A stretch of DNA of 38,841 nt from Alphaproteobacteria bacterium. Its GTDB lineage: Bacteria > Pseudomonadota > Alphaproteobacteria > M2410. The DNA lies in assembly GCA_030614785.1 (NCBI GenBank), contig JAUWTJ010000034.1:1-38841 (forward strand). The letters are read 5' to 3'. Numbering within the stretch: position 1 is the stretch's first letter; the number at the start of each line of letters is the position of its first letter. The notes beneath the pieces are model-generated. The model made no database searches. It worked only from the letters and a program-made list of their open reading frames with translations, and was not told the DNA's origin. Positions 1-38,841 of the stretch are shown here, one piece after another. Position numbers and translations under genes: made by a program.

Positions 1-181
1 CAAGAGCGTCGAGTTCCTTGTCGCGCTCCCTGACCTGGTCAGCCAGATCGTTGTCCCGGTTGACGAGACACTCTACGGCCCGGGCCAACTGGCTTTCGGC
101 AAGGCCGCCCATTTGCGCGATGAGCAGATCGAGGGACTTCAGATCGTCGTCGAAGGAGGTGACAATATGCTGCGTTTCCAT
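1..181 (-). CDS. phoU: Phosphate transport system regulator PhoU (N-terminal fragment)
   Basis: Reading the minus strand from an ATG whose complement lies at 179-181 gives about 60 residues beginning METQHIVTSFDDDLK, with later blocks IAQMGGLAESQLARAV and NRDNDLADQV. This matches the first helical hairpin of PhoU, including the 'H-x-x-x-x-FD-x-x-L' opening and the 'MGGL-x-E-x-Q' segment. The rest of the gene lies beyond base 1. PhoU is a cytoplasmic helical bundle that links the Pst phosphate transporter to the PhoR kinase and represses the Pho regulon when phosphate is plentiful. The start follows the stop of the PhoR-like gene by only 12 bases, with an AGGA-rich ribosome site, so the two are co-transcribed. 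The identification rests on the N-terminal third only. Confidence 0.85.
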   Translation of the reverse strand, partial: METQHIVTSFDDDLKSLDLLIAQMGGLAESQLARAVECLVNRDNDLADQVRERDKELDAL

Positions 182-193
182 CAGGTCGGTTTC

Positions 194-1255
194 CTATCCT
201 GTGCGGCCTGGTTTCTCGTTTCCGGCGCGGAGAAAGACAGAGAAAAGTGTGCCGTTTTCCGGGCTGCTTTCGATGACCAGCCGCCCGCGGTGATGATTTA
301 CCATGTGTTTGACAATTGCGAGGCCCAGGCCCGTGCCGCCAACGGAACGCGAGCGGCCTTTGTCGATGCGGTAGAACCGCTCGGTCAGTCTTGGCAGGTG
401 TTCAGGCGCAATGGTCTCACCAAAATTCCGGACTGTGACACGCACACCCTTGACCCCGAGGTCGGGGATGCGATCGATCCTCTCAAGGGTAGCCGTTACG
501 GCGCTGTTGTCGTTGCCATATTTTACCGCGTTGTCGATCAAGTTTGTAAAAACCTGGATAAGTTCTTGCAGGTCGCCCGGAATGTCTGAAACAGGGTCCT
601 TACAGACAACGTCAATCGTCATTGCCTTGCGTTCGGCTTTTTGGCCGAGCGTTTCGCAGACGGTGCGCAGCACATGCTCCAGATTGACCTGTCCCTGAGG
701 GCGATTGTGTTCGTTGGCTTCGATTTTCGAAAGGGAAAGCAGGTCGTCAATCAGCGCTCTCATCCGGCTTGCTTCATCCGCCATGATGGCAAGGAACCGC
801 TCTTGTGCGTGCGGATCATCTTTGGCCGAAGTCTGGAGGGTTTCAAGAAAGCCGATCAGCGACACGAGTGGGGAACGCAGTTCGTGACTGACATTGGCAA
901 TAAATTCGGATCGGACGTTTTCAGCCGCTCTCGTCGCTGTGATATCGTGGAGAACCAGCAAGATCCGCGCGTCCTCGAGTGCTGCTCCCGAACCTGGAAT
1001 CGTGGATACAGATAGCTCGAAGGTCCGCGTGACCGGGTGGGAGAAACTGACTTCATCTTTTTGTGTCTCTGCGCCGTCCAGAACGGCATCGACGGCGCGC
1101 AGGATGTCAGGGTGACGAAGGGTCAGGGACAGGTCCTCGCCCTTGTAGATCGTGCCCAGCAGGCCCCCGGTGGCCGTGTTGGAACCAGCGATCCTGCGTT
1201 CGCCGTCGATCAGAATGACAGGATCAGGCAGGGCATTGATAATGTGATCGTCCAA
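194..1255 (-). CDS. phoR: PhoR-like sensor histidine kinase without membrane segments
   Basis: The 353-residue product has a PAS-like N-terminal domain (about 1-110), a HisKA domain with the H box around His124 (NVSHELRSPL), an N box at Asn242 (NLIDNAVKYG) and a G2 box (GGTGLGLAI, about 307-315). The block LPRLTERFYRIDKGRS is typical of PhoR kinases, and phoU follows at once. PhoR phosphorylates the response regulator PhoB during phosphate starvation. Two things are odd. No transmembrane helix is present, whereas most PhoR proteins have one or two. The G1 box reads VRNFGETI instead of the usual D-x-G-x-G-I, so the aspartate that contacts adenine is Asn277. The start is TTG, because an in-frame TGA lies just upstream; a GGAG motif sits 6 bases before it. 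A PhoR-like role is well supported, kinase competence less so. Confidence 0.85.
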   Translation of the reverse strand: MDDHIINALPDPVILIDGERRIAGSNTATGGLLGTIYKGEDLSLTLRHPDILRAVDAVLDGAETQKDEVSFSHPVTRTFELSVSTIPGSGAALEDARILLVLHDITATRAAENVRSEFIANVSHELRSPLVSLIGFLETLQTSAKDDPHAQERFLAIMADEASRMRALIDDLLSLSKIEANEHNRPQGQVNLEHVLRTVCETLGQKAERKAMTIDVVCKDPVSDIPGDLQELIQVFTNLIDNAVKYGNDNSAVTATLERIDRIPDLGVKGVRVTVRNFGETIAPEHLPRLTERFYRIDKGRSRSVGGTGLGLAIVKHMVNHHRGRLVIESSPENGTLFSVFLRAGNEKPGRTG

Positions 1256-1294
1256 CGGGCGCTCCGGGTTTGGTCCTCATGGCCTTTGAAGGTT

Positions 1295-1771
1295 TTACTT
1301 CGCGGCTTGCCATGTGTCGAGGATTTCACGGGCATGGTTCTTTGCCGGGTCGAGGGCTCCGTCCTGTCCTGCTACCTTTGCGGTCAATTCGATGACGTAG
1401 CCATTGGGATCGCGGAAATAGATCGAATGAATGAATTTGTGATCCGAGATACCCCGGACCTCACGGCCTTCGGCCTTGCCCTTGTCAAACATCATATGGA
1501 GGGTCGCCATATCGACCTCGACGGCGATGTGAAGGTCGAAATCGTGCTGATCCTTGAACTCAAACGGCTGGTCCGGTGCTTCAAAGAAGGCAAGGCACGA
1601 GCCATCCTCCATCTGGAAAAAAGTGTGCAGGACCCTGGCCTCGCGACCCGTGATCGTAGTGGAGATATCGAGCGCGCCGACCAGCGGCAGCTGCAGAAAG
1701 TCCTCGTAGAACTTGCGGGTTTCTTCGGAATCGCGGCAGCGGTACGCGTTGTGGTGCAGTCCCTTGATCAT
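1295..1771 (-). CDS. VOC-superfamily protein (glyoxalase/dioxygenase fold)
   Basis: The product has 158 residues in two beta-alpha-beta-beta-beta modules typical of the vicinal oxygen chelate fold. Likely metal ligands can be placed at His6 (GLHHNAYRCRD), Glu64 (AFFEAP), His81 (FDLHIAVEVD) and Glu128 (DPNGYVIELT). The C-terminal 'F-R-D-P-N-G-Y-x-I-E-L' signature is characteristic. The family includes glyoxalase I, ring-cleaving dioxygenases, epimerases and resistance proteins, and this sequence does not choose among them. The start has a GAGGGG ribosome site about 6 bases upstream. It lies 39 bases upstream of the PhoR-like gene in the same direction and may share its transcript, but no phosphate-related role is implied by the sequence. 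Confidence 0.85.
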   Translation of the reverse strand: MIKGLHHNAYRCRDSEETRKFYEDFLQLPLVGALDISTTITGREARVLHTFFQMEDGSCLAFFEAPDQPFEFKDQHDFDLHIAVEVDMATLHMMFDKGKAEGREVRGISDHKFIHSIYFRDPNGYVIELTAKVAGQDGALDPAKNHAREILDTWQAAK

Positions 1772-1863
1772 GTCAGGCCCCTCTATTTGCGAATGAGAGG
1801 CAGTCTACCCCTGGACCGTTAATTTGGCCAGGTGAGATCTGGATACTGAAATCGGGCTCCGAA

Positions 1864-3684
1864 TTACCAGCCGATGGAGAAACCCGCGACCAGGTTGTGG
1901 CGGACGAAGTCCGAATTGGATTCGCCTTGATAGGAAAACTGTGCCCGCATACGCTGGCTCAGGGCCCATGAGAGTGAAGCGCCATAAATGGCAAAAGTCC
2001 GATGATCGTCGTCGCTGGTTGAAAGGCTGACCGGGTCTGCGAAGCCGGTAATAAAGGCATTGGTCGTCAGGTCATCAAGCAGGACCTCGTGAGCGGCACC
2101 GCCGAAAAACCGGCCGCTCCAACCTTCATCGTCTATATTCATTGAACCAAAGAGGACGTCGAACTGACCCTCGGCACGGAAAATCTCGGTCGTGTGCTCA
2201 TCGATCATCAGTCCAGGAACAATCCCGGCGCCATCATCAACATAGTCATCCTGGTAGGCGGAGATATATTCGATCGCTACATTCGGGCGAAAGAAATTGT
2301 TGTTGGACAGGCCGAAGGTGCGGCCCAGCTCAAGACGAGCGTCCCACATGTAGCTGCCGAATTCGTCGGTTGCTTTGCCACTGGTCACACCGTCGGTTAC
2401 GGCGCGTGTCGCATCGAACTGGCCTACGGCTGCGGTCACGAAAAGATTGGCATAGTGTGTACGTGAGATATTTGCCATATACGCGCCGACATAAACCGTT
2501 TCTCCGTCCGCGTCGCCAGCGTTGTGATCAAGGTCTACATTGCTGATGCCGTAGCCAACCATGCCGCCAAAGGTCCAGTCATTTGAAGCCCTGGAATCAA
2601 GCCCGATCGAGGCGCCGCTGGCGGTGGCCCTATATCCGGTCACAGCGTCCTGAGGATCTTGCGTCGACTTCATGCCGAACCCTTCAAGCCACATGCCGCC
2701 ATAGTTGGATGAGACCTGCAAGCGAGGCAGAGCGCTTAAAGTACGGTGCATCCGGTCAGAGCCGGTTTGTTCAGACGCAATCATGTCCGCGATAAACCCG
2801 GGTGTATATTGATCGTTCTGGACCGCAAGACTCAAATCGCTCCGCCACAGATCAGATTGCTGCAGGTTCATCTGGCTGGCCATCAGCGCCCCGGAGGAAG
2901 GCATTTGGTTCCCTGCAAATGTGTTACGCCTGGTGCGTTGGTAAGCGCTGTCGCGGTAGCGATGGTCAATCCGGGCATGGATGGTGTTGAGGATCCCGCG
3001 ATGGGCGTCGAGCGCGACGCCGGTAGCCGCCTGATGAATAACTTCACTGACGCCGATCAAAACCAGCGAATTGCCGAATTGAATGTCATTGGCGTTGGCG
3101 ATCGTTGCGTATTGAAGGAGATTGCCCTGGGCGTCTGTGACGCCGCCGAAATCACCGGTAACACCGCCGGTGGCCGTCAGAACAGTCACGACCGCGTCTT
3201 GCGCAAGGTCCCCCATCAGCATGATATTGGCGCCGCTGTCTATGGTGGCGCTTCCGGTTACATCGACTTTGGTTGACGTCCCGCCGCCAAGGGTCACCAC
3301 AAGCGACGATCCGTTTGCAAGAGACAGATTTCCATTGATCGAGAGATCTCCTGACGAAGCGATAAGTTTTCCATCAACGAAGACATCACCATTGATTGTC
3401 CCCATGCCACCGAACGAGGCGTTGGCAGAAACATTGGTGAAATCGTTGGTGAGGGTTCCATCAATAAACAGACTGCCGCCCAGAACTGAAGTGATCCCTG
3501 CCGGTCCCAGATCATCTACGCCAACGCAGGTCATTGTGTCGTCCGGGGCAATATTGACGGTCGTGGGATCACACGGTACCGAGGCGGCCTCCGACCCAGT
3601 CAATCCGGCCAGACAAAACAGTGCCGCCGAGCAGGCTGACATCACACTCGACTTCCGAAACACGACCGCTCGTATTCGTTGCAT
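1864..3684 (-). CDS. Autotransporter-like outer membrane protein
   Basis: The 606-residue product begins with a signal peptide ending around SEAAS. A Gly/Asn/Thr/Ser-rich region of about 200 residues follows, with repeated short strands (SLFIDGTLTN, DVFVDGKLIAS, DLSINGNLSLAN) that look like a small beta-helical passenger. The last 270 or so residues alternate polar and hydrophobic residues and end in Phe-Ser-Ile-Gly-Trp, as a type V autotransporter beta-barrel does for recognition by the Bam machinery. The passenger is short for the family. A longer frame starting at a TTG (3705) exists, but the ATG at 3684 has a GGGG ribosome site 5 bases upstream and directly precedes the signal peptide. 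The gene lies downstream of another secreted protein, separated by 218 bases, so it may have its own promoter. Adhesion or surface display is inferred, not shown. Confidence 0.85.
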   Translation of the reverse strand: MQRIRAVVFRKSSVMSACSAALFCLAGLTGSEAASVPCDPTTVNIAPDDTMTCVGVDDLGPAGITSVLGGSLFIDGTLTNDFTNVSANASFGGMGTINGDVFVDGKLIASSGDLSINGNLSLANGSSLVVTLGGGTSTKVDVTGSATIDSGANIMLMGDLAQDAVVTVLTATGGVTGDFGGVTDAQGNLLQYATIANANDIQFGNSLVLIGVSEVIHQAATGVALDAHRGILNTIHARIDHRYRDSAYQRTRRNTFAGNQMPSSGALMASQMNLQQSDLWRSDLSLAVQNDQYTPGFIADMIASEQTGSDRMHRTLSALPRLQVSSNYGGMWLEGFGMKSTQDPQDAVTGYRATASGASIGLDSRASNDWTFGGMVGYGISNVDLDHNAGDADGETVYVGAYMANISRTHYANLFVTAAVGQFDATRAVTDGVTSGKATDEFGSYMWDARLELGRTFGLSNNNFFRPNVAIEYISAYQDDYVDDGAGIVPGLMIDEHTTEIFRAEGQFDVLFGSMNIDDEGWSGRFFGGAAHEVLLDDLTTNAFITGFADPVSLSTSDDDHRTFAIYGASLSWALSQRMRAQFSYQGESNSDFVRHNLVAGFSIGW

Positions 3685-3902
3685 TAAAACCCCCGTACTA
3701 CCCAAATATACATCTACCCAATGTATCCGTGCCGGAGAGTGCCATCGTTAACCACCGGGTTCAAGCGGAAGGTGGCTGGCAGTGGGCGCTGCCTGCGGCC
3801 TTGATACGGCCTAGTGACCTCAAGGACACAGGTAAAGAGTGCTATCAGCCTGATCTTGTTCGGTTTTTGGAAAGTCGTGTGAAATCGCGATCAGACCAGG
3901 AG
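3685..3902. other. Intergenic region upstream of the autotransporter gene
   Basis: These 218 bases separate two minus-strand genes. I see short inverted repeats (GGCC with GGCC near 3810, GGCAG with CTGCC near 3780) but no convincing terminator with a T-run, and no strong -35/-10 pair. The region probably carries the autotransporter promoter. Open frames crossing it on the plus strand are antisense to the flanking genes and have no coding features. Confidence 0.4.
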
Positions 3903-5933
3903 CTAATTGCTGCGGCTTGCGAGGCCATAGGGGCGGCCTGGATTTGGCTCCGAAATTGTTGGCTCGCCCGGGCCTGCTACCGGCGATGTCGGCGCGGCAC
4001 GGCATGGTCGCTCGCCAATTCTGTGAAGCATAAAACCAAAGGGGATTGGTCCGTCTGGAGTTTGTTTGAAAAGACCGGCGGACAGGTGCTCGGAGAAGGT
4101 TCGTTTGCGCGGATTACTGATCAACCAATCGACAGAATTTACTGGCTTGCCGTTTGTCCTTGCGGTTGGCTGGAATGGCGTTGTCCATATGCGTGTTTGC
4201 GCCTGAGCAGTGTTGCCCGCTTCCTCCCAGGTGACGGAGTAGTTCCAGACCTGACGTTCTTCACTCTCACATTTCATGTCTGAATGGACGTGTAGCTCGT
4301 CGCGGTTGAAGGTGCCCCACGCCAGAATGTCCCGAGACTGTCCCGCCGTACTGCCGAAATGAAAATGTCCTTTCATGGCATCCTGCCGGGCCTCATGACC
4401 GCGTACTCCTTTGAAAACACCATCGGTGTTTGCCCAAAGGTCTGACTCAATTTCGCCCGGGCATGCGCCTGTGACACCGTTGCGCACTTTGGCGATGATA
4501 TAGCTGTCCGCTTCTACATAGACCACCAAACCGTCTTCCCCCATGGTCACAGCGATTTTCTGAATGCCTGGCAGACTCAATTTTCCGGGAAGGGCCGGCG
4601 CGATGATAAGGTCTCTCGACCCTTGCCAATTGAAATAGGCAAAATGGTTGTTAGCCTGACTCTTGTCAGGAACAAGAACATCCCATTGCTTTTTGATCAT
4701 AGCCATCTCTGCCACACCGGGTTTTACTCTTTGCCAATCGGTGGCACGGTGAAACGCGTAACGACCCAGAAGCAGCCTACAGTCAAATTCGTATTCCTCC
4801 GCCTGGACCTCTATCCTGGCGCGAATGATTTTTTCCCATCTGCGGCCAAGTGAAAATCTTTCGGCGATGTTTCTTGCCTCAAGGCGCGGCATGGCAGGGG
4901 AAACCGGGAACGGGATGCCCAAAATGTCAAAGCTTACAGGCGCGGCGTGGCCCTCGGCCAGTTTCAAGGTGTTGGTGATTTTCCTGACCGATCCCGCCGT
5001 TGGCTGGGCATAGCTTGCGTTGGCTTTTTGTGTGCCGCCTGAGGCAAGCAGCATGAAGAGGGCATCGGAAGGGGTCACGGCGCCGTCGCCATCAACATCG
5101 CTGCTGCGTCCCAATTGCTGCGTTGACTGGGCCCTTCTCTCGTCGGCCGTAGCGTGGGGCGAAAAGTGACTCAATGTAATGGCTGCACGGTGTCCTCTAA
5201 TCTCCACGGTTCCGAGCGGATCGCGAACATAGCGATCCTGGTCTTCGTCATAGTAAAAACTGACGGGGTCTGTAATCTCGCCCATATCTTCACGGGCGAT
5301 GGTCATTGTCAGGGTGACCGGCTTTGCGAACGTGAGCCCGTGCGGTTTGAGGTCGACTGAGGTCAACCGGACAGGTTCCGGCGAGCCGTCGTGATTATAG
5401 GAAAAATCGAGCGGTAATTGTGTGGCAAGGATAGTAACAGGCTCAGTGATCGCACCTTCAGGAACCTCAAGCACCAGTTGACCGCTTTGATAGGTGCCAC
5501 CTTGTGGCGTAATGTCAAAGCGCTCTGTATAGAGAAAGATCTCTATTTGGACGGGTTCGCCTGCGCCCCTATAGAGTGCGCCGGCTTCGATGTATCGTGG
5601 CGCGAACATTTTGTGCCGAATGATGAGCCGTGTTGATGGTGACAGGCTCTCGGTGATTTCAAAGGCGCCGCCTCTGCCCGATTTAGTCAACTCGGTCTCG
5701 CCGCTTTCGTCTCTGGCGAATATTGCTACGCCGCGGATGGGATTATCCTCATCGTCAATGATCTGCCCGGTGAGATGAAATTCTTCCGGAACATCAGTCC
5801 ATCTATCGAATTGAACTTGCGTCAACGGGGCGATCCGAGGTGTTTCATTTGCGGACGCAGGCGGCACAGGGACTGTTATGCTCGCAGCAATTGTTGCGGC
5901 CATAAAACACCCGGAAAACCGGCCTGAAACCAT
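3903..5933 (-). CDS. Large secreted protein with ZU5-like domain and one EF-hand/dockerin-type loop
   Basis: This is a 676-residue protein with a signal peptide (about 1-29, ending PASANE). Residues 55-135 resemble a carboxypeptidase regulatory-like beta-sandwich (LTGQIIDDEDNPIRGVAIF). Residues 140-260 resemble a ZU5 domain (ITPQGGTYQSGQL, then VPEGAITEPVTI, ending LSHFSPHA). Residues 279-290 form a complete 12-residue calcium loop, with Asp279, Asp281, Asp283, Gly284 and Asp290 at positions 1, 3, 5, 6 and 12, followed by ALFMLLASGG as in half of a type I dockerin. The C-terminal 370 residues are unrecognised. I chose the ATG at 5933 because GGTGG lies 6 bases upstream; a GTG at 5945 is the alternative. 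Domain calls are by eye. The location is periplasmic or extracellular, and the function is unknown. Confidence 0.75.
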   Translation of the reverse strand: MVSGRFSGCFMAATIAASITVPVPPASANETPRIAPLTQVQFDRWTDVPEEFHLTGQIIDDEDNPIRGVAIFARDESGETELTKSGRGGAFEITESLSPSTRLIIRHKMFAPRYIEAGALYRGAGEPVQIEIFLYTERFDITPQGGTYQSGQLVLEVPEGAITEPVTILATQLPLDFSYNHDGSPEPVRLTSVDLKPHGLTFAKPVTLTMTIAREDMGEITDPVSFYYDEDQDRYVRDPLGTVEIRGHRAAITLSHFSPHATADERRAQSTQQLGRSSDVDGDGAVTPSDALFMLLASGGTQKANASYAQPTAGSVRKITNTLKLAEGHAAPVSFDILGIPFPVSPAMPRLEARNIAERFSLGRRWEKIIRARIEVQAEEYEFDCRLLLGRYAFHRATDWQRVKPGVAEMAMIKKQWDVLVPDKSQANNHFAYFNWQGSRDLIIAPALPGKLSLPGIQKIAVTMGEDGLVVYVEADSYIIAKVRNGVTGACPGEIESDLWANTDGVFKGVRGHEARQDAMKGHFHFGSTAGQSRDILAWGTFNRDELHVHSDMKCESEERQVWNYSVTWEEAGNTAQAQTRIWTTPFQPTARTNGKPVNSVDWLISNPRKRTFSEHLSAGLFKQTPDGPIPFGFMLHRIGERPCRAAPTSPVAGPGEPTISEPNPGRPYGLASRSN

Positions 5934-6043
5934 GATATCCACCACCCGTTACTTCTTGCCGGATCGATGAAAAATCTGTCATCGGCCTGACACCCACAGG
6001 TGACAGAGCAAAAGACGTGCCGGATGACAGTGGCGTGTTAACC

Positions 6044-8626
6044 CTAATCCTTCGCGCCGAGTCGTATCAGACCTGGTAGGATGAGCAGGGTACAGATTAA
6101 TAGCCAGATAATACCGATCGTTAGCGAGATGCCGATGCTGGCGATCCCCCGGTGCGGTGAGAATGACAGGCTGGCGAAGGCAGCAACCGTTGTCAGGGAC
6201 GACAGGAGAACCGCTTGCGGTGTGCTGGATGAGGCGACCTTCACGGCGGAATGCGTTTCTCGCGCCCGCAAGACCAGATGGATCGAGCTGTCCACACCCA
6301 GACCAAAAATCAGCGGCAGGGCGATGACGTTACCGTAGTTGAATGTCAGCCCCAGCACATTCATCGTTGCGACGAGAAGGACCCCTGCGAGAAGGATCGG
6401 GATCAGGACCAGCACAGTTTCGCGAATGTTGCGGAAAAAGTAGAGCAACAATGCGGTGATGAAGATAAGCGCGGCCGACCCTGCCTGAATAAACGATCTG
6501 ACAACAATGGCCCCGACGCCAGATTCCACAATGGGGCGTCCCGTCACGCGCGGCGAAACCGATTGAACCGCGGCGACGAATTCCCCCAGCGGGCCGACCT
6601 CCGTGATGTTCATGGCAGGGAGGGCTGTGACCTTGTGGGTGCCATCGGTAGCAATCAGACGGTGGCGCAGATCAAGGGGAAGATCTTCGAACTCGATATA
6701 ATCTGCTTCCAGCGCGTCGCGGAGCCGGGCCAGCTGGCGCAGAACTCCGCCAAGAAGTTCGCTCTCCAGGGCGGCAAGGTCTACCGATCCGGCCGGGTCA
6801 TGGCAAATGTCGCTGAAGGCCCTGGCGAGCCGTCGCAGGGCAGCAAGCGTCTCGATGTCGTGCGTTTCCAGACTTGCGACTTTACCGAGGAAATCATCAA
6901 CAACAGCCAGTCGCTCGGCTTCATCAAGGCCTTCGGGGCTCTCGTTGACTTGTAGTGCGGGCCACAGAAACGTCGTCGCATCTTCGATCATCAGAAGTTT
7001 TTCGTCTTGATCCCCGGGGACGAAGTCATAGGGGCTTTTGGCTTCCTTGACCTGCGGCAGCACCTCAAGACGGCCAGCAAAGTCAATGGCCTCTTGTTTG
7101 TCGGCGGCAAGGACAGTTGCGACAAAGTCAGTCTCAATGCCGTCGTTCTGCAGATCAAATAATGTGTTGACCGATTCCGCTTTCGGGTCACGGATTGACA
7201 TGCTTGAGAAATTGAATTGAAGGCCCGTGTCTTTGACATAGGAAATGGCTGATACGCCAAGCACGATGCCCAGAAGAGCAAACCGCCGACGGGGTGCCAG
7301 GAGGCGATCGCCCGGTTTCAATTTGGGTGCGCCCATTTTGTGACTGCCGGTTCGAAGTAATGTGAACATGGCAGGCATGAGTGTCATGCTGGCGATAACA
7401 GCAAAGCCCATGCCCGCCGCGGCGATGAGACCCAGTTGTGCGATGCCTTTGTAATCCGTTGGGATAAAAGCGGCAAAGCCGATGGCAGATGTCAGGGCGC
7501 ACAGAGCAACCGCGCCGCCCGTCGTGCTGGCGGCGGAGCGCATGGCATCGAAATGCTTTTGTCCACCCTGGAGGTTTTCGTTGTACCGCAAGGCGATGTG
7601 AAGGGCGTGATCGACACCAAGACCAACAAAGAGAACCGCAAAGGCTGCGGACATCATATTCAGCGAGCCGACAGCCAGGGTGGCAAAACCCATCGTCCAC
7701 TGCAGTCCGGCCAGTAGCGTGACGTAGATGGCGACAATGTAACGCCACGACGGCAGTCCGGCACTGAGGATGATTGCGAGAAAGACCAGTGAGAGGATGC
7801 CTGCCAGGCCTACACCCTGTTTGATGGCCTCGAGCTCGTCATATTCCATGCCGAGGCGACCGGTGACACGGACGGTCACTCCGTTTTGCAGACTGAATTG
7901 CGGTTCTTGTGCTATCTGCCGGATGCGGGCAACGAGGGCGCGCTCCTCGACCTGGGGTTTGACGCGCGTGACGACCGGTTTGGTCGTAATGATCCGGCGG
8001 AGCGCCATATCATTGGCACCCATCATCTCATCAGCCCAGGACAGTCTGATGTTTTGGCCTTGAGAGAAATCCTCGACGCCTTCGGCGGTTTCATTCATCA
8101 GTTTGGCAAAGGCGGGAGGCAGGTCTGTACCCTCTTTGAGAGCTGTCATTCCGGTGTCAACAATACCAAAGAATCCGCGCAAGGTCGGATCTTGTGAAAC
8201 TGCCGCCAGGGCAGGCTGTGCATCGGCAAGCCTGTCGATGACGCGGCCCAGTTCATCAAGCTCGAGAAACATAAAGGCATTGCGTTTGAAGAAGGGATCC
8301 TCGGTAGGCAGAAAGACCGATCGGAACATTTCAGGTTCGGCGCGCAATCTTGCAGCGAAAGCTTCGGATGCATCGTCAGCGATATCTATGGTGGCAGCAT
8401 CGACCACCACGACGGCGGTTCGCGAGTATTGCGGAAATTTCTCGGCGGCTTCTTTTTGAGGCCCCCAAAAGGGCTCGGATTGTTTGACCATTTCGGCGTG
8501 GTCGGCCTCAAACGTCATGAAATTGATTGTGAGCCATGTCGACAGGGCGAAGAAGACAGCAGCGTAGAGGACCGTCCGAAATGCATGACGCGCCGAAACT
8601 TCAGCACATTTCCCGAAGAACTCCAT
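6044..8626 (-). CDS. hpnN: Hopanoid-associated RND transporter HpnN
   Basis: The 860-residue inner membrane protein has two repeats of one transmembrane helix, a large periplasmic domain and a group of five or so helices, as in the MMPL/HpnN branch of the RND superfamily. The second-repeat helix blocks FVGLGVDHALHIALRYNE and FGLGVDSSIHLVLRARE are the paired 'GLGVD' motifs of this branch. HpnN moves hopanoids from the inner membrane towards the outer membrane. The neighbouring divergent gene encodes HpnM, its usual partner, which strongly supports the call over a generic MMPL exporter. The frame extends upstream to a GTG at 8662, but the ATG at 8626 (MEFFGKCAEVSARHAF) has an AAGG motif 9 bases upstream and begins just before the first helix. 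No hopanoid synthesis gene is in the window. Confidence 0.88.
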   Translation of the reverse strand: MEFFGKCAEVSARHAFRTVLYAAVFFALSTWLTINFMTFEADHAEMVKQSEPFWGPQKEAAEKFPQYSRTAVVVVDAATIDIADDASEAFAARLRAEPEMFRSVFLPTEDPFFKRNAFMFLELDELGRVIDRLADAQPALAAVSQDPTLRGFFGIVDTGMTALKEGTDLPPAFAKLMNETAEGVEDFSQGQNIRLSWADEMMGANDMALRRIITTKPVVTRVKPQVEERALVARIRQIAQEPQFSLQNGVTVRVTGRLGMEYDELEAIKQGVGLAGILSLVFLAIILSAGLPSWRYIVAIYVTLLAGLQWTMGFATLAVGSLNMMSAAFAVLFVGLGVDHALHIALRYNENLQGGQKHFDAMRSAASTTGGAVALCALTSAIGFAAFIPTDYKGIAQLGLIAAAGMGFAVIASMTLMPAMFTLLRTGSHKMGAPKLKPGDRLLAPRRRFALLGIVLGVSAISYVKDTGLQFNFSSMSIRDPKAESVNTLFDLQNDGIETDFVATVLAADKQEAIDFAGRLEVLPQVKEAKSPYDFVPGDQDEKLLMIEDATTFLWPALQVNESPEGLDEAERLAVVDDFLGKVASLETHDIETLAALRRLARAFSDICHDPAGSVDLAALESELLGGVLRQLARLRDALEADYIEFEDLPLDLRHRLIATDGTHKVTALPAMNITEVGPLGEFVAAVQSVSPRVTGRPIVESGVGAIVVRSFIQAGSAALIFITALLLYFFRNIRETVLVLIPILLAGVLLVATMNVLGLTFNYGNVIALPLIFGLGVDSSIHLVLRARETHSAVKVASSSTPQAVLLSSLTTVAAFASLSFSPHRGIASIGISLTIGIIWLLICTLLILPGLIRLGAKD

Positions 8627-8877
8627 TTGTGGTGCCCTTACCCCCTGTATCCTGCCCGCCACAGTGTCACTTTAACTGTATATTCCACAGGAAATAGCGC
8701 CAATTTTCAAGTGATCTGACGCAATATGGTTAATCAATCGGGGGCGGCGGCTCGTTAATCTTGTTTTCTATTCATCAAAGCTGCATCATCGGTCGGGGCC
8801 TGACATTTGGGGTAAAATTGATGATCCCGGGATGAGCGTCAGGGTAAATATTGTTGGTGGTTGTGAAGGGGGTGAAC
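8627..8877. promoter_or_regulatory. Shared divergent control region of hpnN and hpnM
   Basis: This 251-base region separates the two start codons and must contain both promoters. On the minus strand, TTGGCG and TACAGT spaced by 17 bases (near 8695-8670) form a possible hpnN promoter. On the plus strand, TAAAAT near 8813 could be an hpnM -10 box, but it lacks a good -35. Short A/T stretches with TTAA occur at 8730 and 8755. No operator palindrome stands out. Confidence 0.4.
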
Positions 8878-9555
8878 ATGCTGCGTTCTTGCATGTCGAA
8901 AAATATTTCAGGAGCTTTCGCCATCATGGCGATGGTTTGTTTTGCCGGGATGGCGAATGCGACGGAGCCAGGGTCTCCGGAAGAAACCATAGAACGGTTT
9001 AACAGCGCGATACTTGAAGCCATGGCGCTTGGAGACGCGGCGGGTATTTACTCGCGATATCAGATTATTTACTCGGCTGTGGGCGAGGCCTTTGACATGA
9101 AAGTCCTGTGCCGGGCAACCGTCAACCATGTTCATTGGCGCACGTGGACGCCGCAACAACAGGCTAACTATGTGGAGACGCTGCAACGGTATCAATCTGC
9201 GGCACTGGCCGACCGATTTGGAAGCGGCAGCAATATTTCGTTCGTGATCGTCAGGTCTATCGATGCTCCGCGTGGCACTAAAGTCGTTGAAACCCGCATT
9301 GTCCGTCCAGGTGAAGACAAAGAGGATATCGGACTCGATTATCGTATGGTGAAGCGGTCAGACCGCTGGCGAATTATTGATGTCTATCTGGACTCCAGAG
9401 TTTCTGAAGTGGCCATGCGTCGGAGCGAGTACTCTCAGGTTATTCGCGATGAAGGTTACGATGCGTTGATCGCTGCTCTGGAAAGACAAACCAGGAGCAT
9501 ATTGGGAAAGGACTATGAGCTGGTTCAATCTGCTTCGTCTGCGGCGGCCAACTGA
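8878..9555 (+). CDS. hpnM: Hopanoid-associated MlaC/Ttg2D-family periplasmic protein HpnM
   Basis: The 225-residue product has a signal peptide (cleavage near ANATEPG) followed by an all-family MlaC/Ttg2 fold. Helical segments such as SPEETIERFNSAILEAM and TPQQQANYVETLQRYQSAALADRFG precede strands ending in DRWRIIDVYLDSRVSEVAMRRSEY, the usual C-terminal half of this family. MlaC proteins carry lipids across the periplasm. HpnM is the version found with hopanoid genes, and the divergent neighbour is hpnN. The ATG at 8878 has the strong ribosome site AAGGGGGTG and starts at the signal peptide; TTG and GTG codons further upstream are less likely. The last 31 bases overlap the end of the convergent dipeptidase gene. 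Confidence 0.87.
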   Translation: MLRSCMSKNISGAFAIMAMVCFAGMANATEPGSPEETIERFNSAILEAMALGDAAGIYSRYQIIYSAVGEAFDMKVLCRATVNHVHWRTWTPQQQANYVETLQRYQSAALADRFGSGSNISFVIVRSIDAPRGTKVVETRIVRPGEDKEDIGLDYRMVKRSDRWRIIDVYLDSRVSEVAMRRSEYSQVIRDEGYDALIAALERQTRSILGKDYELVQSASSAAAN

Positions 9556-10733
9556 TCGCTTTCAGATGGCAGTGCCCTCAAAAGGAAATTTGCAAGGTTG
9601 CCACCCATGACCTTGTGAATTTCCTCTTCGGAAAATCCTTTTCTCAGCATCGTTTCGGTGAGAATGGCAATTTCTGATGCTTCCACCGATACTGTTGTCG
9701 TACCATCCCAGTCCGAGCCAAGGGCGACATGATCGACGCCGAGTTCATTGATGGCGTAGCGCAGTGCCGACACAATCCCTTCCGGCGAGATGTCGCAGAT
9801 CGCGCCGTCCCAAAACCCGATACCCACCAGGCCGCCGCTTTCTGCCACTTTGCGCATGAGATCGTCCGATATGTTGCGCGGCGTGTCACAATGTCCCTTC
9901 ATACCGGTGTGGGAGACAATTATCGGTCGTTCGACGAGTTCTAAAACATCACGCACTACGGCCTCTGAAGAATGGGCGACGTCGATGATGATGCCCTGGA
10001 TTTCCATCTTTGCTACCATTTCTCGACCGAGTGGTGTGAGGCCTTCTCTGGATTGTCCATGTAAGGATCCGCCGAGTTGGTTATCGAAAAAGTGATGGAG
10101 CTCCATCAGGCGAAAGCCGGCTTTGTAGAAACGCTGAATACTCTCTATATTTCCTTCCAGCGCATGAGCGCCTTCAAAAGAAAGAAGCGCGGCGAGGGTT
10201 GGTGTTCCAGCGGCTCTTGCTTCGAGAACGCGTGCGAGATCTTGCGATGTTCTGATGACTTTAATGGCATCGGGGTTGCGCGTTTCGTAGCGATGCAGGC
10301 GGCTTGCCTGATACAGGGCGCGCTCGGCCAGGGAATTCCAGGTTCGGTACGGCCAGAGCTGGATTTTGGCAAGCAAGCTTATGTTGTCGGAATTAGCCGA
10401 GTTTTCCTCATAGTTTTGCCCCTTGGGAGATTTGGTAACAGTGGGGAAAACCTGAATGGCAATATTGCCCTGTCGCAGTTTTGGAAAGTCGACATGGCCG
10501 TAGTCGCCCTCATGCGCCAGGTTGCGTTTCCACAAAAGGGCGTCTGCGTGGAGGTCGCCAATGATCATTGATTTATGGAGCGCTCTGGCCTGTTCAGAGA
10601 TGATGTAGGGGGCATGAGACACCACCCGGTTCTGCGACTTGTCAATCATCGCCGGGGCAAGATGCAGAAACATGGCACCGGCCAATATTGCCAGTCCTGA
10701 CGTCAACACAATCGTCGTCCGCAGTTTCGTCAT
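9525..10733 (-). CDS. Membrane-anchored M19-family dipeptidase
   Basis: The 402-residue protein carries one N-terminal hydrophobic anchor or signal (about 8-30), then a peptidase M19 (renal dipeptidase) TIM-barrel. The zinc ligands are visible: His62 and Asp64 in GDLHAD, the bridging Glu in ALLSFEGAHAL, and later histidines in IIDVAHSS and PIIVSHTG. The C-terminal 'D-H-V-A-L-G-S-D-W-D-G' segment is also typical. M19 enzymes hydrolyse dipeptides, often with a D-amino acid at the C-terminal side. With the anchor, this enzyme probably acts in the periplasm, possibly on peptidoglycan-derived peptides. The ATG at 10733 has GAGG 5 bases upstream and is preferred over the TTG at 10748. The gene is divergent from the Ntn acylase gene. 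Confidence 0.9.
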   Translation of the reverse strand: MTKLRTTIVLTSGLAILAGAMFLHLAPAMIDKSQNRVVSHAPYIISEQARALHKSMIIGDLHADALLWKRNLAHEGDYGHVDFPKLRQGNIAIQVFPTVTKSPKGQNYEENSANSDNISLLAKIQLWPYRTWNSLAERALYQASRLHRYETRNPDAIKVIRTSQDLARVLEARAAGTPTLAALLSFEGAHALEGNIESIQRFYKAGFRLMELHHFFDNQLGGSLHGQSREGLTPLGREMVAKMEIQGIIIDVAHSSEAVVRDVLELVERPIIVSHTGMKGHCDTPRNISDDLMRKVAESGGLVGIGFWDGAICDISPEGIVSALRYAINELGVDHVALGSDWDGTTTVSVEASEIAILTETMLRKGFSEEEIHKVMGGNLANFLLRALPSESDQLAAADEAD

Positions 10734-10810
10734 TCCCACCTCAATCAAGACTTGCAGGCACCCAACCGTCAGGGGTCTTGATGGCCAATATATTACCTCT
10801 TTTGATGCAG

Positions 10811-10839
10811 TTGCGAAAGCATCGCGCGCGGCCTATTGT
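10811..10839 (+). promoter_or_regulatory. Possible promoter of the acylase-protease-SDR operon
   Basis: TTGCGA (10811-10816) and TATTGT (10834-10839) are separated by 17 bases and lie about 90 bases upstream of the acylase ATG at 10931. This fits a sigma-70 type promoter. The match is by eye only, and the intergenic region (10734-10930) also has to serve the divergent dipeptidase. Confidence 0.35.
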
Positions 10840-10930
10840 GAGACATCTGCGGATCGCCCGTCAGAACAACAAAAAATGGGACATTTCAGGGGTCTTCCCG
10901 GGAATCGCGCCCGGGGTGGTGAGAAGCTTT

Positions 10931-13129
10931 ATGAAAAGCAAACTTGTCTTTGGTCTCGGCGGCGCGCTCTTGATTGCCGCAGCGGTGTTTTCTGCCCTGG
11001 CATGGACACCCATAGCGGCGGTTGATCGATCCGGCATTCTGTCGCCTGGAACGGGTTATGACGTCGAGATCAAACGGGATGACTACGGTGTACCTCACAT
11101 TTTTGGCAAGACGGATGCTGATGTTGCCTTCGGTCTTGGCTACGCCCACAGCGAGGATGACTTTGAAAATATTGCCTTTTCCATCGCGATGGGACGCGGA
11201 GAACTGGGGAAATTTCAGGGAACTTCGGGCGCTCGAACCGACTACCTTGTTCATCTGTTTCGCAATCTCGAGCTGATCGAAGCGCGCTATGAGACGGATC
11301 TTGCGCCGGAGACAAGAGCTCTCGTCGAGGCTTTTGCCGATGGCATCAATCGCTATGCGGTGGAGCACGGTGAAGGGGAGTGGCGCGGCATACTTCCGGT
11401 GACGGGCAAGGACGTCGTTGCGGGATTTGTCTTTCGCATTCCGTTCTTCTTTGGCTTTGAACAACACCTTGCCAGGATTTTTGATCCGCACGGGTATGAC
11501 GGGGCGGGTGAAGGCGAAGCCGGAATGCCTGAGGAGGAAGAGGTCAGGGCGTCTTTGATCACTGGTATGTCGTGGCCCATCGGTTCAAATGCAATAGCTC
11601 TTGCCGCCAACCGTTCGGCAGAACGCGCCACAAGGCTTGCGGTCAATTCCCACCAGCCTTACGCCGGGCCGGTCGCCTGGTATGAAGTTGTGCTTCAGTC
11701 CGAAGAAGGATGGCACATGGCGGGCGGTGTTTTCCCGGGCGCGCCGGTTATTGGTCACGGCCACAATGAAAATCTTGGCTGGGCCAATACGGTCAATCAC
11801 CCGGATCTCACAGATGTCTACGGCCTGACTATTAATCCTGAGAATGAGGATCAATATCTGTTTGATGGAGAATGGAAGGCCTTCGAGAAGGGGGAGGCCT
11901 CCATACGGGTGAAGTTGTTTGGTCCGTTTTCCTGGGTCTTTAACCGGACAACGCTCTACACAGAGTATGGGCCGGCTCTATGTCTTGATCATGGTTGCTT
12001 TGCCATTGCCCATGCCGGTATGGGTGAAATCAGGCAAGTTGAGCAGATGTACCGGCAAAACCGGGCCAACACTTTTGATGAATGGCAAGAGGCAATGGCG
12101 TTGCAGGCCCTGCCGTCTTTTAACTACATTTACGCTGATCGTGAAGGGCATATTGCCTACTTCTACAACGCGCATATGCCAAAACGTGATGAGAGCTTTA
12201 ACTGGCAGGGGCTGGTGCCGGGCGATACATCAAAAACGCTCTGGTCAGGCTATTACGACCTTTATGACCTGCCTTATCTGATTGACCCTGATGCCGGGTT
12301 TGTTCTCAATTCAAATAACTCCCCGTTCCGGGCAACGGCGCCGGAAGATAACTTGCAACGCAGGGATTATCCGGCCTCGTTTGGTATTGAGCGCCGCATG
12401 ACCAATCGCGCGTTGCGGGGACTGGCTCTTTTCAGTGAGGATCAGAGCATCAGCAAGGAGGAGTTCTACGCGTATAAGTTTGACAAGCACGTCGTGGCGC
12501 AGGCACGGATGATGCGGTTGTTGCAGGGCCTCAAGGAGACAGCATTCGAGGATGCAGCGTTGATTGAAGCCCAGGCGGTGATCAGGAACTGGCAAGGCGA
12601 CACCAACGTGCATGATCGCGGCGCCGCACTTTCAATCCTGACGGCCTTGCGAATTCTGGAGGAGAAACCGGCTGATCTGGACGGTGAGATCTCCATTATG
12701 AAGGGCGTGGCCGATGAGTTGCGTGCCCATCATGGACAAATCGATGTAGAGTGGGGTGTTGTGAACCGGATACGCCGGGGAAATCTGGATCTGCCAATTG
12801 GCGGCGGCCCGCAAATTCTTCGTGCGGTTTATGGCGGCAACAAGCTTGATGATGCAGGTACACTTACGGCTGTTGCGGGTGATACCTTTATTATGATGGT
12901 CGAGTGGGATGAGAACGGAGCAGTGAGCTCGGAAAGCATCCACCAGTTCGGCTCGGCGACGCTCGATACGGGCTCGCCCCACTACAGTGATCAGGTTAAG
13001 CTCTTTGTTGAAGAGAAATTCAAACCGGTCTGGTTTTATGAGGCGGACCTTGCGCCCCATGTGGAACGAGCCTACAGGCCCGGACAGCGCGTTGATCCGG
13101 TCGGGACAAGCGGTTTAGAGGGAGGGTAG
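10931..13129 (+). CDS. Penicillin acylase family (S45) N-terminal nucleophile amidohydrolase
   Basis: This 732-residue protein has an N-terminal hydrophobic signal or anchor (about 4-25). An alpha-chain region follows (VEIKRDDYGVPHIFGKTDADVAFGLGYAHSEDDF, seen here in two blocks). The S45 processing site PIGSNAIAL then places the nucleophile at Ser219, the first residue of the mature beta chain. Members are made as inactive precursors and cut themselves before this serine. Substrates in the family include penicillins, acyl-homoserine lactones and acylated cyclic peptides; the sequence resembles the acyl-homoserine lactone/aculeacin acylase branch, but the substrate cannot be fixed. The frame is open back to 10688, overlapping the divergent dipeptidase, but the ATG at 10931 has GAGAAG upstream and starts the signal. 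The next gene begins 6 bases after the stop. Confidence 0.9.
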   Translation: MKSKLVFGLGGALLIAAAVFSALAWTPIAAVDRSGILSPGTGYDVEIKRDDYGVPHIFGKTDADVAFGLGYAHSEDDFENIAFSIAMGRGELGKFQGTSGARTDYLVHLFRNLELIEARYETDLAPETRALVEAFADGINRYAVEHGEGEWRGILPVTGKDVVAGFVFRIPFFFGFEQHLARIFDPHGYDGAGEGEAGMPEEEEVRASLITGMSWPIGSNAIALAANRSAERATRLAVNSHQPYAGPVAWYEVVLQSEEGWHMAGGVFPGAPVIGHGHNENLGWANTVNHPDLTDVYGLTINPENEDQYLFDGEWKAFEKGEASIRVKLFGPFSWVFNRTTLYTEYGPALCLDHGCFAIAHAGMGEIRQVEQMYRQNRANTFDEWQEAMALQALPSFNYIYADREGHIAYFYNAHMPKRDESFNWQGLVPGDTSKTLWSGYYDLYDLPYLIDPDAGFVLNSNNSPFRATAPEDNLQRRDYPASFGIERRMTNRALRGLALFSEDQSISKEEFYAYKFDKHVVAQARMMRLLQGLKETAFEDAALIEAQAVIRNWQGDTNVHDRGAALSILTALRILEEKPADLDGEISIMKGVADELRAHHGQIDVEWGVVNRIRRGNLDLPIGGGPQILRAVYGGNKLDDAGTLTAVAGDTFIMMVEWDENGAVSSESIHQFGSATLDTGSPHYSDQVKLFVEEKFKPVWFYEADLAPHVERAYRPGQRVDPVGTSGLEGG

Positions 13130-13135
13130 TTCGTC

Positions 13136-14281
13136 ATGTTTGGTCGCCCGTTGAAACTTTTTACGCTACTTGGCTTTGACATCAAGGTGGATGGCAGCTG
13201 GGTTTTTCTGGCGGCGCTCGTTACCTGGTCGCTGGGAACGCAGTATTTTCCTCAGGTCTATGGCGGGTTTGATGAGCGAACCTACTGGGCCATGGGGGCG
13301 GCTGGCGCTTTCGGCCTATTCGGCTCGATCATCTTCCATGAGCTTGCCCATTCGGTTGTGGCGCGGGCCTTCGGCATGAGGATCAAGGGTATCACGCTGT
13401 TTATTTTCGGCGGTGTTGCCGAGCTGGAAGATGAACCACCGAGCGCAGTAGCAGAATTTCTGGTGGCGATTGCCGGGCCTCTTTCCTCTCTCTTTCTTGC
13501 CTGGGCAGCATTTCGCATCGTCGATCTCAGCAATCCCGGCGATGAAGCAATTGCGACGCCGCCACTTGCCGTCATCGGGTATCTTGGCCTTATCAATCTC
13601 ATCCTTGCGATCTTCAACATGCTGCCGGCCTTTCCACTTGATGGCGGACGAGCCTTTCGCGCCGTGCTTTGGTGGTATACGGGCAACATGCAGAGGGCGA
13701 CACTGACGGCGGCCCGTGTCGGATCATTTTTTGGAATGCTGTTTATCGTCTTGGGGGGCTACATCGCACTGTTTGCGGGTAATGTAGTTGGCGGTATGTG
13801 GTGGGTGCTGATTGGGTTGTTTCTGCGCGGCGCTGCGGGGGCTGCGCGGGTCACAGAGATAACGCGCCGATACATGCAAGGCGAGCCTGTTGCACGATTT
13901 ATGGTGCGCGATCCAATAACCGTACCTCTTGACCTGGATTTGCAGTCGGTTGTCGATAATTATATCTACCGACATTTCCATGATGTTTATCCGGTTGCGG
14001 ATAAGGGAGGTGTCGCCTTCGGAATTCTTCATACGAAAACAGTCAACAGGATGGCACAGCAGGAGCTGTCACAAACGCTGGTTCGGGATGTCATGGAGCC
14101 GCTTGGAGCGGAAAATATGATTGCACCTAATTTTGATGCCATTCGCGCGATAAACCTGATGAACCGGACCGGCAACGCCCGCTTGCTCGTGGTGGATCAC
14201 GGGCATCTTGTCGGTATTGTCACGCTGAGGGATATGCTAAGGCTGCTTGAACTGAAGATGGATCTCGATCCGCGACAATAA
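13136..14281 (+). CDS. Site-2-type zinc metalloprotease (M50) with CBS domains
   Basis: The 381-residue integral membrane protein carries the zinc motif HELAH at 68-72 in one helix and the second motif NMLPAFPLDGGR at about 161-172, with Asp169 as the third ligand. About six hydrophobic segments fill residues 1-235. The C-terminal region (250-375) looks like a CBS pair (ARFMVRDPITVPLDLDL and LLVVDHGHLVGIVTLRDML), which often binds adenine nucleotides and regulates activity. Such proteases cut transmembrane substrates inside the membrane. The target here is unknown; typical targets are anti-sigma factors or signal-peptide remnants. The gene starts 6 bases after the acylase stop, with GGAGGG upstream, so the two are translated from one message. 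Confidence 0.9.
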   Translation: MFGRPLKLFTLLGFDIKVDGSWVFLAALVTWSLGTQYFPQVYGGFDERTYWAMGAAGAFGLFGSIIFHELAHSVVARAFGMRIKGITLFIFGGVAELEDEPPSAVAEFLVAIAGPLSSLFLAWAAFRIVDLSNPGDEAIATPPLAVIGYLGLINLILAIFNMLPAFPLDGGRAFRAVLWWYTGNMQRATLTAARVGSFFGMLFIVLGGYIALFAGNVVGGMWWVLIGLFLRGAAGAARVTEITRRYMQGEPVARFMVRDPITVPLDLDLQSVVDNYIYRHFHDVYPVADKGGVAFGILHTKTVNRMAQQELSQTLVRDVMEPLGAENMIAPNFDAIRAINLMNRTGNARLLVVDHGHLVGIVTLRDMLRLLELKMDLDPRQ

Positions 14282-14301
14282 TGAAGCAACAGGAGGAACG
14301 A

Positions 14302-15072
14302 ATGGATTTAGGGCTCAATGGAAAAAAGGCGATTGTCCTTGGTGGAACGCGCGGTATTGGTCGGGCGATTGCCGAAACATTGGCCGGCGAGGGTGTTGAT
14401 GTCGCGATTTGCGCGCGTGGCGAGGCCGCGATCCCCGAGGCTATTGCAGCACTGGAGGCAAAGGGTGTCAAAGCCTTCGGCGGGGCTGTTGATATCGCTG
14501 ACGGCGCAGCGCTTAAGGCCTGGGTGGCCGCTGCGGGCAAGGATCTGGGCGGCATTGATATCCTGATCTCAAATGCCTCGGCGATGACCCAGGGCGGCGA
14601 CGAGAAAAGCTGGCGCGACTGTCTCGACATTGACGTGCTGGGATGTCTCAATGCTTTTGAAGCGGCCGAGCCGCTGCTGGCGGAAGCTGCTGCCAGGAAC
14701 GGCGATGCGGCGGTTGTCTCGATCGGGTCGGTTTCTTCGGTCAATGCGGGCGAAGTTGGCGCTTACGGCGCGATGAAGGCAGCACTCATTCATGCCATCA
14801 AGGGTCTGGCCAAGAAGAATGCGCCGCGTCATATTCGCGCCAATGTCGTCTCGCCCGGCACAGTTTATTTCAAGGGCGGTGTCTGGAACATGATCGAGGA
14901 CAACATGCCGGACTTCTTCAAGGCGACCATGGCGCGCAACCCGACGGGACGCATGGCGACACCGCAGGACATTGCGGATGCCGCCGTCTTCCTTGCATCG
15001 CCGCGTTCTTCCTTTACAACGGGCATCAATATGATTGTTGATGGCGCGATCACGGACCGTGCGAATTATTGA
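14302..15072 (+). CDS. Short-chain dehydrogenase/reductase
   Basis: The 256-residue classical SDR has the cofactor motif GGTRGIG (about 14-20), the NAS variant of the NAG motif at 91-93, and the catalytic triad Ser143, Tyr155 and Lys159 (AYGAMKAAL). The arginine in the cofactor motif favours NADP. The C-terminal segment with FTTGINMIVDGAITDRANY is common among SDR enzymes that act on 3-oxoacyl or cyclic alcohol substrates, but the substrate cannot be read. The frame opens at 14281, overlapping the protease stop; the ATG at 14302 is chosen because AGGAGG lies directly upstream. It is the last gene of an apparent three-gene operon. Confidence 0.92.
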   Translation: MDLGLNGKKAIVLGGTRGIGRAIAETLAGEGVDVAICARGEAAIPEAIAALEAKGVKAFGGAVDIADGAALKAWVAAAGKDLGGIDILISNASAMTQGGDEKSWRDCLDIDVLGCLNAFEAAEPLLAEAAARNGDAAVVSIGSVSSVNAGEVGAYGAMKAALIHAIKGLAKKNAPRHIRANVVSPGTVYFKGGVWNMIEDNMPDFFKATMARNPTGRMATPQDIADAAVFLASPRSSFTTGINMIVDGAITDRANY

Positions 15073-15084
15073 TTTTCAAGTTCT

Positions 15085-15798
15085 TTAGAATGAATTTCGT
15101 ACACCAAAGAAAATTGTGTGGCTGTTGAGATCATATGGCGGGATTGACGAGAGCCCATGATCAATTTGAATGTCTTGAATTGTGGTGAATTGATATTCTG
15201 CAATCAGGTCGAGTTGAGGATCAAGAGCCCAGGTCGCACCGGCAATCGCTTGCCATGAAAATCTGACATTGTCTGAGTCTTCGTCGTTGTAGCCATAGGC
15301 TTCCAGGTGTTCTTTTACGACACTGACACCCAGCCCACCACCGGCATAAGCGCCGAGTTTTTGTGTAACTTCAATGTCGTAAAACCCCTTGAGCCATCCG
15401 GACCAGCTTTGAACCCACGAGTTGTCGAATTTTTCTGATTGTCCATTGAGCGATGTTCCGCCCTGGAATACACCGAGACCGCCGTCATCGATAATCTTGA
15501 TCTTGTCGAATTTATTCCGGCGATAATTGACTGATGTTTCGATGCGAAAGTTTTTATTGTAACGATGTCCTGCAGCGATCTCGACGGCAATTCCGGGTTG
15601 GAAATTTCCCGTCGCTATCAAGGGATTAAGGGAGGGATCCAAGTCTATCAATTCTATGGTTTCCTCAACATCGTCGAGTACGTTCACCCCGATACGGGTT
15701 TCCAGGTAGGATTGGTCCGCCATTGCAGGAGCTGCCGCCAGATGGGAGGCAGTCAAACTGAGGAATACCAGTGTAGCTACTTTGGTGGGCCGGGCCAT
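15085..15798 (-). CDS. Outer membrane beta-barrel protein
   Basis: The 237-residue product has a signal peptide (MARPTKVATLV to PAMADQS), then alternating amphipathic strands such as YLETRIGVNV, FRIETSVNYRRNKF, LGAYAGGGLGVSVV, FSWQAIAGATWAL and LIAEYQFTTIQDI. It ends in Phe (FFGVRNSF), the usual terminal aromatic for outer membrane barrels. It resembles the 8-stranded OmpW/OmpA-like or Opa-type porins that share the 'GGGLG' strand, but I cannot assign a subfamily. The start at 15798 has AGGAGG about 8 bases upstream, better than the longer frame from 15858. It converges on the SDR gene with a 12-base gap. Its role is unknown. Confidence 0.85.
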   Translation of the reverse strand: MARPTKVATLVFLSLTASHLAAAPAMADQSYLETRIGVNVLDDVEETIELIDLDPSLNPLIATGNFQPGIAVEIAAGHRYNKNFRIETSVNYRRNKFDKIKIIDDGGLGVFQGGTSLNGQSEKFDNSWVQSWSGWLKGFYDIEVTQKLGAYAGGGLGVSVVKEHLEAYGYNDEDSDNVRFSWQAIAGATWALDPQLDLIAEYQFTTIQDIQIDHGLSSIPPYDLNSHTIFFGVRNSF

Positions 15799-15920
15799 GA
15801 GCTTGACCTCCTGTGTTATGAAAACTGAGCGTTGTATTGTAGTATGGGGTACACTCATTGAAGAAGAATTAACGGATGGTCATGTCATCAAGTGTCAAAT
15901 GGGTTCTTGACCGATGGTCG

Positions 15921-15940
15921 GCTCATATGGCCATTTGAGC
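15921..15940. promoter_or_regulatory. 20-bp near-perfect palindrome upstream of tesB
   Basis: The 20 bases read GCTCATATGGCCATTTGAGC; their reverse complement differs only at positions 6 and 15, so nine of ten base pairs are symmetric. The site lies 50 bases before the tesB ATG and 123 bases from the divergent barrel gene. Its size and symmetry fit the operator of a dimeric repressor such as a TetR-family protein. No regulator gene is adjacent. Confidence 0.45.
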
Positions 15941-15990
15941 TGATACCCTTATTTCAGAATTTGAAACGAAAACATTGGAGACTGCAAAAT

Positions 15991-16884
15991 ATGTCGGGCG
16001 ATGAGAAGGTTTCAGCGATGGGCGAGGTCCTGAGTATTCTGGACGTCGAGACTCTGGAGATGAATCTGTTTCGCGGGGTCAGTCCGAAAGAGCGATCTCA
16101 AAGGGTTTTTGGCGGCCAGGTGATCGGTCAGGCTATGGTGGCGGCGGCGCGCACGGTTGAGGAGGGGGCGGCTCGTCCGGCTCACTCACTGCATTGCTAT
16201 TTTCTGCGTCCGGGCGACCCGAAGGTTCCGATTATCTATGAAGTCGACAGGATCCGCGACGGGCGCAGCTTTACCACGCGCCGGGTCTCGGCAATCCAGC
16301 ATGGCCGCGCGATCTTTACGATGGCGGTCTCCTATCACATTCGCGAAGACGGATTTGAGCATCAGATCGATATGCCTGATGTGCCGGGGCCTGATGGTTT
16401 AAAGAGCGAGTTGGAGCTACGCGCGGAAATTATCGACAAAATCGATGAGGAGGAGCGCGAGCGTTGGCTGCGTGAGCAGCCTCTGGAAATGCGGCCGGTC
16501 GATGCGAAAGGTTTCTTCAGACCGGAAAAAAGGGAGCCCTACAACAACGTCTGGTTCCGGGCGACGGCGCCGGTGCCGGAGGAAGAAATTTTGCAACAGT
16601 GTGTGCTCGCCTACGCTTCCGACATGACCCTTTTGGACACCGCGACACTGCCGCACGGGATCAACTGGTTCAGCGGGCGGCTTCAGGCGGCCTCGCTCGA
16701 TCATGCGATGTGGTTCCATCACCCGTTCAACGTCAACGACTGGCTGCTTTATGCCCAGGACAGTCCGGCGGCCTCCGGTGCGCGCGGATTTAATCGCGGG
16801 TCGATCTACACACAGGATGGCAAACTGGTCGCGTCTGTCGTGCAAGAAGGCCTTGTTCGCGTGCACGAGAAAAAACAAAAATAG
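15991..16884 (+). CDS. tesB: Acyl-CoA thioesterase II
   Basis: The 297-residue product is a double hotdog thioesterase, close to the usual 286 to 290 residues. It hydrolyses acyl-CoA to the free acid and CoA. The catalytic residues line up with those of the Escherichia coli enzyme: Asp211 (YASDMTLLDT), Ser235 in place of the usual Thr (ASLDHAMWFH) and Gln285 (SVVQEGLVR). The N-terminal half contains SQRVFGGQVIGQAM and HSLHCYFLRPGD, both diagnostic. The frame is open from 15892, but the ATG at 15991 has GGAGA upstream and gives the normal length. A glutathione transferase gene begins 20 bases after the stop, so the two form an operon. A 20-bp palindrome lies upstream. Confidence 0.94.
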   Translation: MSGDEKVSAMGEVLSILDVETLEMNLFRGVSPKERSQRVFGGQVIGQAMVAAARTVEEGAARPAHSLHCYFLRPGDPKVPIIYEVDRIRDGRSFTTRRVSAIQHGRAIFTMAVSYHIREDGFEHQIDMPDVPGPDGLKSELELRAEIIDKIDEEERERWLREQPLEMRPVDAKGFFRPEKREPYNNVWFRATAPVPEEEILQQCVLAYASDMTLLDTATLPHGINWFSGRLQAASLDHAMWFHHPFNVNDWLLYAQDSPAASGARGFNRGSIYTQDGKLVASVVQEGLVRVHEKKQK

Positions 16885-16904
16885 AAACCTGGAAGGAAAC
16901 ACTC

Positions 16905-17513
16905 ATGAAGCTCTATGACACAGCCATGGCGCCGAACCCTCAACGGGTGCGGATTTTTCTCGCGGAAAAAGGGATCGAGGTCCCGACGGTCCAGATCAAT
17001 CTGATGAAGGGCGAGCATCGCTCCGATGATTACCGCAAGGTCGCGGCGAATATGCGGGTGCCGGCGCTTGAACTGGATGATGGGACTATCATTCTCGAAA
17101 GTGTTGCGATCTGCCGCTACTTTGAGGAAATCCAGCCTGAGCCACCGCTGTTTGGCACCGGTGCTGTGGAGCGCGCCCAGGTGGAAGCCTGGAACCGGCG
17201 TATGGAGCTGGAGTTTTTTATGCCAACGGCCATGACCTTTCGGCATTTGCATCCGGCAGGCGCAGCGCTTGAAGGCCAGATCAAGGAATATGGCGAAAGC
17301 CAGAAAGCTATTGCGCTCAAACGAATGGCGATCCTTGATGGCGAGCTTGCTGACAAGGAGTTTATCGCAGGCGATAGTTTTTCCATAGCGGATATCACAG
17401 CAGCGGTATCGATCGGTTTTGGCAAGGTCTCAAAGCACTATATCGGAGAAGACCAGAAAAACCTGCAGCGCTGGTATGACCAGGTGTCGGCCCGTCCGTC
17501 CATGTCGGCATAG
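16905..17513 (+). CDS. Glutathione S-transferase family protein
   Basis: This 202-residue protein has the thioredoxin-like N-terminal domain (MKLYDTAMAPNPQRVRIFL, then VPALELDDGTIILESVAICRYF, with the cis-proline and the Glu-Ser that bind glutathione) and an all-helical C-terminal domain (about 85-200), where SFSIADITAAVSI contains the N-capping motif. Length is normal for bacterial enzymes. Bacterial members conjugate, isomerise or reduce electrophiles with glutathione. The gene follows tesB closely, with GGAAGGAAA before its ATG, so it probably acts in the same pathway. The substrate is not known. Confidence 0.9.
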   Translation: MKLYDTAMAPNPQRVRIFLAEKGIEVPTVQINLMKGEHRSDDYRKVAANMRVPALELDDGTIILESVAICRYFEEIQPEPPLFGTGAVERAQVEAWNRRMELEFFMPTAMTFRHLHPAGAALEGQIKEYGESQKAIALKRMAILDGELADKEFIAGDSFSIADITAAVSIGFGKVSKHYIGEDQKNLQRWYDQVSARPSMSA

Positions 17514-17550
17514 GCTTTTTTTCAAGTAGAATTACTCGCTCATTTTTGTT

Positions 17551-17604
17551 CCTCATCCTGAGGGATTTCCCTGAAGGTTTTCAGGGAAATCCCTCAGGAT
17601 GAGG
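17551..17604. repeat. Perfect 24-bp inverted repeat between convergent genes
   Basis: Bases 17551-17574 (CCTCATCCTGAGGGATTTCC then CTGA) are exactly the reverse complement of 17581-17604, with a 6-base spacer. RNA from either strand would fold into a very stable hairpin. It lies between the convergent glutathione transferase and ornithine cyclodeaminase-like genes, so it can act as a bidirectional terminator, though no clear U-run follows. The arms contain CCTCATCCTGAGG, a sequence I recall as common in intergenic repeats of alphaproteobacteria, so it may be a copy of a dispersed palindromic element. Confidence 0.85.
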
Positions 17605-17647
17605 GCGGAGTTTGTTTCAAGTAAAGTCAACAAATTCGGGAAATAGC

Positions 17648-18556
17648 TTAGCTTTGCATCCTGTCATAAACCAGTCGGGCGCTGGCCACGTCCTCTATGG
17701 CCAGACCCAAAGATTTGAAGACGGTGATGCGCTCTACTTCTGCCGAGACTTTCCCGGCCAGCACGTCGCCAAGCTCGCCATGGAGCGTTGCTCCGGACAG
17801 GATGATGTCACCGGATTCTTTGAGCGCCGCGTCCCGGCTGTCGGCGACGATGATGTTGCGCATGACGGCGTCGTCCAGTTCGCGCCAGTCCGGCAGGCAC
17901 GCGCCCACGGCATTGACGTGCGCCCCCTCCTTCAGCCATGCGCCCTTTAGCACCGGTGTTTTGGAACTGGTTACGGTGACCACCACATCGGCGCCGCGCA
18001 CCGCGTCTTCGGCGCTCATGGCCCGGATGTGCGCATGGGCGCCGACCTCGGCTGCAAAAGCCTTTGCACTTTCAGGGGTTCGGCTCCAGACCCTGATCTC
18101 CTCGAAATCACGAACCAGACTGAGGGCTTCCAGATGGCTGCGGGCCTGGATGCCGCTGCCGAGTATGGCCAGAATTTTTGCATCGGGCGCGGCCATTGCC
18201 TTTGTCGCCACGGCGGAGACGGCGGCTGTGCGCATTTCGGTGATCAACGCCCCGTCCATCAGCGCCAGCGGCGTGCCGGTGACAGGATCAAAGAGCGCAA
18301 TGATGGCTTGATGGGTGTCGACCCCGGTACCGGCATTCCCCGGATAGAATGTGACCAGCTTTGTACCCATGGCCTCTGCGGCCACAGCTGGCATGATGGC
18401 AAAAAAACCTTTCGCGCGCTCTACCGATAACATGTTGCGCACGGGCTGTGTGACCTCACCGGCGGAAAAGGCGATCAAGGCCTCTTCCATCGCCGGGATC
18501 AGCTCTTCCATCCGCAAGGCCTGGCGGACTTGTTCGCCGTCATAATAGTCAACCAT
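17648..18556 (-). CDS. Ornithine cyclodeaminase/mu-crystallin family protein
   Basis: The 302-residue product has the family's N-terminal dimerisation region with a conserved lysine (GTKLVTFYPGN, Lys66), the arginine block ITEMRTAAVSAVAT, and a Rossmann NAD-binding motif LGSGIQARSHLEAL at about 132-145. The later blocks VTVTSSKTPVL, VNAVGACLPDWREL and ADSRDAALKESGDI are typical. The family includes ornithine cyclodeaminase, alanine dehydrogenase of the archaeal type, and ketimine reductases. The sequence alone does not fix the substrate, and the lack of arginine-catabolism neighbours argues against a firm ornithine call. A glutathione transferase-like gene lies 24 bases upstream in the same direction. 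Confidence 0.9.
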   Translation of the reverse strand: MVDYYDGEQVRQALRMEELIPAMEEALIAFSAGEVTQPVRNMLSVERAKGFFAIMPAVAAEAMGTKLVTFYPGNAGTGVDTHQAIIALFDPVTGTPLALMDGALITEMRTAAVSAVATKAMAAPDAKILAILGSGIQARSHLEALSLVRDFEEIRVWSRTPESAKAFAAEVGAHAHIRAMSAEDAVRGADVVVTVTSSKTPVLKGAWLKEGAHVNAVGACLPDWRELDDAVMRNIIVADSRDAALKESGDIILSGATLHGELGDVLAGKVSAEVERITVFKSLGLAIEDVASARLVYDRMQS

Positions 18557-18580
18557 CCGATGTGTCCCTGGAGGTAAAAG

Positions 18581-19597
18581 TTATCCTGCGAGTGCGTCCC
18601 AACAACCGGTCTCTTTCAATACCGGCTCGAGGCTTTCCCTGGCCTCTTGCGACAGGGCTGCAAAGCGGCTGCGAAGATCGGCCAAACATTTTGCCTGATA
18701 TTTGAACGTGGCCTGTTCGTAGAGATGGCCGCGACCTTCGAAGGAGAAGGCTTTTTCTCCCGCCTCGAGCGCCTTGCTGTTGGCGAGGAGGAACGGCATG
18801 TAGACGTCCCCTGCCATTTTGAGGAGACCTTTGATGAGTGGAGAAATCTCGGTCTCAGGGTCGCGCCAATTGCCTTCGATACCGCCGAGATCATCGACGT
18901 TCTGGATCCAGCGGAGTGTAAACGGTGCCAGCTCTCGCATGCGGTCGTATGGCGTGGGGTCTGTTGCCAGCTGGGAGAACTGCCCAAACCAGGAAAAGTC
19001 GGCGACGGAGGGACGCGACCCGAAAAAGAACGGCTCGGTGGTCACATGATCATTGATAAGGCGCATGGCTTCATCGCAGGTCTCTTCAATGAGAGGCTTG
19101 TTTTGCGGCGTACAGCCGACAATGGCCATGCGGCTAACCTGGCGCTCGCGAATGAAATCGGCCTGGTTCTGAATGGCATCCTTGCCCGGGGCCAGGGTGT
19201 AAGAATTGTCAAAAATGAGCCAGGATGACATTTGTTCCTGATCGCGGGTCCGGAACCAGCGATAGTGGAACATCATTTTGGTCGCCCATTCGTCGCCCAT
19301 ATCTTCCAGCAGCCACGCGAGGAACCCTTGCGCTTCATCGTCGGGCACGATGGAGCGCTCTGCAACGGTATTCTCCAGATCGTTGACCATTGGTGTCGAG
19401 TCATTGTGAAACGTGCCATCTGGATATTCTATAATGGGAATAACCGGCACTTTCACATTGGAAAAGGCCTTGTCGCGATTGGCGCCGGTCATTTGGGACC
19501 AGACGTGGGGGATGCGGCGATAGCGAAAGATCGCCCGCATTTTCAGCGAATAGGGAGATCCGAGGGATCCGTGGATGATATAGGGTGCGTTGGACAT
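18581..19597 (-). CDS. Long glutathione S-transferase family protein
   Basis: The 338-residue product is longer than the usual 200 to 250. Residues 5-85 look like a thioredoxin-fold domain (IIHGSLGSPYSLKMRAIFRY; PVIPIIEYPDGTFHNDSTPMV) with Ser in the likely glutathione-activating position. The helical domain contains FGSRPSVADFSWFGQF, the usual N-cap. Extra sequence of about 100 residues follows (from DLGGIEGNWRDPE), with no recognisable motif. The ATG at 19597 has AGGAAA upstream and is preferred to the start at 19705. It is divergent from the enoyl-CoA hydratase gene, separated by 148 bases, and is followed by the cyclodeaminase-like gene. The reaction is unknown. Confidence 0.85.
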   Translation of the reverse strand: MSNAPYIIHGSLGSPYSLKMRAIFRYRRIPHVWSQMTGANRDKAFSNVKVPVIPIIEYPDGTFHNDSTPMVNDLENTVAERSIVPDDEAQGFLAWLLEDMGDEWATKMMFHYRWFRTRDQEQMSSWLIFDNSYTLAPGKDAIQNQADFIRERQVSRMAIVGCTPQNKPLIEETCDEAMRLINDHVTTEPFFFGSRPSVADFSWFGQFSQLATDPTPYDRMRELAPFTLRWIQNVDDLGGIEGNWRDPETEISPLIKGLLKMAGDVYMPFLLANSKALEAGEKAFSFEGRGHLYEQATFKYQAKCLADLRSRFAALSQEARESLEPVLKETGCWDALAG

Positions 19598-19745
19598 GAG
19601 CGTTTCCTGTGATCCTGTTTTAGCCATGTTGTGTGAAGAAGCCTCGCCCGTCAAGGAAATGGCGCGTCTTGCCAATGGGAGAGCGCTGGCGCAGAATGCG
19701 CCCAAGCCGTCAACGGCACCAGCAGGCAGGGAAGGGTAAAGGCCA

Positions 19746-20549
19746 ATGTCCTACGATAGTGTATTGTTCAATGAAGTTGCGCCGCATGTGGTTCAAATCA
19801 CGCTCAATCGTCCCGAGCGCATGAATGCCTATAATCACGGACTGTGTACGGATGTTCACGATTGCCTTGAGCTCTATGAGAGGAATGATGACTGGCGCGT
19901 CCTGATTTTGACCGGGGCGGGGCGCGGCTTTTGTTCCGGTGGTGACATCGGCGGCGCGGATGGCGATCACAAGGTGTTTATGGATCGGCAGCTGGGCCAC
20001 GGGCGCGAAATGATCGAAGGCATGCAGAAAGTCGTGCTGAAGCTCACCCGCCTCGACAAGCCAACAAGAGCGGCCATCAATGGTCCGGCAGTTGCCGGCG
20101 GGCTTGCTCTGGCGTTTGCCTGCGATTTTCGCATTGCAGGGGATGCGGCAAAACTCGGTGACACGTCTGGCAAGATTGGACTTCTGCCGGATGAAGGTGG
20201 GGCGTGGCTTTTCCCGCATGTGATGGGTTATGAGCGCGCTCTCAAGATGACCCTGCTGCATGAGGTCTATCCGGCTGAGGAAGCTCTCAAGCTGGGGATG
20301 GTTATGGAGGTGGTTGCGACAGAGGCGCTGCAGCGTCACGCCATTGCCTTCGCTGAGAGCCTGGCAAGGAGCGCGCCGATTGCCGTGCGGCTGGCAAAGC
20401 AAATGATGCGCCGTGCCGCGCACCTGACATTGGAAGAAAGTCAGGGCGATGCGGCGCTGGCGGTTGAAATCGCCAACCCAACCCAGGATGTTCGCGAGGG
20501 GGTGAAGGCTTTCTTTGAAAAGCGGGTCCCTGAGTTCAAAGGCAAATAA
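19746..20549 (+). CDS. Enoyl-CoA hydratase/isomerase family protein (isomerase-like active site)
   Basis: The 267-residue crotonase-fold protein has the oxyanion-hole blocks GRGFCSGGDI (about 59-68) and NGPAVAGGLALAFACDFRIA (in two overlapping halves, about 112-131). Classical hydratases use two glutamates. Here the first position lies in GDTSGKIGL and is Ser141, and the second region reads LLPDEGGAW, with Asp149 as in PaaG-type isomerases. The protein is therefore more likely an isomerase, or a hydratase with a different mechanism, than a standard beta-oxidation hydratase. A ribosome site (AAAGG) precedes the ATG. The acyl-CoA dehydrogenase gene starts 18 bases after the stop. A 405-residue open frame on the opposite strand is a shadow. 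Confidence 0.9.
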   Translation: MSYDSVLFNEVAPHVVQITLNRPERMNAYNHGLCTDVHDCLELYERNDDWRVLILTGAGRGFCSGGDIGGADGDHKVFMDRQLGHGREMIEGMQKVVLKLTRLDKPTRAAINGPAVAGGLALAFACDFRIAGDAAKLGDTSGKIGLLPDEGGAWLFPHVMGYERALKMTLLHEVYPAEEALKLGMVMEVVATEALQRHAIAFAESLARSAPIAVRLAKQMMRRAAHLTLEESQGDAALAVEIANPTQDVREGVKAFFEKRVPEFKGK

Positions 20550-20567
20550 GAGAAGGGACAAATCCCC

Positions 20568-21734
20568 ATGGATTTTGCGCTGACAGAAGAACAGCATGCC
20601 ATCAGCATTGCGGTCGGGAAGGTGTGTGAGCAGTTCACGCCGAGCTATTGGCGTGACCGCGACGAGGACGGCGTTTTTCCGCATGAGTTTCACGGTGCCA
20701 TGGCGGAAGGCGGCTGGCTCGGGATAACCATGCCGGAAGAGCTTGGCGGGGCGGGGCTTGGCCTCATGGAAGCCGCGATCATGATGCATGCGGTTGGCAA
20801 GGGCGGCGGGGCCATGAGTGCCGTTTCCAGTATCCATATCAATCTCTTCGGTCCGCACCCGATTGTTGTTTTCGGGACCAAGGAACAAAAGATCAGATGG
20901 CTGAAGCCACTTATCGCTGGCGAACACAAGACGGCTTTTGGTGTAACCGAGCCGAACGCAGGACTTGATACGACCGCGATCGAGACGTTCGCTGAAAAGG
21001 TTGAGGGCGGATATAAAGTGCAGGGGCGCAAGATCTGGACCTCGACCGCACAGGTGGCCGATAAAATTTTGCTGCTGGCGCGAACCACCCGGCGCGAGGA
21101 TTGCGCACGCAAGACCGATGGAATATCGATTTTTTACACAGACCTTGATCGCTCAAAGATCGATGTGCGCCGCATTCCGAAAATGGGCCGCAAGGCGGTT
21201 GATTCCAACGAGCTGTTTATCGACGACCTGTTTATCGCGGATGAGGATCTCCTCGGCAAGGAGGGCAAAGGCTTCTCCTACCTGCTTCATTCGCTCAATC
21301 CGGAGCGTGTTCTGATTGGCATTGAGGCGGTTGGCATTGGCCAGTGTGCACTTGAGCGTTCGGCCCAATATGCGCGCGAGCGGGTGGTGTTCGACCGCCC
21401 GATTGGCCAGAATCAGGCGATCCAGCACCCTCTGGCGGAAAACTGGGCCTATCTTGAGGCGGCCTACACCATGTGTCTCAAGACGGCCTGGGCCTACGAC
21501 AACAAGCTGCCGTGTGGGCCCGAGGCGAATGCCTGCAAGCTGCTCGGTGCGCGCGCCGGCTATGATGCGTGCCTGCAGGCGGTCTTGACCCATGGCGGGA
21601 TGGGCTATGCAAAGGAGTTTGATGTCGAGCGCTTTCTGCGAGAGGTGCTGATCGCGCGCATTGCTCCGGTATCGGAACAGATGATCCTCTCCCATATCGC
21701 GGAGAAGGCGCTGGACTTGCCGAAGTCTTATTGA
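20568..21734 (+). CDS. Acyl-CoA dehydrogenase
   Basis: The 388-residue product is a full-length FAD-dependent acyl-CoA dehydrogenase that introduces a 2,3 double bond into acyl-CoA and passes electrons to ETF. The N-terminal helical domain (MDFALTEEQHAI) is followed by the beta-domain signature TAFGVTEPNAGLDTT and GRKIWTSTAQVADKILLLA, and the C-terminal helical domain has RVVFDRPIGQNQAIQHPLAENWA. The usual C-terminal catalytic 'E-G-T' is replaced by RIAPVSEQMI. I recall this in a recognised branch that ends LGLPKSY-like, so the base may lie elsewhere. It is co-transcribed with the hydratase/isomerase gene. The preferred acyl chain cannot be told. Confidence 0.93.
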   Translation: MDFALTEEQHAISIAVGKVCEQFTPSYWRDRDEDGVFPHEFHGAMAEGGWLGITMPEELGGAGLGLMEAAIMMHAVGKGGGAMSAVSSIHINLFGPHPIVVFGTKEQKIRWLKPLIAGEHKTAFGVTEPNAGLDTTAIETFAEKVEGGYKVQGRKIWTSTAQVADKILLLARTTRREDCARKTDGISIFYTDLDRSKIDVRRIPKMGRKAVDSNELFIDDLFIADEDLLGKEGKGFSYLLHSLNPERVLIGIEAVGIGQCALERSAQYARERVVFDRPIGQNQAIQHPLAENWAYLEAAYTMCLKTAWAYDNKLPCGPEANACKLLGARAGYDACLQAVLTHGGMGYAKEFDVERFLREVLIARIAPVSEQMILSHIAEKALDLPKSY

Positions 21735-21752
21735 TCGAACCTGAGCACCGCT

Positions 21753-22133
21753 TCATTCATCAAAGGCGCCCTTGACGTGTTCAACCATTTTGAACAGCGC
21801 ATTGATTGGCCGGATCATGACTTCAATGTGTTGTAGCATGCCATCACTATTGAGAGAAATGCGGTCAATGCCCTTGAGATGGATGTCGTCGACGTGTGCG
21901 GCAAACTCAAGCAACAGCTCATCACCATCGACCCACTCCTTGACGTAGTGGAAGTCCTCGAACACTGAAGTAACGGCAGTGAGGATCTTCAGGACGTGGG
22001 ATTTGGGTCCTTTGGGCGACCAATAGGCAGGCGAGGCAATCGTGGCATCCTCTGCAATGATCGTCGCCACAAGGTCCATGTCAGTTTCGGCAACAGCCTT
22101 GTGCCAGATCTTCAGGAATTCTTCTGTTGTCAT
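21753..22133 (-). CDS. Nuclear transport factor 2/SnoaL-like protein
   Basis: The 126-residue product has the NTF2-like layout: two N-terminal helices (TTEEFLKIWHKAVAETDMDLV), then IIAEDATIASPAY, and a curved sheet ending in QHIEVMIRPINALFKMVEHV. Proteins of this fold include isomerases, dehydratases and binding proteins; no catalytic set can be named here. The frame is open back to 22433 but runs over the EthD-like gene; the ATG at 22133 has GAGGAT 3 bases upstream. It converges on the acyl-CoA dehydrogenase gene and lies 28 bases after the EthD-like gene, likely in the same transcript. Confidence 0.8.
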   Translation of the reverse strand: MTTEEFLKIWHKAVAETDMDLVATIIAEDATIASPAYWSPKGPKSHVLKILTAVTSVFEDFHYVKEWVDGDELLLEFAAHVDDIHLKGIDRISLNSDGMLQHIEVMIRPINALFKMVEHVKGAFDE

Positions 22134-22161
22134 TGTATCCTCTACTTTTGGATTAGCCGGT

Positions 22162-22533
22162 TCAGCCGCGATCAAGGATGACATGCTCTTGATTAAACCA
22201 CAGCGGCGAACGGGAGAAGTCGATAAACTTTGCCTCGTCCTCGAGCAGGAGTTTGGCGGCGGCCTGTCTTTCAACAGAGTCTTCAGTGGAATTAAAATCT
22301 TCTTCCTTGAACCAGAGCTCGGCGATGCCGTCGAGGCGTGCCGGGGCGCCGCGCACAGATGCGATGGCGTCGTTCGCCGGGGTATCGATGGCATGGCTTT
22401 GAACATATTTGTGAATACGCAGGACGCCTGCAACGCTTTTGACCAGCGGTCCGTGTTTGTTGAGCCAGTAGTCGTGGAACTCTTCTTCGGATATGTCGTC
22501 TCTGCGACAGACGCAAAATGTGAGTTTTATCAT
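22162..22533 (-). CDS. EthD-domain protein
   Basis: The 123-residue dimeric alpha/beta-barrel (ferredoxin-like) protein begins MIKLTFCVCRRDDISEEEFHDYWLNKHGPLVK (two blocks here), the standard EthD opening with 'S-x-E-E-F-x-x-Y-W-x-x-x-H-x-P'. EthD was first described next to a cytochrome P450 for fuel-ether degradation, and relatives work as cyclases, dehydratases or accessory proteins in ring degradation. The ATG has GGGAG upstream. With the adjacent NTF2-like gene and the nearby acyl-CoA genes it fits a catabolic cluster, but the substrate is unknown. Confidence 0.88.
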   Translation of the reverse strand: MIKLTFCVCRRDDISEEEFHDYWLNKHGPLVKSVAGVLRIHKYVQSHAIDTPANDAIASVRGAPARLDGIAELWFKEEDFNSTEDSVERQAAAKLLLEDEAKFIDFSRSPLWFNQEHVILDRG

Positions 22534-22704
22534 GGAGTGTCTCCCTTGTTCTTGAAGTGTTTTTGTCGCCCGGAAACCGGGCAGTCGTTCTCCTTGGCAA
22601 GAAGGCTAGCAGGATGGAGACAATCGGGCAATTTCAAGCTACCGTGAGCCATCTCGAAAGGCCTGTGACGAGGATCGCGGGGCGGCAAGGGGAGATGGCT
22701 CGAT

Positions 22705-23403
22705 ATGAAGTTCAATAACGACCCGGCGGTGGCCAAGGCGGGTTTTGTCCATTTGTTCACGGCAAGCGGCGCGCTCGTTGCGCTCTTGTCGCTTCAGGCG
22801 ATTTATCAGGAAAACGCCAGGGCCGCGCTGTTATGGCTGCTCGTCGCACTGGTTATGGACGGGATTGATGGACCGATGGCACGGAAGTTCAATGTGAAGG
22901 AACACCTGCCGCAAATCGATGGCGTGTTGCTTGATTTGATTGTTGATTTTCTGACCTATGTCCTGGTGCCGGTCATGTTCATGTGGCAGTTCGCGTTGTT
23001 GCCCGAGCTGCTTGAAGGGTTGCTCTTTGGAGCTATTTTACTGTCCTCTCTCTATCTCTTCATCCATTCGGGCATGAAGGCGGAGGACAATTACTTCAAC
23101 GGATTCCCTGCTGCCTGGAACCTGGTGCTGTTTTCCTGGGTGATCCTGGGGACATCTGAAACGTTCAATGCCTTGTGCACACTGGTGTTGTGCATTCTCA
23201 CTTTTGTACCGATCAAAACGGTTCATCCGGTTCGCGTCAAACGGTTCAATGCGCTGAATGTTTTCCTGGTCAGTCTGTGGATTGTTCTTTGTGCTCTGCT
23301 CTTCGTTCTGTCCGAAGAAGCACACTTCGCTCTGACGAGCCTCTGGACCCTGATTACCGTTTATTTTATCGGGTTCAGTTTCTGGCGAACGCTGGTTGGA
23401 TAA
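22705..23403 (+). CDS. pcs: Phosphatidylcholine synthase
   Basis: The 232-residue inner membrane protein has about eight hydrophobic segments and the CDP-alcohol phosphotransferase motif in its Pcs form: Asp55-Gly56, Ala59-Arg60, then 12 residues to Gly73, Asp77 and Asp81. The 12-residue spacing, rather than the 8 of other family members, is characteristic of Pcs. The enzyme makes phosphatidylcholine in one step from CDP-diacylglycerol and choline. It stands alone between two minus-strand genes. A GGGGAG motif lies upstream of the ATG, rather far away. Phosphatidylcholine supports an alphaproteobacterial origin. Confidence 0.93.
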   Translation: MKFNNDPAVAKAGFVHLFTASGALVALLSLQAIYQENARAALLWLLVALVMDGIDGPMARKFNVKEHLPQIDGVLLDLIVDFLTYVLVPVMFMWQFALLPELLEGLLFGAILLSSLYLFIHSGMKAEDNYFNGFPAAWNLVLFSWVILGTSETFNALCTLVLCILTFVPIKTVHPVRVKRFNALNVFLVSLWIVLCALLFVLSEEAHFALTSLWTLITVYFIGFSFWRTLVG

Positions 23404-23495
23404 TTGGCGGATCACCAAGGGCTGTTACGCAACGAAAAAGAGCACGAAAGATTTCCCCTCATGCTCCAGATCCTGTTCAGATTTTGACGACCAGC

Positions 23496-25112
23496 TTACT
23501 TGCTAAAGATATCGCCGGATCCGTCTTCGCCGCTTCCCGGTGCGGCAGAGAATTTGTATATCAGCGAATAATCAAGGCAGGCGTAGTAGCCGTCCTCGGG
23601 GTTTACATCCGGGCGGTCAAACAAGATGTGCGCAACAACGTCTTCCTGGATTTTATAGAAAAACGCTTTGAAGGCGCCCCACATTTCGTCTTTGCCATTC
23701 TCGCCTGTTGCTTCAGCAGCGTTGTCGTCGAGCCCGGAAAGGAAGGCATCATAGGCGGCCCACAGGCCCGGCTCCTTGCGGCGGGATTTTCTGATCTTTG
23801 ACCGCGAGACCTTCTTTCCCGTGAAGGAAGGTTCGGATGCAACGCTTCTGGAATTCACGTCAACGTATCCAACCATGTGCGCGGCGCCCCTGTAGAACGA
23901 TCCGAAGGGCTGGCCACGACAGATATTGCCGGTTGGATAAGGCGAGCGGTTGGCCAGAGAATATTCAAGGCTTGCGATAACGCCGCTGTTATCTTCAAAC
24001 AGGTTGTGGTCGATATAGACCCTTGGTGCTTCGACCAGTTGAATGGAGTCGAAGTTGGCGCCGCGGAACACATTCTCGCTCACTCTGGCGATACCATTTA
24101 CAAAGATCGCGTGAACCTCGGAAGGACCGAATGTATTCTGGGAAATTTGCATTTCAGTGTAGGTCGACATGACGCCGATGCCGCTGGCATCAATCTGATT
24201 TCCCGCAATGACGATCTTTACATTTGGCTTCTGCGCCATAAAAATAGAACCGTCTGCAGTAATTGCATTGGTACTAATCCGGGCAATTGTATTGGAGATG
24301 ATGTGATACTGCCCGCCTTCGGCAGACTTTTGCGTTGGCACAAGTGTAATGCCCGTGCGGGCGTGGGCGATGGTGTTTTGCTCGATGATAGCCTGGCTGC
24401 CATGAACAAGTATCGCTGTGGCCTGCTCAAACCCGGTAGACTGAGGGCCATCATAGGCTCGCGACTGGCCTTCGATGAAATTGTGTTTCAGAACGATGCC
24501 GCCGCTTCTGCTTTCAATGAGAGGCGCGAGCAGGCGGCTGTTTGCTGTGATGTGGAAGCCGACGACGGCAGCATATTTATCCGGATCGACATTGACGGTA
24601 ATGCAAGGGCCGGCTGTCGTTGAGCACTCCATGGTCACAGGGAACTGATTTGGCAGCTGCGCCAACGCCTTGTCGATCTCGCCCACAAGAAGCGGACGAC
24701 GGATCTGCGGCATGGCTGCTGGCATGATTTTGACGGCCTTGTGAATACGAAGGCTTGAGATTTTGCAGGCCTTTTTATCCGAAACAAGGATCGTATCGCC
24801 ATCCTTTGCCTTGCCGTCCGGCCCGACCATGGACTGAAGCGTTTTGCAATTGACGGTGTAGGTGTCATTGCGCCCACCGGTTCCAAACTCGGGTTGGCTG
24901 GCGTCGTTTTCATAGGACATCTTGCCCTTGCGCGGCACCCAGGTTGAAAAGTCGTCCTGTGCGAAAAACAAGTCGGTCGATCGGTGAGATAGATAGTCGG
25001 CCTTCGCGGCAGACGTCGAGATGACGCCAAGCGCCATAGTCGCGACAACGGCTTTGGTGGCCTTCATCAGCCAGGCTGAAAGTGTCCCCTTGGTCATACT
25101 TTTCCGGGCCAT
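23496..25112 (-). CDS. Secreted right-handed beta-helix protein
   Basis: The 538-residue product has a signal peptide (cleavage near SAAKADY). From about 175 to 380 it shows imperfect repeats of about 22 residues with the parallel beta-helix (PbH1/NosD-like) rhythm, for example GIVLKHNFIEGQS, AIIEQNTIAHARTGI, HIISNTIARISTNAI, IVIAGNQIDASGIGV, MQISQNTFGPSEVHA, ARVSENVFRGANFDS and VYIDHNLFEDNSGV. Such helices bind or cleave polysaccharides, or act as scaffolds. No catalytic set of a lyase or polygalacturonase is evident. The C-terminal 150 residues include a very basic patch (SRSKIRKSRRKEPG) and a region unlike anything I know. It starts 64 bases after the Sel1-like gene with GAGGAT before the ATG, so the two are likely one operon. 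Confidence 0.8.
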   Translation of the reverse strand: MARKSMTKGTLSAWLMKATKAVVATMALGVISTSAAKADYLSHRSTDLFFAQDDFSTWVPRKGKMSYENDASQPEFGTGGRNDTYTVNCKTLQSMVGPDGKAKDGDTILVSDKKACKISSLRIHKAVKIMPAAMPQIRRPLLVGEIDKALAQLPNQFPVTMECSTTAGPCITVNVDPDKYAAVVGFHITANSRLLAPLIESRSGGIVLKHNFIEGQSRAYDGPQSTGFEQATAILVHGSQAIIEQNTIAHARTGITLVPTQKSAEGGQYHIISNTIARISTNAITADGSIFMAQKPNVKIVIAGNQIDASGIGVMSTYTEMQISQNTFGPSEVHAIFVNGIARVSENVFRGANFDSIQLVEAPRVYIDHNLFEDNSGVIASLEYSLANRSPYPTGNICRGQPFGSFYRGAAHMVGYVDVNSRSVASEPSFTGKKVSRSKIRKSRRKEPGLWAAYDAFLSGLDDNAAEATGENGKDEMWGAFKAFFYKIQEDVVAHILFDRPDVNPEDGYYACLDYSLIYKFSAAPGSGEDGSGDIFSK

Positions 25113-25176
25113 TGTATCCTCTTTCAGTTACGCCTAAACCTCAGCGTCGCTCGCATCGTTGATTTTCCCCGAACGA

Positions 25177-27318
25177 TCATGAGCAGCTGGAAAGTTTGGC
25201 GTCGAGTTCCTTCGTCGTGTTTTTCAGAATCTCACGAACCTGAGCGATCGACTTTCGATTGACGCTACGTTCGCTTTGACCCATGTGCTCGTCATATTTC
25301 CCGATTTCTTTCCACAGGCTTTTGACTTTTTCTGACAGGCCCTGTTGAGAAACCTTGAGGTCCTTCAAGGCGTCGCATGTGCCTTGCGTCGTGTTGCCAA
25401 CACTGGTGGAGAGACCCGCGATTTCAGCTTCGTAGTGCTCGAGAGCGACTTCAGCCTCGTAGTCAATACAGCCAACGACGCCGCGTTCGGCCATAAGTTT
25501 ATTGATGCTACCTGAGTCAATCATCGAAATTTTCTTCGCCGCGCCTGGATGACCTCTGTCCTGGGCCTCGGAGAAGAAGTATTTGGAAATGTCAGGGTCG
25601 ATCACACGCCTTGGCGGTGTCGGATTTTCCTCGGAAGAATAAGGATAGGATCCCGGAGCGTGACGATCATAGAAGCCTTCCATATACATCAAGCCGAGAT
25701 TGTAAAGCGCCGTCGGATGGCCCTGGTCAGCTGCTTTCTGGAACCATGCGTGGGCTGCTGCGGTGTTGCAGTTCAGGCCAATGCCGCGGGCATACATGAT
25801 GCCAAGCTGGATTTGTGATTCTGCATCGCGAACATCCTGGGCGGCGAGGCAAATCAGTTCAACGCGCTGATCTGTGGTCAGATACCCGGTGTCATCGACA
25901 TTAAGCTCACCGCGTTGGAAATCCCGAATGGCTCTACGGGTTTCTTGCCCCGGCTTGCCATCGACGTATGTGGTGTAATAGCCCAGAGCCTTGAGTGCCA
26001 TTTGCAGGCGGTTCCACGGGATGTCATGGACACGATCTCTGCTGCCACTCGATGACATGCGTGCGACGCGGTCGTCTTTCATTGAACATGTCATGGTCAG
26101 CGCTTGAAGCTGGCGGGAGGCATCGACCGCAGAACGGCTGTAGGGCTCACGCGCCATAGCGTATTCAAAGTAGGTCTTGGCGTCCTTGATATTGCCGGCT
26201 GCCAGATGGCCATTGCCAATATCGAATGCAGAGCGGGAGCTGTGGTGGGTATCAACACCCGGCGGCAGGTCAATACTGACGTTGCCGACGCCTTGTCCGC
26301 GCCTGCTGGACTGGAAATCGCTGCCCCAATTGACCTGTTGCGGGCCGTCGTTTTGTCCCAGCCTGCGCGGTGCCGGCGTGGCTTGTGTGAACGTCGAACC
26401 GGACGCCGTCACGTTGCCCCGGGACGGCACAATTGCAGAGCCGAAGTTGCTGCTGCGATTGGCGGCGACGGCCATGGAAAAGGCCACGATGCGCTGCGCC
26501 GCAAGTTCGGCCAGCAGTTCCTGGCTGTACATAATTTCGCTTTGGTAAGCCTCGGCCTGGACTTCCGCATCCAGATAGCCACGCATCTCGGCTGCCATCA
26601 TCCAGACATAGGCGTCATAATTACTCCTGACGACAAAGTCGGTATCGACGCCCTTGTAAAATTTGGCCATCAGGTAGTGTGCGCGCGCATCACCCTTGCG
26701 GTATACGTCAACAAACAGTTTTTCCGCTGTCCAGAACGAAGGACCAACAATCTTGTTGCGCCATGACGACTTCTTCAAACTTTGCATCCGGTCCCAGGCA
26801 TAGTCCGCGTAGGCCTTGTCAGTTCCGGTCAGTGGTTGGGAATTCTGGTCAATGGTGGTGACAAGCTCGTGAAATGTCAAATGAGCGGCGGCGAGAGAGT
26901 ACCAGAAATAGGCCTCTATTCTGTTTCTTTGAGCCGACTCAAATAGCTCAGCCTTGAAATGATTGCCCATGCGCTTGGGATGTTCATAACTTTTCAGACC
27001 ATCAACTTTTCTGGCCAGGTTCTTACTGTAAATATCTCCCAGCATCACCTGGGCATCAATCGGGCCGTCGTATTCGCCGGCAGGGCCCTTGATTTGTGCG
27101 AGTGAGGGGTAAATGCTGACTTCCGGTCGTCCGGCATGGGCAGCGGGCATCAGCGCATTGCCGATGATTGTTCCGAGTGTTAGTCGATTTCCGCTTTCGC
27201 CTGAATTGCCAGCGGGCTCGATTAGCCCGATCGGCAATGCCAAAACGCTCAGGAACGCGGCGGCAGATACCGTCCATGCCGCCAGCTTCGTCGCCTTGTT
27301 TTTCAACAGATCCTTCAT
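25177..27318 (-). CDS. Secreted Sel1-repeat and peptidoglycan-binding protein
   Basis: The 713-residue product begins with a long signal or anchor (hydrophobic 12-32, with AHAG near 62 as a possible cleavage site). Residues 90-290 are helical and repeat-like (DAQVMLGDIYSKNL, ARAHYLMAKFYKG). Residues 290-365 form a Ser/Gly-rich linker. Residues 435-490 form a PG_binding_1-like domain (LQMALKALGYY with DGKPGQETRRAIRDFQRG). Residues 498-555 are clear Sel1 repeats (AESQIQLGIMYARGIG, AWFQKAADQGHPTALYNLGLMYMEGF). A helical, coiled-coil-like tail ends the protein. The layout suggests a periplasmic scaffold that holds peptidoglycan and recruits partners. It is followed by the beta-helix gene. The start has a G-rich stretch (GGGGG) 4 bases upstream. 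Confidence 0.82.
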   Translation of the reverse strand: MKDLLKNKATKLAAWTVSAAAFLSVLALPIGLIEPAGNSGESGNRLTLGTIIGNALMPAAHAGRPEVSIYPSLAQIKGPAGEYDGPIDAQVMLGDIYSKNLARKVDGLKSYEHPKRMGNHFKAELFESAQRNRIEAYFWYSLAAAHLTFHELVTTIDQNSQPLTGTDKAYADYAWDRMQSLKKSSWRNKIVGPSFWTAEKLFVDVYRKGDARAHYLMAKFYKGVDTDFVVRSNYDAYVWMMAAEMRGYLDAEVQAEAYQSEIMYSQELLAELAAQRIVAFSMAVAANRSSNFGSAIVPSRGNVTASGSTFTQATPAPRRLGQNDGPQQVNWGSDFQSSRRGQGVGNVSIDLPPGVDTHHSSRSAFDIGNGHLAAGNIKDAKTYFEYAMAREPYSRSAVDASRQLQALTMTCSMKDDRVARMSSSGSRDRVHDIPWNRLQMALKALGYYTTYVDGKPGQETRRAIRDFQRGELNVDDTGYLTTDQRVELICLAAQDVRDAESQIQLGIMYARGIGLNCNTAAAHAWFQKAADQGHPTALYNLGLMYMEGFYDRHAPGSYPYSSEENPTPPRRVIDPDISKYFFSEAQDRGHPGAAKKISMIDSGSINKLMAERGVVGCIDYEAEVALEHYEAEIAGLSTSVGNTTQGTCDALKDLKVSQQGLSEKVKSLWKEIGKYDEHMGQSERSVNRKSIAQVREILKNTTKELDAKLSSCS

Positions 27319-27466
27319 CTAGCCCCCGCGCCTTGTGGCCTTGATGTGCCCAAATAAATTCTGTGAAGATCCCCAAATCCGTAAAGTAATTACCGAAAAA
27401 TTCCCCCGTGAAACTTCCCGGAATTCCTCGTACGCAGTGACCCGCAGAATCCCCAACCTCCAGATG

Positions 27467-27482
27467 TTAACAGAAGTTTACC
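27467..27482 (-). promoter_or_regulatory. CtrA-like half-site pair upstream of the Sel1-like gene
   Basis: Read on the minus strand, the site is GTAA, seven bases, then TTAAC. The CtrA consensus is TTAA-N7-TTAAC, so it differs at one base. It lies about 150 bases upstream of the start at 27318. Such short sites arise by chance, so this is only a candidate. Confidence 0.25.
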
Positions 27483-27724
27483 ATAATGCGAATAGAATGT
27501 GGCAGGGAATTTGGGCAAAATTGCGTTTAATTTCGCAGATTTTCACCGCAGCTCGCCGTCTTCGAAACAAGTTGCGGCGGGCTGGTCCCCGTTGGTCCAA
27601 AACCACCCTCTGATGAGGGGCCTATTCGAGTATATTCAACTTACAGTAGAAGACCTGTCCATTCAGGGGCAGACCATCCAACACCTTCAAACTAACAATG
27701 ACTTGCAAAATTCAGAGGTTCAAG

Positions 27725-27741
27725 GGTTAACGTTATTAACC
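27725..27741. promoter_or_regulatory. 17-bp palindrome GGTTAA-N5-TTAACC
   Basis: The arms GGTTAA (27725-27730) and TTAACC (27736-27741) are perfect reverse complements around CGTTA. The shifted pair GTTAT/ATAAC (27732-27746) overlaps it. This could be an operator for a dimeric regulator controlling the small plus-strand gene, about 100 bases downstream, or the distant minus-strand operon. Confidence 0.4.
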
Positions 27742-27839
27742 ATAACGGGAAGTTGGACCCTGTTCCCTTAATGTGACATGTTGTGGGAACAGCGTACGGG
27801 GGCGTGCGTTGCAACAGGTAGATGTTGCGGGGTGATAAG

Positions 27840-28085
27840 GTGTTTGTTTCAAGGAAAGAGGGTGCTCGTGCGCCCGGGTTTGTGATTTCGCCAAGAGTGG
27901 CGGGTATTATAACTGTGATTGGCGTGATGGCTGTGCCGAACGTTCCTGCCGCCTATCTGACGCCAGCGGCGGTTTTCCTGGGCGCCCTGACGGTTTTCCG
28001 GATGGAAAGCAGAAAATGCCGCCAGGCTCGAAACGATTTGCGAGACCAGAACGCGGCCTGGAAACCGTCGGAGCCAAAGGATTGA
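27840..28085 (+). CDS. Small putative membrane protein
   Basis: A frame of 81 codons from the GTG at 27840 encodes a basic start (VFVSRKEGARAP), two hydrophobic stretches (VAGIITVIGVMAV and PAAYLTPAAVFLGALTVF) joined by a short turn, and a charged tail (RKCRQARNDLRDQNA). This suggests a two-helix inner membrane hairpin. GGGGTG lies 5 bases before the GTG. An in-frame ATG at 27822 is the alternative start. I do not recognise a family. The gene runs convergent to motA with a 22-base gap. It could be a chance frame, although the amphipathic layout and ribosome site argue for a gene. Confidence 0.45.
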   Translation: MFVSRKEGARAPGFVISPRVAGIITVIGVMAVPNVPAAYLTPAAVFLGALTVFRMESRKCRQARNDLRDQNAAWKPSEPKD

Positions 28086-28107
28086 AAAAGTCGCTTGCGG
28101 ATATGGC

Positions 28108-28980
28108 CTAACCAACCTCGGGCGGGATTTCCTCGAGCGCTGTTTCCAGTTCAAAGAATGATGGCTGGCCCGTGGACGGTATGGTGCCGCGGCCAATTTC
28201 GACCGAGATTTGCGGTGCGTTGCCGTGCAAGTGAGAAACCAGCACGCCCTTGATGATCAGATAAAAATGATGATCCTCGTCAATCACCTGTTTCAGGCGC
28301 CCGGCAAAGGGACCAAAGAACCCATAGGCGAGGAACACACCAAGGAACGTTCCGACAAGCGCCCCACCGATCATTTTACCGAGGACTTCAGGGGGTTCAC
28401 TGATTGACCCCATTGTCTTCACAACACCAAGCACAGCGGCAACAATCCCCAGTGCGGGCAATGCGTCTGCTGTGCCTTGAAGAGCGTGTTGTGGATCCAT
28501 TGCCTCATGGTGATGCTTTTCGAGCTGGGCGTCCATGGCATCTTCAACCTGATGCGGATCTTCCAGATTGAGCGTCATCATTCGCAGCGTGTCGCAAATG
28601 AAGTCCGTTGCAAAATGGTCTTTCATAATTTTTGGATAGCGCTGGAAGATATTGCTTTCAGAGGGGGTTTCGATGTGGGCCTCAAGGGCGATTACACCCT
28701 TTGTCTTCATCAGCCGCGTTAGCAGAAAGAGCAGACAAAGAAGGTCCCTGTAGTCGCCGCTCTTCCACTTGGGACCGCCGAAAATCTTGCCAAAGCCGCC
28801 AAGGGTTCCCTTGACGACTGTCATGGAATTGCCGACCAGAAAGGCGCCAATTGCGGCACCAAAAATCATCATCAATTCGAAAGGCAGAGCCTTGAGGATC
28901 ACCGACATGTGGCCCCCGGCGAGGATGTATCCTCCGAAAACCATCACGAAGGTGATGACGATACCGATGATCTGAAACAT
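28108..28980 (-). CDS. motA: Flagellar motor stator protein MotA
   Basis: The 290-residue inner membrane protein has four transmembrane helices: two near the start (IIGIVITFVMVFGGYILAGG and ELMMIFGAAIGAFLVG) and two later (ALGIVAAVLGVVKTMG and LGVFLAYGFFGPFAGRL). A long cytoplasmic loop lies between the pairs. The conserved prolines of MotA are present before ALGIVAAVLGVV and in FFGPFAGR. MotA with MotB forms the proton-driven stator that turns the flagellum. No motB follows, as in several alphaproteobacteria where motA stands alone. An AGGG motif precedes the ATG. A CtrA-like site lies about 140 bases upstream. Confidence 0.96.
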   Translation of the reverse strand: MFQIIGIVITFVMVFGGYILAGGHMSVILKALPFELMMIFGAAIGAFLVGNSMTVVKGTLGGFGKIFGGPKWKSGDYRDLLCLLFLLTRLMKTKGVIALEAHIETPSESNIFQRYPKIMKDHFATDFICDTLRMMTLNLEDPHQVEDAMDAQLEKHHHEAMDPQHALQGTADALPALGIVAAVLGVVKTMGSISEPPEVLGKMIGGALVGTFLGVFLAYGFFGPFAGRLKQVIDEDHHFYLIIKGVLVSHLHGNAPQISVEIGRGTIPSTGQPSFFELETALEEIPPEVG

Positions 28981-29236
28981 AAACTAACCCTGACACTTGC
29001 CTTGGAGCGGACCACGAGGCTGACCAAACTCCTTGTGGATTCCGGCAGTCGGCGTGATGAGCCGAGATATCTTTTGCCAATTTAGCAAAGGAGTGCTTAG
29101 GGATGGTTAAAGGTCAGGTTATTATCTTGTTAAGAATCATTTGGAATGTTGCGCCGGAACTGGTGTTGCGCAGGGCGAGTTGTGCGCAAGTTTCGAACCG
29201 GTTCAGACCTCACAATAAGGAATACACGGAGAACAT
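28981..29236. promoter_or_regulatory. Divergent control region between motA and the CDGSH gene
   Basis: These 256 bases must hold both promoters. On the minus strand, bases 29133-29118 read TTAA, seven bases, ATAAC, one base from the CtrA consensus, and could control motA, as CtrA does for many alphaproteobacterial flagellar genes. No other strong motif or hairpin is seen. Confidence 0.3.
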
Positions 29237-29482
29237 ATGGTTAAGGCAATAGGCGATTACACGGAGCCCGTCGTCACTGAGGTGACAGCCGGGGAGACAT
29301 ACTGGTTCTGCCGCTGCGGCAAGAGCAAGAGCCAGCCGTGGTGTGACGGCTCCCATTCCGGCACAGAATATACGCCGATGGAATGGGTCGCGCCGCAATC
29401 GCGGCTGTATCAATTCTGCGCCTGCAAATTAAGTGAAAAGGCGCCGATTTGCGATGCCAGTCATGGCAAAATCGCACCCTGA
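29237..29482 (+). CDS. Double CDGSH iron-sulfur protein
   Basis: The 81-residue product contains two CDGSH-type motifs. The first has Cys25, Cys27, Cys36 and His40 (CRCGKSKSQPWCDGSH). The second has Cys61, Cys63, Cys72 and His76 (CACKLSEKAPICDASH). Each three-Cys, one-His set should bind a [2Fe-2S] cluster of the mitoNEET type, and this tandem small form matches the bacterial and mitochondrial CISD3-like class. These proteins transfer clusters or electrons. The start has GGAGA 6 bases upstream. The gene stands alone, so the partner is unknown. Confidence 0.92.
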   Translation: MVKAIGDYTEPVVTEVTAGETYWFCRCGKSKSQPWCDGSHSGTEYTPMEWVAPQSRLYQFCACKLSEKAPICDASHGKIAP

Positions 29483-29556
29483 TTGGGGGTTGCACGCTGG
29501 TTCTTCAAAAGGCCTCAATTTGCGCTGACAATCAGGTCTGGCTGAAATGGCAAATC

Positions 29557-29585
29557 TTGCACAGCAGCTGAATTTGCGATAAAAC
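29557..29585 (+). promoter_or_regulatory. Possible promoter of the small secreted protein gene
   Basis: TTGCAC (29557-29562) and TAAAAC (29580-29585) are separated by 17 bases, 36 bases before the ATG at 29622. The spacing is ideal and the hexamers are moderate matches to the sigma-70 consensus. Confidence 0.35.
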
Positions 29586-29621
29586 TGATGGCTGAAAAAT
29601 GCAGATATCCAGGAGAACGAG

Positions 29622-29978
29622 ATGAAATTTTCTATTTTGAGCGCTTGTGCAGCGGTCTTCATGTTGAGTTTAGGCGCCCAGGCGGCGACCGATTGCAGGG
29701 CTCCCCTTGAGCCCGATATCCCGTTACGCTTCGAGACCGAAGAACAGCTGATGGCCGTTTATGCGGAAGTCAAAGCATTCATAACCGAGAAATCACCGGA
29801 ATATCTTGAATGTCTTAATGTCATGCGTTCACAGGTCGATTCGGCGGCTGACGATGCAGATGTTCAAATAGCGGACATCGATCAGCGCAATAATGACAAT
29901 GTTGATGCGCAATTGGCTGTCAAGAATCGCTTTGATGCGGCTCACAAGATCTGGAAAAAAGAGCATCCCGAGGAATAG
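29622..29978 (+). CDS. Small secreted protein of unknown function
   Basis: The 118-residue product has a typical signal peptide (MKFSILSACAAVFMLSLGAQA, cleaved before ATDCRAP). The mature part is about 97 residues, mostly helical and acidic. It holds two cysteines, in ATDCRAP and EYLECLNVM, that may form a disulfide, and it ends in a charged helix (NRFDAAHKIWKKEHPEE). No family is recognised. AGGAGAACGAG precedes the ATG, and a rho-independent terminator follows 25 bases after the stop, so it is a complete single-gene unit. Confidence 0.8.
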   Translation: MKFSILSACAAVFMLSLGAQAATDCRAPLEPDIPLRFETEEQLMAVYAEVKAFITEKSPEYLECLNVMRSQVDSAADDADVQIADIDQRNNDNVDAQLAVKNRFDAAHKIWKKEHPEE

Positions 29979-30003
29979 TTACCGGACATGATGGACGAAC
30001 CTG

Positions 30004-30040
30004 ACCCCTCATTCCCTCGAGAATGAGGGGTTTTGTTTTC
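30004..30040 (+). terminator. Rho-independent terminator
   Basis: An 11-base stem (ACCCCTCATTC, 30004-30014, with GAATGAGGGGT, 30021-30031) closes a 6-base loop and is followed by TTTGTTTTC. It lies 26 bases after the small secreted protein gene and before the MFS gene. Confidence 0.85.
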
Positions 30041-30096
30041 TCTTTCGCCAGCAAGAAGCAGCATAAAACAAGCCGGAAAAACTGGCACAGGAAGAC

Positions 30097-31461
30097 ATGA
30101 CAGATCATTCAGATGATGATGCCGAAGAGGTCTCGTTTCCGACAGGCGAAACCGGTTCGGATCCGCTGGAGACAACAGATCTGAATTTTGTTCAGGTGCC
30201 AGGCGGCGGATTTGGACAGTCCTTGTCACTTGACCAGGGTTCAATCCATTCGTCCACGACGCCGGAAGAGAGAAAAAGAGGCGTTGTTGTTCTCTTCCTT
30301 TCGTTGACCATTGTCAGCATGGGCCTCTCAAGCATCTTTAATATCCTTCCGCCGCTCGCCCGAGTGCTTGGATATGCTGAATGGCAGACATCAGCAATTT
30401 TCTCGGTTTCTGCCTTTTTCTGGGTTTTCGCCAGTCCCTATTGGGGGATGAAGAGCGATATATGGGGGCGCAAAACTGCAATCCTGATTGGCACAGGCGG
30501 CTATACGGTTTCGACAATTCTGTTTGCGTTTGCCGCTCACGCTGCTGAAGCATCAATTGTTTCACTGTCGATGGGGTTCTTCCTCATGATAACGGCCCGC
30601 TCGATTTTTGGTCTGTTCGGGTCCAGCACCAACCCTGCGGCTAATGCCTATATCGCGGATAGAACGGCGCCAAAAGAGCGGGCCGCCGGACTTGGGCTGC
30701 TGGCTGCGGCTTTTGGTATTGGTCAGATCCTGGGCCCGGCCATGGCCGGTGCCTTATCTGTATTCGGACTATTGGTGCCGATCTATTTTATTGCCGCGAT
30801 GGGCGGGATTTCAGGACTTCTGGTCTGGCGATATTTACCCGAACGAACCAAGCCTGTTCAAAGGGAAGGTCGTGTTAAACTTCCTCTTTTGGACAGCCGT
30901 GTGCTTCCATTTGTGATTTTTGGCGTCGCGCTGAGTCTGGTTCAAACCATCATTGGGCAGACTATCACCTATTACTTTATGGACAAGCTGCACATTCCGC
31001 CCGAAGTTGCCCCGCAATATACATTTCCGGCGTTTACGCTCATGGCTTTGGGTGCCTTGTTCGCGCAGTTTGTTCTTATCCGAAATTTTGGACTGAAATC
31101 CAGAACCTTGATGCGGTGGGGTATCGGGTTGGCGATACTGACCCTTATTGCCTTTGTTATTGCGCCTACGTTCGGTGCTTTAATGTTCGCAATGCTCTTG
31201 CAAGGTCTTGCCTTTGGTATGGCAAGACCCGGGTTTTCTGCTGCAGCATCGCTGGCGGTGGAAGCGCATGAACAAGGGGCTGTGGCCGGGCTTCTTGGGG
31301 GCACTGGTGGTACCGGCGCCATCCTGAGCCCTTTTATTGTCTATTTTGTCTATCAGGGCATATCACCGGAGGCGACCTACCTGATGGGCGCCGTGCTTCT
31401 TGCTGTCCTCTTTGCGACGCTTTTCTGGGTGCCGGCCTTCAAGGTGCGACGGGATCACTAG
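30097..31461 (+). CDS. MFS transporter with acidic N-terminal extension
   Basis: The 454-residue product has 12 predicted membrane helices and the MFS motif A between helices 2 and 3 (GMKSDIWGRKTAILIG). The motif C-like GFGIGQILGPAMAGAL-type segment in helix 5 (AFGIGQILGPAMAGAL) suggests a drug/proton antiporter of the TetA/DHA1 class. The first 60 residues are hydrophilic and acidic, unusual for the class, and may be a cytoplasmic regulatory tail. The substrate is unknown. The last 23 bases overlap the end of the convergent lytic transglycosylase gene. Only a weak ribosome site (AGGAAG) precedes the ATG. Confidence 0.9.
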   Translation: MTDHSDDDAEEVSFPTGETGSDPLETTDLNFVQVPGGGFGQSLSLDQGSIHSSTTPEERKRGVVVLFLSLTIVSMGLSSIFNILPPLARVLGYAEWQTSAIFSVSAFFWVFASPYWGMKSDIWGRKTAILIGTGGYTVSTILFAFAAHAAEASIVSLSMGFFLMITARSIFGLFGSSTNPAANAYIADRTAPKERAAGLGLLAAAFGIGQILGPAMAGALSVFGLLVPIYFIAAMGGISGLLVWRYLPERTKPVQREGRVKLPLLDSRVLPFVIFGVALSLVQTIIGQTITYYFMDKLHIPPEVAPQYTFPAFTLMALGALFAQFVLIRNFGLKSRTLMRWGIGLAILTLIAFVIAPTFGALMFAMLLQGLAFGMARPGFSAAASLAVEAHEQGAVAGLLGGTGGTGAILSPFIVYFVYQGISPEATYLMGAVLLAVLFATLFWVPAFKVRRDH

Positions 31462-32797
31462 CGGGTGCCGTCTCATTGCCCTTGATTTTTTCAAGCAATT
31501 CTGTGGTCGCGAAACCGTCGGCGATCATGTGGTTCTGTTTTTGAAAGGTGCGGATCGCATTGCGTGTCTTGCCGCCAAGAATTCCGTCAATGCCACCTGT
31601 CGGAATGCCTCGCGCGGCGAGGCGCCGCTGCAACTCCTTGCGCTGGCTTTTTGACAGAGGTGTCATGTCGCGCGGCCAGTCCCGTATCACGCCGTTGCCG
31701 CCGGCGACCTGGTCAGCGATGAGGCCAATGGCAAGGGCATAGGCCGTTGAATTATTATACCGGAGGATGGCGCGGAAATTCTCGAAAATGAGGAAGGCTG
31801 GACCCGTGTGTCCGGCTGGCACGATAATGGCGGCTGAGCGATCCACATCCGGCACGGGGTCTTCATTTATGAATGTTATGCCCGCCGCGCGCCACTCTTT
31901 CATATCGCGCAGGTTTCGCCGGTCCGCCAGGGCATAGTCGAAAGTCTCGGGCAGCTTCACCTCGCGGCCCCAGTCCTGGCCGGGCTGCCATCCGGATTGC
32001 GTCAGATAGTTTGATATGGAGGCAAAGGCGTCGCCCTGATTGTCCCAGATGTCGCGCTTGCCGTCACCGTCATGATCAATCGCATAGGCGAGGTATGTGG
32101 TCGGGATGAACTGGCCGTGCCCCATGGCACCGGCCCAGGACCCGGTCAAACCCGCAGCGGACTTGTCACCGGCTTCAATGATCTCAAGCGCCGCCATTAA
32201 TTGTGTGCGACCGAATTTGGCGCGGCGACCGTGGAAAGCAAGTGTCGCAAGCGCCTCGATGACACTGTAGTCGCCGGTTATCGCGCCGAAGCTTGTTTCA
32301 AGACCCCAGATTGCGACGATGAAGCGTGACTGAACCTCATATTTTTCCTGTAGCTCTGCAAAAAGATCCTTGTGAGTTTCGAGAGCCTCCTTGCCCTTTT
32401 TGATACGATAGGGTGACGCAGCACCATCAAGGTACGACCAGATCGGTTTGGAGAATTCAGGTTGAAACGCGTCGGCCTTCAGGACCTTCGGGTTCAATTT
32501 CACATCCGCGAAGGCTTCGGTCAGGGTCTTTTCGGACAGCCCCGAGGCGAGCGCCTGCTTCTTGAAGTCTTCAATCCACAGGGCAAACGCAGCTTCATCT
32601 TTCGTGGATGGTCCAGAGAATGGTTTGGGTTGTGGATCAGGCAGGGGCTCGGTGGCCCCGACGGGGGTAGTCGCCAGAAGTGCGAGACCCAGGGCTGCAG
32701 CAGCAATCCGGCCTGAAAATGTCGCGGCCCCCTTAGAAAAACAGCGGGCGAAGCTCCTGCGCTGCTCATACTCACACCAAACCCGAACCATATACAT
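31439..32797 (-). CDS. Lytic murein transglycosylase (MltB family) with peptidoglycan-binding domain
   Basis: The 452-residue product has a signal region (hydrophobic 30-47, ending VGATEP), a family 103 (MltB-like) catalytic domain at about 65-345, and a C-terminal PG_binding_1 domain at about 375-435 ([29 protein letters not shown], in two blocks). The catalytic acid is Glu167 in WGLETSFG; the [17 protein letters not shown] block is diagnostic. The enzyme cleaves the MurNAc-GlcNAc bond, forming 1,6-anhydro-MurNAc ends, and acts in the periplasm in wall turnover. The start codon at 32797 has AAGGGG close by; a second ATG two codons on is equally possible. It converges on the MFS gene. Confidence 0.93.
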
Positions 32798-33080
32798 TTC
32801 CCCTTTGGATCAGCATGCCATTCTTTGGATAACGTTTCATCACCAAATTTGGGTCAAAGTCAGGCGAGGGGAAGGCGCTTGCCGTGCGGCTATATTAATC
32901 GTAATAAATCAAAAGGTTAGCTGGTTTGACTGCGCGAAAAATGGGCTCGGGTGGTGCCCGGTATCGAGGGTCCAAATGGCAGTTGACAGCGGTAGGGCTC
33001 GTCCCTATTGTGCCGCGCTCAAAGCAAGGGTGGCCGTGAGTCTGGTAACCTGTATTGGCCGGCCAACGAGGAAGTGTCCC
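32798..33080. other. Divergent intergenic region of transglycosylase and rpmJ
   Basis: Apart from the rpmJ promoter at 32983-33011, I see no strong motif in these 283 bases. The transglycosylase promoter must lie in the first half; A/T-rich stretches occur around 32895-32915. Long plus-strand frames that cross the region are shadows of the flanking genes. Confidence 0.4.
32983..33011 (+). promoter_or_regulatory. Sigma-70 type promoter of rpmJ
   Basis: A perfect -35 box TTGACA (32983-32988), a 17-base spacer and the -10 box TATTGT (33006-33011) lie about 70 bases before the rpmJ ATG. This is the best consensus promoter in the window and fits a highly expressed ribosomal gene. Confidence 0.7.
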
Positions 33081-33206
33081 ATGAAAGTTCGTAATTCTCT
33101 CAAATCGCTGAAAAACCGTCATCGGGACTGCCGTGTTGTGCGCCGCAAGGGCCGGGTCTATGTGATCAACAAGACTAACCGCCGATTCAAGGCGCGCCAG
33201 GGATAG
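33081..33206 (+). CDS. rpmJ: 50S ribosomal protein L36, zinc-independent type
   Basis: The 41-residue product begins [18 protein letters not shown] and ends RRFKARQG, matching bacterial L36. Only one cysteine (Cys17) is present, so the usual Cys3-His zinc site is absent and this is the zinc-independent form, the sole L36 in many alphaproteobacteria. The protein binds 23S rRNA in the large subunit. GAGGAAG precedes the ATG, a strong promoter lies upstream, and a bidirectional hairpin terminator follows, so it is a single-gene unit. Confidence 0.96.
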
Positions 33207-33247
33207 GCTGATTGACTGGTCCTGATCGGGGCCGTTTTCACAAAATT

Positions 33248-33275
33248 AAAAACCCCGTCCTGTGGCGGGGTTTTT
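33248..33275. terminator. Bidirectional rho-independent terminator
   Basis: AAAAACCCCG (33248-33257) pairs with CGGGGTTTTT (33266-33275) around an 8-base loop. The A-run on one side and T-run on the other let it end both rpmJ transcription and the convergent PaaI-like gene, whose stop codon is 14 bases away. Confidence 0.85.
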
Positions 33276-33288
33276 GTCGTTTGCCCCG

Positions 33289-33792
33289 CTAGTCGTGGTT
33301 GATATTGCGCTGGTTGGCGAATTTGTCCTTGATGGACTCTGCCACCTGAAATCTGGGGTCATCCTTGCGCATGATCCGGTTGGTCCCGTTGGCACGAATG
33401 ACGGGGCCGTCCGGCCCGATCAGAAATCCGGAAATGACAGCGGTTCTCTTTGTAAGATTGATAAAGTCGATCTTGCTCTCGATCCAGTCGCCGAGCCTGG
33501 CCGGTTTCAGAAAATCGCAGGCAAGGCCCATGGTCGGCAGAAAGCCCGCGTCCTTGACCCGAACGCCGATGTTAATCCCGAAGGCCATGTCGACCATCGT
33601 CATCAGCATGCCGCCATGGCAGATCTGCCCGGGGTTAATGTGGTGTTCGAGCACGGTAAAGCCGAGCACGGCATTTTCTTTTTCATGTTTGATGTAGAAG
33701 GGCATGGCCAGGCCCATGAAGCCATAATCAAAAGTAGACAATTCAAACCCCTCAGGCCGCGAACCCCCGGATTCCTCTTTATTTTTGGTCAC
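33289..33792 (-). CDS. PaaI-family hotdog thioesterase
   Basis: The product is a single hotdog domain of the PaaI type, about 167 residues from the chosen start. The motif INPGQICHGGMLMTMVDMAFGI contains the conserved 'H-G-G' and the acidic residue (Asp) of the hydrating helix. Such enzymes hydrolyse aromatic or medium-chain acyl-CoA esters. The frame is open to a TTG at 33882 that would overlap the divergent TPR gene. The GTG at 33792 (VTKNKEESGGSRPEG) avoids this and has AGGGA about 10 bases upstream, but the start is uncertain. The substrate is unknown. Confidence 0.85.
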   Translation of the reverse strand: MTKNKEESGGSRPEGFELSTFDYGFMGLAMPFYIKHEKENAVLGFTVLEHHINPGQICHGGMLMTMVDMAFGINIGVRVKDAGFLPTMGLACDFLKPARLGDWIESKIDFINLTKRTAVISGFLIGPDGPVIRANGTNRIMRKDDPRFQVAESIKDKFANQRNINHD

Positions 33793-33852
33793 AGCTCTAT
33801 CATCCCTGTTTATTTTCTTGTTCCTTGCGAGTGCGGCTTTAGACTGACACCT

Positions 33853-34461
33853 ATGACTATTGATGTGAAACGCAAATTTCAAATCTGTTTCCTGGTTATG
33901 CTGACTGCAGCCCCGGCAAGTACGTTCGCCTGCCTGGCGGCAGAACAGGCGGGCGAGGGAGGCACAGCCGCCCCGGCCTTACCCGACAGGATCGACGATC
34001 TCTTTGAGGATTTGCAGAACGCACCGGAAGGCTTTGATGCCAGGGTCACCGAGAAGACCATTCTCAATGTTTTTGCCCAGTCTGGCAGCGCCACAGCCGA
34101 CCTCCTGATGGACCGGGCCGCGAGCGCCATTCTGGACGACGATCTTGTGATGGGGCTGGCGCTGCTCAACCGCGTGACTGAATTGCAGCCGGACTTTGCA
34201 GAGGGCTTTCACCGTCGCTCCCAGGTGTTTTTTCAGCAGGAAGATTATACCAATGCCATGGTCGATCTTCAGCAGGTCCTGAGACTGGAGCCAAGGCATT
34301 TTGTGGCGATCCGGTCGCTTGGATTTGTACTGCTTGAGACCGGCGATGAAGAGGGTGCGCTGACGGCCTTCCGCATGGCGCTGGCGCTCAATCCCCACAT
34401 GGAAGATGTGCAGCAAGCCATCAAGAAATTGTCGCCGGATGTTGAGGGGCGCGGGATTTAG
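33853..34461 (+). CDS. Secreted TPR-repeat protein
   Basis: The 202-residue product starts MTIDVKRKFQICF, with a signal sequence ending near TFACLAAE; the Cys at 27 might be lipidated, but the lipobox is poor. The region from about 90 to 190 contains two to three tetratricopeptide repeats (GLALLNRVTELQPDFAEGFHRRSQVFF and LQQVLRLEPRHFVAIRSLGFVLLETGDEEGA, in blocks). TPR proteins bind other proteins. The frame remains open upstream to 33262, but that part is antisense to the PaaI-like gene. It converges on pyk. A weak stem (ACGCCT/AGGCGT, 34465-34486) follows the stop. Confidence 0.82.
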   Translation: MTIDVKRKFQICFLVMLTAAPASTFACLAAEQAGEGGTAAPALPDRIDDLFEDLQNAPEGFDARVTEKTILNVFAQSGSATADLLMDRAASAILDDDLVMGLALLNRVTELQPDFAEGFHRRSQVFFQQEDYTNAMVDLQQVLRLEPRHFVAIRSLGFVLLETGDEEGALTAFRMALALNPHMEDVQQAIKKLSPDVEGRGI

Positions 34462-34560
34462 TCGACGCCTCGGGAACTTCAGGCGTTGGCGTACCGACAA
34501 TATCCGTTTGCAGTTATTCGGAGTGCGTGCTTCCCGGACTATTGTCAGTCAATATTCCCG

Positions 34561-35979
34561 TCAGGACCCGACCATGGCGATGCGCAGGAGATTGGTCTGA
34601 CCAGGGGTGCCGAAGGGCATGCCGGCGGTGATGACGATGCGTTTCCCGGGCGTGGCGAACTTTTCCTGGAAAGCGATACGACAGGCGCGGGCGACCATAT
34701 CATCGAGGTCTTTTGCATCTTCTGTCAGGACGCAGGTCTGACCCCAGGCGATTGCCAGGCGGCGCGCGGTTTTTTCAGACGGGGTCAGAGTAATGATCGG
34801 CGTGCTCGGACGGTCGCGTGATGCCCTGAGGGCAGTAGAGCCCGTGGTCGTGTAACAGACAATCGCGGCGGCATTGATGGTTTTGGCAACCTGATTGGCG
34901 GCTGCGGTGATGGCGTCTGCAGGCGTGGCTTCAAGCTCGTATTTTACTGACTTGATAGTGTCACGGAAAATGCTTTCACTTTCGACCGTCCTGGCAATGG
35001 AGTCCATTGTGCGGACGGCTTCGACGGGGTATTTGCCGGCGGCGGATTCAGCTGACAGCATCACTGCATCTGCGCCGTCAAAGACTGCGGTGGCCACGTC
35101 TGATACTTCGGCGCGGGTGGGAACCGGAGCCTCGATCATGCTCTCCAGCATTTGCGTTGCCACGACTACCGGCTTGCCGGCTCGACGCGCCTGGCGGAGA
35201 ATCTCTTTCTGACGTCCCGGAACCATCTGGAGAGGCAGTTCGACGCCAAGATCACCGCGGGCCACCATCAGGGCATCGGCAGCACGGACAATTTCTTCGA
35301 GATCATCGAGGGCCGCGGGTTTTTCAATTTTGGCCAGGACACCGGCTCGCCCGGCGACTTTTCTTTGCGCGGTGATAACCTCGGCCGATCTTTGTACAAA
35401 CGAAAGCGCAATCCAGTCGACATCTGCAGCAAGAGCGGCGTCAAGATCTGCAAGATCCTTCTCGGTAAGTGCCGAGATCGGCAGGACAGCATCGGGCACA
35501 TTGACGCCCTTCTTGCCACCCAGAAAGCCTCCAACCTGCACCCGAGCCATCATTGTCTTGTCGGTCTTGCTTTCGACCTCCAGCCTGAGTTTCCCGTCAT
35601 CAATCAGCAGGGTTGTCCCTGCGTCCACAGCCTCGAAAATCTCCGGGTGGGGTAGTCCAATCCTTTCGGTGGTGCCTGGCGCGGGATCAAGGTCGATGGC
35701 GACGGTCTGGCCGGTGATCAGTTCGATCTTGCCGCCCTCCATCGGACCGGTCCGAATTTTGGGGCCCTGCAAGTCGGCAAGAATCCCGATTGGATGCGCT
35801 ACATCGCGTTCAATGCCGCGGATCATGTTTACGAATTTTGCGAGATCCTCATGGGACGTGTGGCTCATGTTGATGCGGAAGAGATCGGCTCCGGCGTGAA
35901 AGAGTTTGGCGATCGTTTCAGGATCGCATGAAGCCGGTCCGAGGGTTGCGACAATCTTGGTGTTGCGCTGACGTCGCAT
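34561..35979 (-). CDS. pyk: Pyruvate kinase
   Basis: The 472-residue product is a full pyruvate kinase, converting phosphoenolpyruvate and ADP to pyruvate and ATP in the last step of glycolysis. The N-terminal NTKIVATLGPASCD, the metal-binding ADLQGPKIRTG, and the MVARGDLGVELPLQMVPGRQKEI segment (two blocks) with the conserved Glu and Asp are all present. The C-terminal domain lacks an added PEP-utiliser domain. The ATG begins 3 bases after the stop of the DUF1036 gene, so translation is probably coupled. The glycerate kinase gene heads the same operon. Confidence 0.97.
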   Translation of the reverse strand: MRRQRNTKIVATLGPASCDPETIAKLFHAGADLFRINMSHTSHEDLAKFVNMIRGIERDVAHPIGILADLQGPKIRTGPMEGGKIELITGQTVAIDLDPAPGTTERIGLPHPEIFEAVDAGTTLLIDDGKLRLEVESKTDKTMMARVQVGGFLGGKKGVNVPDAVLPISALTEKDLADLDAALAADVDWIALSFVQRSAEVITAQRKVAGRAGVLAKIEKPAALDDLEEIVRAADALMVARGDLGVELPLQMVPGRQKEILRQARRAGKPVVVATQMLESMIEAPVPTRAEVSDVATAVFDGADAVMLSAESAAGKYPVEAVRTMDSIARTVESESIFRDTIKSVKYELEATPADAITAAANQVAKTINAAAIVCYTTTGSTALRASRDRPSTPIITLTPSEKTARRLAIAWGQTCVLTEDAKDLDDMVARACRIAFQEKFATPGKRIVITAGMPFGTPGQTNLLRIAMVGS

Positions 35980-35982
35980 GGA

Positions 35983-36456
35983 TTATTCTTTCTCTTTTAC
36001 CAGTGGAGTGGTTTCCACGTGATCGACAAGTGTGTGCTGCCAGTCCGACTTTCCTTTGGTATCGACCTTCAGAAAACCGGCCTTCTCATATCCGCGTGCC
36101 TCGCAGTCAAAACGTCCCTCGATGGTGAAGGAGCCGCGATCCACGCAAAAGCTTTCTTCACCCTCCCAGCGTCCGCCGACATTATAGTGCAGGGCGTGAA
36201 TGAAATAATCTTGCTTTGCCAGTCGTCCCTTAAGGAGGGTCTTGCAGCGACCGGGCTCGATTGTCCACCAGCCCTCGGAACTCCAAAGAGTTTCCGTTTT
36301 CATGGCCAGCGCAATGCCGGCTGGCTCCCTGGTTTGATTGCAAACCGTCAAGTCAGCCTCCGCGCGCCCTGAAACAATGGCGAGCAGAAATCCTGCGACA
36401 AGGACCGGAAATACGCCGAGGGATTTGGCGAAGGAGGTGGAGGGCCGGGCTGGCAT
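35983..36456 (-). CDS. DUF1036 secreted protein
   Basis: The roughly 157-residue product has a signal peptide (FAKSLGVFPVLVAGFLLAI to GRAEADLTVC) and a DUF1036 domain. The blocks DLTVCNQTREPAGIALAM, GWWTIEPGRCKTLL and YFIHALHYNVGGRWEGEESFCVD are typical, with four cysteines that can form disulfides. The function of the family is unknown; it is periplasmic. Its position between glycerate kinase and pyruvate kinase recalls the arrangement in other alphaproteobacteria. A TTG at 36471 would give a slightly longer N-terminus; the ATG at 36456 is preferred, without a strong ribosome site. Confidence 0.82.
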   Translation of the reverse strand: MPARPSTSFAKSLGVFPVLVAGFLLAIVSGRAEADLTVCNQTREPAGIALAMKTETLWSSEGWWTIEPGRCKTLLKGRLAKQDYFIHALHYNVGGRWEGEESFCVDRGSFTIEGRFDCEARGYEKAGFLKVDTKGKSDWQHTLVDHVETTPLVKEKE

Positions 36457-36480
36457 ATCAGACGTTCTCAATAGTTTGGC

Positions 36481-37803
36481 TCATTGGCTCGGCTCATTGG
36501 CCCGAGATTCGGTGATCAATATAGCGCGGAAATCATTAACATTGGTATGTGTCGGTCCGGTGACAAGTTGATTACCAAGCCGGTCGAAAAACGTGCCGGA
36601 TTTGTGGGTTGCCAGCGCTGTCTCGGGATCGCACTCACGATCGAGGGCCCGCTGCCAGTCTTCGGGCCCGATGAAAGCCCCGGCCGCTGAAGTGCTGCCG
36701 TCCTTGCCATCTGTGTCGGCCGCCAGGGCATAAATGCAAGGTTCGCCCTTGAGCTGATGCAACAGGGTCAAGATATAGACGTGATTGGGTCCGCCTTTGC
36801 TGGTTTCAAAGTCGAGCGCGGGTGGCAGTTGGCATGTCAGTTCACCGCCTGAAAGGATGAGATGGGTGCCGCCGCGTTTCTTCAGTTCGAGGGCAAGTGA
36901 GGCATGAGCCCGGGCCATGTCCTGTGCGCTGCCTTCAAGAGCGCAGCCTTGATTGTGGATCTGCAAGCCGACAGGGCCGAATTCTCGCGCCTCGCTGGCG
37001 GCCTGCTCAATGGCATCTTCAGGGGTTGCGATAATTTGGTAATGGTCTTCGCCGCCTGATGTCCGGCTGGCCCCATTCACTTTTGGTCCGGATGACGTGA
37101 GGGTCGCCGCGACACTTGCCGGGATGAGCAGATTGTATCTGGCGAGGATCGCCGCTGCATCCTGCGGCGTCGATGTGCCTTCAACTGTCGGTCCTGATGC
37201 GATCGTGGAGGGATCGTTGCCGACGACATCGGAGATGGCGAGCGTTGTCACCCTGGCTGGCCAGGCAGCTTGAGCTAGTTTGCCACCCTTGATTTGTGAC
37301 AGATGTGTTCGGACGCAATTGATTTCCTGAATGGATGCGCCGCACTTTAGAAGTTGATCGGTGAGGGCTCTTTTTTCCTCAAGGGAAATCCCTTCAAGCG
37401 GCAGAGCCATGAGAGATGATCCGCCACCGGACAAAAGCACGATAAGTTCATCATCGGCGCCGAGCTGGGATGCCAGATTCAATATGTGCCTTGCGCCTTT
37501 CAGGCTGCGCTGGTCGGGGATCGGATGCGAGGCTTCGAAACAGGTTATCGGTCCGGCTTTGAGGCTTGATCCTTGGGGGCAGATGACAAACCCTTCATCG
37601 ATCTTGCGGTCAAGCTGTTCCATTGTGCTCTCAAGGGCCTGGGCAAAGGCAGCGGAGGCCTTGCCCGCTCCAACGACCACAGTCCGGCCGGTTGCGGGCG
37701 CGCCAGAAAGGGGCAAGGGCAGGGGTACAGCGCCGCGCGGGTCTGCACGCCGGACGGCAGCCTCAAAAAGGCGTTTCAGAAACTCTGTCTGGTGATCGGG
37801 CAT
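36481..37803 (-). CDS. Glycerate 2-kinase (DUF4147/MOFRL family)
   Basis: The 440-residue product has the N-terminal DUF4147 domain, with VVVGAGKASAAFAQALE and the LLSGGGSSLMALPLEGI block, and a C-terminal MOFRL domain with ALAADTDGKDGSTSAAGAFIG. It phosphorylates D-glycerate to 2-phosphoglycerate. This is the GckA/TtuD class used in the serine cycle and in tartrate, glyoxylate or hydroxypyruvate use. It is the first gene of a minus-strand operon with the DUF1036 gene and pyk, so the product can go via enolase to pyruvate kinase. The start has no ideal ribosome site. It is divergent from the N-formylglutamate amidohydrolase-like gene. Confidence 0.92.
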   Translation of the reverse strand: MPDHQTEFLKRLFEAAVRRADPRGAVPLPLPLSGAPATGRTVVVGAGKASAAFAQALESTMEQLDRKIDEGFVICPQGSSLKAGPITCFEASHPIPDQRSLKGARHILNLASQLGADDELIVLLSGGGSSLMALPLEGISLEEKRALTDQLLKCGASIQEINCVRTHLSQIKGGKLAQAAWPARVTTLAISDVVGNDPSTIASGPTVEGTSTPQDAAAILARYNLLIPASVAATLTSSGPKVNGASRTSGGEDHYQIIATPEDAIEQAASEAREFGPVGLQIHNQGCALEGSAQDMARAHASLALELKKRGGTHLILSGGELTCQLPPALDFETSKGGPNHVYILTLLHQLKGEPCIYALAADTDGKDGSTSAAGAFIGPEDWQRALDRECDPETALATHKSGTFFDRLGNQLVTGPTHTNVNDFRAILITESRANEPSQ

Positions 37804-37878
37804 GGGCTGTCTTGCCTGATTGGTCTTGAAGTCCTAAGAGACTCTATCAGTTTTCTCTCCTCGGTACGCGAGTTTTGC

Positions 37879-38658
37879 ATGGCGTTTGAAATCATCAACC
37901 CGGACGGCGATCCGCGCTTCCTGTTTCTTTGCGACCATGCCAGCAATCTCTTGCCGGAGCGCTATGGCACCCTTGGTCTGGGAGAGCGGGAGCTTGAGCG
38001 GCATATCGCCTGGGATATTGGTGCCAGGGATGTGGTGCGGCATTTGTCGTCCGCCTTTGAAGCCCCGGCAATTCTGGCGCTCTATTCACGGCTGCTGATT
38101 GACCTGAACCGCGAACCGCTTGACCCGACGCTTGTCATGCAAATATCTGATGGCGCCATTATCCCGGGCAACCGGAACTGCGATAGCGACGAGCGCCAGT
38201 ATCGTCTCACTCATTTCTTTGACCCCTATCATGGTGCAATTACAGCTGAAATTGACCGGGCCCTTGCGGCGGGACAGGTGCCTTTGCTGGTCTCTGTCCA
38301 TTCTTTTACACCGAGATGGAAGAGCTTTCAGCGTCCCTGGCATATCGCGCTCCTGTGGGACCGCGATGATCGGGCCGTCAAGCCCCTCAAAACAGCGCTT
38401 GGGCGTGATGCGGCCCTCGTCATTGGTGATAACCAGCCGTATTCCGGGGAGCTCAAGGGGGACTGTCTGTACACTCATGGAACCATGCGGGGGTTGCCCC
38501 ATGTTCTCATTGAAATCCGCCAGGACCTTATTGAAACCGCGCCCGGTGTTGCAAAGTGGGCGGGTATCCTGGAGGCAGGATTGCGGGAGGTCATGATCCA
38601 TGACGCGATCTGGCAGGTTGAGCTGCAAGGCTCTCATGCTGATGAGGCGAAAGACTGA
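37879..38658 (+). CDS. N-formylglutamate amidohydrolase family protein
   Basis: The 259-residue product contains FLFLCDHASNLLPERYG, ERHIAWDIGARDVVRHLS, LLIDLNREPLDP, LLVSVHSFTPRWKSFQRPWH and LPHVLIEIRQDLIET, all conserved in the N-formylglutamate amidohydrolase/DUF family. The metal-site residues are the Asp-His near the start, the Glu or Asp of the DIGA block, and the later His and Glu. Family members release formate and glutamate in histidine breakdown, but no hut genes are near, and alphaproteobacterial relatives occur alone, so the substrate may differ. The frame opens upstream over the glycerate kinase gene; the ATG at 37879 starts the conserved region, with a weak ribosome site. Confidence 0.88.
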   Translation: MAFEIINPDGDPRFLFLCDHASNLLPERYGTLGLGERELERHIAWDIGARDVVRHLSSAFEAPAILALYSRLLIDLNREPLDPTLVMQISDGAIIPGNRNCDSDERQYRLTHFFDPYHGAITAEIDRALAAGQVPLLVSVHSFTPRWKSFQRPWHIALLWDRDDRAVKPLKTALGRDAALVIGDNQPYSGELKGDCLYTHGTMRGLPHVLIEIRQDLIETAPGVAKWAGILEAGLREVMIHDAIWQVELQGSHADEAKD

Positions 38659-38715
38659 CAGAGCGCCGCGTTACATTTTTCGGTGGATAAATTTCAGTTT
38701 GCCATTGAAGAAGCG

Positions 38716-38736
38716 GGACCAATCCGACTATGGTCC
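38716..38736. promoter_or_regulatory. GGACCA-N9-TGGTCC dyad in a possible promoter
   Basis: GGACCA (38716-38721) and TGGTCC (38731-38736) are perfect reverse complements. They overlap a possible promoter TTGAAG (38705-38710) with TATGGT (38729-38734), spaced by 18 bases, upstream of the gene starting at 38816. It could be an operator or a weak hairpin. Confidence 0.25.
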
Positions 38737-38815
38737 GGCCCTTCAAGTCCGGCCTCTAAATTCTTGCCGGTGCCCGCGTGAACTTGCGCAACACATTTGA
38801 ACACGGGGTTATTCC

Positions 38816-38841
38816 ATGTCCAAGGCTGGTGTCAGCGGCGG
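38816..38841 (+). CDS. Start of an unidentified gene, cut by the window edge
   Basis: The ATG at 38816 opens the frame Met-Ser-Lys-Ala-Gly-Val-Ser-Gly-Gly and continues past the edge. GGGG lies 8 bases upstream as a ribosome site, and a possible promoter lies at 38705-38734. Eight or nine residues are too few to name a product. Confidence 0.4.

Follow-up and report, generated by a model that had tools for sequence, protein, structure and literature searches.

We found that an uncultured alphaproteobacterium carries, side by side, a gene for a Sel1/TPR scaffold protein and a gene for a right-handed beta-helix protein, both products reading as exported, and that this pairing is conserved in many distant relatives. 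Tentatively, we propose that the first product is a tethered periplasmic scaffold which holds the second, a probably non-catalytic, polymer-binding beta-helix, in an arrangement that would resemble AlgK and AlgG of alginate secretion without membership of that system. The pair is laid out as follows in the window, i.e. the whole stretch of 38,841 nucleotides that was analysed.

27319-27839, minus strand: upstream region of the pair, without significant palindromes
25177-27318, minus strand: scaffold gene, first of the pair, encoding a 713-aa Sel1/TPR solenoid protein with PG_binding_1
26449-27102, minus strand: N-terminal helical-repeat region of the scaffold, residues ~73-290 (AlphaFold2 helices of low confidence; aligns with relatives at their N-terminal region)
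26095-26250, minus strand: TPR-like helices, residues ~357-408 (AlphaFold2 helices; TPR below the Pfam cut-off)
25876-26010, minus strand: PG_binding_1 domain, residues 437-481 (Pfam)
25717-25824, minus strand: Sel1 repeat, residues 499-534 (Pfam)
25113-25176, minus strand: 64-bp spacer between the scaffold and helix genes
23496-25112, minus strand: beta-helix gene, second of the pair, encoding a 538-aa right-handed beta-helix protein, apparently exported
24999-25112, minus strand: likely signal peptide of the helix protein, residues ~1-38 (judged by eye)
24906-24950, minus strand: post-signal stretch, residues 55-69, a candidate docking peptide (motif common to relatives)
23913-24869, minus strand: right-handed parallel beta-helix domain, residues ~82-400 (AlphaFold2 and VIA-align)

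The two genes are 64 bases apart, as an earlier sequence-only reading had said, and their adjacency across relatives, set beforehand as a test of that reading, held well. A full-length scaffold profile (E <= 1e-30), run against 385 alphaproteobacterial genomes, matched at 18 places, and in 15 of these a beta-helix gene lies directly 3' on the same strand; 14 of the pairs lie within one locus, that of genome G003 is inferred from gene order at two contig ends (L040 and L041), and locus L159 is counted as paired through a longer stretch, L178, where the helix shows. In family f64, possibly Caulobacteraceae, the scaffold gene is present in 75 of the 149 genomes sampled, with the helix gene adjoining in all 75. 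The other 74 have no scaffold match, so the pair is not core. All 86 joined pairs have the same strand and the same order, and in 28 of them the two genes share 4 nt when the helix gene is counted from its earliest available start. Nine lower-scoring loci with scaffold homologues gave no helix match, which indicates that related scaffolds exist without a helix partner. These nine also serve as the control for the helix profiles, which were built from partners picked by eye and hence favour similar proteins; for two of the nine (L221 and L222) the flanks covered were limited to 1.5 kb each. The full-length profile superseded two earlier scaffold searches, one with matches in 41 of 59 genomes, mostly to the Sel1 part alone, and one (E <= 1e-16) with matches in 113 of the 385 genomes and at least 16 places spanning about 2-5 to 118 or beyond. 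A first scan of named genomes using the helix protein gave no match, and a plasmid search with an f64 scaffold protein gave 32 records, in all of which less than 80% of the query is covered. PF13229 gave few matches, 25 in 11 genomes (0-6 each), and these counts are a lower bound because the search overlooked the pair's own helix in five of the 11 (G001, G002, G003, G006, and G094).

The first protein had been described as combining Sel1 repeats with a peptidoglycan-binding domain. Pfam confirms PG_binding_1 (3.8e-7, over the cut-off) and one Sel1 stretch (PF08238, 3.7e-9; 37.2 bits vs a cut-off of 30.7), which is enough to make the window scaffold a Sel1-like repeat protein; since only this single stretch is over the Pfam cut-off, Pfam gives no backing for the plural in the window protein. 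TPR is detected in the relative from L039 (1.6e-5), and the AlphaFold2 model of the scaffold itself is poor (mean pLDDT 55, pTM 0.34). Judged by eye, a hydrophobic N-terminal stretch in both proteins is an apparent export signal. Neither protein exceeds any NCBIfam family cut-off, in agreement with the expectation that neither belongs to a characterised family. A toxin idea was abandoned (Ntox28, E 0.03, 14.8 bits vs a cut-off of 25).

The anchor of the scaffold varies by lineage. PG_binding_1 is over the cut-off in the scaffolds of the window and of L039, L043, L080, L081, L082, L084, L085, and L086, but in none of nine f64 scaffold proteins scanned. In contrast, a lipobox is found in 68 of 75 f64 scaffolds, leaving seven without, and in none of the 11 others. 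These counts come from the intermediate of three rules tried, which was defined after viewing sequences missed by the strict rule, and in controls it matched five of 86 helix proteins by accident and none of 75 inner stretches. The strict rule gave 17 of 75 f64 scaffolds, none of the 11 others, and none of 86 controls; with a loose pattern the counts were 68 of 75 and one of 11. The scaffold of L117 has neither a PG_binding_1 match nor a lipobox. Most f64 scaffolds have a lipobox, and those of most other lineages a peptidoglycan-binding domain.

The beta-helix that had been read in the second protein is supported by Pfam (Beta_helix, 1.2e-6, 28.7 bits vs a cut-off of 25.9; NosD PF05048, 2.2e-6, 27.7 bits vs 23.6) and by an AlphaFold2 model whose pLDDT over residues 82-400 is mostly 70-90, with dips. 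In VIA-align, the model matches pectin-lyase-type helices, many of them polysaccharide-handling, with Z 24-26 over some 280 residues. The Beta_helix match, the model, and a Z of ~25 together place it in the right-handed parallel beta-helix (pectin-lyase-like) fold. Just after the signal peptide, the motif S-(T/D)-(W/Y)-x-P-R is common to the proteins of the window, L039, L041, and L042 by eye, and WxPR also to that of L084; f64 helix proteins have another motif, RPxFGxL, at a similar place. The f64 proteins also have six Cys residues, each kept in 70-75 of the 75, which probably form disulphides. AlgG has no row among the VIA-align matches listed, an observation that carries no evidential weight.

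Could the helix protein be an enzyme acting on polysaccharide, whether as lyase, hydrolase or epimerase, with the Sel1 protein as its periplasmic tether? Among its VIA-align neighbours are polygalacturonases, AlgE epimerases, PL6 lyases, and RbmB, and the three Foldseek matches at E <= 0.001 are all PL6-type lyases (3e-4 to 9.5e-4). The likeness to PL6 and other pectin-lyase-type enzymes is one of fold, however, with identities of 8-17% in the rows shown, and conservation argues against catalysis. Columns kept in at least 85% of the 75 f64 helix proteins hold G, C, A, L, V, I, N, F, P, and a single R of the pre-helix motif, the sole charged column; in the helix core, no D, E, H, K or R is kept in 85% of the 75 or in 75% of all 86. 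PL6 polysaccharide lyases have a conserved catalytic Lys/Arg pair, and no core Lys or Arg reaches either level here. Partial conservation of charge does appear when 25 helix proteins are aligned: one column has Asp in 14 of them, another Asp/Glu in 15, and a third Lys/Arg in 15, so the helix may still have a catalytic role. Moreover, these alignments are of fast-evolving repeats in which column matching is uncertain, so that a shifted catalytic residue could escape notice. DPHD, the catalytic motif of the mannuronan C5-epimerase AlgG according to PMC4444821, is found in none of the 86. Taken together, an enzymatic role for the helix seems unlikely.

The preferred reading, a scaffold that holds a non-catalytic helix, finds its nearest likeness in the alginate secretion complex AlgK-AlgG(-AlgX), which also has a Sel1-like scaffold and a right-handed beta-helix in the periplasm, the presumed location of the helix here. 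AlgK and AlgG are members of one periplasmic export complex (PMC4444821), and AlgK is lipid-anchored (PMC9384988), as most f64 scaffolds apparently are; in most other lineages the scaffold differs from AlgK in having a peptidoglycan-binding domain in place of the lipobox. Profile searches against solved structures list, among others, AlgK for the Sel1 protein (2.2e-7 and 5.8e-6) and AlgG for the helix protein (2e-5). AlgK ranks only 22nd and 23rd of 26, after many Sel1 proteins, and the AlgG match spans only ~100 helix-repeat residues, so the analogy may reflect nothing but shared folds. Against NCBIfam AlgK (NF038194) the scaffold scores 11.9 bits, with a cut-off of 700. Besides lacking DPHD, the pair differs from AlgK-AlgG in having no recurrent polymer genes alongside: AlgG belongs inside an alginate biosynthesis cluster, and no such setting was found among 17 window ORFs scanned or, as a recurrent neighbour, in 25 loci. 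NosD of the copper-delivery system NosDFY is also a right-handed beta-helix (VIA-align Z 25), but no ABC transporter, NosF and NosY included, is present among the 17 window ORFs scanned, and the partner of the window helix is a Sel1 protein.

The sequence-only reading had further suggested an envelope or polymer-secretion module. The conserved adjacency upholds a paired module, while polymer secretion gains nothing from the scanned context. The 17 window ORFs, the pair counted, include no polysaccharide synthase, glycosyltransferase or polysaccharide-export match, and among the 25 largest clusters of neighbouring ORFs no family is common to more than six of 25 loci, which speaks against a recurring polysaccharide cluster; this clustering used mechanical ORFs of at least 90 aa with antisense shadows counted, and several loci end at contig ends. 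An exopolysaccharide cluster was therefore not retained. The window also holds an MMPL transporter and an autotransporter domain, both more than 14 kb from the pair. A flagellar link through motA (28108-28980, minus strand) was dropped because motA does not occupy this position in G001 or G003.

Alternatively, the pair may be a general accessory of cell-wall growth or division, in which the Sel1/PG-binding protein guides peptidoglycan synthesis and the helix binds glycan strands. The PG_binding_1 domain of the window scaffold and its relatives is consistent with this, as is a lytic transglycosylase ~4 kb from the pair, also near it in G001 and G003, and a TPR/Sel1 protein, RgsF, is among the polar growth proteins of Sinorhizobium (PMC7327166). 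However, the domain is missing from all nine f64 scaffolds scanned, half of the f64 genomes have no scaffold match by the count given above, and neighbour families reach six of 25 loci at most, which makes this explanation quite improbable. About as improbable is a sensor in which the Sel1 protein plays the part of ExoR, the periplasmic regulator of the ExoS-ChvI kinase system, and the helix that of a ligand-binding co-receptor. ExoR has Sel1-like repeats and controls ExoS-ChvI through its binding to ExoS (PMC7327166). A response regulator and kinase adjoin the pair in L118, and L177 and L081 have a related regulator ORF in its vicinity, but that family occurs in only three of 25 loci and the score against NCBIfam ExoR is low (15.8 bits vs a cut-off of 450). 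The scaffold shares Sel1-like repeats and a link to the envelope or polar growth with ExoR, RgsF, and other alphaproteobacterial Sel1-like envelope proteins (PMC7327166), and it differs from them as a full-length family with a PG-binding domain or lipobox and a beta-helix neighbour.

In the scaffold-and-helix arrangement that we favour, the two genes would form a self-contained operon for an assembly in the envelope. Its first product would be a periplasmic TPR/Sel1 solenoid tethered to the envelope, by a PG-binding domain here and by a lipid anchor in another lineage, and its second an exported right-handed beta-helix, probably held by disulphides in its f64 form. The solenoid may bind the helix protein and keep it in place, perhaps via the conserved post-signal peptide, and a long polymer (for example a glycan strand, or a polysaccharide in transit) may bind along the groove of the helix, which most likely does not alter it chemically. 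With greater doubt, we speculate that the pair is a widespread, undescribed envelope module of Alphaproteobacteria, in which a Sel1/TPR solenoid, its PG-binding and lipid anchors swapped between lineages, displays a fast-diverging, disulphide-linked, non-enzymatic helix; the helix would dock by its short post-signal peptide and either clamp a polymer or offer a surface for recognition. The literature searched, which leaves most subscription papers outside, contains no description of this gene pair that we could find. If true, the proposal would add a conserved two-part envelope device to the Alphaproteobacteria, present in half of the sampled f64 genomes, and would assign a function to genes so far named by fold alone; it predicts that the two proteins touch, that the tethers can be exchanged, and that no catalysis takes place.

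The pair had also been credited with a long palindromic leader of 521 bases. This length is right only if an 87-aa ORF near the upstream end (27822-28085, plus strand) is a gene; otherwise 789 bases separate the pair from motA, the next gene beyond. The palindromes did not stand up: there are no inverted repeats of 12 nt or more in 27319-27840, and in 27319-27839 exactly matching inverted repeats (6, 7, and 8 nt) show no excess over mononucleotide shuffles (P 0.12, 0.27, and 0.26). A promoter scan found two sites with 3.3 expected, hence no signal. At lower settings, two imperfect 11-nt inverted pairs appear in 27319-28107, and the leader as single-stranded RNA folds modestly better than its shuffles (z -2.2), 3 of 100 of which fold equally well.

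The two genes belong together as an operon-like unit that is conserved in several families of Alphaproteobacteria. They encode a Sel1/TPR-like solenoid protein (scaffold) and a beta-helix protein (helix), and in the window they and the region upstream are arranged as follows.

23496-25112, minus strand: helix ORF, 538 aa, with Beta_helix and NosD profiles over the Pfam cut-off
25177-27318, minus strand: scaffold ORF, 713 aa, with PG_binding_1 and one Sel1 stretch over the Pfam cut-off
27822-28085, plus strand: doubtful gene in the region upstream of the pair, an 87-aa ORF with a hydrophobic stretch
28108-28980, minus strand: motA (MotA1), upstream of the pair, NCBIfam 381.5 bits vs a cut-off of 303.8

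The sequence-only reading of two large adjoining ORFs, 64 bp apart, was borne out, and so was the peptidoglycan-binding domain it saw in the scaffold, while its Sel1 repeats came down to the one stretch listed. Neither protein is over any NCBIfam cut-off. The 521-base upstream region keeps that length only if the doubtful ORF counts as a gene, and the long palindromic leader was not above chance in an inverted-repeat search of this region.

Three further genomes from the window's own family keep the order of scaffold then helix, with the genes side by side in G001 and G002 and at the ends of two contigs in G003; identities are 48-62% for the scaffold (long matches) and 27-30% for the helix. 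None of the three helix proteins scanned from this family, the window protein aside, is over a Pfam cut-off. A TPR-PGB-Sel1 core profile matched 11 of 385 alphaproteobacterial genomes, and reading of the neighbours placed a beta-helix ORF directly 3' of the scaffold in G006, G139, G372, G094, G125, and, twice, in G228; Beta_helix or NosD is over the Pfam cut-off in six of these seven helix proteins. The L082 helix has no Pfam match, yet matches the helix family profile, which was built from sequences including its own. A wider profile added at least G295 and three genomes of another family, f64, with a helix ORF adjoining in each among the matches listed. With the full-length scaffold profile (E <= 1e-30), matches were found at 18 places in 15 of the 385 genomes, and adjacency in relatives, for which a test had been proposed, held: a helix match accompanies 14 of the 18, and the position of the genes at contig ends in G003 brings the number to 15. 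G150, G125, and G228 each have one place that lacks a helix. In G150 it is a caspase fusion (L083 4908-7379), which joins Peptidase_C14 to PG_binding_1 and Sel1 and is akin to the scaffold core; in G125 and G228 it is a half-length homologue (L166 4492-5397, L167 4928-5887) that corresponds to the scaffold N-terminal half only, with no helix match in the 10 kb of sequence covered. Both f123 genomes and three of five f92 genomes have a scaffold match, and in a phylum-wide sample of 349 genomes the 10 with a match are all Alphaproteobacteria.

In f64, 75 of 149 genomes carry the scaffold gene, and the helix gene lies directly 3' on the same strand in all 75. Strand and order are common to all 86 joined pairs from all lineages. 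Measured from the first possible helix start codon, the intergenic distance is -10 to +60 nt in 69 pairs, and a 4-nt overlap accounts for 28 of these; the gap is wider in three (64, 101, and 151 nt). In the other 14, the earliest candidate start codon falls within the scaffold gene by more than 60 nt, so that translation may truly begin elsewhere. No helix match was found in nine control loci, namely L060-L063 (two Marinicauda, one Glycocaulis, and one metagenome genome), two f146 loci, and the three helix-less places in G150, G125, and G228 described above. Scaffold-profile E-values were ~1e-34 to 1e-50 at the nine unpaired loci and ~7e-107 or better for the f64 ORFs examined; L084, a paired locus, likewise has a low score (2.6e-35).

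The pair has no fixed context: across 25 loci from different lineages, some cut by contig ends, the ORF families found within 5 kb of it each occur in six loci at most, and no exopolysaccharide cluster, for which a check had been proposed, recurs there. PF13229 gave few matches, 25 in 11 genomes and 0-6 per genome, which is a lower bound, and the true number must be higher because the search overlooked the pair's own helix in five of the 11; even at several times this count, chance would be an implausible explanation for the repeated adjacency. We found no description of such a gene pair in the parts consulted of the literature on both protein types, including that on Caulobacter. A Caulobacter copper study reports that less than one-fourth of genomes encode a protein with a Sel1 repeat close to cciO or cciT, and its passage on this protein does not mention a beta-helix.

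PG_binding_1 is over the cut-off in the scaffolds of the window, L039, L043, L080, L081, L082, L084, L085, and L086, and is absent from the L117 scaffold and from all nine f64 scaffolds scanned. A lipobox follows the hydrophobic stretch in 68 of 75 f64 scaffolds and in none of the 11 others, under a rule that also gives five chance matches among the 86 helix proteins and for which alternatives gave other counts. Together, the domain in other lineages and the lipobox in f64 suggest that a tether has mostly been retained while its kind has changed. Asp occupies position +2 in 47 of the 68 lipoboxes; in E. coli, this residue retains lipoproteins in the inner membrane, a rule that may not apply to f64. 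Confidence in the scaffold structure model is low (mean pLDDT 55), and its best fold matches are mostly Sel1 proteins; against solved structures, the scaffold profile finds many Sel1 chains, with MotX and AlgK lower.

The helix model (mean pLDDT 61.6, low-confidence ends) contains a right-handed beta-helix at residues 82-400. Its VIA-align matches (Z 24-26), which include polygalacturonase, AlgE, PL6, NosD, RbmB, phage tailspikes, and the adhesin PfbA, are evidence for fold, not function. Helix proteins diverge more than their scaffold partners, with median identities of 0.29 vs 0.56 in f64 (2775 comparisons) and 0.19 vs 0.28 outside it (55 comparisons). Columns kept at >=85% in the 75 f64 helix proteins comprise G, A, L, V, I, N, six cysteines, and an RPxFGxL motif after the signal stretch (kept in 67-75 of the 75), and no charged residue of the core. 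In a separate alignment of 25 helix proteins, no charged core column reaches 60% identity, the partly kept ones being Asp (14/25), Asp/Glu (15/25), and Lys/Arg (15/25). With no acid or base conserved across most of the proteins, an enzyme activity common to them is less likely.

Tight pairing, export signals, and a tethered scaffold lead us to propose that the two proteins would assemble in the periplasm. Solenoids of the Sel1/TPR kind bind partner proteins, and the conserved short peptide behind the helix signal sequence is a candidate docking element; the groove of right-handed beta-helices commonly binds glycans. A tethered scaffold holding a probably non-catalytic, polymer-binding helix is accordingly a tentative model, to which we give somewhat less than an even chance. 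Its nearest working analogue is AlgK-AlgG, in which a Sel1-like scaffold with a lipid anchor joins a beta-helix protein in one alginate complex, according to the parts consulted of two papers (PMC9384988, PMC4444821). The pair qualifies as neither AlgG nor AlgK: DPHD, the AlgG signature in the consulted part of the latter paper, occurs in none of the 86 helix proteins, and the NCBIfam score for AlgK is under the cut-off.

In the window, the pair is flanked by motA and a convergent phosphatidylcholine-synthase-like gene (under the NCBIfam cut-off), the latter also lying beyond the helix in G001, G002, and G003. No motB was found among the window ORFs scanned, and motA is absent from the corresponding spot in G001 and G003. 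None of the window ORFs compared corresponds to a protein of ~750 aa that is encoded near the pair in these two genomes (L039 4592-6853, L041 3332-5623). A 118-aa window ORF (29622-29978, plus strand) has a signal-like start and no Pfam match; ORFs of equal length lie at the corresponding place in G001 and G003, and BLAST at 1e-5 gave no link between them and it. The ORF at 31439-32797 (minus strand) encodes a lytic transglycosylase (SLT_2) that also carries PG_binding_1, and relatives occur close to the pair in G001 and G003.
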